Source: an uncultured Flavobacteriaceae bacterium (GTDB lineage: Bacteria > Bacteroidota > Bacteroidia > Flavobacteriales > Flavobacteriaceae). Taken from it: a DNA stretch of 64,000 nucleotides. The notes under the pieces are model-generated. The model made no database searches. It worked only from the letters and a program-made list of their open reading frames with translations, and was not told where the DNA came from. The translations under genes and the position numbers were made by a program. Positions 1 to 64,000 of the stretch are shown in pieces (the stretch's first letter is position 1; each line of letters starts with the position of its first letter). The DNA is taken from assembly GCA_913045325.1 (NCBI GenBank), contig CAJWPZ010000007.1, positions 1-64,000 of the forward strand. The letters run 5' to 3'.

Positions 1-213
1 AGCTTTTTTTTAACAAAGAATTATGTGGGGTGGGGTTTAGATAAAAAGAAGATTTCCTTTTGCATTTCCTCAAAAGCTCCGCTTTGGAAATAGTGTAAAT
101 AAAAAAAACACCCAAGCGAGGCTTCTTTATAATACACGAAAAAGGATTAGCTGCGCTGATCCTTATGGCTCGGCGCTTTGAAAATCAACAAAAGAAACAT
201 CAGCAACACCCAA
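1..213. other. Intergenic stretch at window edge, no gene seen
   Basis: I see no convincing coding frame here. The only structure is an inverted repeat at 144-162 (GGATTAGC, loop TGC, GCTGATCC, one G-T wobble), which has no T-run and no recognised RNA family. The stretch may be the far end of a transcript that begins outside the window. Confidence 0.4.
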
Positions 214-249
214 AATAAAAAAGCAAGCTCTTTTATGTTGAGCTTGCTT
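214..249 (-). terminator. Rho-independent terminator after tRNA-Arg
   Basis: A perfect 10-bp stem (AAGCAAGCTC at 221-230 with GAGCTTGCTT at 240-249) is followed on the minus strand by a T-rich tract. It lies about 27 bp past the 3' end of the tRNA gene and should end its transcript. Confidence 0.8.
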
Positions 250-276
250 TGTTTCAACTTTTTGTTGATTTATTCG

Positions 277-350
277 TGACCTAGAGAGGATTCGAACCTC
301 CAACCGTCAGAGCCGAAATCTGATATTCTATCCAGTTGAACTACTAGGCC
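277..350 (-). tRNA. tRNA-Arg (anticodon UCG)
   Basis: The minus strand folds as a 74-nt tRNA. The 7-bp acceptor stem is GGCCTAG with CTAGGTC (one G-T pair) and the discriminator base is A. The anticodon stem is TCAGA/TCTGA around the loop TTTCGGC, which gives anticodon UCG, read for Arg codon CGA. The T-loop has the usual GTTCGAATC. CCA is not encoded. It lies downstream of the yqeY-like gene and ends at the hairpin at 214-249. Confidence 0.95.
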
Positions 351-355
351 AATTA

Positions 356-372
356 CACCTATATTATAGGTG
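356..372. other. Short inverted repeat between yqeY and tRNA-Arg
   Basis: CACCTAT, loop ATT, ATAGGTG forms a perfect 7-bp stem between the stop codon of the yqeY-like gene and the tRNA. There is no T-run, so it may be an RNA-processing or weak pause structure rather than a terminator. Confidence 0.4.
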
Positions 373-392
373 ATGCATTATTTTAATTATGT

Positions 393-845
393 TTAATTTG
401 ATAGGCGCGCCTTTACAAGGGTGCTTATAGTCTTCCCATCTGCTCTTCCTGCCACCTTAGCATTTACCATACCCATTACCTTGCCCATATCTGCCATAGA
501 ACTTGCTCCTGAAGCCTCAATGGCCGCATCTACCATAACAGCCACCTCATCCTGGCTTAATTGCTGGGGCAAAAACTTCTCAATCACTGCAGCTTCTAAC
601 ATTTCTGGATCTGCCAAATCTGCCCGTCCTTGAGTAGAGAAAATAGCAGCACTATCTTTGCGCTGTTTTACTAGTTTTTGCAAAAGTTTTATTTCATCCT
701 CAGGGCTAAGATCTTGTTTTGCTCCACTTTGCGTTTGAGCTAGTAATATCGCACTCTTCACAGAACGAAGTGCCTGCAGCGCAAGAGTATCTTTACTTTT
801 CATTGCCGTTTTTAAGGCCTCCATAATCTTTGCTGATAAACTCAT
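393..845 (-). CDS. GatB/YqeY domain-containing protein
   Basis: A protein of 150 residues, the usual size of the YqeY family. This family resembles the tRNA-binding tail of the GatB amidotransferase subunit; its own role is not settled. The N-terminal helix runs into a K-rich segment with the family pattern LLQKLVKQRKDSA, and the C-terminal half carries FLPQQLS and MGKVMGMV-type motifs. The frame is open upstream to an ATG at 899, but the start at 845 (MSLSAKIMEA) fits the family length, and the upstream codons overlap a plausible promoter (TAATTTTA). It follows ftsZ, its common neighbour in Flavobacteriia, but is separated from it by a strong terminator, so it is probably transcribed on its own. 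Confidence 0.88.
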   Translation of the reverse strand: MSLSAKIMEALKTAMKSKDTLALQALRSVKSAILLAQTQSGAKQDLSPEDEIKLLQKLVKQRKDSAAIFSTQGRADLADPEMLEAAVIEKFLPQQLSQDEVAVMVDAAIEASGASSMADMGKVMGMVNAKVAGRADGKTISTLVKARLSN

Positions 846-905
846 AGGTATGCTTGTAAAATTAGACCACGAAGATAGGAAATTAAGTACAATAGCCATG
901 GCTAT

Positions 906-939
906 AAAAAACCCATTAATAGGTATTAATGGGTTTTTA
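906..939 (-). terminator. Terminator of the dcw operon, after ftsZ
   Basis: ACCCATTAATA (911-921) and TATTAATGGGT (924-934) pair perfectly around a GG loop, with flanking A and T runs extending the stem. On the minus strand it is followed by a T-run. It sits about 45 bp past the ftsZ stop and closes the 16-kb dcw transcript. Confidence 0.85.
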
Positions 940-983
940 AAAATTACGTATGCAAGTATATCTCAAGGAAAATACCCCTACAA

Positions 984-3200
984 CTAATCTACATTATCAT
1001 GTAAAAAACTATTATTAGATCTTAATTCTATTTCGTCATCATCATCACTTACTGAAGTTCTTGAAAGATGCACCTTGTTAGAAACATCATCTAGTTCAAT
1101 CCCTGCTCTTTTGTATGCAGGCTGCTTCTCAATATCATCAATCTTTGAGTTGCTATTTCTGAATTTATAATTAAAATCTTTCATCTTACGCTTACGCTCC
1201 TCTGTTCGATCACTCAATAATTTAGAAATTGGAGTGTTCATAGGGTTTAGTGGCGCGTTTTCAAGCTCCTTCTCTTGGGGCGCTGGCTCCACAATTTTTG
1301 TTTCAAAAACAAGCTCCTCTTCCTCCAAGACCTCAGTAAGCTCTGTTACCAAAGGCGCCTGGGCTGCAGTAGCCCCTGTGAGTTCCTCTTCTTTAGCAGT
1401 GTAATCATCAAGACTATAACGCGTTACCACTCCGCCTTTAGAAACCTCACTAATAGGTACCACCTCTAGATGGTCTGTAACCTCGATATCTTCAACATTA
1501 GTGGCCACAAGCTCTGGCTGCAATTCTATTTCTATGGCTGTCTCTTCTACCTCTTGTTCTATAACAGGCTCCTCTAATGAGTGTACAACGGTTTCTTGCT
1601 CTTTCTGGGTATCATGCAAAGGCATGTCAAACATTAACATAGGCTCTTGAACAGCTTCCTTCTCAAGAATAACATCCGCTTCTACTTCTATGTCATTAAT
1701 TTCAAACTCTTGGGCTTGGTCACTCTCAAGGGAAGTAACTTCAGTAAGATTCTCCTCCTTAATAGCCTTAGGAGAAACAACCTCTGGGTTTATTACCTCA
1801 AAATTATTTACGCTAATCTCATTGATAACCAATTGCTCAAACTCTGCAAGAAAATGAATATCAACCAAGTTAGACTCTACATCAATGTTTTTAATAAGAT
1901 CTGAGGTTGCTATATACCCCTGAAATGGCTCTTCTTGAATTTGGGGTATCTCTAGATTTAAATCTTGAGATTCTTCCACACCAGACTCCTTAGATAATGC
2001 CGACTCAGTTGTCATCTCTGGCTCTTGCTCATCTACCTCAAAAAGTGTGTGCACTATAATAGGCTCCTCTAAAGTCTCACTGGGTCTTACAACACTTTTA
2101 GTTTGCTTGGGAAGTTCTACTTGTGTTGCCGTTACATTAGGAGTTAGGTCTAATTGCGCCTTAGTTTCGTCGCCAAGGGTATGAATAATTTTTTTAGTCT
2201 CAGTATTGGTGATTTCATTTTGCTGCTCTGCATCAAATCCTGTTGCTATAACGGTAATAGAAACAGAACCATCTAAAGTTTCGTCATCACCAACACCCAT
2301 AATAATATTAGCTCCATGACCAGCCTGGGTCTGGATATGATCACTTATTTCTCCAATTTCATCTATGGTTATCTCTTCGGTACCAGATACAATGAGTAAC
2401 AGTACATTTTTAGCTCCCGCTATCTTGTTGTCATTTAAAAGAGGAGAATCTAATGCTTTTGTGATGGCAATTTGAGCACGATTGACTCCACTTGAAGTTG
2501 CACTACCCATAATAGCTGTACCACTGTTAGACAACACTGTTTTAGCGTCACGTAAATCAATATTTTGTGTGTAGTGATGTGTAATTACCTCTGCAATACC
2601 CCTGGCTGCGGTGGCCAGCACCTCATCTGCTTTAGAAAAGCCAGCTTTAAAACCTAGATTACCATAAACATCACGTAATTTATTATTATTAATAACCACC
2701 AAACTATCTACATTTTGACGTAAGTTTTCTACCCCAATTTGCGCCTGCTCATTACGCATAGCTCCTTCAAAGTGAAAAGGAATGGTAACAATACCAACGG
2801 TTAAAATATCAAGATCTTTTGCCATTCTCGCTATTATTGGCGCAGCTCCTGTACCCGTTCCACCTCCCATACCAGCGGTGATAAAAATCATCTTTGTATT
2901 GGTGGTTAACATGCTTTTAATATCTGCCATACTCTCTACGGCAGATTGTTCTCCAATTTTAGGATTGGCACCAGCCCCAAGACCTTCTGTAAGATCTATA
3001 CCCAATTGGATTTTGTTTGGAACAGCACTGTTCTCTAATGCTTGTGCATCTGTGTTGCAAATCACAAAATCTACACCTTTAATTCCTTGATTAAACATGT
3101 GATTTATGGCATTACTACCACCACCACCAACGCCAATTACTTTAATGACATTAGATTGGTTTTTAGGCAGATCGAACGATATGTTGTCAAATTCTGGCAT
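984..3200 (-). CDS. ftsZ: Cell division protein FtsZ, with a very long acidic C-terminal linker
   Basis: The tubulin-like GTPase that forms the division ring in the cytoplasm. The nucleotide-binding loop GGGGSN is at residues 25-30 and the tubulin signature GGGTGTG at 112-118; the GTPase core ends near residue 325. At 738 residues the protein is about twice the size of E. coli FtsZ. The extra length is a low-complexity Glu/Val-rich linker (roughly 330-650) and a conserved tail with basic RKRKMKDF and the motif IEKQPAYKR near residues 690-698. About 35 further residues follow, including a run of Asp. Long linkers are common in Bacteroidota FtsZ, and the tail motif is the likely membrane-anchor (FtsA) contact. 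It is the last gene of the dcw operon, 49 bp after ftsA. Confidence 0.97.
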   Translation of the reverse strand: MPEFDNISFDLPKNQSNVIKVIGVGGGGSNAINHMFNQGIKGVDFVICNTDAQALENSAVPNKIQLGIDLTEGLGAGANPKIGEQSAVESMADIKSMLTTNTKMIFITAGMGGGTGTGAAPIIARMAKDLDILTVGIVTIPFHFEGAMRNEQAQIGVENLRQNVDSLVVINNNKLRDVYGNLGFKAGFSKADEVLATAARGIAEVITHHYTQNIDLRDAKTVLSNSGTAIMGSATSSGVNRAQIAITKALDSPLLNDNKIAGAKNVLLLIVSGTEEITIDEIGEISDHIQTQAGHGANIIMGVGDDETLDGSVSITVIATGFDAEQQNEITNTETKKIIHTLGDETKAQLDLTPNVTATQVELPKQTKSVVRPSETLEEPIIVHTLFEVDEQEPEMTTESALSKESGVEESQDLNLEIPQIQEEPFQGYIATSDLIKNIDVESNLVDIHFLAEFEQLVINEISVNNFEVINPEVVSPKAIKEENLTEVTSLESDQAQEFEINDIEVEADVILEKEAVQEPMLMFDMPLHDTQKEQETVVHSLEEPVIEQEVEETAIEIELQPELVATNVEDIEVTDHLEVVPISEVSKGGVVTRYSLDDYTAKEEELTGATAAQAPLVTELTEVLEEEELVFETKIVEPAPQEKELENAPLNPMNTPISKLLSDRTEERKRKMKDFNYKFRNSNSKIDDIEKQPAYKRAGIELDDVSNKVHLSRTSVSDDDDEIELRSNNSFLHDNVD

Positions 3201-3249
3201 ATACTTTTTTTTTGCGAGGGTTATTATATTTTTTTAACTATTGTATTTT

Positions 3250-4602
3250 TTATTCTGCGTTGTCAAGAAATTGTTTGAACTTCTCTGCCCAAGTATCAAA
3301 AATACTTGAACGCGGCTTATCTGGTTTTGTTGGCAAATTACCGGTTTCTCCCCCATCGTTTCCTGAGGCACCATCATCTGGTGTTTGCTCTCCTTCTTGA
3401 GGGCCTTTCTCTTCTGGCTTGGCAATTCTAATGGCACGCGCCTTACTCTCCAGGCTATTCATTACAAGGCCAACGGCAGTTGCGTACAATGGGCTTGTGG
3501 TTTCACTATCACTATCTCCAGCCAAATGCTCATTGGGATACCCTATTCTAGTATCCATACCTGTTATATACTCCACCAATTGTTTTAAATGTTGTAACTG
3601 AGCGCCTCCACCCGTTAGTACAATTCCAGCAATTAATTTCTTTTTTTGCTCTTCGTGGCCGTAATTTTTTATTTCTAAATACACCTGTTCTATAATCTCA
3701 ACCACTCTAGCGTGGATAATTTTTGAAAGGTTTTTTAGTGTAATCTCTTTTGGATCTCTACCTCTTAACCCAGGAATAGAAACAATTTCATTGTCTTTAT
3801 TCTCTCCAGGCCATGCAGAACCAAATTTTATTTTAAGCAATTCTGCTTGCTTCTCAATTATGCTACACCCTTCTTTGATATCTTCTGTAATGACATTTCC
3901 GCCAAAAGGAATTACCGCAGTGTGGCGTATAATACCGTCTTTGAAAATGGCCAAATCGGTAGTTCCACCCCCTATATCAATAAGGGCAACACCTGCCTCT
4001 TTTTCTTCTTGACTGAGTACCGCATTTGCAGATGCTAGTGGCTCTAGGGTAATACCACTGAGCTCCAATCCAGCACTTTTAACACAACGCCCAATGTTTT
4101 TTATAGAAGCTACTTGCCCTACAACTACATGAAAATTGGCTTCCAAACGCCCGCCATACATCCCAATGGGTTCTTTGATCTCTGCCTGCCCATCTACTTT
4201 AAAATCTTGAGGCAAGACATGTATAATTTCTTCACCAGGAAGCATCACTAGCTTGTGTACTTGATTGCATAAATTATCAATATCGGCAACATCAATCACC
4301 TCATCACTGTCTGACCTGGTAATATAATCACTGTGCTGTAGACTACGTATGTGCTGCCCGGCAATACCCACCACCACATCTTCTATTTTAATTCCAGAAG
4401 AAGTTTCTGCGTCAGTAATTGCCTGTTGTATAGATTGTATGGTTTGGGTAATATTATTTACAACCCCACGGTGCACACCCAAACTTTTGGATTTACCAAT
4501 CCCTAAAATTTCCATCTTACCATACTCATTCTCCCTGCCCACCATAGCAACAATCTTTGTTGTTCCTATATCCAATCCTACAGCAATGCTTGTTTGTTCC
4601 AT
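3250..4602 (-). CDS. ftsA: Cell division protein FtsA
   Basis: An actin-like ATPase that tethers FtsZ to the inner membrane. The phosphate-1 loop DIGTTK lies near the N-terminus and phosphate-2, DIGGGTTDL, is in the middle; VLTGGGAQL is the adenosine motif. Its 450 residues exceed the usual 420 because of a Pro/Gly-rich, low-complexity stretch near residues 400-430. The protein ends in a short amphipathic segment (IFDTWAEKFKQFL), the expected membrane-targeting helix. It starts 5 bp after the ftsQ stop and precedes ftsZ. Confidence 0.96.
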   Translation of the reverse strand: MEQTSIAVGLDIGTTKIVAMVGRENEYGKMEILGIGKSKSLGVHRGVVNNITQTIQSIQQAITDAETSSGIKIEDVVVGIAGQHIRSLQHSDYITRSDSDEVIDVADIDNLCNQVHKLVMLPGEEIIHVLPQDFKVDGQAEIKEPIGMYGGRLEANFHVVVGQVASIKNIGRCVKSAGLELSGITLEPLASANAVLSQEEKEAGVALIDIGGGTTDLAIFKDGIIRHTAVIPFGGNVITEDIKEGCSIIEKQAELLKIKFGSAWPGENKDNEIVSIPGLRGRDPKEITLKNLSKIIHARVVEIIEQVYLEIKNYGHEEQKKKLIAGIVLTGGGAQLQHLKQLVEYITGMDTRIGYPNEHLAGDSDSETTSPLYATAVGLVMNSLESKARAIRIAKPEEKGPQEGEQTPDDGASGNDGGETGNLPTKPDKPRSSIFDTWAEKFKQFLDNAE

Positions 4603-4607
4603 AGCCT

Positions 4608-5324
4608 TTATTTTTTTGTTGCCACTACTTGATTACCAAATCTTAAATCAACGGTCTTGTAATGTGTCAACATACTATCTTGTTTTATTTTTTGATAAAA
4701 TGCTTTATAATTCTGAAATTTTAACGCCGCGTTTTCTGTTGTTCCAAAAAGCACTGTAAAATCTTGTTTGCGAATTCGCATTGTAAGTGTTCCATCTTGT
4801 AAAACATCCAAGGCTACAACACTACTTTTTATCATCTGGTCTTGATTTATCTGTAACAATAAATCAGTGAGTGGTTTTGCATGTTCTTCAACTGCTCCTG
4901 TAATAATTGGAACTCTTGCCGTGTACACCGATGACAAAGGCATTTTTTCTCCCTCAGTATCAAGGTAATAATCCAGTTTATCAATAACCCTGGCAATGGG
5001 TGTTCTTTGCTTTATTTTAGCCCCTAATATTCCATCAACTGTAATATAAACTTCTGCCCGTTGAATCATCTGATTTTTCAGCAATCGCTCCTCCACCTCT
5101 TTCAAAACTAAAGCTTCTTTTGGGATGCTAGCAACAGTCTCAAAATTTTGTATTAACAATTTATTAACCGAATTTAAAGTAATAAAAGGAGGGGTTTTAT
5201 CCTCAAAGCTTACCACTATTTTTGATAAATTTCTAGCTTCATTTCTTTGCTTTGTAAAACCAAAAAGAAACACAACAAAGCTTAAAAGCACTATAAAACC
5301 TACAAAGTTCCAATTAATTTTCAT
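4608..5324 (-). CDS. ftsQ: Cell division protein FtsQ/DivIB
   Basis: A bitopic inner-membrane divisome protein of 238 residues. A short cytoplasmic N-terminus leads into one membrane helix (about residues 5-25, IVLLSFVVFLF), followed by a POTRA-type periplasmic region. The start MKINWNFVG at 5324 is chosen over an upstream ATG because it gives the normal FtsQ topology and overlaps the end of murC by 11 nt (ATGAAAATTAA), a typical coupled junction. Sequence identity within the FtsQ family is low, so the assignment rests on topology and on position between murC and ftsA. Confidence 0.9.
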   Translation of the reverse strand: MKINWNFVGFIVLLSFVVFLFGFTKQRNEARNLSKIVVSFEDKTPPFITLNSVNKLLIQNFETVASIPKEALVLKEVEERLLKNQMIQRAEVYITVDGILGAKIKQRTPIARVIDKLDYYLDTEGEKMPLSSVYTARVPIITGAVEEHAKPLTDLLLQINQDQMIKSSVVALDVLQDGTLTMRIRKQDFTVLFGTTENAALKFQNYKAFYQKIKQDSMLTHYKTVDLRFGNQVVATKK

Positions 5325-6684
5325 GCTCAAGTATTTTAGTAATCTGTGAAACTTCTGCTCCAATATCTCCGGCGCCAACCAATAATTTAACCCTACATGT
5401 AGCAGTCTTTAAATGTTCTGCAAGTGATTCTTTCGTAACCAAAGAAATATTGTCAACATCTATTGCGATTTTCTTTATTTTTTCTAACAACCAAAGAGAA
5501 GTAACTCCATCAATGGGAGTTTCTCTTGCAGGATAAATATCCAACAGAAGCACCTGATCGAATTTGGCTAAACTTTCAGCAAACTGATCGATAAAATCTC
5601 GCGTTCTACTAAACAAATGTGGCTGAAAAACAATCACTTTTTTATCATCAGGATACATTTCATTCACCCCTTGATAAAGCGCATCAAGCTCTGTTGGATG
5701 ATGAGCATAATCATCAATAAGCACCAAATCATCTCTTCTAATCCTATAAGAAAACCTACGCTCTACCCCTTTGAAGTTTGATAAAGCCTCTTTCAATAAA
5801 TGTGTTGGCGCACCTGCCAAAATAGCCATAGACATAGCCGTAACGGCATTATGCAAATTATGATGCCCTGGCAAACAAAAAGACACATCGCTCAACACTA
5901 GGTGGGGCGCTATAAAATCAAATTTGTAGGCGCCATTTTCTATTCGTATGTTTTTACCTTGATAGGCTGCAGGCTCTTCAAGGGCTACACTTTGACCTTG
6001 TAAAGGCAATCCTTTTTTGTGTAAGAGCTGGTTTTTATTAGCTACTAAATCTGCAAAGGCAACAAAAGAGGCCTCCAAAGCAGCTGCATCTCCGTAGATA
6101 TCTAAATGATCTGCATCCATAGAGGTAATACAGGCAATATCTGGTTTTAATGTCAAAAACGAGCGGTCAAACTCATCTGCCTCCACAACTGTTATGGCAG
6201 TACCTTTACTAATAAAATTAGATTTATAATTCTCTGCTATACCTCCCAAAAAGGCAGTTACCGGCATATCACAATAGGCCAATAAATGTCCTAAAATTGC
6301 CGAGGTAGTTGTTTTGCCATGAGTTCCTGCCACTGCCAAGCAAAGCGTATCTTGGGTTAATGCTCCTAAAAACTCAGAGCGCTTAATAACCTTATGATCT
6401 TGCCTAGTAAACCACTGCATAATTTTGTTATCCTCAGGAATTGCCGGAGTGTACACCACTAGGGTGTTTGTATTATTTTTAACCTGTTGTGGCAGTGCTA
6501 CCGCACTATCTACAAAAGTTATAACAGCCCCTTCTTTCTCTAAAGTGGAGGTTAAGGCTGTTGCTGTTTTATCATAACCAAAGACAGCAAGATTTTTTTT
6601 GAGAGCAAAACGAGCTAGCGCGCTCATCCCTATCCCGCCAATGCCAATAAAGTAAATAGAGTGTATGTTATGCAGAGGATTCAT
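5314..6684 (-). CDS. murC: UDP-N-acetylmuramate-L-alanine ligase MurC
   Basis: The cytoplasmic ligase that adds L-Ala to UDP-MurNAc using ATP. The N-terminal Rossmann motif GIGGIGMS is at residues 14-21, the ATP loop GTHGKTTT at 120-127, and the HHPTE motif lies in the C-terminal third. The length of 456 residues is normal. The ATG directly follows the murG stop (TAG then ATG), so translation is probably coupled, and the 3' end overlaps ftsQ. Confidence 0.97.
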   Translation of the reverse strand: MNPLHNIHSIYFIGIGGIGMSALARFALKKNLAVFGYDKTATALTSTLEKEGAVITFVDSAVALPQQVKNNTNTLVVYTPAIPEDNKIMQWFTRQDHKVIKRSEFLGALTQDTLCLAVAGTHGKTTTSAILGHLLAYCDMPVTAFLGGIAENYKSNFISKGTAITVVEADEFDRSFLTLKPDIACITSMDADHLDIYGDAAALEASFVAFADLVANKNQLLHKKGLPLQGQSVALEEPAAYQGKNIRIENGAYKFDFIAPHLVLSDVSFCLPGHHNLHNAVTAMSMAILAGAPTHLLKEALSNFKGVERRFSYRIRRDDLVLIDDYAHHPTELDALYQGVNEMYPDDKKVIVFQPHLFSRTRDFIDQFAESLAKFDQVLLLDIYPARETPIDGVTSLWLLEKIKKIAIDVDNISLVTKESLAEHLKTATCRVKLLVGAGDIGAEVSQITKILEHEN

Positions 6685-7791
6685 CTATAGCTTGTGGTGT
6701 ATTAATTTTTCAATTTGATCAACAATGTCTTTCGTAGCATCGGGTTTTGCCAATGCTAGAATAGCTGCGCCTAATTGTTTTTGTTTTTTGGTGTCAGTAA
6801 GCAAATCATCTATAATTGTTTGAAACTGCTCCTGGGCATCCTTTTCATGCAATAAAATGGCGGCATTGTTTTGAGAGATGGACAGTGCGTTTTTTGTTTG
6901 ATGGTCTTCAGCCACATTAGGACTTGGAATAAAAATCACAGGCTTGCCCACCAAGCATAACTCTGACACAGACAATGCGCCCGCTCTACTTATAATAATA
7001 TCTGCCGCAGCGTATGCTAAATCCATCCGGTTTATAAAGGGATGAACTTGAATATTTCTTTGCGTTCTATTTTGATAGCCTCTGGAGTATATTTTGCCAC
7101 ATTGCCACAATACTTGGACCTCATTTTTATTAAAATACGGCAAATGAGCATCTATTAATTCATTAATTTTTTTGGCCCCCAAAGACCCTCCTAACACCAA
7201 AATTGTTTTGGCTTTTGCTTTTAGCTTAAAAAATGATAGCGCCTGTGAGGTATCTCTAGTGATATTAAGCAAGTCTTGACGAACAGGATTTCCTGTTAAA
7301 TATATTTTATTGGCAGGAAAAAAACGATCCATTGCATCATAGGCTGTGCAAATGCTTTGTACATGCTTACCCAACCATTTATTGGTAATACCTGCATGGC
7401 TATTTTGCTCCTGAATTAAACAAGGAATCCCTCTCAAAGAAGCCATTTTTAATAAAGGTGCACTTGCATAACCTCCTGTACCAATAGCAATATCTGGCTT
7501 AAAGGATTTGATTATGGTTTTAGAAGCCCACAAACTAGAAATTAATTTAAAAGGAAATAAGGCATTTTTAAAGGTAAATGACCGTTGTAGCCCTGCAATC
7601 CAAAGACCTTTGATAGTATAACCCGCCTGAGGAACTTTCTGCATTTCCATTCTATCTTTGGCACCAACAAACAAAAATGAAGCCTCAGGAAAACGAAGTT
7701 TTAATTCATTGGCAATTGCAATTGCTGGATAGATATGGCCACCTGTTCCTCCGCCAGAGATAATAAACTTGTATGTTTTTTGCGTATTAAT
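6685..7791 (-). CDS. murG: Undecaprenyl-PP-MurNAc-pentapeptide GlcNAc transferase MurG, probable ATT start
   Basis: The peripheral inner-membrane enzyme that converts lipid I to lipid II. The frame contains the essential loop [12 protein letters not shown] (7726-7758), the motif GGSLGA, and the donor-site region with [10 protein letters not shown]. No ATG, GTG or TTG exists in frame between the upstream stop (TGA at 7825-7827) and the glycine loop; the first TTG, at 7674, would delete the loop. An ATT at 7789-7791, 11 nt after the ftsW stop, gives [17 protein letters not shown] and 368 residues, the expected N-terminus and size. I therefore place the start there, by inference. The gene follows ftsW and abuts murC. 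Confidence 0.9.
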
Positions 7792-7802
7792 ACTATTTCT
7801 AT

Positions 7803-8996
7803 TTAAAGGGTTTGACTTAATATATCAAGTGGGTTATCCATAGCTTGTTCTTGATTTTTTTCTACTTCTCTTTTGGCACTCACGCTCAACACCATACCCA
7901 ATGCAAGACAAGTCATCCAAATACTAGTTCCTCCACTACTTATAAGAGGTAATGTTTGTCCTGTAACTGGAAACAACTCTACGGCAACTGCCATATTTAC
8001 AAGCGCCTGAAATACAACAGGTAGCCCAACACCAATTACCAGTAATTTTGCAAACATAGAACTAGATTTATGCGCTACAACAACCAACCTAAAGAGCAAC
8101 AAAAGGTATACCAGCATGACAACTAAGGCCCCTAGCAAACCAAATTCTTCAACAATAATGGCATAGATAAAATCTGAGGAAGATTGTGGTAAGAAGTTTT
8201 TTTGCACACTTTTTCCTGGACCCAGACCCGTAATACCACCTGAGGCAATGGCAGTTTTTGCTTTGGTGATTTGATAATCTGCTTCTTTATCTGTTTTATC
8301 AACAAAACTAACCACCCTACTTATCCAAGTATCAACCCTATTTGGGAATACATCTGGAAATGCTTTTGCCGTTAAGACAAACAGACTTAATAAAAGTAGA
8401 CCTGTGGTTAAAATGATTGCCAAATACTTGAAGGGATACCCGCCAATAAAAACCAACAAAACAACCATGGCAAAAATAATTGCTGCTGTAGAAAAATTTG
8501 CTGGCAATATCAATCCTAGCACTAAAAAAACAGGCAACCACAAAGGCACTAAGGTTTGTTTAAAACTAACAAGAGAACTATCAATTGTAGAGAGGTATCT
8601 CGCTACATAGGTCATTAACACAACAGCAGCCAAAGTAGAGGTCTGAAATGTAACACCAACCAAGGGCACCCGTATCCACCTACTGGCATTTGCGCCTTCA
8701 ATGGTAGTTCCTTGAGCCATAGTTAACAGCAGTAAAACCACAATAATTGGTAGTGCAATTATAGATAGGCCTTTAAAATAATGGTAGGGTATTTTATGTA
8801 CCCCATACAAGATTCCAAAGCCAAGTACAAGATGAGCAAAATGTTTTGCCAAGAATTTAAACGTATTCCCATCACCATACAAGTAGGCTAAATTACTACT
8901 TGCGCTATACACAGGTAAAAAAGAGAATATAGCCAGTACACCAATAATGGCCCAAATAAATCTATCTCCTTGTATGTTTTTAAATATTGACTTCAC
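7803..8996 (-). CDS. ftsW: Lipid II polymerase FtsW (SEDS family)
   Basis: A polytopic inner-membrane glycosyltransferase of 397 residues that polymerises lipid II at the septum with the class B penicillin-binding protein. About ten hydrophobic segments are visible, with the SEDS family signature near the C-terminus ([16 protein letters not shown]) and the loop [15 protein letters not shown] in the large periplasmic region. Its place between murD and murG, and ftsI in the same operon, favour FtsW over RodA. The stop codon lies 11 nt before the proposed murG start. Confidence 0.94.
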
Positions 8997-9040
8997 TTAT
9001 ATGTGTAAAATTTACGTGTTTTAGTATATCCTCTTAGCAA

Positions 9041-10375
9041 TTAAAGGTGTCTCACGGCTTGTTTAAACTGTCTGCCTCTGTCTTCATAATTAGTGAACAA
9101 ATCGAAACTAGCACATGCAGGGCTTAGCAAAACAGTGTCATTTCTGTTAGCTAATTTGTATGCAACTTTTACAGCCTCTTGCATACCGGCAGTTTCCACA
9201 AATACATCTACCACATTGCTAAACTGAGCTTTGATCTTCTCATTATCTAAACCTAAACAGATAATAGCCTTTACTTTTTCATTTACTAGAGGCAGAAGCT
9301 CACTGTAATCGTTCCCTTTATCCACGCCGCCAACAATCCAGACAGTTGGGGTTTTTACACTATCCAGGGCGTAAAATGTTGCATTAACATTGGTAGCTTT
9401 ACTATCATTGATATACATTACATTATTAATCTTTAATACTTTTTCAAGGCGGTGTTCAACACCTTGGAAACTCTCTAAAGACTCTCTTATAGTTGCTTTT
9501 CTGATTTTTAATAGCGTAGCTACAGTACTTGCAGCCATCGCATTTTTTACATTGTGCTTACCTTGAAGTCCTAACGTTGCAATTGGCATAGTGAATTGGG
9601 TGTTTTGTATGGTTATTATTATTTTATTTTCCTTTATATAAGCTCCTTGCTCAACACTTTTGGTGAGCGAGAAGGGTAATTTTATAGCGTTAATCTCATG
9701 GCTCTGTAGCCATTTATTTATTTGGATATCATCCCCGTCGTAGATAAAATAATCTGACGCGGTTTGATTCATGGTTATTCTAAATTTTGAGGCTATGTAT
9801 TTTTGATATGAATTCTCATACCTATCAAGATGATCTGGACTTAGGTTTGTTAAAACCGCAATATGTGGCGCAAATTTCTCGATACCATCTAACTGAAAAC
9901 TACTGAGCTCCAAGACATAGTTTTTATAGTCTGGTGATGCAACCTGTGCCGCAAAGCTGTCTCCAATATTTCCTCCAAGAGCTACATTTAAATCATCCTT
10001 AAGCAGTGCGTATGTCAAACTTGCCGTAGAGGTTTTACCATTACTACCCGTTATAGCCACTATAGTTGCATCTGTAAACTGTGCAGCAAATTCTATTTCT
10101 GAAATCACCTGTACACCCGCGAGTTTTAAACTAGCTATTATTGGAGCTAGATCTGGAATACCAGGGCTTTTCACAACTATATCTGCAGATATAATCTGAG
10201 AAACAGTATGTCCTTTATCTTCCCAATTAATGTGATTGCTTGATAATACTTGAGCATAGTTGTCTTTAATAGCCCCGTAATCACTCACAAAAACATCATA
10301 GCCCTGTTGCTTGCCTAAAATAGCGGTGCCAACACCACTTTCTCCTGCTCCTAATATGACTAGCTTTTGTTTCAT
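9041..10375 (-). CDS. murD: UDP-N-acetylmuramoylalanine-D-glutamate ligase MurD
   Basis: Adds D-Glu to UDP-MurNAc-L-Ala in the cytoplasm. The N-terminal motif LGAGESGVG and the ATP loop TGSNGKTS are visible, followed by SPDHLDRY and the C-terminal LSPACASFDLF. An ATG also lies four codons upstream (10387); MKQKLVILGAGESG at 10375 matches the family start better. The length of about 444 residues is normal. It lies 44 bp before ftsW and 48 bp after mraY. Confidence 0.96.
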   Translation of the reverse strand: MKQKLVILGAGESGVGTAILGKQQGYDVFVSDYGAIKDNYAQVLSSNHINWEDKGHTVSQIISADIVVKSPGIPDLAPIIASLKLAGVQVISEIEFAAQFTDATIVAITGSNGKTSTASLTYALLKDDLNVALGGNIGDSFAAQVASPDYKNYVLELSSFQLDGIEKFAPHIAVLTNLSPDHLDRYENSYQKYIASKFRITMNQTASDYFIYDGDDIQINKWLQSHEINAIKLPFSLTKSVEQGAYIKENKIIITIQNTQFTMPIATLGLQGKHNVKNAMAASTVATLLKIRKATIRESLESFQGVEHRLEKVLKINNVMYINDSKATNVNATFYALDSVKTPTVWIVGGVDKGNDYSELLPLVNEKVKAIICLGLDNEKIKAQFSNVVDVFVETAGMQEAVKVAYKLANRNDTVLLSPACASFDLFTNYEDRGRQFKQAVRHL

Positions 10376-10423
10376 TTTTAACTGCAAATACTTTTTTAAA
10401 CCCCTAGAGGCACCCTTTATTTA

Positions 10424-11656
10424 TTATCTAATTTTTAATGTCACAATGGTCAATACTGCTAAGAAAATTCCAACAATCCAAAAACGAGTAACAATCTTAC
10501 TTTCATGAAAACCTCCTTTTTGGTAATGATGATGGAGGGGAGACATTTTAAAAATGCGCCTTCCTGCTCCAAATTTCTTTTTAGTGTATTTAAACCAACC
10601 CACTTGCAATACCACCGAGAGATTCTCCATTAAAAAAATACCGCATAGTATTGGGATCAACCATTCTTTTCTAATTGCAATAGCAATAACTGCGATAATA
10701 CCACCAATGGTCAAACTCCCAGTATCACCCATAAACACTTGTGCTGGATATGCGTTATACCACAAAAACCCTATAAGGGCCCCAACAAAAGCCATAATAA
10801 AAATAGTGAGCTCTCCCGTGTTTGGGATATACATAATATTGAGGTAGTCTGAGAAAATCACGTTACCACTAACCCAAGCAAAAATGGCCAGAGTTACCGC
10901 TATAATAGCGGAAGTACCGGCAGCAAGACCATCGATACCATCTGTGAGATTAGCCCCATTAGAAACTGCTGTGATAATAAAAATTACAATAGGTATAAAT
11001 ATCAACCACGCAAAAGGTGCGTACCCATCTCCTGCCCAGGTCACTAATTTCTCATAGTTAATCTCATTTCCGCTTACAAAAGGCATTGTGGTTAACAATG
11101 TTTTCTCTGCATCATTAAATGTTTTTGCGCCCCTGTTAGTAACAATTTCTTGACCTGTAATAGGATCTAATTTTTCTGTTTTAACTGTAATATCGCTATG
11201 AAAAAACATGGTAGCACCAACGATGACACCTAGCCCAACTTGGCCTATTACTTTAAATTTTCCAGGCAAACCATCCTTGTCGTTTTTAAACTTTTTTAAA
11301 TAATCATCTAAAAAGCCTATAGCTCCCATCCAAAGAGTAGTTACTATCAACAAAATCACATAAATATTATCCAGTTTAGCAAACAACAACACTGGAACTA
11401 GTGTGGCTAAAATAATAATCAAACCACCCATTGTTGGTGTTCCTGCTTTCTCTGACTGACCCTGCAGGCCAAGATCCCTAATGGTTTCACCCATTTGTTT
11501 GTCTTGTAAAATCTTGATAATCTTCTTACCCCAAACAGTAGCAATCAGCAAAGAGGTAATAACCGCTAGTGCTGCTCTAAAGGTGATAAACTGGAACAAT
11601 CCTGCTCCAGGTAAATCATAGGTTTTATCTAAAAAATCAAACAAATAATATAACAT
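10424..11656 (-). CDS. mraY: Phospho-MurNAc-pentapeptide transferase MraY
   Basis: An inner-membrane enzyme that forms lipid I from UDP-MurNAc-pentapeptide and undecaprenyl phosphate. It is polytopic, with the catalytic motifs [19 protein letters not shown] and FMGDTGSL, and the histidine-rich [12 protein letters not shown] near the C-terminus. At 410 residues it is longer than E. coli MraY (360) because of an insert near residues 150-200 between membrane segments, which I believe is usual in Bacteroidota. It starts 4 bp after murE. Confidence 0.97.
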
Positions 11657-11660
11657 AGCT

Positions 11661-13124
11661 TTATTTATTTAGGGCGATTAATAATTCACTTATGGTTTTA
11701 CGATCATCAAAGTCATTACGCACACCTTGAATCTCTTGATAGGTTTCATGACCCTTTCCAGCCACCAAAATAATATCATGCTCGTTTGCCATTTGGCAGG
11801 CTGCCTTTATTGCTTGTTTTCGATCTGTAATGGCAATTGTTTTTTTAAAGTGCTGTGGCGGCACACCAGCTTCTATGTGCTGTATAATTGTATCTGGATT
11901 TTCTGACCGTGGGTTGTCACTTGTAAAAATTACCTTGGTACTTAATGTGGCTGCAATAGCACCCATTTTTGGTCTTTTTTCAACATCTCTATCTCCGCCG
12001 CAACCCACTACCGTAATAAGCTCTTCATTACCCGATCTTATGGTATTTATAGTCTCTAATACATTTTTTAACGCATCTGGCGTATGGGCATAATCAATAA
12101 TTGCAGTTATTTTACCTTCAGAGACTAGGTATTGGAATCTACCATCCACACTCTCTAGGGTACTTAAAAGCTGCAGAATCTCTAATTGCTCGAGACCTAA
12201 TTGCTCTGCAGTAGCATAAATAGCCAGCAGGTTATAGGCGTTAAAGTTTCCGATAAGCTTTACCCACAATTCCTGATTGTTAATCTTTAAAAGCAATCCT
12301 TGCAATTGATTTTCTAAAATTTGAACTTTATAATCTGCAATAGTTTTTAAGCCGTAGGTGTATTTTCTAGCCTTTGTATTTTGCAACATTACAGGACCAT
12401 TTTTATCATCTGCGTTTGTTAAAGCAAAGGCAGTTTTAGGCAAGCCGTCAAAGAATGATTTTTTTACGTCACGATATTGTTTAAAACTTGTATGATAGTC
12501 TAAATGATCATGAGATAGATTCGTGAAGATACCTCCAACAAAATGCAAGCCATCTGTTCTTTTTTGATCAATACCATGAGAGCTAACTTCCATAAAACAA
12601 TACGCTACGCCGCGGTCAACCATTTGGCGTAAGTACTTATTTATAGTCAAACTATCTGGGGTTGTATGTGTGGCTTGATGCTCTGTTGTACCCATGATAA
12701 TTTTTATGGTAGACAAAAGACCCACCTTATACCCTGCCGATGTAAAAAGGGTGTATAATAGCGTTGCAATAGTTGTCTTGCCATTGGTGCCCGTTACCCC
12801 AACCAATTGTAAATCTTTGGAAGGGTTTCCATAAAAATGAGATGCCATTATTGCCAATGCTTGGTGAGTGTCTTGCACCTGCAGGTAGGTAATGCCATTT
12901 ATAATCTCTTTTGGAATTTGCTGGCAAACCACCGCTAAAGCGCCCTGATCAATAGCCTTTTTGATAAATTGATGCCCATCACTTTGGGTACCATCTATAG
13001 CAACAAAAACATCATCTAGACCAACTTTACGGCTATCAAATTGTAACTCACGAAAAGCCAAGGCTGTATTTCCCACTACTTTTTCAAGGGAAACTTTATA
13101 TAATATGTCTTTTAATGTAATCAC
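11661..13124 (-). CDS. murE: UDP-MurNAc-tripeptide synthetase MurE (meso-diaminopimelate type)
   Basis: Adds the third residue of the peptidoglycan stem peptide. The ATP loop TGTNGKTT is at residues 111-118. DNPR at 403-406 is the signature of enzymes that add meso-diaminopimelate rather than lysine, as expected in a Gram-negative cell wall. The gene is 487 residues and starts with GTG, whose first bases overlap the ftsI stop (GTGA), so its translation probably depends on ftsI. Confidence 0.97.
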
Positions 13125-15124
13125 GATAAATTGAGTATAATTTCTTGACCTTCTTTTATTTTAACCCCCATTGTAAGGGACTGACCCTTTACCCTTCCAC
13201 TTCCTTCTAATTGTACCACAAGCCCTAAATTTTCTAGTAGTGCGATAGCATCCATGGCTGGCATTCCTTTTACATTTGGCATGGTAGCTGTGTCCCCATG
13301 GGTATATTGATAATAGCCATCAAAATCTCTTTGGGTAGCCACATCTAGTAAGTCTTTGTTGGCAACCTCTGCCTTTATAGGGCTGTCTGTATATATTTTT
13401 TGGGCAATACGCTTAAAAACTGGCCCTGTAACATCTGCTCCATAGTATCCTCTATCTGCAGATGGTTTGTGTATAACCACAATACAAGAATATTTTGGTT
13501 GATCTGCAGGAAAGTAACCAGCAAACGAAGACACATATTTTTTGTCTTGTAGCCATGCGTCAAGATCTGCATAGTCTATTCTTGCCGTACCTGTTTTCCC
13601 TGCCATTGAAAAGTTTTTGGAATACAAGCTTTTTCCAGTACCACGCACTACAATATTCTTTAACATCTGCTGCATCTTGCCTATGGTAGCCTGAGAAGCT
13701 ATTTTATCTATTATAACCTCTGTATCAAAGGCCTGTATTTGCTTATTCCATGACCTAATTTCTTTTACAAAACGAGGCCTAACCATGGTACCGTTATTTG
13801 CAATAGCATTGTAAAAAGTTAAAATTTGTAGTGGTGTCATTTTTAAATTATAACCATAAGAAATAGATGGCAAGGCATTTTTACTCCAAAGAGCATCTCC
13901 CACCTCAGGAATTACAGGTGCGCCCTCGCCCATAATAGAAATACCAATTTTTTGGTCAAGCTTCCATTTTTTTACTTGATCTGTGAATTTTTTTGGATCG
14001 TCTTTGTAGGCACTGTCAATCATTGTTGCAAAACCAATATTTGAAGATACCTCTAAGGCTTTAGCTGCAGATATCTTACCATAACCACCTCTCTTTGAGT
14101 CTGAAATAGTACGGCCATACATTCTTACCTTACCATTTTTAGTGTCAACAAGGGTTGCGGTATCTAGCACTTTTTGCTCTAAGGCAACAGTCATAGCAAT
14201 TGTTTTAAAGGTAGATCCCGGCTCACTGGATTCTCCAACTGCATAATTTAAACGTTCGTAATAACCGCCATCTCTGCTCTTTCCTAGATTAGCAACTGCT
14301 TTAACCTCGCCTGTAGCAACTTCCATTACAATGACACTTCCGTGATCTGCTTGGTAATCTTCAAGTTGTTTCAACAAAGCATGGTGGGCTACATCTTGTA
14401 TGTTTACATTAATGGTAGAAATAACATCATAGCCATCTTGAGGTTCTATTTCATTTTCATCATAAACAGGTTTCCACCTGCCTTTTGAAATTTTTTGTTT
14501 TAAACGCCTGCCTTCTTTACCACTAAGAGCCTGATTATATGCTCCCTCTAGCCCAACAGTATAACTGCCGGGTGTGGTTCTATCTTCATTCCCAACCAAG
14601 CGCGCTGCAATTTTACCCATGGGATGCTCCCTAACGGTGGAGGATATTACAATGAGCCCACCTCTGTTAGAACCTTTTTTAAACAAAGGCATATTCTTAA
14701 CTTTTACGTAATTTGAGTATCCTAGCTTTTTTGCAATCAATAGGTATCTATTTTTGTTTGATCTTGCGGTGCGTAAAAGATTTTGGTAATAAGAAGAAGG
14801 CTTACCAAACATAGCACTAAGGGCCTGAGAGAGCGGGACTAAGTTTTCAGAAAAATCTTTTTGGCCAACAGTAACAGCATCAAACCTTATATCATATTTT
14901 GGCACAGAGCTGGCCAAAAGACTACCGTCATCTGCATATAAATTGCCTCTATTGGCAGGTATCACCACATTTTTGGTGGCATCTTTTGCCGCCAATTCGC
15001 GATACACATCACCCTCCACAAACTGTATGTTAATTAATTTATAGGCAATAAGTAGCCCGAAGAGAAACATACCTCCAGCGACAAAATATAAGCGGTTTAA
15101 TATGTTCTTCTGATTATTGGACAC
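13121..15124 (-). CDS. ftsI: Septal penicillin-binding protein FtsI (class B) with a C-terminal PASTA domain
   Basis: The septal transpeptidase: one N-terminal membrane helix (about residues 12-30), a dimerisation domain, and a transpeptidase domain with STFK at 304-307, SSN at 360-362 and KTGT at 510-513. The last 57 residues or so (MPNVKGMPAMDAI onward) form one PASTA domain, seen in Bacteroidota and Gram-positive PBPs but absent from E. coli FtsI. Start codon GTG. It overlaps murE by 4 nt and follows ftsL by 4 bp, so it is the expected FtsL/FtsW partner. Confidence 0.95.
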   Translation of the reverse strand: MSNNQKNILNRLYFVAGGMFLFGLLIAYKLINIQFVEGDVYRELAAKDATKNVVIPANRGNLYADDGSLLASSVPKYDIRFDAVTVGQKDFSENLVPLSQALSAMFGKPSSYYQNLLRTARSNKNRYLLIAKKLGYSNYVKVKNMPLFKKGSNRGGLIVISSTVREHPMGKIAARLVGNEDRTTPGSYTVGLEGAYNQALSGKEGRRLKQKISKGRWKPVYDENEIEPQDGYDVISTINVNIQDVAHHALLKQLEDYQADHGSVIVMEVATGEVKAVANLGKSRDGGYYERLNYAVGESSEPGSTFKTIAMTVALEQKVLDTATLVDTKNGKVRMYGRTISDSKRGGYGKISAAKALEVSSNIGFATMIDSAYKDDPKKFTDQVKKWKLDQKIGISIMGEGAPVIPEVGDALWSKNALPSISYGYNLKMTPLQILTFYNAIANNGTMVRPRFVKEIRSWNKQIQAFDTEVIIDKIASQATIGKMQQMLKNIVVRGTGKSLYSKNFSMAGKTGTARIDYADLDAWLQDKKYVSSFAGYFPADQPKYSCIVVIHKPSADRGYYGADVTGPVFKRIAQKIYTDSPIKAEVANKDLLDVATQRDFDGYYQYTHGDTATMPNVKGMPAMDAIALLENLGLVVQLEGSGRVKGQSLTMGVKIKEGQEIILNLS

Positions 15125-15128
15125 CGCG

Positions 15129-15446
15129 CTACTGTTTTTTAGTGATACTTATTTTTTGGGGTGGTATCGTACTGGTTTGCAATCCAGTTTTTGACATTAC
15201 CGCCGTTAACTTACTTTCCATTTTAGTTTGAGTGAGCTGTTTTCTAACATCTAGATATTCACTCTTTAATTCTTTAGCCTCATTGCTTAATCTAGCAATA
15301 CTGTGTACTTTTTTATCTGCAGTATGACTGCTTCCTATCATTACTAGTGCCAATACACTTAAAAAAACAACAAATCTCCAATTCTTGAAAGTATCATCAC
15401 TTACCAAAAACCTACCTTTTATAATGTTGTATATATTTTTTTTCAT
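15129..15446 (-). CDS. ftsL: FtsL-like cell division protein
   Basis: A small bitopic protein of 105 residues. The cytoplasmic N-terminus is basic, one membrane helix covers about residues 24-40 (VVFLSVLALVMIG), and a periplasmic heptad-like helix (ARLSNEAKELKSEYLDVRKQL) suggests the coiled coil that pairs with FtsB-type partners. FtsL sequences are poorly conserved, so the call rests on size, topology and position between rsmH and ftsI. Confidence 0.85.
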   Translation of the reverse strand: MKKNIYNIIKGRFLVSDDTFKNWRFVVFLSVLALVMIGSSHTADKKVHSIARLSNEAKELKSEYLDVRKQLTQTKMESKLTAVMSKTGLQTSTIPPQKISITKKQ

Positions 15447-15490
15447 CTGTCAAACACTACCAATGCCAATAGGGCAGCTTACTGTTAATT

Positions 15491-16387
15491 TTATAGTTTT
15501 TGAGCAATTCTCAACTTTGCACTTCTTGCTCTATTATTTGTTTTTATTTCTTGATGGGTAGGTATTATAAATTTTCCGACAGGTTTTAAAGGAACTTCAA
15601 CCCTTCCAAAAACATCTTTTTCTGGCTCCCCTTCAAACATACCGTTACGCATAAAACGCTTCACCAGTCTGTCTTCCAAACTATGATAGCTTATCAAACT
15701 AAGCCTTCCGCCAGGCTTTAAGACCTCTATGGTTTGTTGTAAAAACTCTTTTAAAACCTCTAGCTCTTGGTTTACCTCAATCCTGATGGCTTGATAGATC
15801 TGAGCAAGAATTTTATTTTCTCTATGCTTAGGCAAAAATCTACCTAATGCTGTTTTGAGCTGATCACTGGTCTTGATCTCATTCTCTTTTCTAACCTCGC
15901 AAATTATCCTTGCCATTCCAGCTGCAGCTCTTAGCTCACCGTACTCAAACAAAACACTTCTCAAATGCGCCTGCTCATAATTATTCACCACATCAAAGGC
16001 AGAAAAAGCAGCCTGTTGATTCATCCTCATGTCTAAATCTGCTTCAAACCGTGTAGAGAAACCACGCTGGGCAACATCAAATTGATGAGAAGAAACGCCA
16101 AAATCTCCAAGTATCCCATCTACTTGCTTTATACCATGAAAGCGTAAAAAGCGTTTTAAAAATCTAAAATTTTCGTTAACCAAAATAAACCTTGAATCAT
16201 CTATTGTATTTGCCAAAGCATCTGTGTCTTGGTCAAAAGCGATAAGAGTACCCTTTGCAGAAAGTCTACTTAATATCTCTCTTGCATGACCACCCCCTCC
16301 GAAAGTAACATCTACATAAACACCATCTGGATTTATATCTAGCCCGTCTACAGTTGGGTGAAGTAAAACAGGGTTATGATATTCCAT
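15491..16387 (-). CDS. rsmH: 16S rRNA (cytosine-N4) methyltransferase RsmH
   Basis: A SAM-dependent enzyme that methylates N4 of C1402 in 16S rRNA. Motifs: N-terminal HNPVLL, the SAM loop DVTFGGGGHA, GDFGVSSHQ and the late ISYHSLEDRLVKR. The start MEYHNPVLL at 16387 is preferred to an ATG six codons upstream because it begins at the conserved block; it overlaps the mraZ end by 14 nt. The length of 298 residues is normal. Confidence 0.97.
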   Translation of the reverse strand: MEYHNPVLLHPTVDGLDINPDGVYVDVTFGGGGHAREILSRLSAKGTLIAFDQDTDALANTIDDSRFILVNENFRFLKRFLRFHGIKQVDGILGDFGVSSHQFDVAQRGFSTRFEADLDMRMNQQAAFSAFDVVNNYEQAHLRSVLFEYGELRAAAGMARIICEVRKENEIKTSDQLKTALGRFLPKHRENKILAQIYQAIRIEVNQELEVLKEFLQQTIEVLKPGGRLSLISYHSLEDRLVKRFMRNGMFEGEPEKDVFGRVEVPLKPVGKFIIPTHQEIKTNNRARSAKLRIAQKL

Positions 16388-16844
16388 CGGCCGCTGTCGT
16401 ATCACCCATCACGTCTTCTGCCAAGTCAGCAAAATCGTTAGCAGCGTCATTAATAGCCTTTTCGTACGCCCCTTTATCCCAAAGCTCTACAATATTTATA
16501 GCAGAAGAAAGCACCACCTGATTAGTGATACCGGCAAATAAAGCCAAATCTTTAGGGATGTTTAATCTTCCTGCAGCATCCATCTCAACGGTCTTTACAC
16601 CCGCAGTAAAACGGCGAATAAAATCAACATTTTTACGATTAAATCGGTTGAGTTTACTGATTTTAACCATCAAAGCATTCCACTGATCCATAGGATATAT
16701 TTCCAGACAAGGCTGAAAAACAGCACGCTTTATCACAAAGCCACCAGAGACCACTGGCGCCAATTGTTTTTTCAAAGGAGCGGGCATCATTAGCCTTCCT
16801 TTTACATCTGCCTTACACTCGTATGTTCCTATTAAATTGAGCAT
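16374..16844 (-). CDS. mraZ: Transcriptional regulator / division protein MraZ
   Basis: First gene of the dcw operon. The 156 residues hold two SpoVT-AbrB-like repeats, with KGRLMMP near the N-terminus and the DAAGRLNIP motif in the second half. Family members form ring-shaped oligomers and bind short direct repeats in their own promoter, repressing or tuning the dcw operon. Here a matching operator with three repeats at 10-bp spacing lies 67 to 94 bp upstream of the start. The 3' end overlaps rsmH. Confidence 0.96.
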   Translation of the reverse strand: MLNLIGTYECKADVKGRLMMPAPLKKQLAPVVSGGFVIKRAVFQPCLEIYPMDQWNALMVKISKLNRFNRKNVDFIRRFTAGVKTVEMDAAGRLNIPKDLALFAGITNQVVLSSAINIVELWDKGAYEKAINDAANDFADLAEDVMGDTTAADGIS

Positions 16845-16895
16845 TTACTTTTTTTGAACTGAAATATAATTTCTAAAATTTCATTGGATAAAAGT

Positions 16896-16903
16896 CAAAT
16901 ATA
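16896..16903 (-). promoter_or_regulatory. Probable -7 element of the mraZ/dcw promoter
   Basis: TATATTTG on the minus strand matches the Bacteroidota -7 consensus TAnnTTTG. It lies just downstream of the MraZ repeats. A TTG about 24 bp upstream falls inside the operator, so MraZ could touch the -33 region. Predicted transcript start is near 16889, giving a leader of roughly 45 nt. Confidence 0.6.
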
Positions 16904-16910
16904 AAGAGTA

Positions 16911-16938
16911 TTTACCACTTTTTCCCACAATTTACCAC
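16911..16938 (-). promoter_or_regulatory. MraZ operator: three direct repeats at exact 10-bp spacing
   Basis: On the minus strand the octamer GTGG(T/G)AAA occurs three times, at 16911-16918, 16921-16928 and 16931-16938. That is one helical turn apart. MraZ in other bacteria binds TGGG/GTGG-type repeats with the same spacing upstream of mraZ, so autoregulation of the dcw operon is well supported by pattern and position. Confidence 0.85.
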
Positions 16939-17101
16939 ATTGTTAATAAGTTTTAAGTAAAAGAGATGATGTTCAAACTCAACACATTGATTTTGATTAC
17001 GTTAAAAAGAAATCACTTGTGGGGATTTAACAAATTTAACTTCAGAAATTACCATGATTTATACTTAATCAACCTTAAGACATCATTGAATAAAAAAAGT
17101 G

Positions 17102-17109
17102 TATTTTTG
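17102..17109 (+). promoter_or_regulatory. Possible -7 promoter element for the hydrolase gene
   Basis: TATTTTTG fits TAnnTTTG and lies 21 bp before the ATG at 17131. The nearest TTG upstream is only 13 bp away, so the -33 part is unclear. Confidence 0.45.
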
Positions 17110-17130
17110 TTTTTATAACCTAAAGATTTA

Positions 17131-17895
17131 ATGGCGCATCAACTTAAAGAAGAAGGAAAGTTTAAGTACCTAGAAATTGGAGAAGGAACCCCGATAATCA
17201 TCTTGCATGGTCTTATGGGAGGGCTTAGTAACTTTGATAACGTAGCACAATTTTTTCCAGATAAAGGATATAAAGTTATCATACCAGAGTTGCCTTTATT
17301 TGAACTTCCGCTGCTTAAAACCAATGTAAGTTCTTTTGCAAAATACCTCAAAGAATTTATTACTTACAAAAAACTTGATTCCGTTATTTTACTGGGAAAT
17401 TCTCTTGGAGGACACATTGGCCTTCTGTACACCAAGCAATATCCAAAAAATGTTAAAGCACTTGTAATAACTGGAAGTAGTGGGCTTTACGAAAGCGCCA
17501 TGGGAGAAAGCTATCCAAAAAGAGGTGACAGAAACTATATCAAGGCAAAAACAGAGGATGTTTTTTATGATCCAGCAATTGCCACTACAGAACTGGTTGA
17601 TGAAGTTTTTGAAACTGTAAATGATAGAGCAAAACTCATACGCACCTTAGCAATTGCAAAAAGTGCTATACGTCATAACATGGGTAAAGATCTTCCAAAG
17701 ATGAACACACCTACTTGTATCATTTGGGGTGAAAATGACGCTGTTACACCACCCAAAGTAGGTACAGAATTTCATGAAAAACTACCAGATAGTGACTTAT
17801 TTTGGATTAAAAAATGTGGTCATGCTGCCATGATGGAGCATCCAGACACATTTAATGAAATATTGATGGCCTGGCTTGAAAAACGCTCTCTTTAG
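17131..17895 (+). CDS. Alpha/beta hydrolase
   Basis: A soluble alpha/beta-hydrolase fold protein of 254 residues. The oxyanion motif HGLMGG is at about 26-31, the nucleophile elbow GNSLGG places Ser at residue 91, the acid is probably in ENDAVTPP, and the catalytic His is in KCGHAAMMEHP. It has no signal peptide. The substrate cannot be told from sequence. It is transcribed away from mraZ and lies 59 bp before engB, a neighbour arrangement I associate with Flavobacteriia. Confidence 0.85.
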   Translation: MAHQLKEEGKFKYLEIGEGTPIIILHGLMGGLSNFDNVAQFFPDKGYKVIIPELPLFELPLLKTNVSSFAKYLKEFITYKKLDSVILLGNSLGGHIGLLYTKQYPKNVKALVITGSSGLYESAMGESYPKRGDRNYIKAKTEDVFYDPAIATTELVDEVFETVNDRAKLIRTLAIAKSAIRHNMGKDLPKMNTPTCIIWGENDAVTPPKVGTEFHEKLPDSDLFWIKKCGHAAMMEHPDTFNEILMAWLEKRSL

Positions 17896-17954
17896 TACCC
17901 TTACAAACAAATATCTTCAAAACACCCATTGTAAACCGGTAATATATATATACC

Positions 17955-18563
17955 ATGAAAGTAAAATCTGCCGAGTTTGTAATGAGCAATAGCGATGTGA
18001 CAAAATGCCCAAAAGAGCGCTTGCCAGAGTATGCTTTTATAGGCCGCTCTAACGTAGGGAAATCATCGCTTATTAACATGTTGGTTGACAGAAAAAACCT
18101 TGCCAAAACCTCTGGTAGACCAGGAAAAACTCAACTAATAAATCACTTTATCATCAATAAGAGTTGGTATCTAGTAGATTTACCTGGCTATGGGTACGCA
18201 CGTGTTTCTAAAAAAGCAAAAAAGACATTTCAGAAATTTATCACAGATTATTTTGAGCAGCGAACACAACTAGTACTTGCCTTTGTTTTGATAGACTGCA
18301 GGCATGAACCACAACCTGTTGATATCGATTTTATGCACTACCTTGGAGAGGCAAATATTCCGTTTCAAATTATCTTCACCAAAGCAGACAAATTAAAACC
18401 AAACGCTTTGACTAGAAACGTGGAAGCCTACATAAAAAAAATGCTAGAAAGCTGGGAAGAAATGCCAGCATATTTTGTCACCTCATCTAGCAAAAAAGAC
18501 GGCAAAGAGGCTGTTATAAAAAACATTGACATCATTAATCAAGAGGTGAGAGATGCTCTTTAA
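17955..18563 (+). CDS. engB: Ribosome biogenesis GTP-binding protein YihA/EngB
   Basis: An essential GTPase needed for 50S ribosomal subunit assembly. The P-loop GRSNVGKSS is at residues 30-38, followed by the G2 region (GRPGKTQ), G3 DLPGYGYA and G4 TKADK. The length of 202 residues is normal. It is separate from the hydrolase gene by a short AT-rich gap and converges on the small CxxC gene. Confidence 0.97.
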   Translation: MKVKSAEFVMSNSDVTKCPKERLPEYAFIGRSNVGKSSLINMLVDRKNLAKTSGRPGKTQLINHFIINKSWYLVDLPGYGYARVSKKAKKTFQKFITDYFEQRTQLVLAFVLIDCRHEPQPVDIDFMHYLGEANIPFQIIFTKADKLKPNALTRNVEAYIKKMLESWEEMPAYFVTSSSKKDGKEAVIKNIDIINQEVRDAL

Positions 18564-18594
18564 AATAGCGCTGTAAAGCCCCTTGACAAAGACT

Positions 18595-18951
18595 TTATAT
18601 TGCTGACTGAATTGCGCCAATCAAACCCTCAGCATCTTTAATATTTGCAATATCTGCACTGCTTAGAAATAGCTCAAGTACATCCTTCTCTTGAGAAAGA
18701 ACTACCGGAAAATCATACCTTGGCAACCACTTAGATTTGTATTGTTTTAAAAATTGATCTTTGTGAAGAAAAACCATTTCTAAATCAGTAGATTTTCTGA
18801 AGGCCCTCCAGCGTCTATTTTCAAAAAACACACCAAAGGTCAAGCTACACAAATCACACCTATAGGTGTTTGGACTAAAAAACTTATGGGCACTAGCCAA
18901 TAAAGAACCCGCCCTAGTATGGCTTGCATTGTATACAAAAATTAGTTTCAT
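18595..18951 (-). CDS. Conserved hypothetical protein with a CxxC motif
   Basis: A soluble protein of 118 residues that I cannot assign to a function. It opens with a beta strand and a short loop (MKLIFVYNAS), then has a CDLC motif at residues 32-35 followed by LTFGVFFENRRWRAF, and a C-terminal half that reads like a strand-helix pattern (FPVVLSQEKDVLELFLS). The CxxC could be redox-active or metal-binding. It lies just downstream of gldC on the same strand, 21 bp away, so it is probably cotranscribed with gldB-gldC. Confidence 0.7.
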   Translation of the reverse strand: MKLIFVYNASHTRAGSLLASAHKFFSPNTYRCDLCSLTFGVFFENRRWRAFRKSTDLEMVFLHKDQFLKQYKSKWLPRYDFPVVLSQEKDVLELFLSSADIANIKDAEGLIGAIQSAI

Positions 18952-18972
18952 AGAAAGGATTGAATAGAGAAG

Positions 18973-19311
18973 CTATTTTTTTTTCAAATCTAATTTTTCA
19001 GCAAAATAATCACAGAAGTCTTTCATTGTTGCTGTCATCTTCTCATCGTTTGTAGCGCGATTAAATGTGTCTGCCATGGCGCTTAATGTTTGATGAAAAA
19101 ATATTTTCATTTCATCTAAAGGCATATCCTTGGTCCATAAATCTATGCGCATAGATTCTTTTGCCTTAGCATCCCAGACAGAAAGGAGCATCGCTTGTGC
19201 CTCTTGATTATTAACACCGCCATCTTTTGCACTCCAGTGCAATTTTTCTGGAACCTTGTTCTCGTCTAGTGAAACATCAATGATGATTTTTGATTTGTTT
19301 GAAACTGCCAT
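18973..19311 (-). CDS. gldC: Gliding motility protein GldC
   Basis: A 112-residue soluble protein matching GldC, with the family pattern SKIIIDVSLDENKVPEKLHWSA written here in part as DENKVPEKLHW, and a helical C-terminus. In Flavobacterium, gldB and gldC form an operon; GldC raises gliding efficiency but is not absolutely required. The ATG shares one base with the gldB stop (TAATG), so the pair is translationally coupled. Confidence 0.92.
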   Translation of the reverse strand: MAVSNKSKIIIDVSLDENKVPEKLHWSAKDGGVNNQEAQAMLLSVWDAKAKESMRIDLWTKDMPLDEMKIFFHQTLSAMADTFNRATNDEKMTATMKDFCDYFAEKLDLKKK

Positions 19312-20270
19312 TACTTTTTTGGTTTGTATTTAGATTTTCTATAGAGAGCTTCTGCATCGAAGACTAATAATTGTTGTGGTGTGATGTCGTTATTTTTCAT
19401 AAAAGAGCGCACTATTTTCCACCCTAAATAGCGCCCTAGCATAGGAGAAGATTCATTATCAAGTTCTAGATAAAACTTAGAAAAAGGAGCATTTGATATA
19501 AATCTTGGGGTAAGACCAGGATCTGTACTAAATAAAAGTTCTTTTTCGATAAAATAACGCCACATATACACTTGGTTTTCTTCAGCCCATTGCCACTGGT
19601 TTTCTGTGTATCCAATTTTAGAGGCGTCACTAGTAGTGGGTAGCCATATTTGTTGTAAATACAGTTGTTTCCCAAAATAAATCATCTGCTCCAAAAAAGT
19701 ATTTTTTGTTGGTAGTGAGATGTATTTTTGAGCATAGGCCTTTGCAATATCAATAGGTAGTTGAGAAGGGTTTAAATTTTTAACAATGTATCTTTTAATG
19801 TCTGAGTAGTAGCGATGGTCTTGGCCAAGGTAATTATCTAAAGACAACAGCAGCAAGGTGTCAGAGGCAACAATGACTCTGTTTTGATAATCAACATCAC
19901 TTATTAAAGTAACGGTAGTGGGCGCCCTAAAACGAGGAAAATAATAGGTGATGTGCTGAAACAAAGGCCCTAGTTTATCTGCTAGGAATCTTTGATCAGG
20001 AAATGTTTTTAAAACTTCATCGGCCATTTCTTGCTGCAATGGACTTTGCATCCGAGCTATCCAAATACTATCTGGAATCCTTTGAGGAAAAAACATAGGG
20101 AACTTTTTTTTTAAAGGCCCAAGAGAATCAATAGGTGAATTAGCAAATTGTTTGTCAAATCTAAGTATAGATACCTCAATAGGTATTTTTGAAATTTCAT
20201 TTTGAAGATCACCTGATTTATCACACCCAAAGAGTGATAAAGCCACTAAAAATAAAATAAATTTTTGCAT
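19311..20270 (-). CDS. gldB: Gliding motility lipoprotein GldB
   Basis: A 319-residue lipoprotein with a signal peptide ending in the lipobox LFGC (Cys16), placing it in the cell envelope. GldB is required for gliding in Flavobacterium johnsoniae. Visible family features are the N-terminal segment IPIEVSILRFDKQF and the C-terminal MLGRYLGWKIVRSFMKNN. It is followed directly by gldC and is divergent from nadE. Confidence 0.92.
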   Translation of the reverse strand: MQKFILFLVALSLFGCDKSGDLQNEISKIPIEVSILRFDKQFANSPIDSLGPLKKKFPMFFPQRIPDSIWIARMQSPLQQEMADEVLKTFPDQRFLADKLGPLFQHITYYFPRFRAPTTVTLISDVDYQNRVIVASDTLLLLSLDNYLGQDHRYYSDIKRYIVKNLNPSQLPIDIAKAYAQKYISLPTKNTFLEQMIYFGKQLYLQQIWLPTTSDASKIGYTENQWQWAEENQVYMWRYFIEKELLFSTDPGLTPRFISNAPFSKFYLELDNESSPMLGRYLGWKIVRSFMKNNDITPQQLLVFDAEALYRKSKYKPKK

Positions 20271-20454
20271 ATAATTAAAGGTGCTAAGCTATGGAACGAA
20301 ATTCCTTTTTATTAATTTTACAAATAAGGCAAATAATTCGTATTTTAAAAATGTAAAAATACAATTTTAACAATCATTGTAATACCTTATTGGCCTCAGA
20401 AATTTTAAAATACTGAAGATCAAATAAAATAATTCATCGCTTTAAACCAACAAC

Positions 20455-21243
20455 ATGCAGGTAGAAAAACTAACAGCTCATATAGTACAATGGCTAAAAC
20501 AATATGCCCTAGAATCAAAAATGGATGGATTTGTAATTGGAGTTAGCGGCGGAGTAGATAGCGCTGTTACGTCAACTCTGTGCGCCATGACAGGGCTTAA
20601 AACGCTGTGTGTAGAAATGCCTATTCACCAAAGCAAAGAACAAGTAACAAGAGCACAGGAGCATATTGCTGGATTAGAAAAGCAATTTACTGGAGTTACA
20701 AGCACCCAAGTAGATCTCTCAGAGCTGTTTGAAGGTTTTAAAACACAACTACCAGAAATTAGCAACTCAGACACCCTTAGGCTATCACTGGCCAACACAA
20801 GGGCAAGACTTAGAATGACAACCCTATATTATTTTGCTGGAATACATAAGTATTTAGTGGCTGGTACCGGAAACAAAGTAGAAGATTTTGGTGTTGGGTT
20901 TTACACCAAATATGGAGATGGAGGGGTAGATCTTAGTCCTATTGCAGATTTACTAAAGAGCCAGGTATACACCCTAGCAAAATATCTCAAGGTATCTAAA
21001 GATATCTTGGAGGCAGCTCCTACAGATGGGCTCTTTGGAGATAGCCGCACAGACCAAGATCAAATTGGTGCAAGCTATGATGAATTAGAATGGGCCATGA
21101 AAATGCAAGAATCAGGTAACACCGCTGGTAACTTTAGCCCTAGAGAAGAAGAGGTCTTTAAAATATACACCCGTCTCAACAAAGCCAACAAGCACAAAAT
21201 GGAACCCATACCAATTTGTGAGATACCATTGGAGTTTATATAA
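20455..21243 (+). CDS. nadE: NAD+ synthase (ammonia-dependent type)
   Basis: Makes NAD+ from nicotinic acid adenine dinucleotide with ATP. The ATP-pyrophosphatase loop SGGVDS is at residues 31-36, with GTGNKVEDFGVGFYTKYGDG-type and APTDGLFGDSRTDQDQIG regions later. At 262 residues it lacks the N-terminal glutaminase domain, so it should use free ammonia. The divergent gldB-nadE arrangement is typical of the family. Confidence 0.95.
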   Translation: MQVEKLTAHIVQWLKQYALESKMDGFVIGVSGGVDSAVTSTLCAMTGLKTLCVEMPIHQSKEQVTRAQEHIAGLEKQFTGVTSTQVDLSELFEGFKTQLPEISNSDTLRLSLANTRARLRMTTLYYFAGIHKYLVAGTGNKVEDFGVGFYTKYGDGGVDLSPIADLLKSQVYTLAKYLKVSKDILEAAPTDGLFGDSRTDQDQIGASYDELEWAMKMQESGNTAGNFSPREEEVFKIYTRLNKANKHKMEPIPICEIPLEFI

Positions 21244-21338
21244 GTAACCATCCATGGCAGGCTCAACAACAATCTAAAAGAGTTTTAGCATGTATTTAAT
21301 GGTTAATATTATGTAGTAAAAGTATTACAAAAACTCCA

Positions 21339-21368
21339 TTGCTTTTCCATAAAGCATTGTTACATTTG
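21339..21368 (+). promoter_or_regulatory. Promoter of the response-regulator gene
   Basis: TTG at 21339-21341, a 19-bp spacer, and TACATTTG at 21361-21368 match the Bacteroidota TTG-N19-TAnnTTTG promoter exactly. The predicted start near 21375 gives a leader of about 32 nt. Confidence 0.75.
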
Positions 21369-21406
21369 TTATTATAGATTGCATTAAATGCAAAAAAACC
21401 TAGCAC

Positions 21407-22039
21407 ATGAAGACAGTATTTATTGCAGATAATCATCCTGTTACCAGAAAAGGTATCGCGTGCATGCTTAAAAACAATAAGAAGTTTGCAATTTTAGGTA
21501 AGGCTGGAAATGCTGAAGATTTATATAAAAGTCTAAGAGAAAGCACTCCAGATATTCTTGTCATGGAGATTGACATTCCTCAAATAAACGGTATTAATGC
21601 ATTACGCAACATTAAAACAGAATTTCCTAAAATGCGCGTACTTATATTCTCTACACACCCCGAAGAAATTTATGCACTTCGAGCTATTAAATCTGGTGCT
21701 GCGGGATATGTTCCGAAAACAGCGACCACCAAGACCTTTATAAAAGCAATGAAGCAAATTGCAAAAGGTGGCATTTTCTTAAATGAAGAATTAACATCTA
21801 CATTTACAAGTAGAAACGTAGGAGAGAGTAACGCGATAAGCCGTTATAAAAAACTATCTTCAAGAGAGATTGAAGTACTTAATCTACTGAGTAGCGGTAA
21901 AAGAAATAAAGATATTGCCAACGCGCTAGACATTAACGAAAAAACGGTAAGCACCTACAAAACAAGATTACTTAAAAAACTAAAAGTAGACAACCTAGCA
22001 GATTTAATACATCAGTCTAGAATGTTTCAGTTTGGATAA
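21407..22039 (+). CDS. LuxR-type response regulator with Glu in place of the phospho-acceptor Asp
   Basis: A 210-residue protein with an N-terminal receiver domain (1-120) and a C-terminal LuxR/GerE helix-turn-helix (about 145-205, LSSREIEVL and NEKTVSTY). In the usual receiver motif the phospho-acceptor Asp would sit at residue 54, but the sequence is LVMEID, so it is Glu. One of the two acidic residues near the N-terminus is Asn (ADNHP). The Ser/Thr and Lys switch residues (FSTH, VPKTA) remain. This suggests a regulator that is constitutively active or controlled without phosphorylation. No histidine kinase is next to it. The gene ends one base before the convergent dnaG stop. Confidence 0.9.
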   Translation: MKTVFIADNHPVTRKGIACMLKNNKKFAILGKAGNAEDLYKSLRESTPDILVMEIDIPQINGINALRNIKTEFPKMRVLIFSTHPEEIYALRAIKSGAAGYVPKTATTKTFIKAMKQIAKGGIFLNEELTSTFTSRNVGESNAISRYKKLSSREIEVLNLLSSGKRNKDIANALDINEKTVSTYKTRLLKKLKVDNLADLIHQSRMFQFG

Positions 22040-22040
22040 C

Positions 22041-24002
22041 CTACACTACTCTTCTTAATTTTTCTGACAAAATACCGTGCAGGATGTTATAATCTTTCAC
22101 TGTTTCAAGCACACTTCTATCTTTATAAGATCCGTTCTCTACTGGAGAATCAACAAGGTCTTTTATCTTTAAGGTAATTAAAAACCTGCGTAGATTTAAG
22201 ATGGTTTCACTTACTATTTGGGATACACCACTATTTTTGCCTTTTACATATATCTCCATGCGCTCCCAATCATGCAAGGCATGTCTTTCATCATCCATTA
22301 AGATATCTGACACTAAACTTGCTGTTTCTGCCTCTAGTTCGTTTATAAAGGTGTCTACTTGAAAATCTTTCCCTTGATTAAACTGGGTTATTATTTCAGT
22401 ATATAGACTCTTAAATGTTTCATTTGTAAACTCAATTTCATCATCTTGAAGGTCTAGGTAAATTTTTTCAAATACCTTACTTGAGCTAATTTCTGGTTTA
22501 AATGAAATCTCTCCTTTTTCATCTGCCTCTAATATAAGATCTTCAAAATCTTCCTGTGAAGCGCCATACAACAATAGAATTTCAATAATTTTACGCTCTA
22601 ATTCAAAAAGTTCATCTATTTTTTTTGTTGGCTGGCTCTTGGGTGTAATAACATTAAAAGCTTGTTGTGTAGGTGCCGTTTTCTTAGATTGATCTTTGGC
22701 TTCTTTTTGTAGTAACTGAGCAAGAGTATTAAACAATACTTGCTCGCTAATATCCATGATACGCGCACATTCTTTAATGTAAACTTCGCGTTTTATATGA
22801 TCTGGTATTTTAGAGATACTCACTACCATATCTCTGATAGTATCGGCTTTTTTAATAGGATCATTAACAGCCTCTTTGGCTAGTAATGAGGCCTTGAAGG
22901 AAATAAAATCTTTTGCATTTTCTAAAAGGTAGCTCTGCAGGACATCTAAAGTGTTGTTTTTAGCAAAACTGTCTGGATCTTCTCCCTCTGGAAAGGTGCA
23001 AATCTTAACATTCATACCTTGTTCTAGAATAAGATCAACCCCTCTTATAGAGGCTCTTAAACCAGCCGCATCTCCATCAAACAAGACAGTAATGTTTTGG
23101 GTTAATCTATTTACCAGGCGTATTTGCTCTGGAGTTAAGGCAGTACCTGAAGAGGAAACCACATTAGAAATACCACGCTGGGCAAATTGTATTACATCTG
23201 TATAGCCCTCAACTAGGTAACAATTATCTTCTTTGGCAATGCTCTGTTTGGCATTATAAATACCATATAACACCTTGCTCTTATGATACACATCACTCTC
23301 TGGAGAGTTTAAATACTTAGCGGCTTTTTTATCATTGGTTAAAATTCTACCCCCAAAACCTAAGGTACGACCACTCATACTTAAAATGGGAAACATCACC
23401 CGTCCCTTAAAGCGGTCAAACTGTTTTTCTTGCTTTACAATAGACAACCCTGTTTGCTCTAGAAATTCTAGCTTGTACCCCTTTTTGATTGCTTGATCTG
23501 TAAAGGCAGACCAGCTGTCTATAGAATATCCTAACTTAAATTTCTCTATTGTTTGTTGTGTAAAGCCACGTTCTTTAAAATAAGAAAGTCCTATGGCCTT
23601 TCCTGGCTCTGTTTTTAATAAGTTGCTATGGAAATATCCAGTAGCATACTCATTGACCAAATAAAGACTCTCTCGAGCGTCTGCTTGTTGTTTTTGCTCA
23701 TCTGTTTGGGCTATTTCTTCTATTTCTATACCGTACTTTTTTGCAAGGTATTTTATAGCCTCTGGATAGGTGAAATGTTCATGCTCCATTAAAAAAGTAA
23801 CGGCATTGCCGCCTTTTCCGCTAGAGAAATCTTTCCAGATTTGCTTTACTGGAGACACCATAAAACTTGGGCTTCGCTCATCTGTGAAGGGGCTTAAGCC
23901 TTTAAAATTACTTCCAGATTTTTTGAGTTGTACAAAATCACCAATCACCTCCTCTACACGAGCAGTTTCAAATACAGTATCTATGGTGGAACGACTTATC
24001 AT
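22041..24002 (-). CDS. dnaG: DNA primase DnaG with degenerate zinc site
   Basis: Synthesises RNA primers at the replication fork. The 653 residues hold an N-terminal zinc-ribbon-like domain (1-100), the RNA-polymerase/Toprim core (LVEGYTDV and VLFDGDAAG) and a C-terminal helicase-interaction region. The four zinc ligands expected from the CHC2 family are replaced: Ser37, Thr40, Asp58 and Ser61 in LSPFTDE and KDFSSG. The fold around them (SPSFMVSP, KQIW) is kept. I believe this loss is shared by other Flavobacteriia. It converges on the response regulator gene with a 1-bp gap. Confidence 0.96.
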   Translation of the reverse strand: MISRSTIDTVFETARVEEVIGDFVQLKKSGSNFKGLSPFTDERSPSFMVSPVKQIWKDFSSGKGGNAVTFLMEHEHFTYPEAIKYLAKKYGIEIEEIAQTDEQKQQADARESLYLVNEYATGYFHSNLLKTEPGKAIGLSYFKERGFTQQTIEKFKLGYSIDSWSAFTDQAIKKGYKLEFLEQTGLSIVKQEKQFDRFKGRVMFPILSMSGRTLGFGGRILTNDKKAAKYLNSPESDVYHKSKVLYGIYNAKQSIAKEDNCYLVEGYTDVIQFAQRGISNVVSSSGTALTPEQIRLVNRLTQNITVLFDGDAAGLRASIRGVDLILEQGMNVKICTFPEGEDPDSFAKNNTLDVLQSYLLENAKDFISFKASLLAKEAVNDPIKKADTIRDMVVSISKIPDHIKREVYIKECARIMDISEQVLFNTLAQLLQKEAKDQSKKTAPTQQAFNVITPKSQPTKKIDELFELERKIIEILLLYGASQEDFEDLILEADEKGEISFKPEISSSKVFEKIYLDLQDDEIEFTNETFKSLYTEIITQFNQGKDFQVDTFINELEAETASLVSDILMDDERHALHDWERMEIYVKGKNSGVSQIVSETILNLRRFLITLKIKDLVDSPVENGSYKDRSVLETVKDYNILHGILSEKLRRVV

Positions 24003-24075
24003 AAGTTATGGCAACGGTTTGTAAAACTACATAAATGATTGTTCAATATATAAAATGTACCTCACATTTACGTAT

Positions 24076-24100
24076 AAAAAAAGGAAGGATTACTTCTTCC
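24076..24100 (-). terminator. Terminator overlapping the end of the polyprenyl synthase gene
   Basis: On the minus strand GGAAG...CTTCC is followed by seven T residues. The stem begins inside the last codons and the stop of the polyprenyl synthase gene, so it is compact but plausible. Confidence 0.6.
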
Positions 24101-25067
24101 TATCGATAACGTAATTTACCATAAGCTTTAATGAATCTTTATATGGCGAGCTTGGATAGGCATCAAGAATAACCAATGCTTTTTGCTGGTAGTCTTTCAT
24201 TTGCTTTTCGGCATAATCAAGCCCGCCAATTGTTTTTACATAGGCTATCACTTGCTTGACACGATCTTTATCTTTGTTGTGGTTTTTTACTGAGTTTATG
24301 AGCCAGCTTTTGTCTTTAGAAGATGCGTTATTAATGGCATAAATTAAAGGAAGTGTCATTTTTTGCTCTTTAATATCGATACCCGTTGGCTTTCCAATTG
24401 CTTGGGATGAATAATCAAACAAATCATCTTTTATCTGAAATGCAATACCTATTAGTTCCCCAAAACTTCGCATTGCTTCTACTTGATGCTCCTGAGAATG
24501 CACAGATTTGGCTCCCATAGCACAACATGCTGCAATGAGTGTTGCTGTTTTTTGACGTATAATTTCAAAGTAAATGGCCTCTGTAATATCTAAGTTTCTT
24601 GCCTTTTCTATTTGAAGCAGCTCCCCCTCGCTCATTTCACGTACTGCTACAGAGATAATTTTTAGTAAATCAAAATCATCATTATCTATAGAAAGCAGTA
24701 AGCCTTTTGATAATAAAAAATCACCAACCAATACTGCAATTTTATTTTTCCAAAGTGCATTTACAGAAAAGAACCCTCTTCTGCGGTCACTATCATCAAC
24801 CACATCATCATGCACAAGGGTTGCCGTGTGTATAAGCTCTATAACTGAGGCGCCTCTGTAGGTTCTTTCATTAACCTGGCCCTCATTGTTCATCTTAGCG
24901 ATAAGAAACACAAACATGGGGCGCATTTGCTTTCCTTTTCTGTTGACAACGTAATGTGTGATTTTATTGAGCAGCGAAACTTTTGAGGTCATGGAATTTG
25001 AAAATTTCTTTTCAAAGAGTTCCATCTCTTTCTCTATAGGGAGTTTTATTTGTGCTACTGTTTTCAT
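24090..25067 (-). CDS. All-trans polyprenyl diphosphate synthase
   Basis: A trans-prenyltransferase that condenses isopentenyl diphosphate onto an allylic diphosphate, probably making the side chain of menaquinone. The first Asp-rich motif is VHDDVVDDSDRRRG and the second is KDDLFDY; GKQMRPMF near the N-terminus is also typical. The length is 325 residues from MKTVAQIKLP, two codons after an alternative ATG at 25073. It follows the fusion gene upstream on the same strand by about 60 bp. Chain length cannot be set from sequence alone. Confidence 0.93.
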   Translation of the reverse strand: MKTVAQIKLPIEKEMELFEKKFSNSMTSKVSLLNKITHYVVNRKGKQMRPMFVFLIAKMNNEGQVNERTYRGASVIELIHTATLVHDDVVDDSDRRRGFFSVNALWKNKIAVLVGDFLLSKGLLLSIDNDDFDLLKIISVAVREMSEGELLQIEKARNLDITEAIYFEIIRQKTATLIAACCAMGAKSVHSQEHQVEAMRSFGELIGIAFQIKDDLFDYSSQAIGKPTGIDIKEQKMTLPLIYAINNASSKDKSWLINSVKNHNKDKDRVKQVIAYVKTIGGLDYAEKQMKDYQQKALVILDAYPSSPYKDSLKLMVNYVIDRKK

Positions 25068-25127
25068 TGGCATATCAAAAGTACGTTAAATAGTAAGAGC
25101 TTATTTATAGTAGATAAAAAGCACAGG

Positions 25128-27659
25128 CTATTTCTTAGCTTTTGTTCTATTTCTGTACAAAGAAACATCAACACAGTTTATCATTTGTTGTGCATCAACT
25201 GGAACACCTAAAAACTTTTCGATGCGCGCTATCTCTGTTGCAGGGTTCTCTAAAACATCTGTATAGTTAACGTATAATATTTCTACACCCGGCTCGCTTT
25301 TATCCCAAAGGGTAACATTGGCTACTAATTTCTGATATTTATTATACAAAGTAACCGGAAACTCCTGCTCACTTTTGCCAATCATCTTTTGTTGAGACTG
25401 GATAATTTCATTTAAATCTCTACGCATAAAAATGATTTTATACCGAAGGGTTGAGTCTAAATATTTAAGCAGCGGCGCAACAACTTTAACGGCCTTTTCT
25501 TGTCCCTTTGAGAGCCAACTATTGTCTTTGTACAATGACATCACTGGCTTGTACTCATAATACCCTTTAGGGTTTGAGATATCTGCCTCACGGAGTTGAT
25601 CTTGAAGGATATCCACCCCTCCTTTGTCAAGCATTTGCATCATAAGTGAGGTTCCAGATCTAGGCAAACCAGAAACTATTGTTACTTGATTTTCTTGATA
25701 TACATTAGAAACCTCTGCCGTGTAATCGATATCTAGGGCTTCTTTTTTTATGATATTATCCAAAGATTGTTTTGCCTTATGAAATTCTTTAGGCTTTAAT
25801 GAATTTGCCATCTCATAAGCAATCTTGGCATTTTCTATATCCCCAAGTTTTTCAAGCGCTTGACCAAGTATTAAATGAGCCTTCGGGAAATACTTAACAA
25901 TCTCTATACTGGTTAAAGCATACTCTGCTGCCTCCTCATACTCTTGTTTGTGCAGTAATATTTCTGCCATTAAAGTATAGTAGGTTGCCTTTTCAGGTTC
26001 TTTTTCTATTGCTTTCTCCAATTGCGGTATTGCGGTATCTAGATTACCCAATACAAAATTAAGAGTTGCTTTTTTGTACAATATTTGCCCAGTAACAGTA
26101 GTGCTTTTATCCAAAATAGCAAGAGCTTCTTTAGGTCTACCTATTTCAGATAAAATATAAGACTCTGTTAAATCTAAATTATAATTTATTTCTGTTTTCG
26201 AGTCTTTCACTTTTTGAAGATATTCTTTGGCCAACACAAACTCTTTTTCTAAAACAGCTATGCTTATCAAATTCATGTAAAAAGGAGCCAAATCTGTAGG
26301 GGGTGTTTCCTCTAAAAGTTCTAAAAGTAATTTTTTAGATGAAGCAAAATCTTTTTTACCCAAATAAACTCTCGCTAAGTTGTGCTTTAAATCTATTCTA
26401 GTCTTTTTTATAGCTACCTCAAATTTCTCATCTAGTTTGTCTACATATCCAAGCTCAACGAGTTGCTCCATTGTCTCGGCGTCAGAGAGCGCATCTGTTT
26501 GTGTTGACACTTTAAGATCTCCAAAATCTCCAGGTTCTTTATCCCAACTTTCAATATAGGTAGGGTCTTGGGTCTCTTTGAAAATATCTAGTATCACCTT
26601 ACCGTCCATATCTTTACCAATTGGCAATCCATAATGATGTAATATCGTTGGTGCTACATCAATTAAACCCATACCAAACACCTTTGTATTTTCTTTTATA
26701 TTAGGCCCTGCAGCTACAAACATACCAAACTGTCTGTGCTCTAGGGAGGGAGCAGCCTGTACTTTTGGCATCTCTAGTATTCTTTTCTCTCCAGATTCAA
26801 AACCATGATCAGACATAACAATAACGGTCGTGTCCTTATCAATTAGCTTTAGCTTACGCTCCAACATCATATCTTGAAAAATATAAGACCCTGTTACTGC
26901 TTCTTTAAAAATGTCATAATTTTCTTTTTCTACCCCTGGTAATTTTGGCGGATGGTATTTCATGAAAGAATGACAAAAATGGTCTATCATATCATAGTAC
27001 ACGGCCATAAAATCCCACTCTGATGTCCTTAAAAGTTTTGTAGCTGCATTGTGTACAGAGGTGTTTTGAGAAACAACACTAGCAATGGCTGCCAAACCTC
27101 TGTGCATATCTTGATCTACATCATGAGCTCTAGGAACAAATGGATAGAGATGCGCCTGTGTTATCTCAAAAGGGAACATGCGCAAATCTTTAAATTCATC
27201 CTTTTTTTCCCAAGGATGAATTACAAACTCACTCATTGGAGTTTGTTTTTTTGGATTTCTAGATGTTTTTTGAAAACGGTCTGAAATTATGGTACCATTT
27301 ATAGGTTCTACAGGAAAACTTGGCCACCACCCTACAAGATTTGACTGTAAGCCTTTGTTATGAAAAATATTCCAAAGCGCTCTTGTTTTTCTTGATGTTG
27401 TTGTAACAGGACGAACAGTTTTGGCATCTGGAGTCACTTCAATAAAACCTAAAACACCGTGCTTATCAGGTGTTTTTCCGGTTGCTACAGAGGTCCACAG
27501 CATAGGAGAATAAGGTGGGTTCATGGTACTCATATTTCCATAAACACCCCTCTGAATTAAACCCTTTAGTGCCGGCATTTTACCTTTGGCAATTAAAGGC
27601 CAAATAATGTCCCAATCTGCAGCATCCCAACCTATAAGTAGTACTTTATTTTTCTTCAT
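25128..27659 (-). CDS. Three-part protein: alkaline-phosphatase-superfamily phosphodiesterase, TPR repeats, sulfotransferase
   Basis: A protein of 843 residues without a signal peptide. Residues 1-400 resemble the type I phosphodiesterase/AP superfamily: LIGWDAADWD holds a metal-binding Asp, PPYSPMLWTS...TGKTPDKHG is the nucleophile region, and DMIDHFCH and MSDHGF carry metal ligands. Residues about 430-640 read as tandem TPR helices (for example LYKKATLNFVLGNL). From residue 657 a sulfotransferase-like domain begins, with the PAPS-binding loop GLPRSGTS and a later RRDLNEIIQSQ region. The ATG at 27659 is preferred to a GTG one codon earlier. A 50-residue gene overlaps its start. A role in modifying a surface glycan or lipid is inference only. 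Confidence 0.85.
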   Translation of the reverse strand: MKKNKVLLIGWDAADWDIIWPLIAKGKMPALKGLIQRGVYGNMSTMNPPYSPMLWTSVATGKTPDKHGVLGFIEVTPDAKTVRPVTTTSRKTRALWNIFHNKGLQSNLVGWWPSFPVEPINGTIISDRFQKTSRNPKKQTPMSEFVIHPWEKKDEFKDLRMFPFEITQAHLYPFVPRAHDVDQDMHRGLAAIASVVSQNTSVHNAATKLLRTSEWDFMAVYYDMIDHFCHSFMKYHPPKLPGVEKENYDIFKEAVTGSYIFQDMMLERKLKLIDKDTTVIVMSDHGFESGEKRILEMPKVQAAPSLEHRQFGMFVAAGPNIKENTKVFGMGLIDVAPTILHHYGLPIGKDMDGKVILDIFKETQDPTYIESWDKEPGDFGDLKVSTQTDALSDAETMEQLVELGYVDKLDEKFEVAIKKTRIDLKHNLARVYLGKKDFASSKKLLLELLEETPPTDLAPFYMNLISIAVLEKEFVLAKEYLQKVKDSKTEINYNLDLTESYILSEIGRPKEALAILDKSTTVTGQILYKKATLNFVLGNLDTAIPQLEKAIEKEPEKATYYTLMAEILLHKQEYEEAAEYALTSIEIVKYFPKAHLILGQALEKLGDIENAKIAYEMANSLKPKEFHKAKQSLDNIIKKEALDIDYTAEVSNVYQENQVTIVSGLPRSGTSLMMQMLDKGGVDILQDQLREADISNPKGYYEYKPVMSLYKDNSWLSKGQEKAVKVVAPLLKYLDSTLRYKIIFMRRDLNEIIQSQQKMIGKSEQEFPVTLYNKYQKLVANVTLWDKSEPGVEILYVNYTDVLENPATEIARIEKFLGVPVDAQQMINCVDVSLYRNRTKAKK

Positions 27660-27798
27660 CACTGCGAAATTTATTGTGCGCTATCTTTACTTTTCTCCAG
27701 GCATCAAAGCCAATATCACCCAAAGCCAAAATGGCTAAAGAACCTTCTGGGGTGACTTTTTTGGGATCAAAAACTACTATTTTGGATTTTTCTTTCAT
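27646..27798 (-). CDS. Small protein of 50 residues, coupled to the fusion gene
   Basis: A short frame, MKEKSKIVVFDPKKV...KFRSDEEK, starting at an ATG at 27798. Its last 14 nt overlap the start of the phosphodiesterase/TPR/sulfotransferase gene, so the two are likely translated together. It contains a strand (KIVVFDP), a possible helix (SLAILALGDIGFDAWRKVK) and a charged tail. I do not recognise the family. The overlap, ATG start and A-rich leader are the support; it is too short for length alone to argue for it. Confidence 0.65.
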   Translation of the reverse strand: MKEKSKIVVFDPKKVTPEGSLAILALGDIGFDAWRKVKIAHNKFRSDEEK

Positions 27799-27837
27799 TA
27801 AATTGGATAATATTTAGAGATTCTAGCCAAACTTATA

Positions 27838-27845
27838 TATATTTA
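27838..27845 (+). promoter_or_regulatory. Possible -7 element of the first T9SS cargo gene
   Basis: TATATTTA differs from TAnnTTTG only at the last base and lies 53 bp before the ATG at 27899. No TTG stands at the expected distance. Confidence 0.4.
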
Positions 27846-27898
27846 CTATACTATAACATGGTAAAACTGCGAAAGTTTTCCTTAAAATCCTATTTATT

Positions 27899-28717
27899 AT
27901 GAAAAAAAATACTTCAACAAAATTAGCAAAAAGACTAGCCCAATACGGAGCTTTATCTGCTGCTGTATTAGGGGTAGCTGACGCATCTGGTCAAGTGACT
28001 TATACAGACGTAAATCCAGATATCGTTCTTGACTTAGGCGATACGTTTGACGTTGATTTTACTGGAGCGGTTCCTGAAGGAAACGTTCAAATCTCTAACC
28101 CTGCAGATCTTGCCGGTGGTACTGCTGCCTTAGCATTCCCAAGTTCTGGTGGAGCCTTAGTTGGTTTTACAGCAGGTGGGTATGAGTATCCACTTGTACT
28201 TGTAGACGGAGACGTTATTGATGATGCTTCTGGTTACACTACAGTTGGTGTACGTGGAGATTTAAATTACTACGGTTGTGCTTATTCAAACAGTCAGTGG
28301 TGTGATTTCGTTGAAGACGGAATCTTAGGTGTATCTTTTGTATTTAACGGAAACACTCACTATGGTTGGGTTCGTATGGATACAGATGTAGGTGCAGATG
28401 ATGTAATTACTGTTAAAGGATTTGCTTTTGAAGCTACACCAGATACTGCAATAGTTGCAGGAGATGAAGGAACTTTAGGAAACAATGACAACAACCTTAA
28501 CGGTTTTGCACACTTTGTTGCAGATGGTCAATTAAACCTTAAAGCTAACACTACAATGAGTAGCGTTGCTGTTTTTGATATTACTGGAAAACAAGTAATT
28601 ACACAAAACTTGACAAGTACAAATGCACAGGTAAACCTTGCTGGTCTTAACACTGGAGTTTACATTGCAAAAGTATCTATTGAAGGTTCTGAAGAGTCTT
28701 TCAAGTTTGTAAAGTAA
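27899..28717 (+). CDS. Secreted surface protein with T9SS type A C-terminal domain
   Basis: A 272-residue protein with a basic N-terminus (KKNTSTKLAKRLAQY), a hydrophobic segment and a cut near DASGQ. The middle is acidic and beta-rich and includes NTHYGWVRMDTD and two Cys residues close together (YYGCAYSNSQWC). The last 75 residues or so are a type A sorting domain (GLNTGVYIAKVSIEGSEESFKFVK), which directs export by the type IX system and surface attachment. The function of the middle part is unknown. It is divergent from the 50-residue gene and the fusion gene and ends at a strong terminator. Confidence 0.88.
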   Translation: MKKNTSTKLAKRLAQYGALSAAVLGVADASGQVTYTDVNPDIVLDLGDTFDVDFTGAVPEGNVQISNPADLAGGTAALAFPSSGGALVGFTAGGYEYPLVLVDGDVIDDASGYTTVGVRGDLNYYGCAYSNSQWCDFVEDGILGVSFVFNGNTHYGWVRMDTDVGADDVITVKGFAFEATPDTAIVAGDEGTLGNNDNNLNGFAHFVADGQLNLKANTTMSSVAVFDITGKQVITQNLTSTNAQVNLAGLNTGVYIAKVSIEGSEESFKFVK

Positions 28718-28737
28718 TCTAAGAAATTAGATTCCAT

Positions 28738-28770
28738 ACAAAAAAGAGCGCTAGAAATAGCGCTCTTTTT
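28738..28770. terminator. Bidirectional terminator after the first T9SS cargo gene
   Basis: AAAAAGAGCGCTA, loop GAAA, TAGCGCTCTTTTT is a perfect 13-bp stem at 28741-28770 with A and T runs on both sides. It serves the cargo gene and would also end transcription of the rlmN remnant. Confidence 0.85.
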
Positions 28771-28953
28771 TTATTGTTTATTAGCTAACTGACCACAAGC
28801 AGCATCAATATCTTTACCTCTACTTCTTCTTAGGGTAACAGGAATTCTAACTTTTTCTAACATCGATATACACAAATCAAGGGTATGTGCAGCTTTACTC
28901 CAAAGCCACGCACAAAGTTGATTGACTCGAAATGCCTTATCGCCTCGGTTTTA
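28771..28953 (-). pseudogene. Remnant of a second rlmN, internally deleted
   Basis: The part at 28771-28886 aligns with the last 115 bp or so of intact rlmN (29944 onward) with about nine mismatches. The encoded ends are identical over the last 17 residues (RGKDIDAACGQLANKQ), and the fragment has only three amino-acid changes. The next 65 bp match rlmN near codons 24-44 (QVYQWLWSK here reads QLCAWLWSK). The middle 750 bp or so and the N-terminus are missing, and an in-frame TAA sits at 28951-28953. Most differences are silent, so this copy diverged while functional before it was deleted. Confidence 0.85.
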
Positions 28954-28997
28954 AAATCAATGTAGTCTAAAAAACTATTTACTCGATATATAATTGA

Positions 28998-29027
28998 TTG
29001 TATTTTGAAATTAATAGTGTATATTTA
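28998..29027 (+). promoter_or_regulatory. Promoter of the second T9SS cargo gene
   Basis: TTG at 28998-29000, a 19-bp spacer, then TATATTTA at 29020-29027 fit the Bacteroidota promoter with one mismatch in the last base. The ATG follows 28 bp later at 29056. Confidence 0.6.
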
Positions 29028-29055
29028 CAAATAAACTTAATTAAAAAATTTTATC

Positions 29056-29898
29056 ATGAAAAAAATTACACTTTTAGCAGCATTTTTTGTCGCTTTTACT
29101 ATGAATGCACAACTTTTAAATGAGGGTTTTGATGATATAACAACCCTAGTAGATTACACTGTACTAAATGTTAGTGATATACCAAATACTGATTTTTTCC
29201 AAGGAAATACAGACGTTTTTATTGCTCAATCTGGGGCAAACGATTCATACCTAGCTACAAATTATGATGCAACATCAGGATCTACTATTGATTTATACAT
29301 AATTCTTCCTGCTTTAGAACTTGAAAATGGCGATGAACTTACCTTTTACACCAGTACTCTAGAAGGAAGTACTTATCCAGACAGGTTAGAAGTAAGAATA
29401 GACCCAGATGGATCCGGGGAAAATCCAACTTCTGAAAATACTGGTTCTTATACGGAACTTTTATTAGAGATTAACCCTTCCTTATTACTAGGAGGGTACA
29501 ATGAAGTTTGGGGATTACAAACTGTGATAGTATCTGGACTTACAGGACCAACTACTACCAGACTTGCTTTTAGATATTGGGTAACAGATGCAGGCCCTCA
29601 AGGTGTTAATTCAAACTATATTGGCATTGATACTTTGGAAATAAATGAAATATTAAGTGTTTCAGATGAATCTTTCAACAACTTCAATTATTATACAGCA
29701 AATAATAAATTGTTTATAAACGCTAGTACTTCCCTAGAAAACATAGAGTTATATAACTTATTAGGACAAGAAGTTTTTTCCAAAAGTCTTTCAAATACTA
29801 ATGAGACTATAAACATTGCTTCTTTAGAAACAGGTATTTATGTTGCTAAAGTAAGTATTGATGGAAAATCTAAATCATTCAAAATAGTTAAAAATTAG
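29056..29898 (+). CDS. Secreted adhesin-like protein with T9SS type A C-terminal domain
   Basis: A 280-residue protein with a clear signal peptide (KKITLLAAFFVAFTMNAQ). Residues about 22-200 resemble the choice-of-anchor J / cleaved adhesin jelly-roll family: LLNEGFDD, SYLATNYDATSGSTIDLYI in part, RLEVRIDPDGSG and LAFRYWVTDAG. The last 70 residues or so are a type A sorting domain ending in GIYVAKVSIDGKSKSFKIVKN. Its C-terminal domain resembles that of the upstream cargo gene, but the bodies differ. It converges on intact rlmN, sharing a terminator. A role in surface binding is inference. Confidence 0.86.
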   Translation: MKKITLLAAFFVAFTMNAQLLNEGFDDITTLVDYTVLNVSDIPNTDFFQGNTDVFIAQSGANDSYLATNYDATSGSTIDLYIILPALELENGDELTFYTSTLEGSTYPDRLEVRIDPDGSGENPTSENTGSYTELLLEINPSLLLGGYNEVWGLQTVIVSGLTGPTTTRLAFRYWVTDAGPQGVNSNYIGIDTLEINEILSVSDESFNNFNYYTANNKLFINASTSLENIELYNLLGQEVFSKSLSNTNETINIASLETGIYVAKVSIDGKSKSFKIVKN

Positions 29899-29911
29899 TT
29901 TACTAATTATT

Positions 29912-29945
29912 AAAAAAGAGCAGCTAAATTAGCTGCTCTTTTTTT
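29912..29945. terminator. Bidirectional terminator between second T9SS cargo gene and rlmN
   Basis: AAAAAGAGCAGCT (913-925 in the 29 kb block) pairs with AGCTGCTCTTTTT around AAATT. A and T runs flank both sides, so it serves both converging genes. Confidence 0.85.
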
Positions 29946-30984
29946 ATTGTTTATTAGCCAACTGCCCACAAGCAGCATCTATATCTTTACCTCTACTTCT
30001 TCTTACGGTTACAGGAATTCTTGCTTTTTCTAACATAGATATATACAAATCAAGAGCTTTGTTATCTGCCTGTTGAAACATTCCATCATCAATAGGATTG
30101 TATTCAATGATATTGACCTTGCAAGGCACATAGCTGCAAAATTTAATAAGCGCGGCTACATCTTGTTTTTGATCATTTATACCATTCCAAACAACATACT
30201 CATAGGTTATTTGCTTGGCTGTTTTTTCATACCAATACTCTAAAGATTCCTTAAGATCTGTTAGTGTGAAAGATTTTGCAAAAGGCATGATTTTCTCGCG
30301 GGTTTCTTGAATAGCAGAGTGTAATGATACCGCTAGATTAAACTTTACGTTATCGTCAGCCATTTTCTTTATCATCTTTGGAACACCAGATGTGGAAACC
30401 ACAATACGTTTTGGTGACATGCCAAGTCCTTCCTCGCTAGTTATTTTTTCTATAGCAGCCAACACGTTTTTATAATTCATAAGGGGCTCACCCATACCCA
30501 TAAAAACAATATTAGACAATGGCCTGTTATGATATAATCTACTCTCTCTATCAATGGCAACTACTTGATCATAAATCTCATCAGGGTTTAAGTTACGCAT
30601 GCGTTTTAACCGTGCAGTTGCGCAAAAACTACAATCTAAACTACAGCCTACTTGAGAAGACACGCAAGCGGTGGTTCTTGTGCCTGTGGGTATTAGTACA
30701 GACTCTACAACTAAACCATCATGCAGCTTTACACCATTTTTAATGGTACCGTCCTTACTTCTTTGTATGCTATCTACCTTAATGTGGTTTATAACAAAAT
30801 GTGCCTGCAAATGATCTCTGGTTTGTATGGAGAGGTTTGTCATTTGGTTAAAAGTGTGTACTCCTTTACTCCAAAGCCACTGGTATACTTGATCACCTCT
30901 AAAGGGTTTGTCTCCAATAGTTTCAAAAAAAGAGCGAAGTTCTTCTTTTGATAATGCACGTATGTCTTTTTTGCTTTGCTCCAT
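29944..30984 (-). CDS. rlmN: 23S rRNA / tRNA adenine-C2 methyltransferase RlmN
   Basis: A radical-SAM enzyme that methylates C2 of A2503 in 23S rRNA and A37 in some tRNAs. The CxxxCxxC cluster motif is at residues 114-121 (GCSLDCSFC). A conserved Cys lies near the C-terminus (DAACGQL), and VVSTSGVPKMIKK and NLAVSLHSA are typical. The length of 346 residues is normal. A partial duplicate of this gene lies upstream at 28771-28953. Confidence 0.97.
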   Translation of the reverse strand: MEQSKKDIRALSKEELRSFFETIGDKPFRGDQVYQWLWSKGVHTFNQMTNLSIQTRDHLQAHFVINHIKVDSIQRSKDGTIKNGVKLHDGLVVESVLIPTGTRTTACVSSQVGCSLDCSFCATARLKRMRNLNPDEIYDQVVAIDRESRLYHNRPLSNIVFMGMGEPLMNYKNVLAAIEKITSEEGLGMSPKRIVVSTSGVPKMIKKMADDNVKFNLAVSLHSAIQETREKIMPFAKSFTLTDLKESLEYWYEKTAKQITYEYVVWNGINDQKQDVAALIKFCSYVPCKVNIIEYNPIDDGMFQQADNKALDLYISMLEKARIPVTVRRSRGKDIDAACGQLANKQ

Positions 30985-31026
30985 TGTTTTGCAAAAATAC
31001 TATTATTTAACCCCACTTTAGGGCAT

Positions 31027-31060
31027 AAAAAAATCGTTTCTTAGTTTTTAAAGAAACGAA
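31027..31060 (-). terminator. Terminator after the secreted protease gene
   Basis: TCGTTTCTT (31034-31042) pairs with AAGAAACGA (31051-31059) and is followed on the minus strand by a run of seven T. Confidence 0.75.
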
Positions 31061-31085
31061 TACAAAGATACCTTTGAGGTAAAAA

Positions 31086-32735
31086 CTACTTATCTATACT
31101 AATTTTTTTAGTGATTTGCTCATTGGTATTGCCATCAATAAGCTGCAAGAAATAAATACCTTTAACCACACTTTCAACATTAATAAGGTTATCTGTATTT
31201 GAGAGAGAACCTCCCATTACCCGTTGCCCGGTAGCACTATACAAATTATAAACAAGGTTAGGATACCTTGTATTTGTAACCCTAAGAACACTTGATGCTG
31301 GGTTGGGGTATATCTCTAAAACTCCTGTTAATAGGTTATCTGGCACCCCTAATATGTTTTGCACAGATTCTGTTGTAGTTTGTCCTGTTCCTAAAGGATC
31401 AAGCCAATCTTTAAGCCTTGAGGAGGCGCTTTGTCCAGCATCCCAAGAGACGCCAAACCTGCCATAAATATCATAATCGTTGTTGTTTTGTGTGCCTACA
31501 CAGTTAGATAGTCCTGCGTACAATTGGCCAATGATTTTTCCTGTATCACTAAAAAGTGGAGACCCCGAAGAACCGCTTTCGGTGGTTCCTAGCTCCCAAC
31601 CATCACCACTACCTACAGATACCCCGCCAATAAGCCAAACCTGGGTTCCGTTTGCGTCCTCTTTTACAGCGCCATCATCATCTCTGGATATCTTCATGAT
31701 ATCTCCATTAGGATGATGAATACCTACCTCAAAAAGTGGATCTGTGTCGCTTCTATCCCAGCCTGCAAAAACAATGTCCCAGGAAGCAGGAATTGGGTTG
31801 ACAAGTTCTACCAATGCAAAATCACTGAGCGCGTTACTAGCCCTAAGGGTAGCACCACTAATAGTGAAATTTGTTTGTATATCTATACTTGGCTCTTCTT
31901 GAGCACAAACAGGCCCTGGGCTCATCCAGTTAAAACGAACGCTCCAATAAGTAGGATCACTATTTTGCAAACAGTGATTTGCTGTTAACAAAAATGGTTT
32001 TTTATCTCCCGCAGTGTTATTGAGCATAGATGCAGAGCATAAATACCCGTTACCTAGGGTGAGTAATGCCACCGCTTTTTTAATGCTATTTTTATGACTT
32101 TCGAAATCATCACCAACTGGGCAGTTTACATCATAGTTGCATGCGCCGCTATCGTTAAAATCTTTGTTTTTGGCCACAAACTGGGTTACCTTTCCCATTC
32201 TATAGCCATGAATAATACTTCCTATTTTTAATCTAGAGATTTGATTTATACCCGGAGGTTCAAAGTATTCTATCCAAATCACATCACCAGAGACAAACCA
32301 AGAACCTAGTTTACCATTAGGAGTGTTTTCTAGGGAGCCGTAGGTACGTGAAACGTCTGTTCTATCTCCATTAAAGAGTTGCAAACGAGCACCGTTTGGT
32401 ATAAAAATATCATCAAAATTTACACTTAAATTTACAGCATCTGGAGATCTAACACCTATAATCCATACCCTTCCTTGCTCATTTGGGAGGGTTGTCCAAG
32501 AACCTTGGGTGTCTATATCTATATCAAGTGGTCTTGAAATACCATACCGCCAGGGTTGATTTTTATAGATATCATTCAAGGCGTCTTCTGCTACAATAGC
32601 CTCAAGATCTAGAGGCGGCAAGGAAATTATTTTAGCCGGTGAGTCTAAATTTAAATCCCAACTAAGGGGCTCCTGTGAGCACATGGGCAGCACAGAAACT
32701 AGAAAAACGAATAGGTATGTGAGATTTTTTATCAA
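31086..32735 (-). CDS. Secreted trypsin-like serine protease with T9SS type A C-terminal domain
   Basis: A 549-residue protein with an N-terminal signal peptide (LTYLFVFLVSVLPMCSQ). A propeptide-like region covers about 22-195. A chymotrypsin-fold protease domain follows, with the Cys-rich start ACNYDVNCPVGDD, catalytic His254 in TANHC, Asp305 in SDFALVE and Ser390 in GSSGSP. This pattern resembles lysyl endopeptidases (family S1). The last 80 residues or so are a type A sorting domain (IYPNPASSVLRVTN...GIYFLQLIDG), so it is a T9SS cargo. Cleavage specificity cannot be fixed from here. Confidence 0.9.
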   Translation of the reverse strand: MIKNLTYLFVFLVSVLPMCSQEPLSWDLNLDSPAKIISLPPLDLEAIVAEDALNDIYKNQPWRYGISRPLDIDIDTQGSWTTLPNEQGRVWIIGVRSPDAVNLSVNFDDIFIPNGARLQLFNGDRTDVSRTYGSLENTPNGKLGSWFVSGDVIWIEYFEPPGINQISRLKIGSIIHGYRMGKVTQFVAKNKDFNDSGACNYDVNCPVGDDFESHKNSIKKAVALLTLGNGYLCSASMLNNTAGDKKPFLLTANHCLQNSDPTYWSVRFNWMSPGPVCAQEEPSIDIQTNFTISGATLRASNALSDFALVELVNPIPASWDIVFAGWDRSDTDPLFEVGIHHPNGDIMKISRDDDGAVKEDANGTQVWLIGGVSVGSGDGWELGTTESGSSGSPLFSDTGKIIGQLYAGLSNCVGTQNNNDYDIYGRFGVSWDAGQSASSRLKDWLDPLGTGQTTTESVQNILGVPDNLLTGVLEIYPNPASSVLRVTNTRYPNLVYNLYSATGQRVMGGSLSNTDNLINVESVVKGIYFLQLIDGNTNEQITKKISIDK

Positions 32736-32796
32736 AACAAAAGTTAGTGGAACTAAAATACATCATTTCAAGTAAATAGCAGCACTAAAACCCTAG

Positions 32797-32843
32797 AAAA
32801 ACAAAAAGCGCTAATGCAATACACATTAGCGCTTTTTGTTTTT
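32797..32843 (-). terminator. Strong terminator after queA
   Basis: A 20-bp perfect inverted repeat around a 7-nt loop (AGCGCTAATG core with CATTAGCGCT), flanked by A and T runs, lies between the queA stop and the protease gene. Confidence 0.85.
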
Positions 32844-32857
32844 ACACAATAGTGGTG

Positions 32858-33907
32858 TTAGATAATTAACATCGCATCACCGTATGAAAAGAAATTATAC
32901 TTTTCTTTTATGGCCTCTTGGTAGGCTCTTTTAGTGAAATCATATCCTGCAAAGGCAGAAACCATCATTAAAAGGGTAGATTTTGGTGTATGAAAGTTGG
33001 TTACCATTGCATTTGCAATACTGAAATCATGAGGAGGAAAAACAAACTTATTTGTCCAACCTGCATAAGGATTTAGGGTATGCTGAGAAGAAACAGAACT
33101 CTCTAAGGCTCTCATTGCAGTGGTCCCGATGGCGCAAATACGTCTTTTCTCAACAATGGCATTGTTAATCACATCAACAGTGCTTTGGTCTATACGCATC
33201 TCTTCACTATCCATTTTATGCTTAGATAAATCTTCAACCTCAACGGCGCTGAAGGTTCCAAGACCAACATGAAGGGTTACCTCTGCAAAATCAACACCTT
33301 TAATTTCTAGGCGTTTCAATAGATGCTTAGAGAAGTGTAATCCAGCTGTTGGAGCCGCTACAGCTCCTTCTTCTTTTGCAAAAATAGTTTGGTAACGCTC
33401 TGCGTCTTCTGGTTCTACGTCTCTTTTAATATATTTTGGAAGCGGCGTTTCACCCAGCTCTGTTAGCTTGTTTCTAAATTCTTCATACGAGCCATCAAAC
33501 AAAAAACGAAGGGTTCTTCCTCTAGAGGTAGTATTATCTATAACCTCTGCCACTAGAGTTTCATCATCTCCGAAATACAACTTGTTTCCAATTCGTATTT
33601 TACGTGCTGGATCAACTAGCACATCCCAAAGGCGTGTTTCTGGGTTTAATTCACGCAACAAGAATACTTCTATTCTTGCTCCAGTTTTTTCTTTATTACC
33701 ATACAAACGCGCAGGAAACACCTTGGTGTTATTCATGACTAAAACATCATCCTGGTCAAAATAATCGATAAGATCTTTAAACATCTTGTGCTCGATGGTT
33801 TGCTCTTTCCTGTTTAAAACCATAAGGCGAGATTCGTCTCTGATTTCGGCTGGATATTCTGCTAACAACTCTGGTGGTAAATCAAAATGAAAATGTGATA
33901 ACTTCAT
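32858..33907 (-). CDS. queA: S-adenosylmethionine:tRNA ribosyltransferase-isomerase QueA
   Basis: Builds epoxyqueuosine at the wobble position of GUN tRNAs by transferring the ribosyl part of SAM. The N-terminus [23 protein letters not shown] in part, [12 protein letters not shown] and TAGLHFS are family motifs; [10 protein letters not shown] is also present. The length of 349 residues is normal. It lies about 120 bp downstream of aroA on the same strand. Confidence 0.96.
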
Positions 33908-34030
33908 GTGCTTTTGTTGGCTTTAGATTCAAAAGATGCAAATATACAATCTGAGGATAGGCCTTGTCAAGTAAATGGCCATTTATTATTGAAAGTATTT
34001 TAATATGAGAATTTTAGGGTCTAGCTATTG

Positions 34031-35266
34031 CTAACAAAAATCTGCGCGTATCCCCACCTTTTTTAAATCAGAATAAAAATTTGGGTATGATTTTGTGACC
34101 ACCATAGGGTCTTGGATAGTAATACAAAACAACTCGGCCAACACCCCAAAAGCCATAGCCATTCTATGGTCCTCATAGGTAGCTATTTCTATGCCTAGGT
34201 CCCTATTTTTAAAGGCTATTTTATGAGGCTCTAAAAGCAATGAGTTTTGGGTAACCTTTACCTGTGCGCCTAATTTGGTTAATTCATTTTGCAGCGCCAC
34301 TAGCCTATCAGTCTCTTTTATTTTAAGGGTATGTAATCCTGTAAGATGGCAGGCTATCCCTAAACCAAAACAAGTAACAGCAATGGTTTGAGCCAAATCT
34401 GGGCTTGGGGTTAAATCTGCCTTAAACACTGAGGGTAGCAGAATGTTATTTTTGGTCAGGGCTATGGTTTGGGAATCTATAGCTGTGGTTGTGACCCCTA
34501 ATTTTTTATACATAGACACCAATGCGGCGTCTGCTTGCAAACTAGTTGTTTTAAAACAACTAAGGTGTACACTTTGGTTTTTGGACAGCGCCACTAAACT
34601 ATAAAAGTAAGATGCCGAACTCCAATCTCCCTCAACAGCAATCTTAACCTTGTTGCTTTTTTTTAAGGGAAGTATCCTAATCTCTTGACCTTTAAAAGTA
34701 TGCGCTACTCCAATTTGGGACAGTAAAGATAAGGTCATATCAATATAGGGTTTTGAGGTAATGTTGCCCTTAAGGGTAAGGGTAAGCCCTTTTTTTAAAT
34801 AAGGTCCAATAAGCGCTAATGCAGAAATGTATTGACTACTCACACTGGCATCTATTGTGACACTACCACTGAGCACGGCAGGTGCTATTTTAAGAGGAGG
34901 ATATCCTTTTTTGCCTGTATAGGTTATAGCGGCTCCCATATCCCTTAAAGCGGCTACCAAATGGCCAATAGGCCGCTGACACATTGAGGGGCTTCCAGTG
35001 AGGGTAATTTCTTTTTTTGTAGTTGCGGCTAGATAGGCAGTTAAAAAACGCATTGCCGTTCCTGCATGATGAATATCTAGGGTATCCTCTTGGCTAGCAA
35101 GGGCTTTTTGCAATACAAGGGTGTCATCACAGAAGGCTATATTCTCTATCTCAATATCTGGATATAAGGCTTGCAGAATTAACAGTCTATTACTCTCACT
35201 TTTAGAACCAGACAAAAAAATGGAAGCCTTGGATACATCTTTATATTTTGAGAGTTTTGCAATCAT
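34031..35266 (-). CDS. aroA: 3-phosphoshikimate 1-carboxyvinyltransferase (EPSP synthase)
   Basis: Penultimate enzyme of the shikimate pathway, making EPSP from shikimate-3-phosphate and PEP. The family motifs are GSKSESNR near residue 20, AGTAMRFL, the KETDRL block and EDHRMAMAF near the end. The length of 411 residues is slightly short. The site after AGTAMR reads FL, not PL as in E. coli. It shares 4 nt (ATGA) with the membrane-protein gene that precedes it in the transcript. Confidence 0.95.
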   Translation of the reverse strand: MIAKLSKYKDVSKASIFLSGSKSESNRLLILQALYPDIEIENIAFCDDTLVLQKALASQEDTLDIHHAGTAMRFLTAYLAATTKKEITLTGSPSMCQRPIGHLVAALRDMGAAITYTGKKGYPPLKIAPAVLSGSVTIDASVSSQYISALALIGPYLKKGLTLTLKGNITSKPYIDMTLSLLSQIGVAHTFKGQEIRILPLKKSNKVKIAVEGDWSSASYFYSLVALSKNQSVHLSCFKTTSLQADAALVSMYKKLGVTTTAIDSQTIALTKNNILLPSVFKADLTPSPDLAQTIAVTCFGLGIACHLTGLHTLKIKETDRLVALQNELTKLGAQVKVTQNSLLLEPHKIAFKNRDLGIEIATYEDHRMAMAFGVLAELFCITIQDPMVVTKSYPNFYSDLKKVGIRADFC

Positions 35267-35502
35267 TTATTTTTATTGGCTTTCTCTTTTAATTTTCCCC
35301 AAAACTTTCCGTAGGTCATTGAAAAACCATAAACAAAGCCTCCTAAAACAAGTGCAAAAACGGTCCTTAAACTTACATTTAAAAACCCTGCACTAAAGCC
35401 AACAAAGGCCCATTGTACAAAAAAGAAAACAACAGCAAAGGCCAATGTAAGGCTTACCACAGATTTCCAAAATCCTTTATGGTGTATCACTTGTTTAAAC
35501 AT
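35263..35502 (-). CDS. Small membrane protein of unknown function
   Basis: A 79-residue protein with two probable membrane helices (about 12-34, VVSLTLAFAVVFFFVQWAF, and 42-63) and a Lys-rich tail (KLKEKANKNK). I do not recognise a domain. Its ATG shares a base with the stop of the upstream mazG-like gene (TAATG), and its end overlaps the aroA start by 4 nt, so it is an operon member and probably real. Confidence 0.75.
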   Translation of the reverse strand: MFKQVIHHKGFWKSVVSLTLAFAVVFFFVQWAFVGFSAGFLNVSLRTVFALVLGGFVYGFSMTYGKFWGKLKEKANKNK

Positions 35503-35828
35503 TAGCGTAGTTTTTCATTGCTGTGATGCCTGTCATGATCACGCTTGGTTTTAATATCCAATTTTTTATCAAAAGCATCTTGTAAATCTACACCTGTCTG
35601 GTTGGCAAGGCACAGAACTACAAACATAACATCTGCCAGTTCTTCTCCAAGATCTTTGTTTTTATCACTTTCTTTCTCGCTTTGTTCTCCATAACGCCTA
35701 GCAATAATGCGAGCTACCTCGCCTACTTCTTCTGTGAGTTGTGCCATGTTGGTAAGTTCATTAAAATAACGAACCCCATGGGTTTTAATCCAGGTGTCTA
35801 CTTCTTTTTGTGCGTTTTTAATATCCAT
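35502..35828 (-). CDS. MazG-like nucleotide pyrophosphohydrolase
   Basis: A 108-residue single-domain protein of the all-alpha NTP-PPase group. The metal-binding pattern is EEVGEVARIIARR and later GEELADVMFV (ExxE...ExxD), as in MazG and YpjD. It likely hydrolyses nucleoside triphosphates, possibly non-canonical ones. It lies between dtd and the small membrane gene with single-base overlaps at both ends. Confidence 0.88.
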   Translation of the reverse strand: MDIKNAQKEVDTWIKTHGVRYFNELTNMAQLTEEVGEVARIIARRYGEQSEKESDKNKDLGEELADVMFVVLCLANQTGVDLQDAFDKKLDIKTKRDHDRHHSNEKLR

Positions 35829-36280
35829 TACTCTTTATTTTTTGTGTCTATAGTGATCGTAACTGGGCCATCATTTACAAGGGCTACATCCATCATAGCT
35901 CCAAATTGTCCTGTTTGCACTTTCTTGTCGAGCTGCTTTTCTAGACCATCAACAAAACCCTGGTATATTGGTATTGCAACCTCTGGCTTGGCAGCTTTAA
36001 TAAAAGAAGGGCGATTGCCTTTTTTGGTGCTGGCATGCAGGGTAAATTGACTTACCACAATAACATCTGCTTGCAAATCTTGAAGCGATACATTCATGGC
36101 CCCATCACAGTCTTCAAAAATACGAAGCTTTGCCACTTTTGCCACCAACCAATCTATATCTTGCTGGTTATCTTGTGATTCAACACCTAGCAAAATAAGC
36201 AAGCCTTTTTGTATTTCTGAAATTTTAACCCCTTGCACGCTAACCGTGGCTTGTTTTACTCTTTGAATCACTACTCTCAT
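35828..36280 (-). CDS. dtd: D-aminoacyl-tRNA deacylase
   Basis: Removes D-amino acids (and glycine from mischarged tRNA-Ala) from tRNA. The family motifs are SQFTLHA and the C-terminal NDGPVTI. The start MRVVIQRV at 36280, two codons after an ATG at 36286, is the usual Dtd N-terminus. The 150-residue length is normal. It overlaps the mazG-like gene by one base and follows rsgA by 49 bp. Confidence 0.95.
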   Translation of the reverse strand: MRVVIQRVKQATVSVQGVKISEIQKGLLILLGVESQDNQQDIDWLVAKVAKLRIFEDCDGAMNVSLQDLQADVIVVSQFTLHASTKKGNRPSFIKAAKPEVAIPIYQGFVDGLEKQLDKKVQTGQFGAMMDVALVNDGPVTITIDTKNKE

Positions 36281-36329
36281 ACACAAATGTAATAGTAATA
36301 GCCCTCAAACAATATGAGTACTTCTTAAA

Positions 36330-37283
36330 TTATTCTTTTTTGTTATAAATATCTTTTCTGAAATGTTCTTGCTCCCCCTCTAAAATCTGTAAATAACTCT
36401 TATACCTAGACCAAGATAATGAGTCATTTTCTAAAGCATCTTTTACGGCGCATTTAGGTTCTTCTTTATGCAGGCAGTTATTGAATTTGCACTGATCCTT
36501 AAGTTCAAAGAACTCAGGGAAATAATTACCCAGTTCTTGTTTTTCTACCTCAACTACTCCAAATCCTTTAATACCAGGGGTGTCTATAATTTGAGCACCA
36601 AAAGAAAGGTCATACATTTCTGCAAAAGTAGTGGTATGCTGTCCTTGGCTGTGTTGGGTAGAAATTTCAGAAGTTTTTAACTCTAAGGTAGGCTCTAAGG
36701 TATTCACTAGGGTTGATTTTCCTACCCCACTATGTCCAGAAAACATGGATACTTTGTCGCGCATCATTTGCTTTACCTTGTCTATGTTTTTACCTGTTTT
36801 GGCTGAAATACCAACACACTCATACCCAATACTCCTGTATAAAGCTGCCAAGTATTTAATTTCTAAGGTTTGGTCTTCGTTATAGGTGTCTATTTTATTA
36901 AAGAGCAGCACCGCCTTGATATGATAGGCCTGAGCAGTAACCAAAAAACGGTCTATAAAAGGTGTAAAGGTAGGCGGGTTATTTAGGGTAACTAGTAAAA
37001 AAGCTATATCTACATTAGCAGCAATAATATGTGTTTGCTTAGATAGGTTTACAGATTTACGAATGATATAATTATTACGAGTATCGATCTTGTTAATGAT
37101 ACCGATGGTTTCATCTCCTTTGGTTTCAACTTCAAATGCTACATGATCTCCAGCAGCAACTGGATTGGTGCTTTTTATACCTTCTATTCTAAACTTTCCT
37201 TTTATTTTGCATTCATAGAAAACTCCATTGGTAGCCTTAACGGTATACCAACTCCCTGTAGATTTATAGACAACTCCTTTCAT
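36330..37283 (-). CDS. rsgA: Small ribosomal subunit biogenesis GTPase RsgA
   Basis: A circularly permuted GTPase that acts late in 30S maturation. An N-terminal OB fold (about 1-65) is followed by G4 NKID at 129-132, then the Walker A loop GHSGVGKST at 183-191, G3 DTPGIKGF, and a C-terminal zinc motif (CKFNNCLHKEEPKC). The length is 317 residues. It heads the rsgA-dtd-mazG-like-membrane protein-aroA series. Confidence 0.96.
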   Translation of the reverse strand: MKGVVYKSTGSWYTVKATNGVFYECKIKGKFRIEGIKSTNPVAAGDHVAFEVETKGDETIGIINKIDTRNNYIIRKSVNLSKQTHIIAANVDIAFLLVTLNNPPTFTPFIDRFLVTAQAYHIKAVLLFNKIDTYNEDQTLEIKYLAALYRSIGYECVGISAKTGKNIDKVKQMMRDKVSMFSGHSGVGKSTLVNTLEPTLELKTSEISTQHSQGQHTTTFAEMYDLSFGAQIIDTPGIKGFGVVEVEKQELGNYFPEFFELKDQCKFNNCLHKEEPKCAVKDALENDSLSWSRYKSYLQILEGEQEHFRKDIYNKKE

Positions 37284-37329
37284 TAATTACAAAACTCTGA
37301 AATTTTAATGGGATGGCATACATTTTATA

Positions 37330-37337
37330 TAGATTTG
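37330..37337 (+). promoter_or_regulatory. Probable -7 promoter element of the small secreted protein gene
   Basis: TAGATTTG matches TAnnTTTG and lies 27 bp before the ATG at 37365. No clear -33 TTG is present. Confidence 0.5.
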
Positions 37338-37364
37338 CGAAAAATTTATTTAATAAAAATAATT

Positions 37365-37817
37365 ATGAAAAAACTTATTCTAGTTCTAGCGCTCGTAGCT
37401 TTATTTTCTTTTGATGTAAACGCGCAAGTCTACCAATACCAAACAGTAACAGTGATAGAATCTATCATCCCTAACGGTTTGGGTAGGTCTCGTATGATTT
37501 CTGCCAATGAAACTAGAGATTACAAAGTGGCAACCTCTACAAAAACAGGAGAGAAAGACAAAAGGAACAAGACAGACCGAGGAGAACTTCGTGTAAAAGG
37601 GTATGATGAAACCAAATTGTTAAACTTCTTTAACATTGGAGGAATTCGTTTTCAAAACATCGCAACCAATGACGCTCTTGTAACTTCTAAAATCAACACC
37701 ATGGCAGAACAAGGCTGGGAATTAGCCTTCGTAAACAGTGGTATAGAAAGTGATGCTGGTAAAGATGACGGAAAAGGTATTTTTGTAACTCGTTATATTT
37801 TCAAAAAAGCAAAGTAA
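37365..37817 (+). CDS. Small secreted protein of unknown function
   Basis: A 150-residue protein with a signal peptide (KKLILVLALVALFSFDVNAQ, cut after NAQ). The mature part is polar and alpha/beta, with KINTMAEQGWELAFVNSG near the C-terminus, a pattern like the DUF4177-type 'MAEQGWEL' motif. An upstream ATG at 37308 is rejected because the signal peptide begins at 37365 and the promoter lies between them. Divergent from rsgA, convergent with the aroG gene. Confidence 0.8.
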   Translation: MKKLILVLALVALFSFDVNAQVYQYQTVTVIESIIPNGLGRSRMISANETRDYKVATSTKTGEKDKRNKTDRGELRVKGYDETKLLNFFNIGGIRFQNIATNDALVTSKINTMAEQGWELAFVNSGIESDAGKDDGKGIFVTRYIFKKAK

Positions 37818-37833
37818 AGCGATACTGCATATC

Positions 37834-37870
37834 AAAAAAAAGCCTGTATTTTAATTACAGGCTTTTTTTA
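37834..37870. terminator. Bidirectional terminator between the secreted protein and aroG genes
   Basis: AGCCTGTA pairs with TACAGGCT around TTTTAAT, with seven A before and seven T after, so it can end both converging transcripts. Confidence 0.85.
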
Positions 37871-37874
37871 TTGT

Positions 37875-38960
37875 TTATTTTCTGGTCTTCACCTTATTTT
37901 GGTGATGTATTGATTCTTGATGAATGGCTTTGTAAATTTTTAAAATAAAGTCTTCACTTAACTTATGTTCTTCACCTTCTAGAATCATTCTGTTTAAAAT
38001 CTCATTCCAACGTTTGGTTTGTAGAATAGCAACATTGTTTGATTTTTTCAAAATTCCTATTTCATCTGCAATGCCCATACGCTTTCCTAGAGTATCTACC
38101 AACTGATGATCTAAAACGTCAATTTTAGTACGAAGGGTATTGAGTTTATTTTTATACTCCAATGCATCACCATCCTTAAGAGGTATCCGCAAATCTTTAG
38201 TCATTTGTTTTAAGGTAGTTGGTGTGATTTGCTGCTGGGCATCACTCCAGGCATTGTCTGGGTCATGGTGGGTTTCTACCATAACACCATCATAGTTTAG
38301 ATCTAAGGCTGTTTGACATAGATCAAAAATAAGCGCTCTATTACCTGCTATATGTGAGGGGTCAAGAATTAGGGGTAGGTCTGGAAATCTATTTTGTAGA
38401 TCAATCGGTATTTGCCACTCAGGGTTATTGCGGTACGTATGCTTTTCATAGGAAGAAAAACCCCTATGCACAACACCTAAGTTTTTTAATCCTGCTTTGT
38501 AAAACCGCTCTACAGCTCCAAGCCACAAGCTTAAGTCTGGATTTACAGGATTCTTTATCAATACCGTTTTTTGAGTGCCTTTTAAAGCTTCTGCTATTTC
38601 CTGTACTATAAATGGAGACACCGTTGTACGGGCTCCAACCCATAATATATCAACATCATGTTTTAAAGCCAGCTCAACGTGAGCGGCATTGGCAACCTCT
38701 GTTGTAGTTAATAAACCTGTCTCTTGTTTGGCTCTTTGCAGCCATTTAAGACCTATTTCTCCAACACCTTCAAAATTACCTGGACGTGTTCTTGGTTTCC
38801 AAATACCGGCTCTTAGCACCGTAGCGTCTGTGTCTTTTAATTGATGAGCAATTTCTAAGACCTGCTGTTGTGTTTCTGCACTACAAGGACCTGCTATTAA
38901 CAGTGGATGTGAAAGCTGCATGTCTTTTAACCAAGCACCTAATTCTTTATTATTTTTCAT
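37875..38960 (-). CDS. Bifunctional DAHP synthase / chorismate mutase
   Basis: A fusion that catalyses the first shikimate step and the chorismate to prephenate step. Residues 1-260 are a KDO8P-type (Ibeta) DAHP synthase with AGPCSAE, GIWKPRTRPGNFEGVG and LDPSHIAGNR. Residues 262-361 are an AroQ-type chorismate mutase (LRTKIDVLDHQLVDTLGKRM). The length of 361 residues is usual for this fusion in Bacteroidota. It lies behind a structured leader with a terminator hairpin 10 bp before the ATG, so attenuation is likely. Confidence 0.95.
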   Translation of the reverse strand: MKNNKELGAWLKDMQLSHPLLIAGPCSAETQQQVLEIAHQLKDTDATVLRAGIWKPRTRPGNFEGVGEIGLKWLQRAKQETGLLTTTEVANAAHVELALKHDVDILWVGARTTVSPFIVQEIAEALKGTQKTVLIKNPVNPDLSLWLGAVERFYKAGLKNLGVVHRGFSSYEKHTYRNNPEWQIPIDLQNRFPDLPLILDPSHIAGNRALIFDLCQTALDLNYDGVMVETHHDPDNAWSDAQQQITPTTLKQMTKDLRIPLKDGDALEYKNKLNTLRTKIDVLDHQLVDTLGKRMGIADEIGILKKSNNVAILQTKRWNEILNRMILEGEEHKLSEDFILKIYKAIHQESIHHQNKVKTRK

Positions 38961-39092
38961 ACTTTAAATCAAAAAAAAGAGCCTCTATCGAGGCCTTTTG
39001 GGTGTATTAAAATACAATAATCCAACTTTAATTGGAGTTTTGTAGTGGAAACCACCATACCTTTAGTAACAGGGTGTTGCTTTATATTGTAC
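38961..39092 (-). promoter_or_regulatory. Structured leader of the DAHP synthase gene, probable attenuator
   Basis: From the probable start near 39092 to the ATG lie about 130 nt. In order they hold a GTGG/CCAC hairpin, a TCCAA/TTGGA hairpin (39021-39036), a GTATT/AATAC hairpin (39004-39015) and the terminator at 38971-38998. A short frame of 29 codons (39058 to 38969, MVVSTTKL... ending in Phe-Phe) runs through the terminator and could be a leader peptide, although it is not rich in aromatic codons. I see no obvious antiterminator. Confidence 0.55.
38971..38998 (-). terminator. Terminator hairpin just upstream of the DAHP synthase start codon
   Basis: GCCTC, loop GATA, GAGGC, followed by TC and eight T, ends 10 bp before the ATG. 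A full terminator at this position would block the gene unless readthrough is regulated, which is the main sign of attenuation. Confidence 0.8.
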
Positions 39093-39098
39093 CCTTAA

Positions 39099-39106
39099 CA
39101 AAAGTA
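39099..39106 (-). promoter_or_regulatory. Probable -7 promoter element of the DAHP synthase transcript
   Basis: TACTTTTG on the minus strand matches TAnnTTTG. It lies 139 bp upstream of the ATG, leaving room for the leader. No clear TTG is at the usual -33 distance. Confidence 0.5.
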
Positions 39107-39135
39107 GTTATTCTAGTAGGGTTTAAAAATTATTT

Positions 39136-39297
39136 ATGAAACTATTAGCAAATCTAAGCTCCACACACATCATGCAAGAAATGGAGGCTATTTGTAAGCG
39201 AATTTTCTTTATTGATACAGGCTCTATTTTGCCTGATACTGCTTTAGAAATTCTATCTAAAAACAAACAACAAATCATTGAGGTTTGCTTTGATTAA
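39136..39297 (+). CDS. Possible small protein of 53 residues
   Basis: A frame from ATG to TAA, MKLLANLSSTHIMQEMEAICKRIFF and onward, in a gap between two minus-strand genes. It ends 2 bp before the stop of the lipoprotein gene on the other strand. I see no family match, no Bacteroidota promoter and no partner, so it may be a chance frame. Confidence 0.3.
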   Translation: MKLLANLSSTHIMQEMEAICKRIFFIDTGSILPDTALEILSKNKQQIIEVCFD

Positions 39298-39298
39298 T

Positions 39299-40081
39299 TT
39301 ATTCAAATATCAATTGACCTGTAAAAAGCGTCTCTACCTCAACTATATCTGGTCTGTTTACACTAATCACGTCTCCAGTGCTTACTAGCTGTCCTGAGAG
39401 AATATCTACAGGATTTACAATCATTTTGTTGGCGCTTCTATGAAAAAAATCAAACTCATTTACCAAGAAATCTCTACCCTCAAAACGCGGGTTCTCATCA
39501 TTAAAAGCAACCCTTGCCGCATTGGCAGCGCCGCTTATATAAAAAACACTTTGCCCATTGGCACTAATATTAAAAGTATCACAAACAACATCTAGGTAAA
39601 AATCTCCTGCTTTTTTTAAAGACACAATACCTCCAGGACCTCCTCCAGTGTTGCTAGTTAGTGTTAACTCTGGAAACACAAGTGTGCCAATACTTGTAAT
39701 ATCATAGTTAGAGGAGTTTCTAATGTGTGTGAGATTTGGAGTGGTTATTGTTACCACAGTAAGCCCGTAATCTCTCACAAAATTACACGCATTGGTATCT
39801 CTAACAATCAAGGTGTCATCAAAAACATATACAGATATATCTGTAAGTAAATTCTCTGCCGTGGCAAGACTAACCTGTTGCACATCACCTTGTTTTATAA
39901 GTAATGTAACCTCTCCCTCTGAGCGTACTCTTACAAAAGGAGGTACCTCAACTACCATCGAGACGCTATCTCCGGCAGCTTGAAAACAATCTCCAATAGC
40001 GTCTGAATTACAAGAGCATAATAGCGCAAGTAAAACGAGTACTGGTATTTTTTTAAATGCTAAGAGTCTTATTTTTTTCAT
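39299..40081 (-). CDS. Lipoprotein with a head GIN (DUF2807) domain
   Basis: A 260-residue lipoprotein starting at MKKIRLLAF with lipobox LCSC (Cys24). The mature part shows a DUF2807-like beta repeat pattern (FVRVRSEGEVTLLIKQGDVQQVSL, in part). The ATG at 40081 lies 4 bp after the stop of the PagL-like gene and is preferred to one at 40126 because it starts the lipoprotein signal. The function of this domain family is unknown. It probably forms a unit with the PagL-like gene. Confidence 0.85.
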   Translation of the reverse strand: MKKIRLLAFKKIPVLVLLALLCSCNSDAIGDCFQAAGDSVSMVVEVPPFVRVRSEGEVTLLIKQGDVQQVSLATAENLLTDISVYVFDDTLIVRDTNACNFVRDYGLTVVTITTPNLTHIRNSSNYDITSIGTLVFPELTLTSNTGGGPGGIVSLKKAGDFYLDVVCDTFNISANGQSVFYISGAANAARVAFNDENPRFEGRDFLVNEFDFFHRSANKMIVNPVDILSGQLVSTGDVISVNRPDIVEVETLFTGQLIFE

Positions 40082-40085
40082 TATT

Positions 40086-41177
40086 TTAAATTCTAAAACC
40101 AACACCAAATGCCACGTTTTCTGCACTTGCCCAGTGAGATTTTAAGGTAACTACGGTAAAAATCTTTTCTGTAATGTAATATTTTAATCCCGGCCTTAAA
40201 TACACGCGAGCTTCAAACTTATAAGGGTAGTAGGCATAATAACCAACCTGGCCAATAAGAGATAATTTATTTATATGCAACTCATAGCCTACAAAAACGC
40301 CAACTCTTTTGTAGTCTTCATCACCGGTAACACCGTTTGCTGGAAAAGCAGCAGCGCTGTAGGCAATTTCTGTTTCTAAAAATTTAGCAAAAATAGCATC
40401 TACACCCACCTGGATAGAGCTTTTAAAACTAAGCCTTTTATCTACATATCCAGAGACAACAACAAATGGTTTTTGACCAAGGCCAATGACACGTCCCTCT
40501 TGTATTCCGCCTCGAAGCACCATATTAAAATGGATGGGTTGTTTTATTTTATCAAATCCAGCTGATGGGGTATAGCTAGGTTGGGTATCTACATCTATTT
40601 GGTAATTAACTCCTAGGGTTGCAGCGAAGGTATTGGCGCTTGAGTTGGGAGATTTTACACTTGAATTTGAGTAATGAATCAAAGCCAGGCCTGCCTTAAG
40701 GCCAACACCTTTAAAAATGTCTTTTTTATTGTACCCAAGCATAAAATAAGAAGAACCTAGCAAGTGAGTACCATAGGCATTATTATTTGGATTTGTATCA
40801 ATATCATAGGGGTTTTCTGCGTATGCAATACCGGTTGCAACTCGCAAAAACAGGTTTCTTTTCAGAAAATAAAAATTATAGTGTCCATGTATACTTATGG
40901 TACTACCCAAGACATCGTTTTGAGGGTTTTGATACACCATAGACACCCCAAAATCTGGATAATTATAGGCCTGTTGCCAACGCGATTTACCAAAGGTTTT
41001 TACATTATATCCTAAGATAAACCCCTTTGGGTGGCCTTTAATAAGGTGCTCTATGTCTTTATTATGCCTTAAAATACTGCCATAAAAGTAGTTGGCGTCT
41101 ATAAAAACAGACTCCTTCTCTTGGCCTTGCATAGCCATAGAACATAACAAAACGACACCAACTAGTATTTTTTTCAC
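40086..41177 (-). CDS. Outer membrane acyloxyacyl hydrolase-like protein (PagL-like)
   Basis: A 363-residue beta-barrel-like protein with a signal peptide (MKKILVGVVLLCSMAMQGQ). The middle part reads LALIHYSNSSVKSPNSSAN, resembling the PagL His-x-Ser-Asn active site (His168, Ser170, Asn171). PagL removes an acyl chain from lipid A in other Gram-negatives. The full length is about twice that of proteobacterial PagL, but I believe it is usual in Flavobacteriia. Paired with the DUF2807 lipoprotein gene 4 bp downstream. Enzyme activity is inferred. Confidence 0.75.
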   Translation of the reverse strand: MKKILVGVVLLCSMAMQGQEKESVFIDANYFYGSILRHNKDIEHLIKGHPKGFILGYNVKTFGKSRWQQAYNYPDFGVSMVYQNPQNDVLGSTISIHGHYNFYFLKRNLFLRVATGIAYAENPYDIDTNPNNNAYGTHLLGSSYFMLGYNKKDIFKGVGLKAGLALIHYSNSSVKSPNSSANTFAATLGVNYQIDVDTQPSYTPSAGFDKIKQPIHFNMVLRGGIQEGRVIGLGQKPFVVVSGYVDKRLSFKSSIQVGVDAIFAKFLETEIAYSAAAFPANGVTGDEDYKRVGVFVGYELHINKLSLIGQVGYYAYYPYKFEARVYLRPGLKYYITEKIFTVVTLKSHWASAENVAFGVGFRI

Positions 41178-41205
41178 ACTGCAAATTAAAAGAAACCGTG
41201 GGGTT

Positions 41206-42147
41206 TTAAAAAGGTAAATTTGTTAAATCAACATTTCCGCCAGATAAAATAATACCCACCTTCTTACCGGCAAATGTTTTTTTGTCTTTCAGTAGTGCTG
41301 CAAAGGGGACAGCGCAAGAGGGTTCAATTATAATTTTAAGGCGCTCCCACAGTAGTTTCATTGCTGCAATTATTTCCTGCTCCTCTACTCGTATAATGTC
41401 TGTAACTAAGGTTTTAATAATAGGAAAATTTTTATCTCCAAGATGTGTCCTTAAGCCATCTGCGATGGTATTTACCTGCGTGTTATATTCAATTTTTCCT
41501 GACTGTAAAGACCTATAAGCATCATCTGCATTAAAGGGTTCTCCAGCGTATATACTAGTAGATGATCCGTAATATTTTGCAGCCAAGGCGCTTCCGGCAA
41601 GAAGCCCGCCTCCACCCACTGGAGTAATAATACATTGTAATGATGGTTGCTCTTGTAACAGTTCTATGGCTGCTGTACCCTGCCCTAAAATTACATCTAT
41701 GTGGTTTGATGGGTGTAAAAAAGTGGCGCCCGTTTTATCTTGTATTTGAGCAGCCATTTCCTCTCGTGCTGCAATAGTAGCCTCAGAGATTGTAATAAGA
41801 CCACCATAGCTTATAACAGCATCTTTTTTAACCTGTGGCGCATTATTTGGCATTACTATGTATGCTGGAATGCCTAAGTTTTTTGCTGCCAAAGAAAGGG
41901 CCTGCGCAAAATTACCAGAACTATGAGTAACCACCCCTTTTGCTCTGTCTGCATGAGGTATTTGCAGAATAGCATTGATGGCACCTCGCATTTTAAAAGC
42001 GCCCATTTTTTGAAAATTTTCGCACTTAAAAAAAATAGTGGCTCCACTTAGCTCATCTAGTAATCTAGAAGTTAAAACTGGGGTTTGATGCACATGAGGA
42101 GCTACCCTCTCAAACGCTTGTTGAACATCTCTCTGGCTTGGTATCAT
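41206..42147 (-). CDS. Threonine/serine dehydratase-like PLP enzyme
   Basis: A 313-residue fold-type II PLP enzyme. The PLP lysine is Lys52 in GAFKMRGA, and the phosphate loop is GGGGLLAG. THSSGNFAQALSLAA is the substrate-binding asparagine loop. There is no C-terminal ACT regulatory domain, so it fits a catabolic threonine dehydratase or a serine racemase more than biosynthetic IlvA. It is followed by the PagL-like gene and preceded by the OsmC gene. Confidence 0.9.
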   Translation of the reverse strand: MIPSQRDVQQAFERVAPHVHQTPVLTSRLLDELSGATIFFKCENFQKMGAFKMRGAINAILQIPHADRAKGVVTHSSGNFAQALSLAAKNLGIPAYIVMPNNAPQVKKDAVISYGGLITISEATIAAREEMAAQIQDKTGATFLHPSNHIDVILGQGTAAIELLQEQPSLQCIITPVGGGGLLAGSALAAKYYGSSTSIYAGEPFNADDAYRSLQSGKIEYNTQVNTIADGLRTHLGDKNFPIIKTLVTDIIRVEEQEIIAAMKLLWERLKIIIEPSCAVPFAALLKDKKTFAGKKVGIILSGGNVDLTNLPF

Positions 42148-42167
42148 TGCAGAAGTAATTAGCTTGG

Positions 42168-42593
42168 TTAGACTGTTAAAATAGTATTATTTAAAGTAAT
42201 GGCATAGTGTATCTTCACTGAACTCTCAAAAGTAATAGACACAGAGCAATACTTCTCAAAACTCAAAGCTGCTGCTTTTATAACTTTTTGGGGAGCGATG
42301 TCTGCCTCTATAATAATATGCACATCAATACGCTCAAAGGGCTTTGCTTGTTTTAGTTGTTTTCTTGCACCAGTAACCTCAATTTTATAAGAGTCTATTT
42401 TTTGCTTTTGTTTCTCTAGTATATAAATTACATCAATGGCGCTACAACTCCCAACACCCATAAGTAATAACTCCATGGGGCTAGCACCTTGAGCGCCTTC
42501 TTTGGAGGTGTTATCTATCATAATAGGCACGCCAGAGCTGCCTTTTGCTTGAAATAGGTAGGCGTCGTCTTTTCTCTCTAGAGTAACTTTCAT
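42168..42593 (-). CDS. OsmC family protein
   Basis: A 141-residue thiol-dependent peroxidase-like protein starting at MKVTLERKDD. The family Cys lie in GSCSAIDVIYIL and in SFEKYCSVS. A start at 42644 in the same frame is rejected because the upstream residues are Cys-rich and unlike the family. The role is probably removal of organic hydroperoxides. It lies 20 bp upstream of the dehydratase-like gene, and its own start is 114 bp from the metK promoter region. Confidence 0.88.
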   Translation of the reverse strand: MKVTLERKDDAYLFQAKGSSGVPIMIDNTSKEGAQGASPMELLLMGVGSCSAIDVIYILEKQKQKIDSYKIEVTGARKQLKQAKPFERIDVHIIIEADIAPQKVIKAAALSFEKYCSVSITFESSVKIHYAITLNNTILTV

Positions 42594-42706
42594 AATGCGT
42601 TGGTGTATGTTGCTACAAATATTGCAAATAAAATTCTTATTCAAAGGATGTTACTGCAAACTCCAGAGCAATTTTCAATAAAGTTTTTTAATCTTAAACA
42701 AACCTG

Positions 42707-42714
42707 TACCTTTG
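42707..42714 (+). promoter_or_regulatory. Probable -7 promoter element of metK
   Basis: TACCTTTG matches TAnnTTTG. The predicted start near 42721 would place the riboswitch at the very 5' end of the transcript. Confidence 0.6.
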
Positions 42715-42724
42715 TTTTATAATT

Positions 42725-42820
42725 AAGAGGAAAGATTTGACTGCTTGCAACCTCTTTCTGAAATATATATTTCAGAAAAAAAATTCTAAATTACCTTTAG
42801 AGTTTAAATGCTAAATCAGT
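42725..42820 (+). promoter_or_regulatory. SAM-II riboswitch in the metK leader
   Basis: P1 is AAGAGG (42725-42730) with CCTCTT (42751-42756). Inside it is GATTTGACTGCTTGCAA, close to the SAM-II pattern GAUUURAC...UUGCAA, and the 3' strand has AAATGCTAAATCAG. ACTG (42740-42743) can pair with CAGT (42817-42820) to form the pseudoknot. SAM-II is known in Alphaproteobacteria and Bacteroidota in front of methionine genes. Here the loop between the P1 end and the 3' strand is long and holds two hairpins, TCTGAAAT/ATTTCAGA and TCTAAA/TTTAGA. It lies just ahead of the SAM synthase gene, as expected for feedback. Confidence 0.82.
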
Positions 42821-42822
42821 GA

Positions 42823-42840
42823 ATTGCATTTTTTTGCAAT
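42823..42840 (+). other. Hairpin between the SAM-II riboswitch and metK
   Basis: ATTGCA and TGCAAT pair around a T-rich loop, 60 bp before the ATG. The T tract is in the loop, so it is not a standard terminator; it may be part of the expression platform. Confidence 0.4.
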
Positions 42841-42900
42841 CTTCTGTGGACCCTAGGTCAAATCTACCCTATTTTACTAAAATCATTAAAACCCATTTAT

Positions 42901-44157
42901 ATGGCGTATTTATTTACCTCAGAAAGTGTTTCTGAAGGACACCCAGACAAAGTTGCAGATCAAATAAGTGATGCACTAATAGACAATTTTTTAGCCTTTG
43001 ACCCTAAGGCTAAAGTAGCTTGTGAAACCCTTGTAACAACGGGGCAAGTTATATTGGCAGGAGAAGTAAAAAGTAGTGTATACCTAGATGTGCAAAAAAT
43101 TGCTCGCGATGTTATCAATAAAATTGGATATACCAAAAGTGCATATCAGTTTGACGGAAACTCTTGCGGAGTACTTTCTGCAATTCATGAGCAATCTGCA
43201 GATATTAACCAAGGTGTAGACAAAAAGAATCCTGAAAAACAAGGTGCCGGTGACCAAGGAATGATGTTTGGATATGCTACAGATGAGACCGAAAACTACA
43301 TGCCTTTAGCACTAGAACTATCTCACAGACTCCTTATTGAACTGGCACAACTCAGAAGAGAAAACAAGGAGATACCTTACCTAAGACCTGATGCGAAATC
43401 TCAGGTAACCATAGAATATTCTGACGATAACATTCCGCAAAAAATAGATGCTATTGTAATATCTACCCAACACGATGATTTTGACAGCAACGATACCCGC
43501 ATGCTGGAGAAAATAAAAAAAGATATTGTTGCTATTTTAATTCCTAGGGTTAAAGCAAAATTAAAACCAAACATACAGGCTTTATTTAATGATGCTATTA
43601 CCTACCACATCAACCCGACCGGAAAATTTGTAATTGGAGGTCCTCATGGTGATACAGGTTTAACGGGGCGTAAAATTATTGTAGATACCTATGGTGGCAA
43701 AGGAGCCCATGGTGGTGGCGCTTTTTCTGGAAAAGACCCAAGTAAGGTAGACAGATCTGGGGCATATGCTACAAGGCATATTGCTAAAAACTTAGTTGCA
43801 GCAGGGCTTTGTAAGGAAGTTTTGGTTCAAGTATCCTACGCCATCGGTGTTGCAGAGCCAACTAGTATTTATGTAGATACCTATGGAACATCTAATGTAA
43901 AATTAACAGATGGGGAGATTAGTGAAGTGGTTCAAACTCTTTTTGACATGCGCCCTTATTTTATAGAACAGCGTCTAAAACTTCGCCAACCAATGTACAG
44001 CGAAACAGCTGCTTATGGGCATATGGGGCGAGAAAATAAAGTAGTTACCAAAACCTTCAGTATACCAAATGCAGCTCCAAAAACTATGGAGGTAGAGCTA
44101 TTTACCTGGGAAAAACTAGATTATGTACAAAAAGTTAAAGACGCATTTTCTTTATAA
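42901..44157 (+). CDS. metK: S-adenosylmethionine synthase
   Basis: Makes SAM from methionine and ATP. The N-terminal [15 protein letters not shown] in part, [12 protein letters not shown] and [16 protein letters not shown] are family signatures. The length of 418 residues is normal for Bacteroidota. A SAM-II riboswitch in its leader suggests control by the product. A terminator follows the stop. Confidence 0.97.
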
Positions 44158-44180
44158 ACACAAACATTATTACAACACTA

Positions 44181-44216
44181 AACACTACCACGGTATAGAT
44201 GGTAGTGTTTTTTTTA
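44181..44216 (+). terminator. Terminator after metK
   Basis: AACACTACCA (44181-44190) pairs perfectly with TGGTAGTGTT (44200-44209), followed by six further T. Confidence 0.85.
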
Positions 44217-44319
44217 TGTAAAAGAGTCGCTATAAAAAAGTAGTTGTTTGAAAAAAATGTTGGGGTAATGTTAAAGTGTGCTGCTTAAAAAAAAGAGGGT
44301 CGTATCTTTAAAATAAAAA

Positions 44320-44856
44320 ATGCGCATCTTACTTTTTATAACTTTATTTCTAGCCACTAGCATGGAAGCACAAACCATTTTTAATTTCTCTAAAAATGCC
44401 CAACTAAACAACTGGTATGTTGTTGATGACGGTGTTATGGGAGGACGCTCCATGGGGAGCATAAAACAAGATCAAGAAGGTCATGGTGTGTTTGCTGGCA
44501 GTATTTCACTTGAAAATAATGGCGGGTTTTCTTCTGTTAGATATCGTTTACCTGAGCCTATGGATATAAAAGGCGCTACAAAAGTGGTGCTCAAGATTAA
44601 AGCAGATGGTAAAGAGTATCAATTTAGAGTTTCAGACCAAATTGGGAAAAGATATTCTTACATCACCACTTTTACCACCAATGGGTCTTGGCAAGAAATT
44701 GTCATACCTCTTAATTCACTATACCCATCTTTTAGGGGGCGCTCTTTAAATATGCCTAATTTCAGTGCAGATGTCTTAGAAGAAATTACGTTTTTAATAG
44801 GTAATAAAAAGACGGAAGACTTTGAGTTACTTATAGAGAGTATCTCCCTGAGGTAA
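44320..44856 (+). CDS. CIA30 family protein, exported
   Basis: A 178-residue protein with a signal peptide (RILLFITLFLATSMEAQ). The rest fits the CIA30 beta-sandwich (complex I intermediate-associated protein 30 family): WYVVDDGVMGGRSMG, FSSVRYRL, and WQEIVIPL. In bacteria the role of this family is unknown, and export suggests a carbohydrate-binding-like envelope function rather than complex I assembly. It converges on the GSCFA gene. Confidence 0.85.
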   Translation: MRILLFITLFLATSMEAQTIFNFSKNAQLNNWYVVDDGVMGGRSMGSIKQDQEGHGVFAGSISLENNGGFSSVRYRLPEPMDIKGATKVVLKIKADGKEYQFRVSDQIGKRYSYITTFTTNGSWQEIVIPLNSLYPSFRGRSLNMPNFSADVLEEITFLIGNKKTEDFELLIESISLR

Positions 44857-44878
44857 AACAAAAAAAGTATAATCTTAC

Positions 44879-45829
44879 TTATAAAAAACGAGCCCAAGGA
44901 AGTTGTTCTTGCACCTGTAGGATCTGAATTTCTAAGTCTTTTTTAAACAACATATGCGCCTTTGAATGCTCATTGAAAGGCTTGTGGAGTTTCCCTGATT
45001 GTATGGCAGCTATTTTGTTTTGCATGGCTGTAGTTTCTGGACATACCCATGAGGTCTTAAATGCATTCCAAATAATAGCAATGGCCGTTTGGTTTGGATG
45101 AATTAAATCTTCTTTATAATATCGATAATCACGCAACTCATCCATCATAATCTCATAAGAAGGGAAATAATAATTTAATTTCTCAGGGGCCACAATTTCT
45201 TGCACCCCAGCAATTAAATGGGCCTTACTCCTGCTATTGGCTAAAAGGCCATCTTTGATGTGGCGCACGGGAGACACTGTGTTTATAATACTGCATGTTG
45301 GGTTTATTGTCCTTAATTTGGTTTCTATACCAAGAGAAACATCGCTTACATCATCTGGAGATAGCAGCTGCTTTACAAACTCTTTTTGAGGCACTTTATG
45401 GCAATTTGCTACCACAGTATCTCTCTGTAGGTGTCTATACACCCAGGCGGTACCAAATGTAAAAACAACATGAGAAGCCTCTATAAGTGAAGTTCTAAGT
45501 TTTTCAAGGGCCAAGTTTAAAGCAGCAATTAATTCTTCTTGAGAGGTATTAGATAATTTTGAGTGTGCCAAAAAACAATGCCACTGCTCGTTTTTAAAAA
45601 AAACATCTGAGGTGCTAAACCATTTTTGATCGATAGCTCTAGTAACTAATTTTTCTATAGCTACAGGATGAAATAAAATACCAAAAGGGTTGGTGCACTG
45701 TTGGAATTTATAATACTCTAGTTTTGCTCCTATGTTCTGAGCAAAACAACTCCCCAACAAAAGCACCTTAGAGCTATAATTTATAGGTGGGTTTTGCTTT
45801 GCTAGTTTTATTGGAGTTGTGAGTTTCAT
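44879..45829 (-). CDS. GSCFA domain protein
   Basis: A 316-residue protein with the eponymous GSCFA motif near residue 27 (LLLGSCFAQNIG). Other family blocks are FGTAWVYRH, NTVSPVRHIKDG and FPSYEIMMDELRDYRYYKEDLIHPN in part. It resembles SGNH/GDSL-like hydrolases with a Ser in GSCFA, but activity is unproved. It starts 1 bp after the alaS stop, so it is cotranscribed with alaS. Confidence 0.9.
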   Translation of the reverse strand: MKLTTPIKLAKQNPPINYSSKVLLLGSCFAQNIGAKLEYYKFQQCTNPFGILFHPVAIEKLVTRAIDQKWFSTSDVFFKNEQWHCFLAHSKLSNTSQEELIAALNLALEKLRTSLIEASHVVFTFGTAWVYRHLQRDTVVANCHKVPQKEFVKQLLSPDDVSDVSLGIETKLRTINPTCSIINTVSPVRHIKDGLLANSRSKAHLIAGVQEIVAPEKLNYYFPSYEIMMDELRDYRYYKEDLIHPNQTAIAIIWNAFKTSWVCPETTAMQNKIAAIQSGKLHKPFNEHSKAHMLFKKDLEIQILQVQEQLPWARFL

Positions 45830-45830
45830 C

Positions 45831-48449
45831 TTATAGGATATAATCTTTCACTTGTGCTAAGGCTATTGCAACACCTTCTGGTTTTGTTCCCCCTGCAGTG
45901 GCAAAAAATGGTTGCCCACCCCCTCCGCCTTGGATGTGTTTACCTAGTTCACGTACAATTTTACCAGCATCTAATCCTTTGCTTGAAACCAATTGTTTGT
46001 CTATATAACATGTAAGTAATGCTTTATTATTTGCCTTACTACCAAAGAGGATAAATAAATTATCAATCTCTCCTCCAAGCTCAAAGGCTAAGTCTTTGAG
46101 TCCAGCAGCGTCTAGATCTATTTCTTTGGTTAAAAAGTTTACACCATTTAACAGCACCACTTCATTTTTTAAATCTCCCTTTATATTTTTTGCCTTTTCT
46201 TTTAAGAGTTGAGCAACCTGTTTTTGAAGTGCACTATTTTGCTGCTGCATACTTGTTACAGCTTTTACAGGATCTTGTGCATTATTTAATGATTTTTGAA
46301 GCGCCGAGAAAGCAGCACTTCTGTCAATAAAATATTGTTTGGCAGCATCACCGGTAATTGCCTCAATACGGCGTATACCACTGGCAACAGCACCCTCACT
46401 AGTAATTATAAAATGCCAAATACTACTGGTGTTAGATACATGTGTACCCCCGCACAATTCCATAGAGTTTCCAAATTTTATGGTACGAACTGCATCTGCA
46501 TATTTCTCTCCAAAGAGTGCAATAGCACCTTGGTCTATGGCTTGTTGGTATGGAATGTTTCTTTTTTCTTCTAAAGGCAATTCTTCTTTTATACGTGCAT
46601 TTACAAAATCTTGAACCTCAAGAATTTCTTGATCGGTTAGTTTACTGAAATGCGAAAAATCAAAACGCAAAGAACCGCTATGCACCATCGATCCTTTTTG
46701 CTCTACATGTGTTCCAAGAACTTTACGAAGTGCTTGATGCAACAGGTGGGTTGCAGAATGATTGGATGCAGATCTAGAACGTTGCTTGATATCTACAACA
46801 GCCTTAAAGCTCTCTTGCGGCTTTCTTGGTAGGTTTTTTGAAAAATGAACAATCAAGTTGTTTTCTTTCTTGGTATCTACAATATAAACAACTTCTCCAT
46901 TGCTAGCCTCAAGGTATCCTTTGTCTCCAACCTGGCCCCCACCCTCTGGATAAAAAGGAGTAATATTAAATACTAGTTGGTACATTTCTCCATCTTTCTT
47001 GCTGGCTACCTTGCGGTATTTTACAATTTTTACAGTGGTTTGCAAGGTGTCATAACCAACAAATTCTTCTTGGGTATCTTGGGCAAGTTCTACCCAGTCT
47101 CCAGTTGCTATTTTGGTAGCAGAGCGTGATCTGTCCTTTTGCTTTTTAAGCGCAGCCTCAAATTCTTTTTGATCAAGATCATACCCACGCTCTCTAAGTA
47201 TTAACGCCGTTAAATCTATAGGGAACCCAAAGGTGTCATATAGTTCAAAGGCTTTTACTCCAGAGATTGTTTTGCTATCTGCATTTTCTATAACGGTATC
47301 AAGTAGCACCAGGCCTTGATCTAGGGTGCGCAAAAAAGAAGTTTCTTCTTCTTTAATAACATTGGTTATTAAATTCTTTTCTTTTTTTAATTCTGGAAAA
47401 GCGCCGCCCATTTGTTTTATAAGGGTGTCTACCAGCTTATAGATAAAAGGCTCTTTGGTGTTTAAAAACGTAAAACCATAGCGTACCGCTCGGCGTAAAA
47501 TTCTTCTAATTACATATCCAGCACCTGTATTACTTGGTAATTGCCCATCTGCAATAGAAAATGCAACCGCCCTTAGGTGATCACTAATAACACGCACCGC
47601 AATATCTACCTTTTGATCTGTACCATAGGCTACACATCTGGTTACCGCTTCTATTTCTCTAATAATGGGTTTAAAAACATCGGTATCGTAATTGCTGTTT
47701 ACTCCTTGTAATACCATGCACAAACGCTCAAAGCCCATACCGGTATCTATGTGCTGGTTGGGTAAAATCTCTAGAGAAGCATCTGCCTTACGGTTGTATT
47801 GCATAAATACCAAGTTCCATATTTCAACCACTTGCGGGTGGTCCATATTAACAAGGGTCTTGCCATCTACAGCAGCTTTCTCCTCGGGTGTTCTTATATC
47901 TACATGAATTTCACTACAAGGGCCGCAGGGTCCTTGAGCGCCCATTTCCCAGAAATTATCGTCCTTGTTACCCATCAGTATTCTATCTTCAGAGATAAAC
48001 TCTTTCCAGATATCATAGGCCTGGGAATCCATATCTAGATTATCTGCGTCATCACTTCCCTGGAAAACAGTAACGTATAAAATGTCTTTGTCTATCTTAT
48101 AAACCTCGGTTAACAGCTCCCAAGCCCATGCAATAGCGTCTTTTTTAAAGTAGTCTCCAAAACTCCAGTTACCTAGCATTTCAAATAAAGTATGGTGATA
48201 GGTATCATACCCTACCTCTTCCAAATCATTGTGTTTACCACTTACACGCAAACACTTTTGAGAGTCTGTCAGGCGGTTATTTTTTGGGGTGGCATTTTCA
48301 AGGAAGTACTCTTTAAAAGGAGCCATCCCACTGTTCACGAACATAAGGGTAGGGTCATTCTTTAACACCATTGGTGCAGAGGCAACAATACTGTGTTTTT
48401 TACTTTCAAAGAAGTTTAAAAAAGTAGCGCGAATTTCTTGAGATTTCAT
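45831..48449 (-). CDS. alaS: Alanine-tRNA ligase
   Basis: Class II synthetase of 872 residues. The catalytic domain occupies the N-terminal half, the editing domain has the zinc motif HSATHLLH and ELCGGTHV, and the C-terminal DHHA1 domain ends with [14 protein letters not shown]. Length and order are normal. It shares its upstream region with the divergent M23 peptidase gene. Confidence 0.97.
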
Positions 48450-48503
48450 AGGTGTCTTTTGTACTGAAATTTTAATTGAAAAGGCTATGCCAAAAACAAT
48501 TTC

Positions 48504-48511
48504 TATATTTG
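48504..48511 (+). promoter_or_regulatory. Probable -7 promoter element of the M23 peptidase gene
   Basis: TATATTTG matches TAnnTTTG; the ATG is about 60 bp downstream at 48571. A TTG about 25 bp upstream is a bit too far for consensus. Confidence 0.5.
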
Positions 48512-48514
48512 TAT

Positions 48515-48541
48515 AACGTTAGCAATACCAACGTTAGCAAT
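48515..48541. repeat. Tandem direct repeat between alaS and the M23 peptidase gene
   Basis: AACGTTAGCAAT occurs twice (48515-48526 and 48530-48541) with a 3-bp spacer, so the period is 15 bp. It lies just past the -7 element, in the predicted 5' leader of the peptidase gene. It may be an operator or chance. Confidence 0.6.
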
Positions 48542-48570
48542 TTAACAACAAAAATAAGTTTTTTTAATTT

Positions 48571-49548
48571 ATGAGTAAGGTAAAATATTACTATGATAGT
48601 GAAACATTATCATACCGGAAAATAGAGCATAAGAAAGGGCGCAAAACTGGGCTTTTTATTTTGAGTTTTATGGGTGTTTTACTCAGTGGGTTTTTATTGA
48701 TGCTCTTATTTCTAAACCTTCCAAACTTCGAAACTCCAAAAGAAAAAGAACTCAACAGGGAGTTAACCAATCTAGAATTTCAAGTAAAACTGCTGAATAA
48801 AAAAATGATTGAGGCAGAAACGGTATTAACAGAAATTGCAGAGCGTGACAACAATCTATACCGTGTTTATTTTGAAGCCAACCCTATCCCCCAGGAGCAA
48901 AGAAAAGCTGGTTTTGGAGGTGTAAATAGATACAAAGACTTGGAGGGCTTTGATAACTCAAAATTAATTATCTCTTCAAACAAGCGCATCGACATACTCA
49001 CCAAACAAATTGTTGTGCAGTCAAAATCTTTAGATGAAATTGCCGCTTTAGCCACAGAAAAAGAAGCGCTTTTAAAAAGTATTCCTGCCATACAACCTGT
49101 AAAAAACGAAGATTTAACTCGTATGGCTTCTGGATATGGGTATAGGACAGACCCCTTTACAAAGGCTAGAAAGTTTCATTTCGGTATGGACTTTACAGCA
49201 CCTCGCGGAACCCCCGTATATGCAAGTGGTGATGGTAGAGTTTCTAGGGTAGATAATAGAGCCTCTGGGTATGGAAAACACATACGAATTAAACATGGGT
49301 TTGGATATATGAGCCTGTATGCCCACCTGTATAAATACAATGTAAAAAGAGGACAAAGAGTAAAAAGAGGAGATTTAATTGGGTTTGTAGGAAGCACGGG
49401 GAGATCTGAGGCGCCACATTTGCATTATGAAGTTTTTAAAGATAAAAAACGCATCAACCCCATTAACTTTTACTACGGAAATCTTAGCCCTAAAGAATTT
49501 GCAGACATCCTTAAAAAGAGTCAACAAGAAAATCAATCACTAGATTAA
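48571..49548 (+). CDS. M23 family metallopeptidase, membrane anchored
   Basis: A 325-residue peptidoglycan endopeptidase-like protein. A short cytoplasmic tail precedes one membrane helix (about 26-50, GVLLSGFLLMLLFLNL), then a coiled coil (55-95), and a LytM/M23 domain in the C-terminal half with HFGMDF, the later HLHYE, and GSTGRSEAPHLH. The zinc ligands look intact. A MerR gene 19 bp downstream is probably in the same transcript. Confidence 0.92.
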   Translation: MSKVKYYYDSETLSYRKIEHKKGRKTGLFILSFMGVLLSGFLLMLLFLNLPNFETPKEKELNRELTNLEFQVKLLNKKMIEAETVLTEIAERDNNLYRVYFEANPIPQEQRKAGFGGVNRYKDLEGFDNSKLIISSNKRIDILTKQIVVQSKSLDEIAALATEKEALLKSIPAIQPVKNEDLTRMASGYGYRTDPFTKARKFHFGMDFTAPRGTPVYASGDGRVSRVDNRASGYGKHIRIKHGFGYMSLYAHLYKYNVKRGQRVKRGDLIGFVGSTGRSEAPHLHYEVFKDKKRINPINFYYGNLSPKEFADILKKSQQENQSLD

Positions 49549-49567
49549 AAGTTTATAAAAAAATTAC

Positions 49568-49897
49568 ATGCATATAAATCTTCCAGAAAAATTATATTAT
49601 GGTATTGGTGAAGTTGCCAAGGCCTTTGGGGTAAACACCTCTCTTATTAGGTTTTGGGAGAAGGAGTTTGATGTTTTGCAACCTAAAAAAAATGCCAAGG
49701 GAAACAGAAAATTCACCCCTAAAGACATTAAAAATCTTGAGCTGATTTACCATCTGGTAAAGCAGCGAGGCTTCACCCTAGAAGGGGCTAAAACCCACCT
49801 CAAAGAAAACAAAGGCAATACTTTAGAGAATTTTGATGTCATTCGCAAATTAGAAAGCGTGAAATCTGAGCTGCTTAAAATTAAGGAGCAATTATAA
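49568..49897 (+). CDS. MerR family transcriptional regulator
   Basis: A 109-residue protein with an N-terminal MerR winged helix-turn-helix (YYGIGEVAKAFGVNTSLIRFWE, in part) and a short helical tail. It lacks a separate effector domain. It follows the M23 peptidase, an order I believe is conserved in Flavobacteriia, and could control envelope genes. Targets are not visible here. Confidence 0.9.
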   Translation: MHINLPEKLYYGIGEVAKAFGVNTSLIRFWEKEFDVLQPKKNAKGNRKFTPKDIKNLELIYHLVKQRGFTLEGAKTHLKENKGNTLENFDVIRKLESVKSELLKIKEQL

Positions 49898-49966
49898 ACA
49901 AGAACTTCTATAGCGATAGCAAACTTCTTTTATTGCCTAGAATATCTTGTCGCTAAATCCATTAAA

Positions 49967-50008
49967 AAACAAAACCACCCAATCTCAAAAAGAGACAAGG
50001 TGGTTTTT
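49967..50008. terminator. Bidirectional terminator between merR and fasciclin genes
   Basis: AAAACCACC (49971-49979) pairs with GGTGGTTTT (49999-50007), with an inner TCTC/GAGA stem. A and T runs on both sides suit both converging genes. Confidence 0.8.
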
Positions 50009-50031
50009 GTGTACATTACCTTATGCTAATC

Positions 50032-50988
50032 CTATAATTGTGGTAACAATACTGTGTCTATTGCATGTATAACGCCATTTGCAGCTTGTACATTTGTTAC
50101 AATAACTTGGCTTGTTCTTCCATTTGGATCTGTAATTATTGCCGTTGTTGCGTCAATCTCTACTGCATCTCCAAGGGTAGCTACTGTTCCAGTCACTAAA
50201 TCTTCTGCACGAACATTAGCTCCTGCTACAACATGCGTATTAAGAGTTGCTGTTAAAATAGCTCCATCAACATCATCTATACCTGCAACACCTAACTCTG
50301 CGTATAAATCAGCAAATGCTTGATTGGTTGGAGCAAAAACTGTAAAAGGTGCTGGTGCAGTACCGTTGGCAGTGGTTAAAACACTTACGTAATCTGGTTG
50401 GTCTGCTCTTGTAAGAGCACCTACTAATTCAGAGAATGTTGCTGCGTCTGCTGCTGCAAAAGTTACAACACTTGGTAGAGTGATTACAGCATCTACAATG
50501 TGTATCACACCATTATCTGCAGAAACATCAGCAGTAGTTACACTAGAGATTCCGTTCAACATTACACCTTGTGTAGTGTTAACATACATACTTAGTGGCG
50601 CGTCAGCTTCACCGTTAAAAGTGGCAGAAGTATTGATATATCCTGTAGATAGGTCAGCTGCATTATTGATACCTCCTACTACATGGTTTAATAATGTACT
50701 AGCTAGCGCATCTACAGGTACATCTTCTAGAGTTGCAAACCCATTGGCAGTTAGAAAATCTGCAAATGCGTCATTGGTGGGAGCAAATACCGTGAAAGGT
50801 CCTTCAGAGACTAACACTGATGTTAAATTTGTAATTGCAAGTGCACTCCCTAGGGTGCTAAAATCTGGATTTCCTGCTACGATATCAACAATAGTATTTG
50901 TTTCTGCTGGAAGTGTTTGGTCATCATCACTACAAGACGTAAAAATAATTGCTAATGCTAAAAGGCTAGTTCTAAATAAATTTTTCAT
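50032..50988 (-). CDS. Lipoprotein with two fasciclin domains
   Basis: A 318-residue lipoprotein with lipobox FTSC (Cys19). Two FAS1 domains follow, each with FTVFAPTN and a later VIHxxD block (GVIHIVDAVI and GVIHAIDTVL). FAS1 domains mediate adhesion or matrix binding in other organisms; here an envelope or biofilm role is inferred. It is followed downstream by the terminator shared with merR. Confidence 0.92.
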   Translation of the reverse strand: MKNLFRTSLLALAIIFTSCSDDDQTLPAETNTIVDIVAGNPDFSTLGSALAITNLTSVLVSEGPFTVFAPTNDAFADFLTANGFATLEDVPVDALASTLLNHVVGGINNAADLSTGYINTSATFNGEADAPLSMYVNTTQGVMLNGISSVTTADVSADNGVIHIVDAVITLPSVVTFAAADAATFSELVGALTRADQPDYVSVLTTANGTAPAPFTVFAPTNQAFADLYAELGVAGIDDVDGAILTATLNTHVVAGANVRAEDLVTGTVATLGDAVEIDATTAIITDPNGRTSQVIVTNVQAANGVIHAIDTVLLPQL

Positions 50989-51239
50989 TTTTTTTGTTTT
51001 GATTAAGCTCGCAATGTAAGGACTGATTTTGGTTTGAATTGAATCTTTAGTTTCATTTAGCTATAATTTAACTAAGGATGTTAAAGTTTTACAAAGAAAG
51101 TAGGGTAACAAAAAAATGTGTTTGTTTTTTAAGGAGATTTCTAATTATAAACATAAATAAGGATCGAGTAAATATATTAAGGTCTGTTTTTACAACTCAG
51201 CTTTTAAATAATACTATCTTTAAGGCTACAATAAATAGT

Positions 51240-51839
51240 ATGTTAGCACTAAAAATACACCCAAATCTAATAGAATGTGGCACAGATGAGGCAGGTCGCG
51301 GATGTCTTGCCGGCCCTGTTACTGCGGCTGCAGTAATCTTGCCCGATGATTTTACCCACCCGTTTCTTACAGACTCTAAACAACTCAGTGAAAAAAAAAG
51401 AATGGAGCTTAAACCTATTATTGAAGCTGCAGCTATAAGTTATGGTGTCTCTCATGTTATGATGGAAAAGATTGACCAAATAAATATATTAAACGCATCT
51501 ATTTTGGGTATGCACCAATCTATAGACAAGCTCACTACCCGTCCAGAATTTATAGCCATTGACGGAAACCGTTTTAAACCCTATCACAAAGTTAGGTATG
51601 AGTGTGTCGTTAAAGGAGATGGGAAATATCTGCACATTGCCGCTGCCTCTATACTAGCCAAAACAGCCAGAGATTTGTACATGGAGAAACTTCATGAGCA
51701 ATATCCAATGTATAACTGGAAGCAAAATAAAGGGTACCCAACCAAAGAACATAGAGCGGCTATTTTTAAATATGGGCCTTCTCCCTACCATCGTAAAAGT
51801 TTTAAACTACTACCAGATCAATTACGTCTAAATTTATAA
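51240..51839 (+). CDS. rnhB: Ribonuclease HII
   Basis: Removes ribonucleotides from DNA and RNA primers. The catalytic start [13 protein letters not shown] is near residue 14. The start MLALKIHPN at 51240 gives 199 residues, the usual size; the frame is open further upstream to 51078 but those residues do not look like the family. It lies 74 bp before the large lipoprotein gene, a neighbour pair that seems conserved in Flavobacteriia. Confidence 0.95.
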
Positions 51840-51913
51840 AGGTGTTGAAAACCCTTCAATAAACAAAGACAACTATGCTCATATTTTAAGCAATCCTTTA
51901 TACTTTTGTATTT

Positions 51914-54307
51914 ATGACGTCTTTAAAAAGAATCGCCTTACTCTTTACAATTTCTCTACTAATGAGCAGCTGTGACTCTTATAAGTCATCGCAAAAATCT
52001 ATGCTTGATTTTATAGATCCTAGTTGTACATTAATTTATACCATTGATGATGTCTCACAGGTAGAGAAAGATCTCCAAGACAATGTACTTATTGGCGCAA
52101 TGAGCACCATAAAGTTGCAGCAAGTACTAAAAACAAATCCTTTTATTGGCAAACTACCCTCTAGCTCAGAAATAGTAATAGCAATGCCTGTGGCGCAAGA
52201 CTCCACAAACAATGTTTTGGTAATTGCCAAATTTCAAAAAACAAGGCCTCAGGATAGCTTAACAAAAAAAAGCCCTCCAAAAAAAGGGATTGTACTCTCT
52301 AGCTACTCTGAAGAGTCTATTTACCAGATGCAAGTTGGAGATTATATATTGTATTCTAGGTCAAAAAAATGGCTTGAAAAGGCCAAAATCCAAGAAGAAA
52401 ACCAGGATGAGGCCCTGGCTAAACTTATGGAATCAAACACTTTTAAGGGCATCAGTGTTTATTCCAAAAATAATGCCTTTTTGGGGTCTGAAGCTATTTT
52501 GAGCGCCTGGAACGGGCTTGATTTAACCCTAGTTTCTAAAGGCATACAAGGCTCTGGAATAGCTATGATACAAGATAGTTTGCAATTACTCTCTGTATTT
52601 AAAGGACAACAATCCCATGGGTTTTCTATGGCTAGCATGATTCCAAACACGGCCTTAAGAGGCCGCACTATAGGATACTCCGATGCTGAGCTTTTATACC
52701 AAAACATAAATATTTACAAAAAAGACAGCACACAGGTATTGCTCCCAGATGTGTTTGAAACCCTAAAAAGTATAGGGCAGGTCGTTTTAAATAACGGCGA
52801 AATAACCCTTATGGAGAGCCTTGATAGCCAATTATCTTTAGAGAGTTTGGCAAAGTACATTTCTGGTAGAGAAACCTACAGAGATGTGGCACTATACACC
52901 TTTAACGTTCCAAATTTAGTACACCATACCTTTAGCCCATTGTTACAAGAGTACCAAATTAATGTGCTTTTTAGTATAGACAACTATATCATTGGCGCCA
53001 GTACTATGGAAGTTGCCCAACAATACATCAATGCTATAGAAACCCGCAACACACTCTCTGAGGCCTCTTATTTTAAAAATGTAAGTGAGCAGTTACCTAC
53101 CACAAGTTCATTATTGGTTTTTGAACAGCAGCACACAGCAGGATTTTCTAACCAGGCAATGGGAGATTTGCCCACTAAGCAAATAGCCAATGATTTTCCT
53201 ATCGCTATTTTTCAATACAAGTATGACACCTCTTTTGCCCATATTAACTTTATAAACCACAAGGCTGGTAAAGAAGTTAAAAAAGCAAAAGGGGTGACTC
53301 AATTAGTCACTATTGATGTAGGGAAAACCATACTGGGTGATCCTCAATTTTTTACAAATCATAAAACAAATGAGAAAGAAATTGTAGTACAAGACATTGA
53401 AAACAAACTTCATTTATTTGCCTTAAGCGGTACCAAAATTTGGACAAAGGCTTTAGATAGCCCTATATTGGGAAGTATTAGTGAGATAGATCTGCTTGGC
53501 AATGGCAAAAAACAACTTGCATTTACCACCAAAAATAAATTGTATGTCTTGGATAGAAACGGGAAGCAAGTAGCACCTTTCCCTATTACCTTCAGGGATC
53601 AAATCACCCAACCTCTTGCTGTTTTTGACTATGATAACACCAAAAAATACAGGTTTGTTATCATTCAAGACAATGAGATAGTGATGCTTGATAAAAAGGG
53701 CAAAACGGTCAAGGGGTTTACCTTTAAAAAAGCAAAAAGTAGCATTATTGGTATGGCGCAGCACATACGACTTCAAAATAAAGATTATTTGCTATTTCAG
53801 CAAGAAAACGGGACCCTCTCCATACTCTCTAGAACCGGGAAAGAGCGTGTTAAAGTTTCAGAAAAATTAAATCTTACAGGGGCTCCTATTTTAAAGACAA
53901 GAACAAGTTTTGTTTTAGTGACAAAAGATAGTGAGCAAAAAACCATTTCACAATCTGGAAAAATAACAAGTAAAAAAATAAACACACCCAATGACTACTC
54001 CCTAAATATTGTAAGAGACAATACCATTTCACTGTCAGACAACCACCTAAGAGTAAACTCAAAACACATAGAACTTCCCTTTGGTATCTACACCAGCCCA
54101 AGGGTCTATTATGCCAATAAAAAAGGATACATAACCACTACAGAAACTCAAGAAAAAAAGACGTATTTGTACAACTTTGATGGAGCGCTGCTAAAAGGAT
54201 TTCCTGTATATGGAGCCAGTAGCGCAAGGATTATTGCCACAAAGAAAAACGTGTTTGTTCTAACAAAAGAGGATGACACAAAGTGTATTGTATACCAAAT
54301 TAAATAA
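51914..54307 (+). CDS. Large lipoprotein of unknown function
   Basis: A 797-residue protein with lipobox MSSC (Cys20). Residues about 30-450 have no motif I can name and read as alpha/beta. Residues about 455-797 contain repeated short strand pairs with D-x-x-G loops (VLDRNGKQVAPF, MLDKKGKTVKGF, ILSRTGKERV), like the blades of a PQQ-type propeller. It should face the periplasm or surface. It follows rnhB on the same strand and meets lipB with a 1-bp gap. A function is not given. Confidence 0.75.
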   Translation: MTSLKRIALLFTISLLMSSCDSYKSSQKSMLDFIDPSCTLIYTIDDVSQVEKDLQDNVLIGAMSTIKLQQVLKTNPFIGKLPSSSEIVIAMPVAQDSTNNVLVIAKFQKTRPQDSLTKKSPPKKGIVLSSYSEESIYQMQVGDYILYSRSKKWLEKAKIQEENQDEALAKLMESNTFKGISVYSKNNAFLGSEAILSAWNGLDLTLVSKGIQGSGIAMIQDSLQLLSVFKGQQSHGFSMASMIPNTALRGRTIGYSDAELLYQNINIYKKDSTQVLLPDVFETLKSIGQVVLNNGEITLMESLDSQLSLESLAKYISGRETYRDVALYTFNVPNLVHHTFSPLLQEYQINVLFSIDNYIIGASTMEVAQQYINAIETRNTLSEASYFKNVSEQLPTTSSLLVFEQQHTAGFSNQAMGDLPTKQIANDFPIAIFQYKYDTSFAHINFINHKAGKEVKKAKGVTQLVTIDVGKTILGDPQFFTNHKTNEKEIVVQDIENKLHLFALSGTKIWTKALDSPILGSISEIDLLGNGKKQLAFTTKNKLYVLDRNGKQVAPFPITFRDQITQPLAVFDYDNTKKYRFVIIQDNEIVMLDKKGKTVKGFTFKKAKSSIIGMAQHIRLQNKDYLLFQQENGTLSILSRTGKERVKVSEKLNLTGAPILKTRTSFVLVTKDSEQKTISQSGKITSKKINTPNDYSLNIVRDNTISLSDNHLRVNSKHIELPFGIYTSPRVYYANKKGYITTTETQEKKTYLYNFDGALLKGFPVYGASSARIIATKKNVFVLTKEDDTKCIVYQIK

Positions 54308-54308
54308 A

Positions 54309-55004
54309 CTACAGGTGGGCTTTAAAGAGTACTAAAAAATGTTTTAGTAGCGATGCCTTAACATCTTCCATTGACACCTGCTGCACTCCTAACTCTACAT
54401 TTAAAGACGTAACAGCTTTATCTTTAATGCCGCAAGGTATCATGTGGTCAAAATATCCTAGGTCTGCATTTACATTTAATGCAAAGCCGTGCATGGTAAC
54501 CCAGCGGCTAGCTCGGACACCCATGGCGCAAATTTTTCTGGCAAAAGGAGTACCTGGATCAAGCCAAACACCAGTTTCGCCCTCAGAGCGCTGTGCTTTA
54601 ATTCCGTATTGATCGAGGGTTAATATTACCATTTCTTCCAAAAGGCGTAAATACTTATGGATATCTGTAAAGAAATTTTCTAAATCCAAGATGGGGTAGC
54701 CCACAACTTGTCCTGGACCATGATAGGTAATATCTCCACCTCTATTTATTTTATAAAAGGTAGCGCCAATAGCCGCCAAAGTATCCTTGGGTATTAAAAG
54801 ATTATCCAGATCACCACTTTTACCAAGAGTATACACATGTGGGTGTTCTACAAACAAAAAATGGTTTGGAGTTTGCAATCCAGCAGCTTCTCTTCTATTT
54901 TTAATTTTTATATCAATTATAGCGGCAAAGAGACTTTCCTGGTACTGCCAAGTTTCTTTGTAGTCTTTAAGACCAAGGTCTTGTAATTGTAGTTGTTTGT
55001 TCAA
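54309..55004 (-). CDS. lipB: Octanoyltransferase LipB
   Basis: Transfers octanoyl from acyl carrier protein to lipoate-dependent enzymes. The motifs are RGGDITYHGPGQVVGYP and a catalytic Cys/Lys pair in IPCGIKDKAVTSL. The length of 231 residues is normal. It converges on the large lipoprotein gene. Confidence 0.96.
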   Translation of the reverse strand: MNKQLQLQDLGLKDYKETWQYQESLFAAIIDIKIKNRREAAGLQTPNHFLFVEHPHVYTLGKSGDLDNLLIPKDTLAAIGATFYKINRGGDITYHGPGQVVGYPILDLENFFTDIHKYLRLLEEMVILTLDQYGIKAQRSEGETGVWLDPGTPFARKICAMGVRASRWVTMHGFALNVNADLGYFDHMIPCGIKDKAVTSLNVELGVQQVSMEDVKASLLKHFLVLFKAHL

Positions 55005-55105
55005 GATATAGTAAGCTTCTAAGACACCTTTAATGGCGTGTTGTATGTGTTAGTGACACCTTAATAAATAACCTATGGCGCCTTTAGTACTGGTATTAAA
55101 CTTGG

Positions 55106-55264
55106 TTAGTTATCTGGGTTATTTAAAATTATAAGGGCCGCAATTACCCCAGGAATCCAACCCAAACAGGTTAAAATTAAAACAATTAATACAGAACCGC
55201 ACCCTTTATCAATTACGGCAAGGGGTGGGAATAAAATCGAAAGTACAACTCTCCAAAAACTCAT
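55106..55264 (-). CDS. YqaE/Pmp3 family small membrane protein
   Basis: A 52-residue protein, MSFWRVVLSILFPPLAVIDKG and onward, with two membrane helices and the family pattern FPPLAV...CLGWIPGVIAALII. Pmp3 proteins stabilise membrane potential under salt or cold stress in yeast and plants; the bacterial role is unclear. It is a lone gene downstream of nothing obvious on its strand, transcribed away from lysS. Confidence 0.85.
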   Translation of the reverse strand: MSFWRVVLSILFPPLAVIDKGCGSVLIVLILTCLGWIPGVIAALIILNNPDN

Positions 55265-55475
55265 AGGTAGTATTATGTTACAAAATTACAACTATTTATA
55301 ATATAGGTCTGCCCCTTTTTGTTTTGTTACAAGGGTTATAAATCTGTTTAGGTAAATTAGCTAAATAATTGATATAAATAACAAAATTAAAACCAGTATG
55401 TATCCCTTTTTGTTAGCTGCTGGGCAAGGAAACAAAATTTTGTAAAAATTTTAAGATTAAAATAGGGAAATAGGC

Positions 55476-55483
55476 TAATTTTG
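55476..55483 (+). promoter_or_regulatory. Probable -7 promoter element of lysS
   Basis: TAATTTTG matches TAnnTTTG and lies 17 bp before the ATG at 55501, so the leader would be only about 10 nt. A clear -33 TTG is not seen. Confidence 0.5.
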
Positions 55484-55500
55484 TAGTATAAATTAAGCAT

Positions 55501-57192
55501 ATGCAACTTTCTGAACTAGAAATCATTCGTAGAGAAAAACTAAGCCAATTAAGAGCCTTGGGTATCAACCCATATCCAGCAGATCTATATCCTGTAGATC
55601 ATACCAGTAAAGCTATTAAAGAGCAGTACCAAGAAGGTAAAAAAGTGATTATTGCTGGAAGATTGATGCGTAAAAAAATACAAGGAAAAGCTTCTTTTGC
55701 TGAAATACAAGATAGCCAAGGAAGAATACAAGTGTACTTTAACAGGGACGAAATTTGCCCTGGTGAAGATAAAATGAAATACAACGAGCTGTTTAAAAAA
55801 TTACTAGATCTTGGAGATTTTATAGGTGTTGAAGGAGAATTGTTTACCACACAAGTAGGAGAGATTACCGTTTTGGTTAAAGATTTTAAGTTATTAAGCA
55901 AAGCATTAAAACCATTGCCTTTACCAAAAACAGACAGCCAAGGAAATACCTATGATGAGTTTATTGATCCAGAAATGCGCTACAGACAGCGCTATGCAGA
56001 TTTGGTTGTAAACCCAAAGGTAAAAGAGGTTTTTGTAAAAAGAACAAAGCTCTTTACAGCCATGCGTGACTTTTTTAACAATAGTGGTTATTTTGAGGTA
56101 GAAACACCCATTTTACAGTCTATACCGGGAGGTGCTGCGGCAAGACCATTTCAAACACATCATAATTCTCTTGACATTCCTATGTATATGAGAATTGCCT
56201 GTGAGTTGTATCTAAAAAAATTAATTGTTGGTGGGTTTGACGGGGTGTATGAATTTGCAAAAACCTTCAGAAACGAAGGTATGGATAGAACTCACAATCC
56301 TGAGTTTACCATGATGGAGATTTATGTGGCCTATAAAGATTACAATTGGATGATGGATTTCACAGAGGAGCTATTAGAGTATTGTGCCACTCAGGTAAAC
56401 GGAAGTTCAAAAACGGTGTTTGGTGATCATGAAATTAATTTTAAAGCTCCGTATGCAAGAGTAACCATGACAGATGCCATTAAACATTTTACTGGCTTTG
56501 ATATTTCTGGAAAAACAGAAAATGAAATTAGAGAAGCTGCCAAAGCTATGGGTATTGAGGTAGACAATGCTATGGGTAAAGGAAAACTAATAGATGAAAT
56601 TTTTGGCCAGAAATGTGAAGCTAATTATATACAACCTACCTTTATTACAGACTATCCAAAAGAGATGAGCCCCTTAACCAAAGAACACCGCTCTAACCCA
56701 GAACTTACAGAGCGCTTTGAATTAATTATATGCGGTAAAGAATTGGCCAACGCCTATTCTGAGCTTAACGACCCTATAGATCAAAGAGAACGTTTTGAGG
56801 ATCAAGTAAAACTAGCTGGCCGAGGTGATGATGAGGCTACAGAATTTATTGACCAGGATTTTTTAAGAGCATTAGAGTATGGAATGCCCCCAACCTCTGG
56901 TATGGGAATTGGTATGGATCGCTTGATTATGTTTTTAACCAATAATGCCTCTATACAAGAAGTGTTGTTTTTCCCTCAAATGAAACCAGAGCAGAAACAA
57001 GTTGCCATGAGTGAGGATGAAAAAGCTGTTTTTAATATACTAAAGGGCGCATCTCCCAAAGATTTAAATACACTAAAAGAGCAATCTGGGCTAAGCAACA
57101 AAAAGTGGGACAAAACCATAAAGGGCCTCACAAAAAATAACTTGGTAAAAGTTGAGAAGACTCCAGAGGGATTGTTGGTTACTATGGCCTAA
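55501..57192 (+). CDS. lysS: Lysine-tRNA ligase (class II) with C-terminal extension
   Basis: Class II synthetase with an N-terminal OB-fold anticodon domain (about 55-150) and catalytic core (motif 2 KTFRNEGMDRTHNPEFTMME in part; motif 3 GMGIGMDR). The core ends near residue 495. About 65 further residues (ISMSEDEKAVFNIL-like helix, then LSNKKWDKTIKGLTKNN) look like a small winged-helix domain. Such a tail seems common in Flavobacteriia and its purpose is unknown. Total 563 residues. Confidence 0.95.
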   Translation: MQLSELEIIRREKLSQLRALGINPYPADLYPVDHTSKAIKEQYQEGKKVIIAGRLMRKKIQGKASFAEIQDSQGRIQVYFNRDEICPGEDKMKYNELFKKLLDLGDFIGVEGELFTTQVGEITVLVKDFKLLSKALKPLPLPKTDSQGNTYDEFIDPEMRYRQRYADLVVNPKVKEVFVKRTKLFTAMRDFFNNSGYFEVETPILQSIPGGAAARPFQTHHNSLDIPMYMRIACELYLKKLIVGGFDGVYEFAKTFRNEGMDRTHNPEFTMMEIYVAYKDYNWMMDFTEELLEYCATQVNGSSKTVFGDHEINFKAPYARVTMTDAIKHFTGFDISGKTENEIREAAKAMGIEVDNAMGKGKLIDEIFGQKCEANYIQPTFITDYPKEMSPLTKEHRSNPELTERFELIICGKELANAYSELNDPIDQRERFEDQVKLAGRGDDEATEFIDQDFLRALEYGMPPTSGMGIGMDRLIMFLTNNASIQEVLFFPQMKPEQKQVAMSEDEKAVFNILKGASPKDLNTLKEQSGLSNKKWDKTIKGLTKNNLVKVEKTPEGLLVTMA

Positions 57193-57216
57193 ACTATTTT
57201 ACACAGTAGTACTAAA

Positions 57217-58089
57217 ATGAAAAAATATATAGACGCTTTTATCGATGCTTTTTTTGGGACCTTAGACTGGACCTGGAACTCTATTGTCTTTGAAGTGCCT
57301 TTTTACACGAATTATTTTTGGGGTCTTATTGCAATTTCTTTGGTAGTCTGGGGGCTAGAAATTGCTTTTCCTTGGCGTAAAAACCAAGCAGTGTTTAGAC
57401 AAGATTTTTGGTTGGATGGATTTTACATGTTTTTTAATTTCTTTATTTTTTCTATTGTAATAGAGGGGGTGTATGAGGTGTTAAAACTGTCATTCACCAG
57501 CATTAATGTTGATGAAAAAAGTCTTGCCCTTATTGATATTTCACAGTGGGCAGCTGTTATACAATTGTTGGTGTTTTTTGTTGTGCTAGATTTTGTACAA
57601 TGGCTCACACACATAACTTTACACAAATACCCTCTGCTTTGGAGATTTCATAAAGTCCACCATAGTGTAAAACAAATGGGCTTTGCTTCTCATTTAAGAT
57701 ACCACTGGATGGAAAACATACTCTATAAGCCTCTTAAAACTTTTGGTGTAATGATCCTGGGAGGTTTTGAACCTCAACAGGCATTTATTATTCATTTTAT
57801 TACCATTGCAATTGGGCATTTTAACCATGCAAATATTAAAATTACTTGGGGGCCGTTAAAGTATATTTTCAACAACCCTGTAATGCACTTATACCATCAC
57901 GCTAGTGAGGTCCCTAAGGGAAGGCGTGGAGTAAATTACGCCATTAGCCTGAGTCTTTGGGATTACCTGTTTAAAACCAATTACATCCCCGAAGACAGTG
58001 GCGATGTAGCACTTGGCTTTAAGGGGGATGCTAGCTTCCCTAAAGATTTTGTTGGTCAAAACACTTATGGGTTTAAAAAAGACCAATAA
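57217..58089 (+). CDS. Sterol desaturase / fatty acid hydroxylase family protein
   Basis: A 290-residue polytopic membrane protein with the di-iron His clusters HKYPLLWRFHKVHHS, HFNHANI and VMHLYHHAS. It begins 24 bp after lysS, so it is probably cotranscribed. Family members hydroxylate or desaturate lipids; the exact substrate is unknown. Confidence 0.9.
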   Translation: MKKYIDAFIDAFFGTLDWTWNSIVFEVPFYTNYFWGLIAISLVVWGLEIAFPWRKNQAVFRQDFWLDGFYMFFNFFIFSIVIEGVYEVLKLSFTSINVDEKSLALIDISQWAAVIQLLVFFVVLDFVQWLTHITLHKYPLLWRFHKVHHSVKQMGFASHLRYHWMENILYKPLKTFGVMILGGFEPQQAFIIHFITIAIGHFNHANIKITWGPLKYIFNNPVMHLYHHASEVPKGRRGVNYAISLSLWDYLFKTNYIPEDSGDVALGFKGDASFPKDFVGQNTYGFKKDQ

Positions 58090-58242
58090 CAATTCTTCAA
58101 AACAATACCCTGCTTCCAAACAAATTAGCAGGTATCGTAAAAAAATAGCCCCTTAATAGGATATATATGTTTTTTGGCTTAATTATTGGTTTATTGTATT
58201 GAAATTATATACTTTAGTGGCCCATATTATAAACATACAATC

Positions 58243-58590
58243 ATGAAAAATTTACTAAAAATTATAGCAATTGCTGCAGTATTTGTTTTAGGTACACAAA
58301 ACACAACAGCACAGTCATTAACGGTTAACCAAGACAGACCAGAGACTATTGCAAAACAAAAAACTGCTGAGCTGAGTAAAGCTTTAGGACTTGACGGAAC
58401 ACAGCAACGTTATATCTTTAGAGCCCTTACAGCAAATGAGGTAGATACAAGAAAAAACGTAGATGGTCAAGATGCAAATAGCCCAGAGGTAATTGCATAC
58501 AAAACAAAATTTGCAGCATCTCTAGAAAGAGCCATGAAAAAGACACTTACCCCAGAGCAGTTCAGTGCCTGGAAAGCGATGCAAAAATAA
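58243..58590 (+). CDS. Small exported protein of unknown function
   Basis: A 115-residue protein with a signal peptide (KNLLKIIAIAAVFVLGTQNTTAQ) and a helical, charged mature part rich in Gln, Lys and Ala (LGLDGTQQRYIFRALTANEV, then LTPEQFSAWKAMQK). This resembles small helical proteins of the LTXXQ/Spy sort in overall pattern, but the call is not secure. An upstream ATG at 58186 is rejected because the signal peptide starts at 58243. Confidence 0.75.
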   Translation: MKNLLKIIAIAAVFVLGTQNTTAQSLTVNQDRPETIAKQKTAELSKALGLDGTQQRYIFRALTANEVDTRKNVDGQDANSPEVIAYKTKFAASLERAMKKTLTPEQFSAWKAMQK

Positions 58591-58611
58591 TACGTATTGT
58601 TTCAATACAAT

Positions 58612-58646
58612 TAAAAAGTCCTACTTGTTAAATTAGGACTTTTTTT
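58612..58646. terminator. Bidirectional terminator between the small exported protein and hemL genes
   Basis: AAAAAGTCCTA pairs with TAGGACTTTTT, flanked by A and T runs. It sits against the hemL stop and serves both converging genes. Confidence 0.8.
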
Positions 58647-59937
58647 ATGCCAATAATTTTGCTGCATGATCTGCAGCAGCTATGGTTTGATCCAAATCTT
58701 TATAGGTGAGGGCATCTGTTAAAAACCAAGTTTCATAGGCACTAGGAGCTATATAAATACCCTGGTCTAACATGCCGTGAAAAAAGGTATTGAACTTCCC
58801 ATTTGATGCGGCCCCTGCTGCGGTCTTAAAATCTGTAACAGGAGTCTGGCTAAAATGTACAGAGATCATAGATTGCTCTCTGTTGATGGTATGAGCAATG
58901 TCTCTTCTAGTAAATACCTCTGTGAGTCCTTTATGTAAATAGGCTGTTTTTTGATCTAAAGAAGTGAAAATTTCAGGATTCTGGTTAAGCTCACTCAGCA
59001 TTGCAAAACCAGCTGCCATAGCAAGAGGATTACCGCTCAAAGTACCTGCTTGATAAACAGGGCCCAAAGGAGCTAAATAACTCATAATAGCGGTATTGGC
59101 TGCAAAGGCGCCCACAGGCAAGCCTCCACCGATTACTTTACCAAAAGTAACAATATCTGCCCGTACATTTTTAAGTTCTTGCACACCACCCGGGGCAAGC
59201 CTAAAGCCGGTCATGACCTCATCAAAAATCAATAATATTTGATGGGCATCACAAAGCGCTCTTAGTCCTTCCAAAAATCCTGGAGCTGGAGAAATACAAC
59301 CCATATTACCTGCAACAGGTTCTATAATAATACACGCAATTTGGCCGAGATTTTGGGCTACAATTTCTTCTACATGATGTAAGTCATTATACCTAGCAAG
59401 TAAGGTGTCTTTTGCAGTTCCCTTAGTAACTCCAGGGCTGTTTGGGCTTCCAAAAGTAACGGCGCCACTTCCTGCTTGTATTAAAAAAGAATCACTGTGG
59501 CCATGATAACACCCTGCAAACTTTATTATTTTATCTTTATTGGTATATCCTCTTGCCAAACGCACAGCGCTCATACAAGCCTCTGTACCGCTGTTAACAA
59601 ACCGAATCATTTCTATATTTGGAACCATAGATATTGCCAAGTCGGCAATTTGGGTCTCTATTTGAGTGGGCATTCCAAAACTAGTTCCAAGCTGTGCCTT
59701 ATCTATAATAGCATTTACAACAGGCTCATAGGCATGTCCCAAAATCATGGGGCCCCATGAGTTGATATAATCTATAAGACGGTTGCCATCTGCATCATAT
59801 AAATAAGCACCTTTGGCCTTTTCAACAAAAATAGGTTCACCACCCACGGCTTTAAACGCGCGCACTGGAGAGTTAACCCCTCCTGGAATTACCTTTTGTG
59901 CTTCTGCAAAAAGAGCACTACTTCTTTTGTATATCAT
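58645..59937 (-). CDS. hemL: Glutamate-1-semialdehyde 2,1-aminomutase
   Basis: Makes 5-aminolevulinate in the C5 haem pathway. PLP Lys267 is in TFGKVIGGG, and FDEVMTGFR and [10 protein letters not shown] are family motifs. The 430-residue length is normal. It lies 3 bp after the glucosaminidase stop on the same strand, so they share a transcript. Confidence 0.96.
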
Positions 59938-59940
59938 TTA

Positions 59941-60759
59941 CTATTTTTTTGAGCCTTTTAAATACAACTCTTGCCCTATAGACAAAGTAGTATCTTTTAA
60001 ATTATTATAGCTTTTTAAATCTTCTACCGAAATATCAAACCTTCTTGAAATACTATACAATGTATCTCCTTTGGAAACAGTGTATGTTTTTAAAGATGTA
60101 TTGTCTGGTTTGTTGTTCGATTTTCTCTTACTTCTTTTTGAGCCTAGGGCTTGTTTGTCATAATCTTGAAGTTGGTATCTCTCAATTATACTAATTAGTT
60201 TGTTGGGATATTTTGGATCTGTAGCATATCCTGCCTTTTTTAAACCCCTGGCCCAGCCTTTGTAATCTTTTTTGGACAAGTCAAACAAAAAACTGTACCT
60301 GCCTCTTGTTGTTAGAAACAAAGAGTGATCTCTGTAAGAGTATTTTGCATCTACATACTTTCTAAAGCATTCTTGATCCTTATCATCATCATGATGTACA
60401 TAATCACCCTGCCAACCCCTGTGACACTTGATGCCAAAATGGTTGTTTGCCTTTACACTCAAGGTGCCTCTGCCCGCGCCACTCTCCAAAATCCCTTGCG
60501 CTAGGGTAATACTGGCAGGAATACCGTATTGTTTCATCTCCTGCATTGCTATTTCACTAAATTGATTAATATACTCTTCAACTACATTGGTGTAACTTTT
60601 TACAGCCACTGGTGCAGTTGCAACTGATTGTTGAGCTTCACTAGTACTACTTTGAGAAACAGTATGGACATCAGGTGTAGAGACGGTGTTTTTTTTTGCC
60701 CTACAGCTAGACAGTAAAACAAGACAAATAACACACACTATTGTGATTTTGTGATTCAT
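59941..60759 (-). CDS. Glucosaminidase lipoprotein with a LysM domain
   Basis: A 272-residue lipoprotein with lipobox LSSC (Cys19), so it is envelope-anchored. A FlgJ-type glucosaminidase domain (about 55-195) has the catalytic Glu in QGILESGAGRGTL and the later HFGIKCH; a C-terminal LysM repeat follows (YTVSKGDTLYSISRRF...LSIGQELYL). It would cut peptidoglycan glycan strands. The ATG at 60759 is used; another at 60768 overlaps the ACC-deaminase-like stop by 8 nt and is also possible. Confidence 0.92.
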   Translation of the reverse strand: MNHKITIVCVICLVLLSSCRAKKNTVSTPDVHTVSQSSTSEAQQSVATAPVAVKSYTNVVEEYINQFSEIAMQEMKQYGIPASITLAQGILESGAGRGTLSVKANNHFGIKCHRGWQGDYVHHDDDKDQECFRKYVDAKYSYRDHSLFLTTRGRYSFLFDLSKKDYKGWARGLKKAGYATDPKYPNKLISIIERYQLQDYDKQALGSKRSKRKSNNKPDNTSLKTYTVSKGDTLYSISRRFDISVEDLKSYNNLKDTTLSIGQELYLKGSKK

Positions 60760-60760
60760 A

Positions 60761-61654
60761 TTATACATTAATTTGGGGTAAATTCTTTTTTTTCAGTTTT
60801 AGGTTCATACCAGATACACCTTGCATTCCGCCGGTATGTAGTGCTAAAATACGGCTATTTTTCTTGAAATAATCTTTTTTAATAAGATCAAAAACACCAT
60901 AAAGTAATTTGCCTGTGTATACAGGATCTAGACCAATACCATGGGTATGTTTAAAGGTGTTTATAAACTCAATTAATGTGGTATCTACCTTAGCATACCC
61001 ACCAAAACAATAGGCATCTGTAATGCTATAATTTGTGTTGGAAGTGTATTTTGAAACTACCTGGTCTTGAAATGTCCCTTTGAGAGCAGAAAACCCAATG
61101 GCATTTTGATGCTCCTTTAATGAAGACACAACACCCGCCAGGGTGCCGCCCGTACCCGTGCAAAGACAGATATAATCATACTGAGCGTCCTTTGGTGTTA
61201 GAATTTCTGTACATCCTTTTACAGCCAAGTCATTGGTGCCCCCCTCAGGGACCGCATAAAAATCACCATAGCTATCGTGCAGGGTTTTTAAAAATGCTGG
61301 CGTATGCTTCAAAGCGTATTGCGCTCTAGAAACAAATACTAGGTGCATCCCTTGCTGCTTTGCATAGCGTAATGTTGGATTTTGCTCATACACCCCTGCT
61401 AACTCCTCTCCTCTTATAACGCCAATAGTTTTAAGATTGTTTAATTTTCCTGCAGCTGCTACCGCAGCGATATGATTTGAGTAGGCACCTCCAAAAGTTA
61501 GCATGCATTTTTGAGAACTCTTCAACACATGTGCAATGGTGTACTTTAATTTTCTAAACTTGTTACCTGATATAATAGGGTGTAAAAGGTCTTCTCTTTT
61601 TATAGCTAAGCTAACATCACGCCCAAGAAAAGAAACATCTATTATTTGATTCAT
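60761..61654 (-). CDS. ACC deaminase / D-cysteine desulfhydrase-like PLP enzyme
   Basis: A 297-residue fold-type II PLP protein. SGNKFRKLKYTI carries the PLP Lys (Lys32), and GGAYSNHIAAVAAAG and GTGGTLAG are phosphate loop regions. The substrate could be 1-aminocyclopropane-1-carboxylate or D-cysteine; sequence alone does not settle it. Its stop overlaps or abuts the glucosaminidase start, so the three genes (this, glucosaminidase, hemL) form an operon. Confidence 0.88.
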   Translation of the reverse strand: MNQIIDVSFLGRDVSLAIKREDLLHPIISGNKFRKLKYTIAHVLKSSQKCMLTFGGAYSNHIAAVAAAGKLNNLKTIGVIRGEELAGVYEQNPTLRYAKQQGMHLVFVSRAQYALKHTPAFLKTLHDSYGDFYAVPEGGTNDLAVKGCTEILTPKDAQYDYICLCTGTGGTLAGVVSSLKEHQNAIGFSALKGTFQDQVVSKYTSNTNYSITDAYCFGGYAKVDTTLIEFINTFKHTHGIGLDPVYTGKLLYGVFDLIKKDYFKKNSRILALHTGGMQGVSGMNLKLKKKNLPQINV

Positions 61655-61806
61655 TTTGAAATAGCTAAACCCTTTTTAAAGAAAAATATATGGCAAATTT
61701 ACAAAACATGAGAGTATCTAGTTTATTTTTAACACCCAAAGCAACAAATTTTATTGCAAAAGAAAATCAAGCTACTTATACTGCCAACTTTGCGTATTTT
61801 TGTTAG

Positions 61807-61974
61807 GTGTTATTTCCCAAGAAAAAAATAGAACTAGAAGAAGGAGACTTCTACCTCACGCCAGAGGGTTATAAATGCTTTACAGCACAATACCACCTTA
61901 AAAGAACTTATTGTTGTGAGAGTGGTTGCCGTCATTGCCCCTATGGTTTTAATAAAAAAACAAATACACAATAG
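61807..61974 (+). CDS. DUF5522 family protein, GTG start
   Basis: A 55-residue protein: a GTG start directly after an in-frame TAG, then ELEEGDFYLTPEGYKCFTAQYHLKR and CCESGCRHCPYGF. The four-Cys pattern CCxxxCxxC is the DUF5522 signature and probably binds metal. The GTG is the only start available after the TAG. A TATTTTTG promoter-like element at 61796-61803 sits just upstream, so the message may have almost no leader. The function is unknown. It is followed closely by hutU. Confidence 0.8.
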   Translation: MLFPKKKIELEEGDFYLTPEGYKCFTAQYHLKRTYCCESGCRHCPYGFNKKTNTQ

Positions 61975-62025
61975 TAGATAGCCCTGAACATCTATCTATA
62001 AATGCAAACTATCAAAAAAAGCACC

Positions 62026-64000
62026 ATGACCTTTAAAGAAGAAATACTAGCTGGAATACCTAATGAATTGCCTCTCAAAAAAGCGTACGACCTTGAAGTA
62101 AACCATGCCCCAAAAAGAAAAAAAATACTCTCTCCAGAAGAAGAAACTCTAGCATATCGCAACGCATTGCGTTATTTTGATCCTAAACATCACGCTACGC
62201 TCCTACCAGAGTTTAAGCATGAACTAGAAACATACGGGCGTATTTATATGCACCGCTTTAAACCCGATCACAAAATTTACGCAAGGCCAATACAACAGTA
62301 TCCTGGTGTTTGCAACCAGGCAAAGGCGATCATGCTTATGATACAAAACAACCTGGATCATGCTGTTGCACAGCACCCTGATGAGTTAATTACCTATGGT
62401 GGTAATGGAGGGGTATTCTCAAACTGGGCACAGTACCGCTTGGTGATGCAATACCTAGCCCAAATGACAGACCAGCAAACATTGGCAATTTACTCTGGGC
62501 ACCCTATGGGTTTATTTCCTTCTCATAGTGATGCCCCAAGAGTGGTTGTAACCAACGGAATGATGATACCCAATTACTCTAAGGCAGATGACTGGGAAAA
62601 ATTTAACGCCCTTGGTGTTACCCAATATGGCCAAATGACAGCAGGCAGCTATATGTATATTGGGCCACAAGGTATTGTACACGGCACAACCATTACAGTG
62701 CTAAACGGTTTTAGAAAAATTAAAAAATCTCCCAAAGGAGGATTATTTGTAACCTCTGGCCTTGGAGGTATGAGTGGTGCTCAACCAAAGGCAGGAAACA
62801 TAGCAGGTTGTGTTACTGTTTGTGGAGAAATAAATAAAAAAGCCACAAAAACAAGACACGAGCAAGGATGGGTAGATGAGGTGATTAGTGATCTTGACCA
62901 ACTTGCCAAGAGAGTGAAAGAGGCCTTAGAGGCTAAACAAGCAGTTTCTATAGCTTGGGATGGAAATATTGTTGATGTCTGGGAACATTTTGACAAAGAA
63001 AACATCCATATAGATTTAGGGAGTGATCAAACCTCACTGCACAATCCATGGGCTGGAGGGTACTACCCAATGGGATTAACCTATGAGCAATCTAACCAGA
63101 TGATGGCAGACAATCCTGCTTTATTTAAACAAAAAATACAAGAAACACTTAAACGCCACGTGGCGGCAATAAACAAACATACCGCAAAAGGAACCTACTT
63201 TTTTGATTACGGAAATGCCTTTTTACTTGAAGCCTCTAGAGCAGGTGCAGACATCATGGCAGAGAACAACATAGATTTTAAATACTCAAGTTATGTTCAA
63301 GACATTATGGGGCCTATGTGCTTTGATTATGGATTTGGACCTTTTAGATGGGTTTGCGGTTCTGGAAAACCAGAAGATTTAGCAAAAACAGATGCTATTG
63401 CCTGTCAAGTACTAGAAGAAATCATGAAAGATGCTCCTTCTCAGGTGCAACAGCAAATGGCAGATAACATACAATGGATTAAAGGCGCACAACAAAACAA
63501 ACTTGTAGTGGGCTCACAAGCAAGAATTTTATATGCAGACTCAGAAGGAAGAATGAAAATAGCCAGTGCTTTTAATAAAGCAATTAAAGAGGGCCATCTT
63601 GATACAATTATCTTAGGGCGAGATCATCACGATGTGAGCGGTACAGATTCTCCATACAGAGAAACTAGTAATATTTATGACGGGAGTCGCTTCACGGCAG
63701 ATATGGCAATTCAAAATGTAATTGGAGATAGTTTTAGGGGTGCAACCTGGGTAAGCATACACAATGGTGGTGGTGTTGGCTGGGGTGAGGTGATTAATGG
63801 CGGCTTCGGTATGGTTCTTGATGGTAGTAGTGATGCACAAAGACGACTAGAAAACATGCTCTTTTGGGATGTTAACAATGGTATAGCGAGACGTAGTTGG
63901 GCAAGAAATAAGGAAGCAGTATTTGCTATTAAAAGAGAAATGAAACGCAACCCAAATCTCAAAGTAACACTTCCAAATTTTGTAGATGATGCACTTTTAA
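62026..64000 (+). CDS. hutU: Urocanate hydratase, partial (runs off the window)
   Basis: The frame has more than 650 codons and is open to the last base of the window. It opens MTFKEEILAGIPNEL at 62026, which matches the family start in Bacteroidota; an in-frame ATG at 62002 would add eight residues. Motifs include LITYGGNGGVFSNWAQY, GLFPSH, NYSKADDWEKF, TAGSYMYIGPQGIVHG and SGLGGMSGAQPKAGN in part. The enzyme converts urocanate to imidazolone propionate, using NAD+ as a bound cofactor, in histidine breakdown. The rest of a hut cluster should follow to the right. Confidence 0.93.
   Translation, partial: MTFKEEILAGIPNELPLKKAYDLEVNHAPKRKKILSPEEETLAYRNALRYFDPKHHATLLPEFKHELETYGRIYMHRFKPDHKIYARPIQQYPGVCNQAKAIMLMIQNNLDHAVAQHPDELITYGGNGGVFSNWAQYRLVMQYLAQMTDQQTLAIYSGHPMGLFPSHSDAPRVVVTNGMMIPNYSKADDWEKFNALGVTQYGQMTAGSYMYIGPQGIVHGTTITVLNGFRKIKKSPKGGLFVTSGLGGMSGAQPKAGNIAGCVTVCGEINKKATKTRHEQGWVDEVISDLDQLAKRVKEALEAKQAVSIAWDGNIVDVWEHFDKENIHIDLGSDQTSLHNPWAGGYYPMGLTYEQSNQMMADNPALFKQKIQETLKRHVAAINKHTAKGTYFFDYGNAFLLEASRAGADIMAENNIDFKYSSYVQDIMGPMCFDYGFGPFRWVCGSGKPEDLAKTDAIACQVLEEIMKDAPSQVQQQMADNIQWIKGAQQNKLVVGSQARILYADSEGRMKIASAFNKAIKEGHLDTIILGRDHHDVSGTDSPYRETSNIYDGSRFTADMAIQNVIGDSFRGATWVSIHNGGGVGWGEVINGGFGMVLDGSSDAQRRLENMLFWDVNNGIARRSWARNKEAVFAIKREMKRNPNLKVTLPNFVDDALL

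Follow-up and report, generated by a model that had tools for sequence, protein, structure and literature searches.

The window, the whole stretch of 64,000 nucleotides that was analyzed, is contig 7 of a 51-contig draft assembly (1.88 Mb, ~90% complete), and its genome, here designated G000, belongs to the same genus as Patiriisocius marinus KCTC 32322. From left to right, the locus contains dnaG (−), ispB (−), a phosphodiesterase-TPR-sulfotransferase gene (−), cargo gene 1 (+), an rlmN remnant (−), cargo gene 2 (+), intact rlmN (−), a gene for a trypsin-like T9SS protein (−), and queA (−), where dnaG, ispB, and queA are presumptive names based on their sequences. The features are as follows; G003 is a second MAG of the genus, from another species, and G220 is a genome of another genus.

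24090 to 25073, minus strand: ispB, polyprenyl synthetase; far border of the variable slot (order rlmN-slot-ispB in 164/181 loci)
25128 to 27662, minus strand: phosphodiesterase-TPR-sulfotransferase gene; slot partner of cargo gene 1, accompanying cargo1-type genes at other loci
27899 to 28717, plus strand: cargo gene 1; 272 aa, T9SS type A sorting domain; older neighbor of rlmN in the genus
28740 to 28771, no strand: two-way terminator of cargo gene 1 and rlmN; genus type, GAGCGCTA...TAGCGCTC
28771 to 28881, minus strand: rlmN remnant, 3' piece; codons 310 to 346 plus stop; nearest to the host's own rlmN
28881 to 28882, no strand: inner joint of the remnant; apparent ancestry switch in alignments, identities, and trees; possible microhomology, C-TTGAT
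28882 to 28944, minus strand: rlmN remnant, 5' piece; codons ~24 to 44; G003 type by identities and the AU test
28945 to 29055, no strand: weak rlmN continuation to ~28967, then the cargo gene 2 upstream region, as judged by aligning G220 and the starts of rlmN genes; 96/107 positions identical in the corresponding stretch of G003
29056 to 29898, plus strand: cargo gene 2; 280 aa, choice-of-anchor J domain and T9SS type A sorting domain; judged horizontally moved from its codon identities
29912 to 29944, no strand: two-way terminator of cargo gene 2 and rlmN; G220-like type, GAGCA-CTAA-TTAGCTGCTC
29944 to 30984, minus strand: intact rlmN; 346 aa; TIGR00048, 374 bits (cutoff, 290)

Both cargo proteins match the type A T9SS sorting domain TIGR04183 (43.2 bits for cargo 1 and 45.5 bits for cargo 2; cutoff, 23), profile searches also assigned NF038128 (choice-of-anchor J) to cargo 2, and T9SS machinery is present in the genome (SprA match, 2,805 bits). 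A cargo1-type T9SS gene and the phosphodiesterase-TPR-sulfotransferase gene, the latter encoding 844 to 867 aa, form a recurring divergent pair that in many loci jointly fills the slot between rlmN and ispB, in the window and also at L069, L071, L076, L088, L146, L194, L219, L220, and L239. Compared with its counterparts in G001 (L061) and L071, cargo gene 1 differs strongly in its body (57 to 58% amino acid identity overall), and the sorting-domain end is far more alike, as though gene bodies had been swapped between conserved ends. On the other side of rlmN, DNA identity between G003 and G000 drops to 67 to 76% in the trypsin-like gene (31086 to 32735) and in aroA (34031 to 35266), with queA between them at 86%, which suggests either allele exchange beside the slot or faster evolution. 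No direct repeat of 30 nt or longer other than the rlmN pair was found within 24 to 36 kb, none of the slot genes tested matched a mobile-element family, and neither a transposase or integrase nor terminal repeats were found at the slot borders. Sigma-70 promoter scans gave results at chance level. The host has dprA and ComEC-like genes, which are compatible with DNA uptake but are no proof of it.

The rlmN remnant at 28771 to 28944 is real, and both of its pieces align above chance. A 120-nt direct repeat (28762 to 28881 and 29935 to 30054; 93% identity) includes the 3' piece, which is identical to the last 37 codons of intact rlmN at 102 of 111 positions. Six of the nine mismatches are silent and three are not; random change would give 21% silent (P = 0.004). 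The 5' piece is identical to codons ~24 to 44 at 43/63 positions, with an alignment score of 24, compared to a maximum of 17 in 200 shuffles and of 16/15 in the remaining window. Between the pieces, ~800 bp of the intact gene is absent, and weak rlmN homology may extend to ~28967 (codon ~13). The initial annotation had described this structure well, in that about nine mostly silent mismatches at the 3' end, the jump to the 5' part of rlmN, and the position of cargo gene 2 between the remnant and the intact gene were all recovered; its loss of ~750 bp was also seen, with a size of ~800 bp here. Its reading of the silent-dominated divergence as a sign that the remnant had evolved as a working gene did not hold up: by our own estimate ~60% silent changes, compared to the 6/9 observed, are expected when divergence is equally shared, and a silent excess is no proof of a separate functional life because the intact rlmN contributes silent changes too.

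The two pieces differ in their divergence from the host rlmN, the 5' piece being 68% and the 3' piece 92% identical to it, a contrast that the initial annotation had not noticed. The 5' piece matches the intact rlmN of G003 at 57/63 positions and the G003 remnant at 56/63, and its tree was (G003 rlmN,(G003 remnant, G000 remnant)), with support values of 81 and 99%. Placement of this piece beside the host rlmN was rejected by the AU test (P = 0.0002), and a vertical history, with all intact genes together, was rejected less firmly (P = 0.03 in the AU test and P = 0.16 in the SH test) for a piece of only 63 bp. For the 3' piece, the next best matches after the host rlmN were G003, G007, and L071 (95/111 each), with fewer identities to all others, and a G003 origin was not formally rejected (AU P = 0.067); proximity to the host's own gene weakly suggests that this tail is resident. 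Clustering of the remnant with the host rlmN, which would have spoken against the initial annotation, is not seen for the 5' piece, and this objection therefore fails. The remnant has a mosaic ancestry, shown strongly by the 5' piece and weakly by the tail, and of the two pieces only the 5' piece is clearly foreign. The apparent ancestry switch coincides with the inner joint, so that the ~800-bp gap at 28881/28882 may have arisen by recombination and not by a later deletion. The intact rlmN of G000 contains no clear donor tract.

G003 shares the layout of the window, with the order reconstructed across a contig gap that falls within cargo gene 2: rlmN and the 3' end of cargo gene 2 lie at the end of contig C41, and the start of cargo gene 2, a remnant, and cargo gene 1 lie at the start of contig C24. 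The layout is thus not strain noise. The G003 remnant is longer (~450 bp; codons ~13 to 133, ~235 to 273, and the last few), and this difference in extent indicates that the two remnants decayed separately. In both of them, rlmN homology fades near codon 13. Relatives with one rlmN and no second cargo gene, which the initial annotation had proposed to look for, do exist: G010, G007, and G001 have a single rlmN facing cargo gene 1, so that the arrangement is not common to all relatives. In L071 and G008, a single rlmN faces a diverged cargo1 type; G002, in which the contig ends within the rlmN tail, was left unscored. No intermediate with rlmN and cargo gene 2 alone was found in the genus. As a separate observation, dnaG of G010 (L060, 1845 to 3804) reads in two overlapping frames near codon 530, so that this MAG has either a frameshift or a sequencing error there.

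Over the last 40 codons of cargo gene 2, G000 and G003 share 36 of 38 synonymous states, compared to 0.49 to 0.77 in neighboring genes. As a sign of recency this is, on its own, no more than suggestive, because a few 40-codon windows elsewhere (in cargo gene 1 and the phosphodiesterase gene) reach about the same level. The surviving remnant sequences, which are free to decay, are 56/63 alike, whereas four-fold sites in neighboring genes are 35 to 60% identical (76% in cargo gene 1). The spacer upstream of cargo gene 2 is 90% identical (96/107), which is not telling, since other intergenic stretches reach 87 to 93%. Site-pattern (ABBA-like) counts along the flanking genes gave by themselves no sign of recent G003-to-G000 transfer; with G000 branching at the base of the other close relatives, these counts are likewise not telling.

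Cargo gene 2 has relatives that face rlmN next to ispB in many genera, and the best of them outside the genus is that of G220 (82% amino acid identity), also facing rlmN beside ispB. Between G000 and G220, the identity of codons for the same amino acid is 186/226 (0.82) for cargo gene 2, 131/249 (0.53) for rlmN, and 119/244 (0.49) for ispB. The hairpins at 28740 to 28771 and 29912 to 29944 are each strong, with energies of about −19 to −20 kcal/mol and z scores between −5.6 and −7.4. The initial annotation had called them similar, but their core sequences differ, which it had not seen. The terminator beside cargo gene 2 (GAGCAGCTAATTTAGCTGCTC, then AATAATTAGTAAA) matches that of G220, and the one beside cargo gene 1 and the remnant is of the genus type (GAGCGCTATTTCTAGCGCTC), a hairpin type also present in G010, G001, G007, G002, and L071. 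Since codon identity to G220 exceeds that of rlmN and ispB and the terminator is shared with that genus, these comparisons show that cargo gene 2 moved horizontally together with its terminator. The rlmN genes of the window are not from the genus of G220. The initial annotation had envisaged a cargo gene acquired in linkage with a foreign rlmN, with the surplus copy decaying; the link between recombination at rlmN and acquisition of cargo gene 2 stands, but the rlmN linked to cargo gene 2 did not come from the donor genus of cargo gene 2. In G003, the terminator beside cargo gene 2 (L059, 8426 to 8480) is of the genus type up to a sharp switch into cargo2-linked sequence, a pattern that is likely due to gene conversion between the two rlmN tails.

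Of the 181 distinct flavobacterial rlmN loci compared, ispB lies downstream in 164. The slot between the two genes is empty in 89 of these and filled with differing genes in 75; in 59 of the 75, the first gene encodes a T9SS sorting domain, and 58 of those genes are convergent with rlmN. Eight genomes of 1.9 to 3.7 Mb contained just 19 to 101 such domains each, indicating that the slot is strongly enriched for T9SS cargo, with the reservation that the loci are phylogenetically related and not independent. The rlmN-ispB gap has conserved borders with variable content and, for one gene (cargo gene 2), a content history differing from that of its borders, as do horizontal-transfer hotspots, in which variable content between conserved core-gene borders is exchanged by recombination in the borders. 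What sets this slot apart from generic hotspots is that it is a specific site in which a single functional class predominates, namely T9SS cargo genes that are convergent with rlmN.

Remnants of rlmN were found at three of the 181 loci, i.e., in the window, P. marinus, and Lacinutrix jangbogonensis, each time beyond the cargo gene or genes now adjoining rlmN and in the orientation of rlmN. The remnant of P. marinus KCTC 32322 (L076, 13522 to 13690) includes a terminator copy. The genes on its rlmN side, which encode 467 and 268 aa, have counterparts in G005 (74 and 85% amino acid identity), where they alone fill the slot, and those on its far side (a cargo1-like gene and a phosphodiesterase gene) correspond to the sole slot content of G008. 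Since each of these contents occurs singly elsewhere, P. marinus carries two alternative contents stacked in one slot and separated by rlmN debris, just as cargo genes 2 and 1 are stacked in the window. In L. jangbogonensis PAMC 27137, the remnant (L094, 12286 to 12390) lies between gldC and a cargo gene whose product shares 79% identity with the slot cargo of Oceanihabitans. Seams of this kind have arisen independently in at least two other flavobacteria. In a search of 397 genomes of the family with a pattern for the RlmN C terminus, two copies were seen only in G000 among the matches listed, indicating that well-preserved rlmN tails are rare and that decayed ones require a local search.

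We consider it probable that the remnant is a recombination seam, left by a one-sided homologous recombination at rlmN that brought in a second slot content. The rlmN-ispB gap of the Flavobacteriaceae is a variable slot, either empty or holding T9SS-secreted cargo that usually faces rlmN, and a fragment with rlmN and cargo gene 2 content would have recombined into a chromosome carrying rlmN and cargo gene 1 content. One end would have been joined by homology in or upstream of rlmN; the other, upstream of cargo gene 2, would have been fused within the resident rlmN in the absence of homology, as happens in homology-facilitated illegitimate recombination. The outcome would be one working rlmN, both cargo contents, and a truncated rlmN left attached to the old cargo gene; lacking a start codon, this truncated stretch would have decayed. 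Intact rlmN adjoins cargo gene 2 in G000 and G003, as it does in G220 and many genera, and the rlmN tail and genus-type terminator are still attached to cargo gene 1, as displaced resident sequence would be. Upstream of cargo gene 2, the joint with rlmN lies near codon 13, and the corresponding region of G220, which is not necessarily that of the immediate donor, fails to align across it. In the lineage of the window, the block may have come from, or been exchanged with, a G003-like relative, which would explain why the surviving 5' piece is of the G003 type and the tail of the resident type. We infer the one-ended mechanism and the direction of transfer.

The same gene order would result, though we regard this as unlikely, if a circularized or partly homologous donor carrying a piece of rlmN and cargo gene 2 had integrated by a single crossover, or by an interchromatid event, doubling rlmN around cargo gene 2, with the copy cut at codon ~13 then decaying. 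The remnants of P. marinus and L. jangbogonensis are nearest to their own genome's rlmN, which fits duplication of a resident gene too, and in G003 the intact rlmN and the remnant lie nearer to one another (88% alike) than to the intact genes of other species. In Streptococcus pneumoniae, transformation with donor DNA of partial repeat homology generates merodiploids with tandemly duplicated segments (PMC3784515); there, ~100 to 900 kb lies between the repeats, whereas here at most one gene does. Such an integration requires a circle or an interchromatid event and, as the 5' piece of the window is not of the host type, a further exchange, whereas one-ended insertion accounts for all three seams without duplication. 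An old vertical event appears improbable; it would place the duplication before the split of G000 and G003, with cargo gene 2 and the remnant lost from G010, G007, G001, and L071 by recombination between rlmN tails and the likeness of the remnant to G003 due to gene conversion in G003. The terminator beside cargo gene 2 in G003 does look converted to the other type, and the basal position of G000 relative to G007, G010, and G001 makes an excess of site patterns towards G003 partly expected. Nevertheless, this history has the AU P value of 0.03 given above, requires at least two losses, and sits poorly with freely decaying remnants that are more alike than the four-fold sites of their neighbors. 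That rlmN was simply duplicated in tandem in this strain, one copy then decaying with no relation to the cargo genes, agrees with the affinity of the 3' piece but is very improbable, being contradicted by the AU test on the 5' piece, the same layout in a second species, the horizontally moved cargo gene 2 with its own terminator, and the recurrence elsewhere of seams beyond cargo genes. An assembly chimera of two strains, conceivable for a draft genome and for a MAG (G003) that breaks at this locus, is scarcely credible given that the two separate assemblies share the layout with remnants differing in length and sequence and that seams of this kind occur in two isolates, P. marinus KCTC 32322 and L. 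jangbogonensis PAMC 27137.

In the literature searched, no description of the rlmN-ispB slot, of rlmN remnants, or of T9SS hotspots was found. A recombination seam of the kind favored here resembles the type VI secretion system (T6SS) effector modules of Vibrio cholerae, for which sequential displacement by homology-facilitated illegitimate recombination was proposed (PMC5361080): in both cases, genes for secreted proteins enter at one fixed position next to a conserved anchor and push the old neighbor outward, and a displaced fragment remains at the seam. Unlike those modules, the genes here encode T9SS surface cargo without immunity genes, and the anchor is the housekeeping gene rlmN, a piece of which itself marks the seam.

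The recurrence of the seam is the interesting part. We tentatively suggest, as a possibility that we hold to be less secure than the reading of the window itself, that the 3' end of rlmN could be a recurrent docking site for T9SS surface-protein genes in the Flavobacteriaceae, at which one-sided homologous recombination in rlmN would exchange slot contents between genera and at times stack them, with each remnant recording a stacking. The ways in which flavobacteria acquire and exchange secreted surface proteins independently of mobile elements have been little described. In this case, the anchor appears to be a conserved housekeeping gene, whose debris is a readable record of the addition of a second cargo gene. 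Any flavobacterial genome can readily be surveyed for this slot, which makes the rate and mechanism of T9SS cargo exchange testable.
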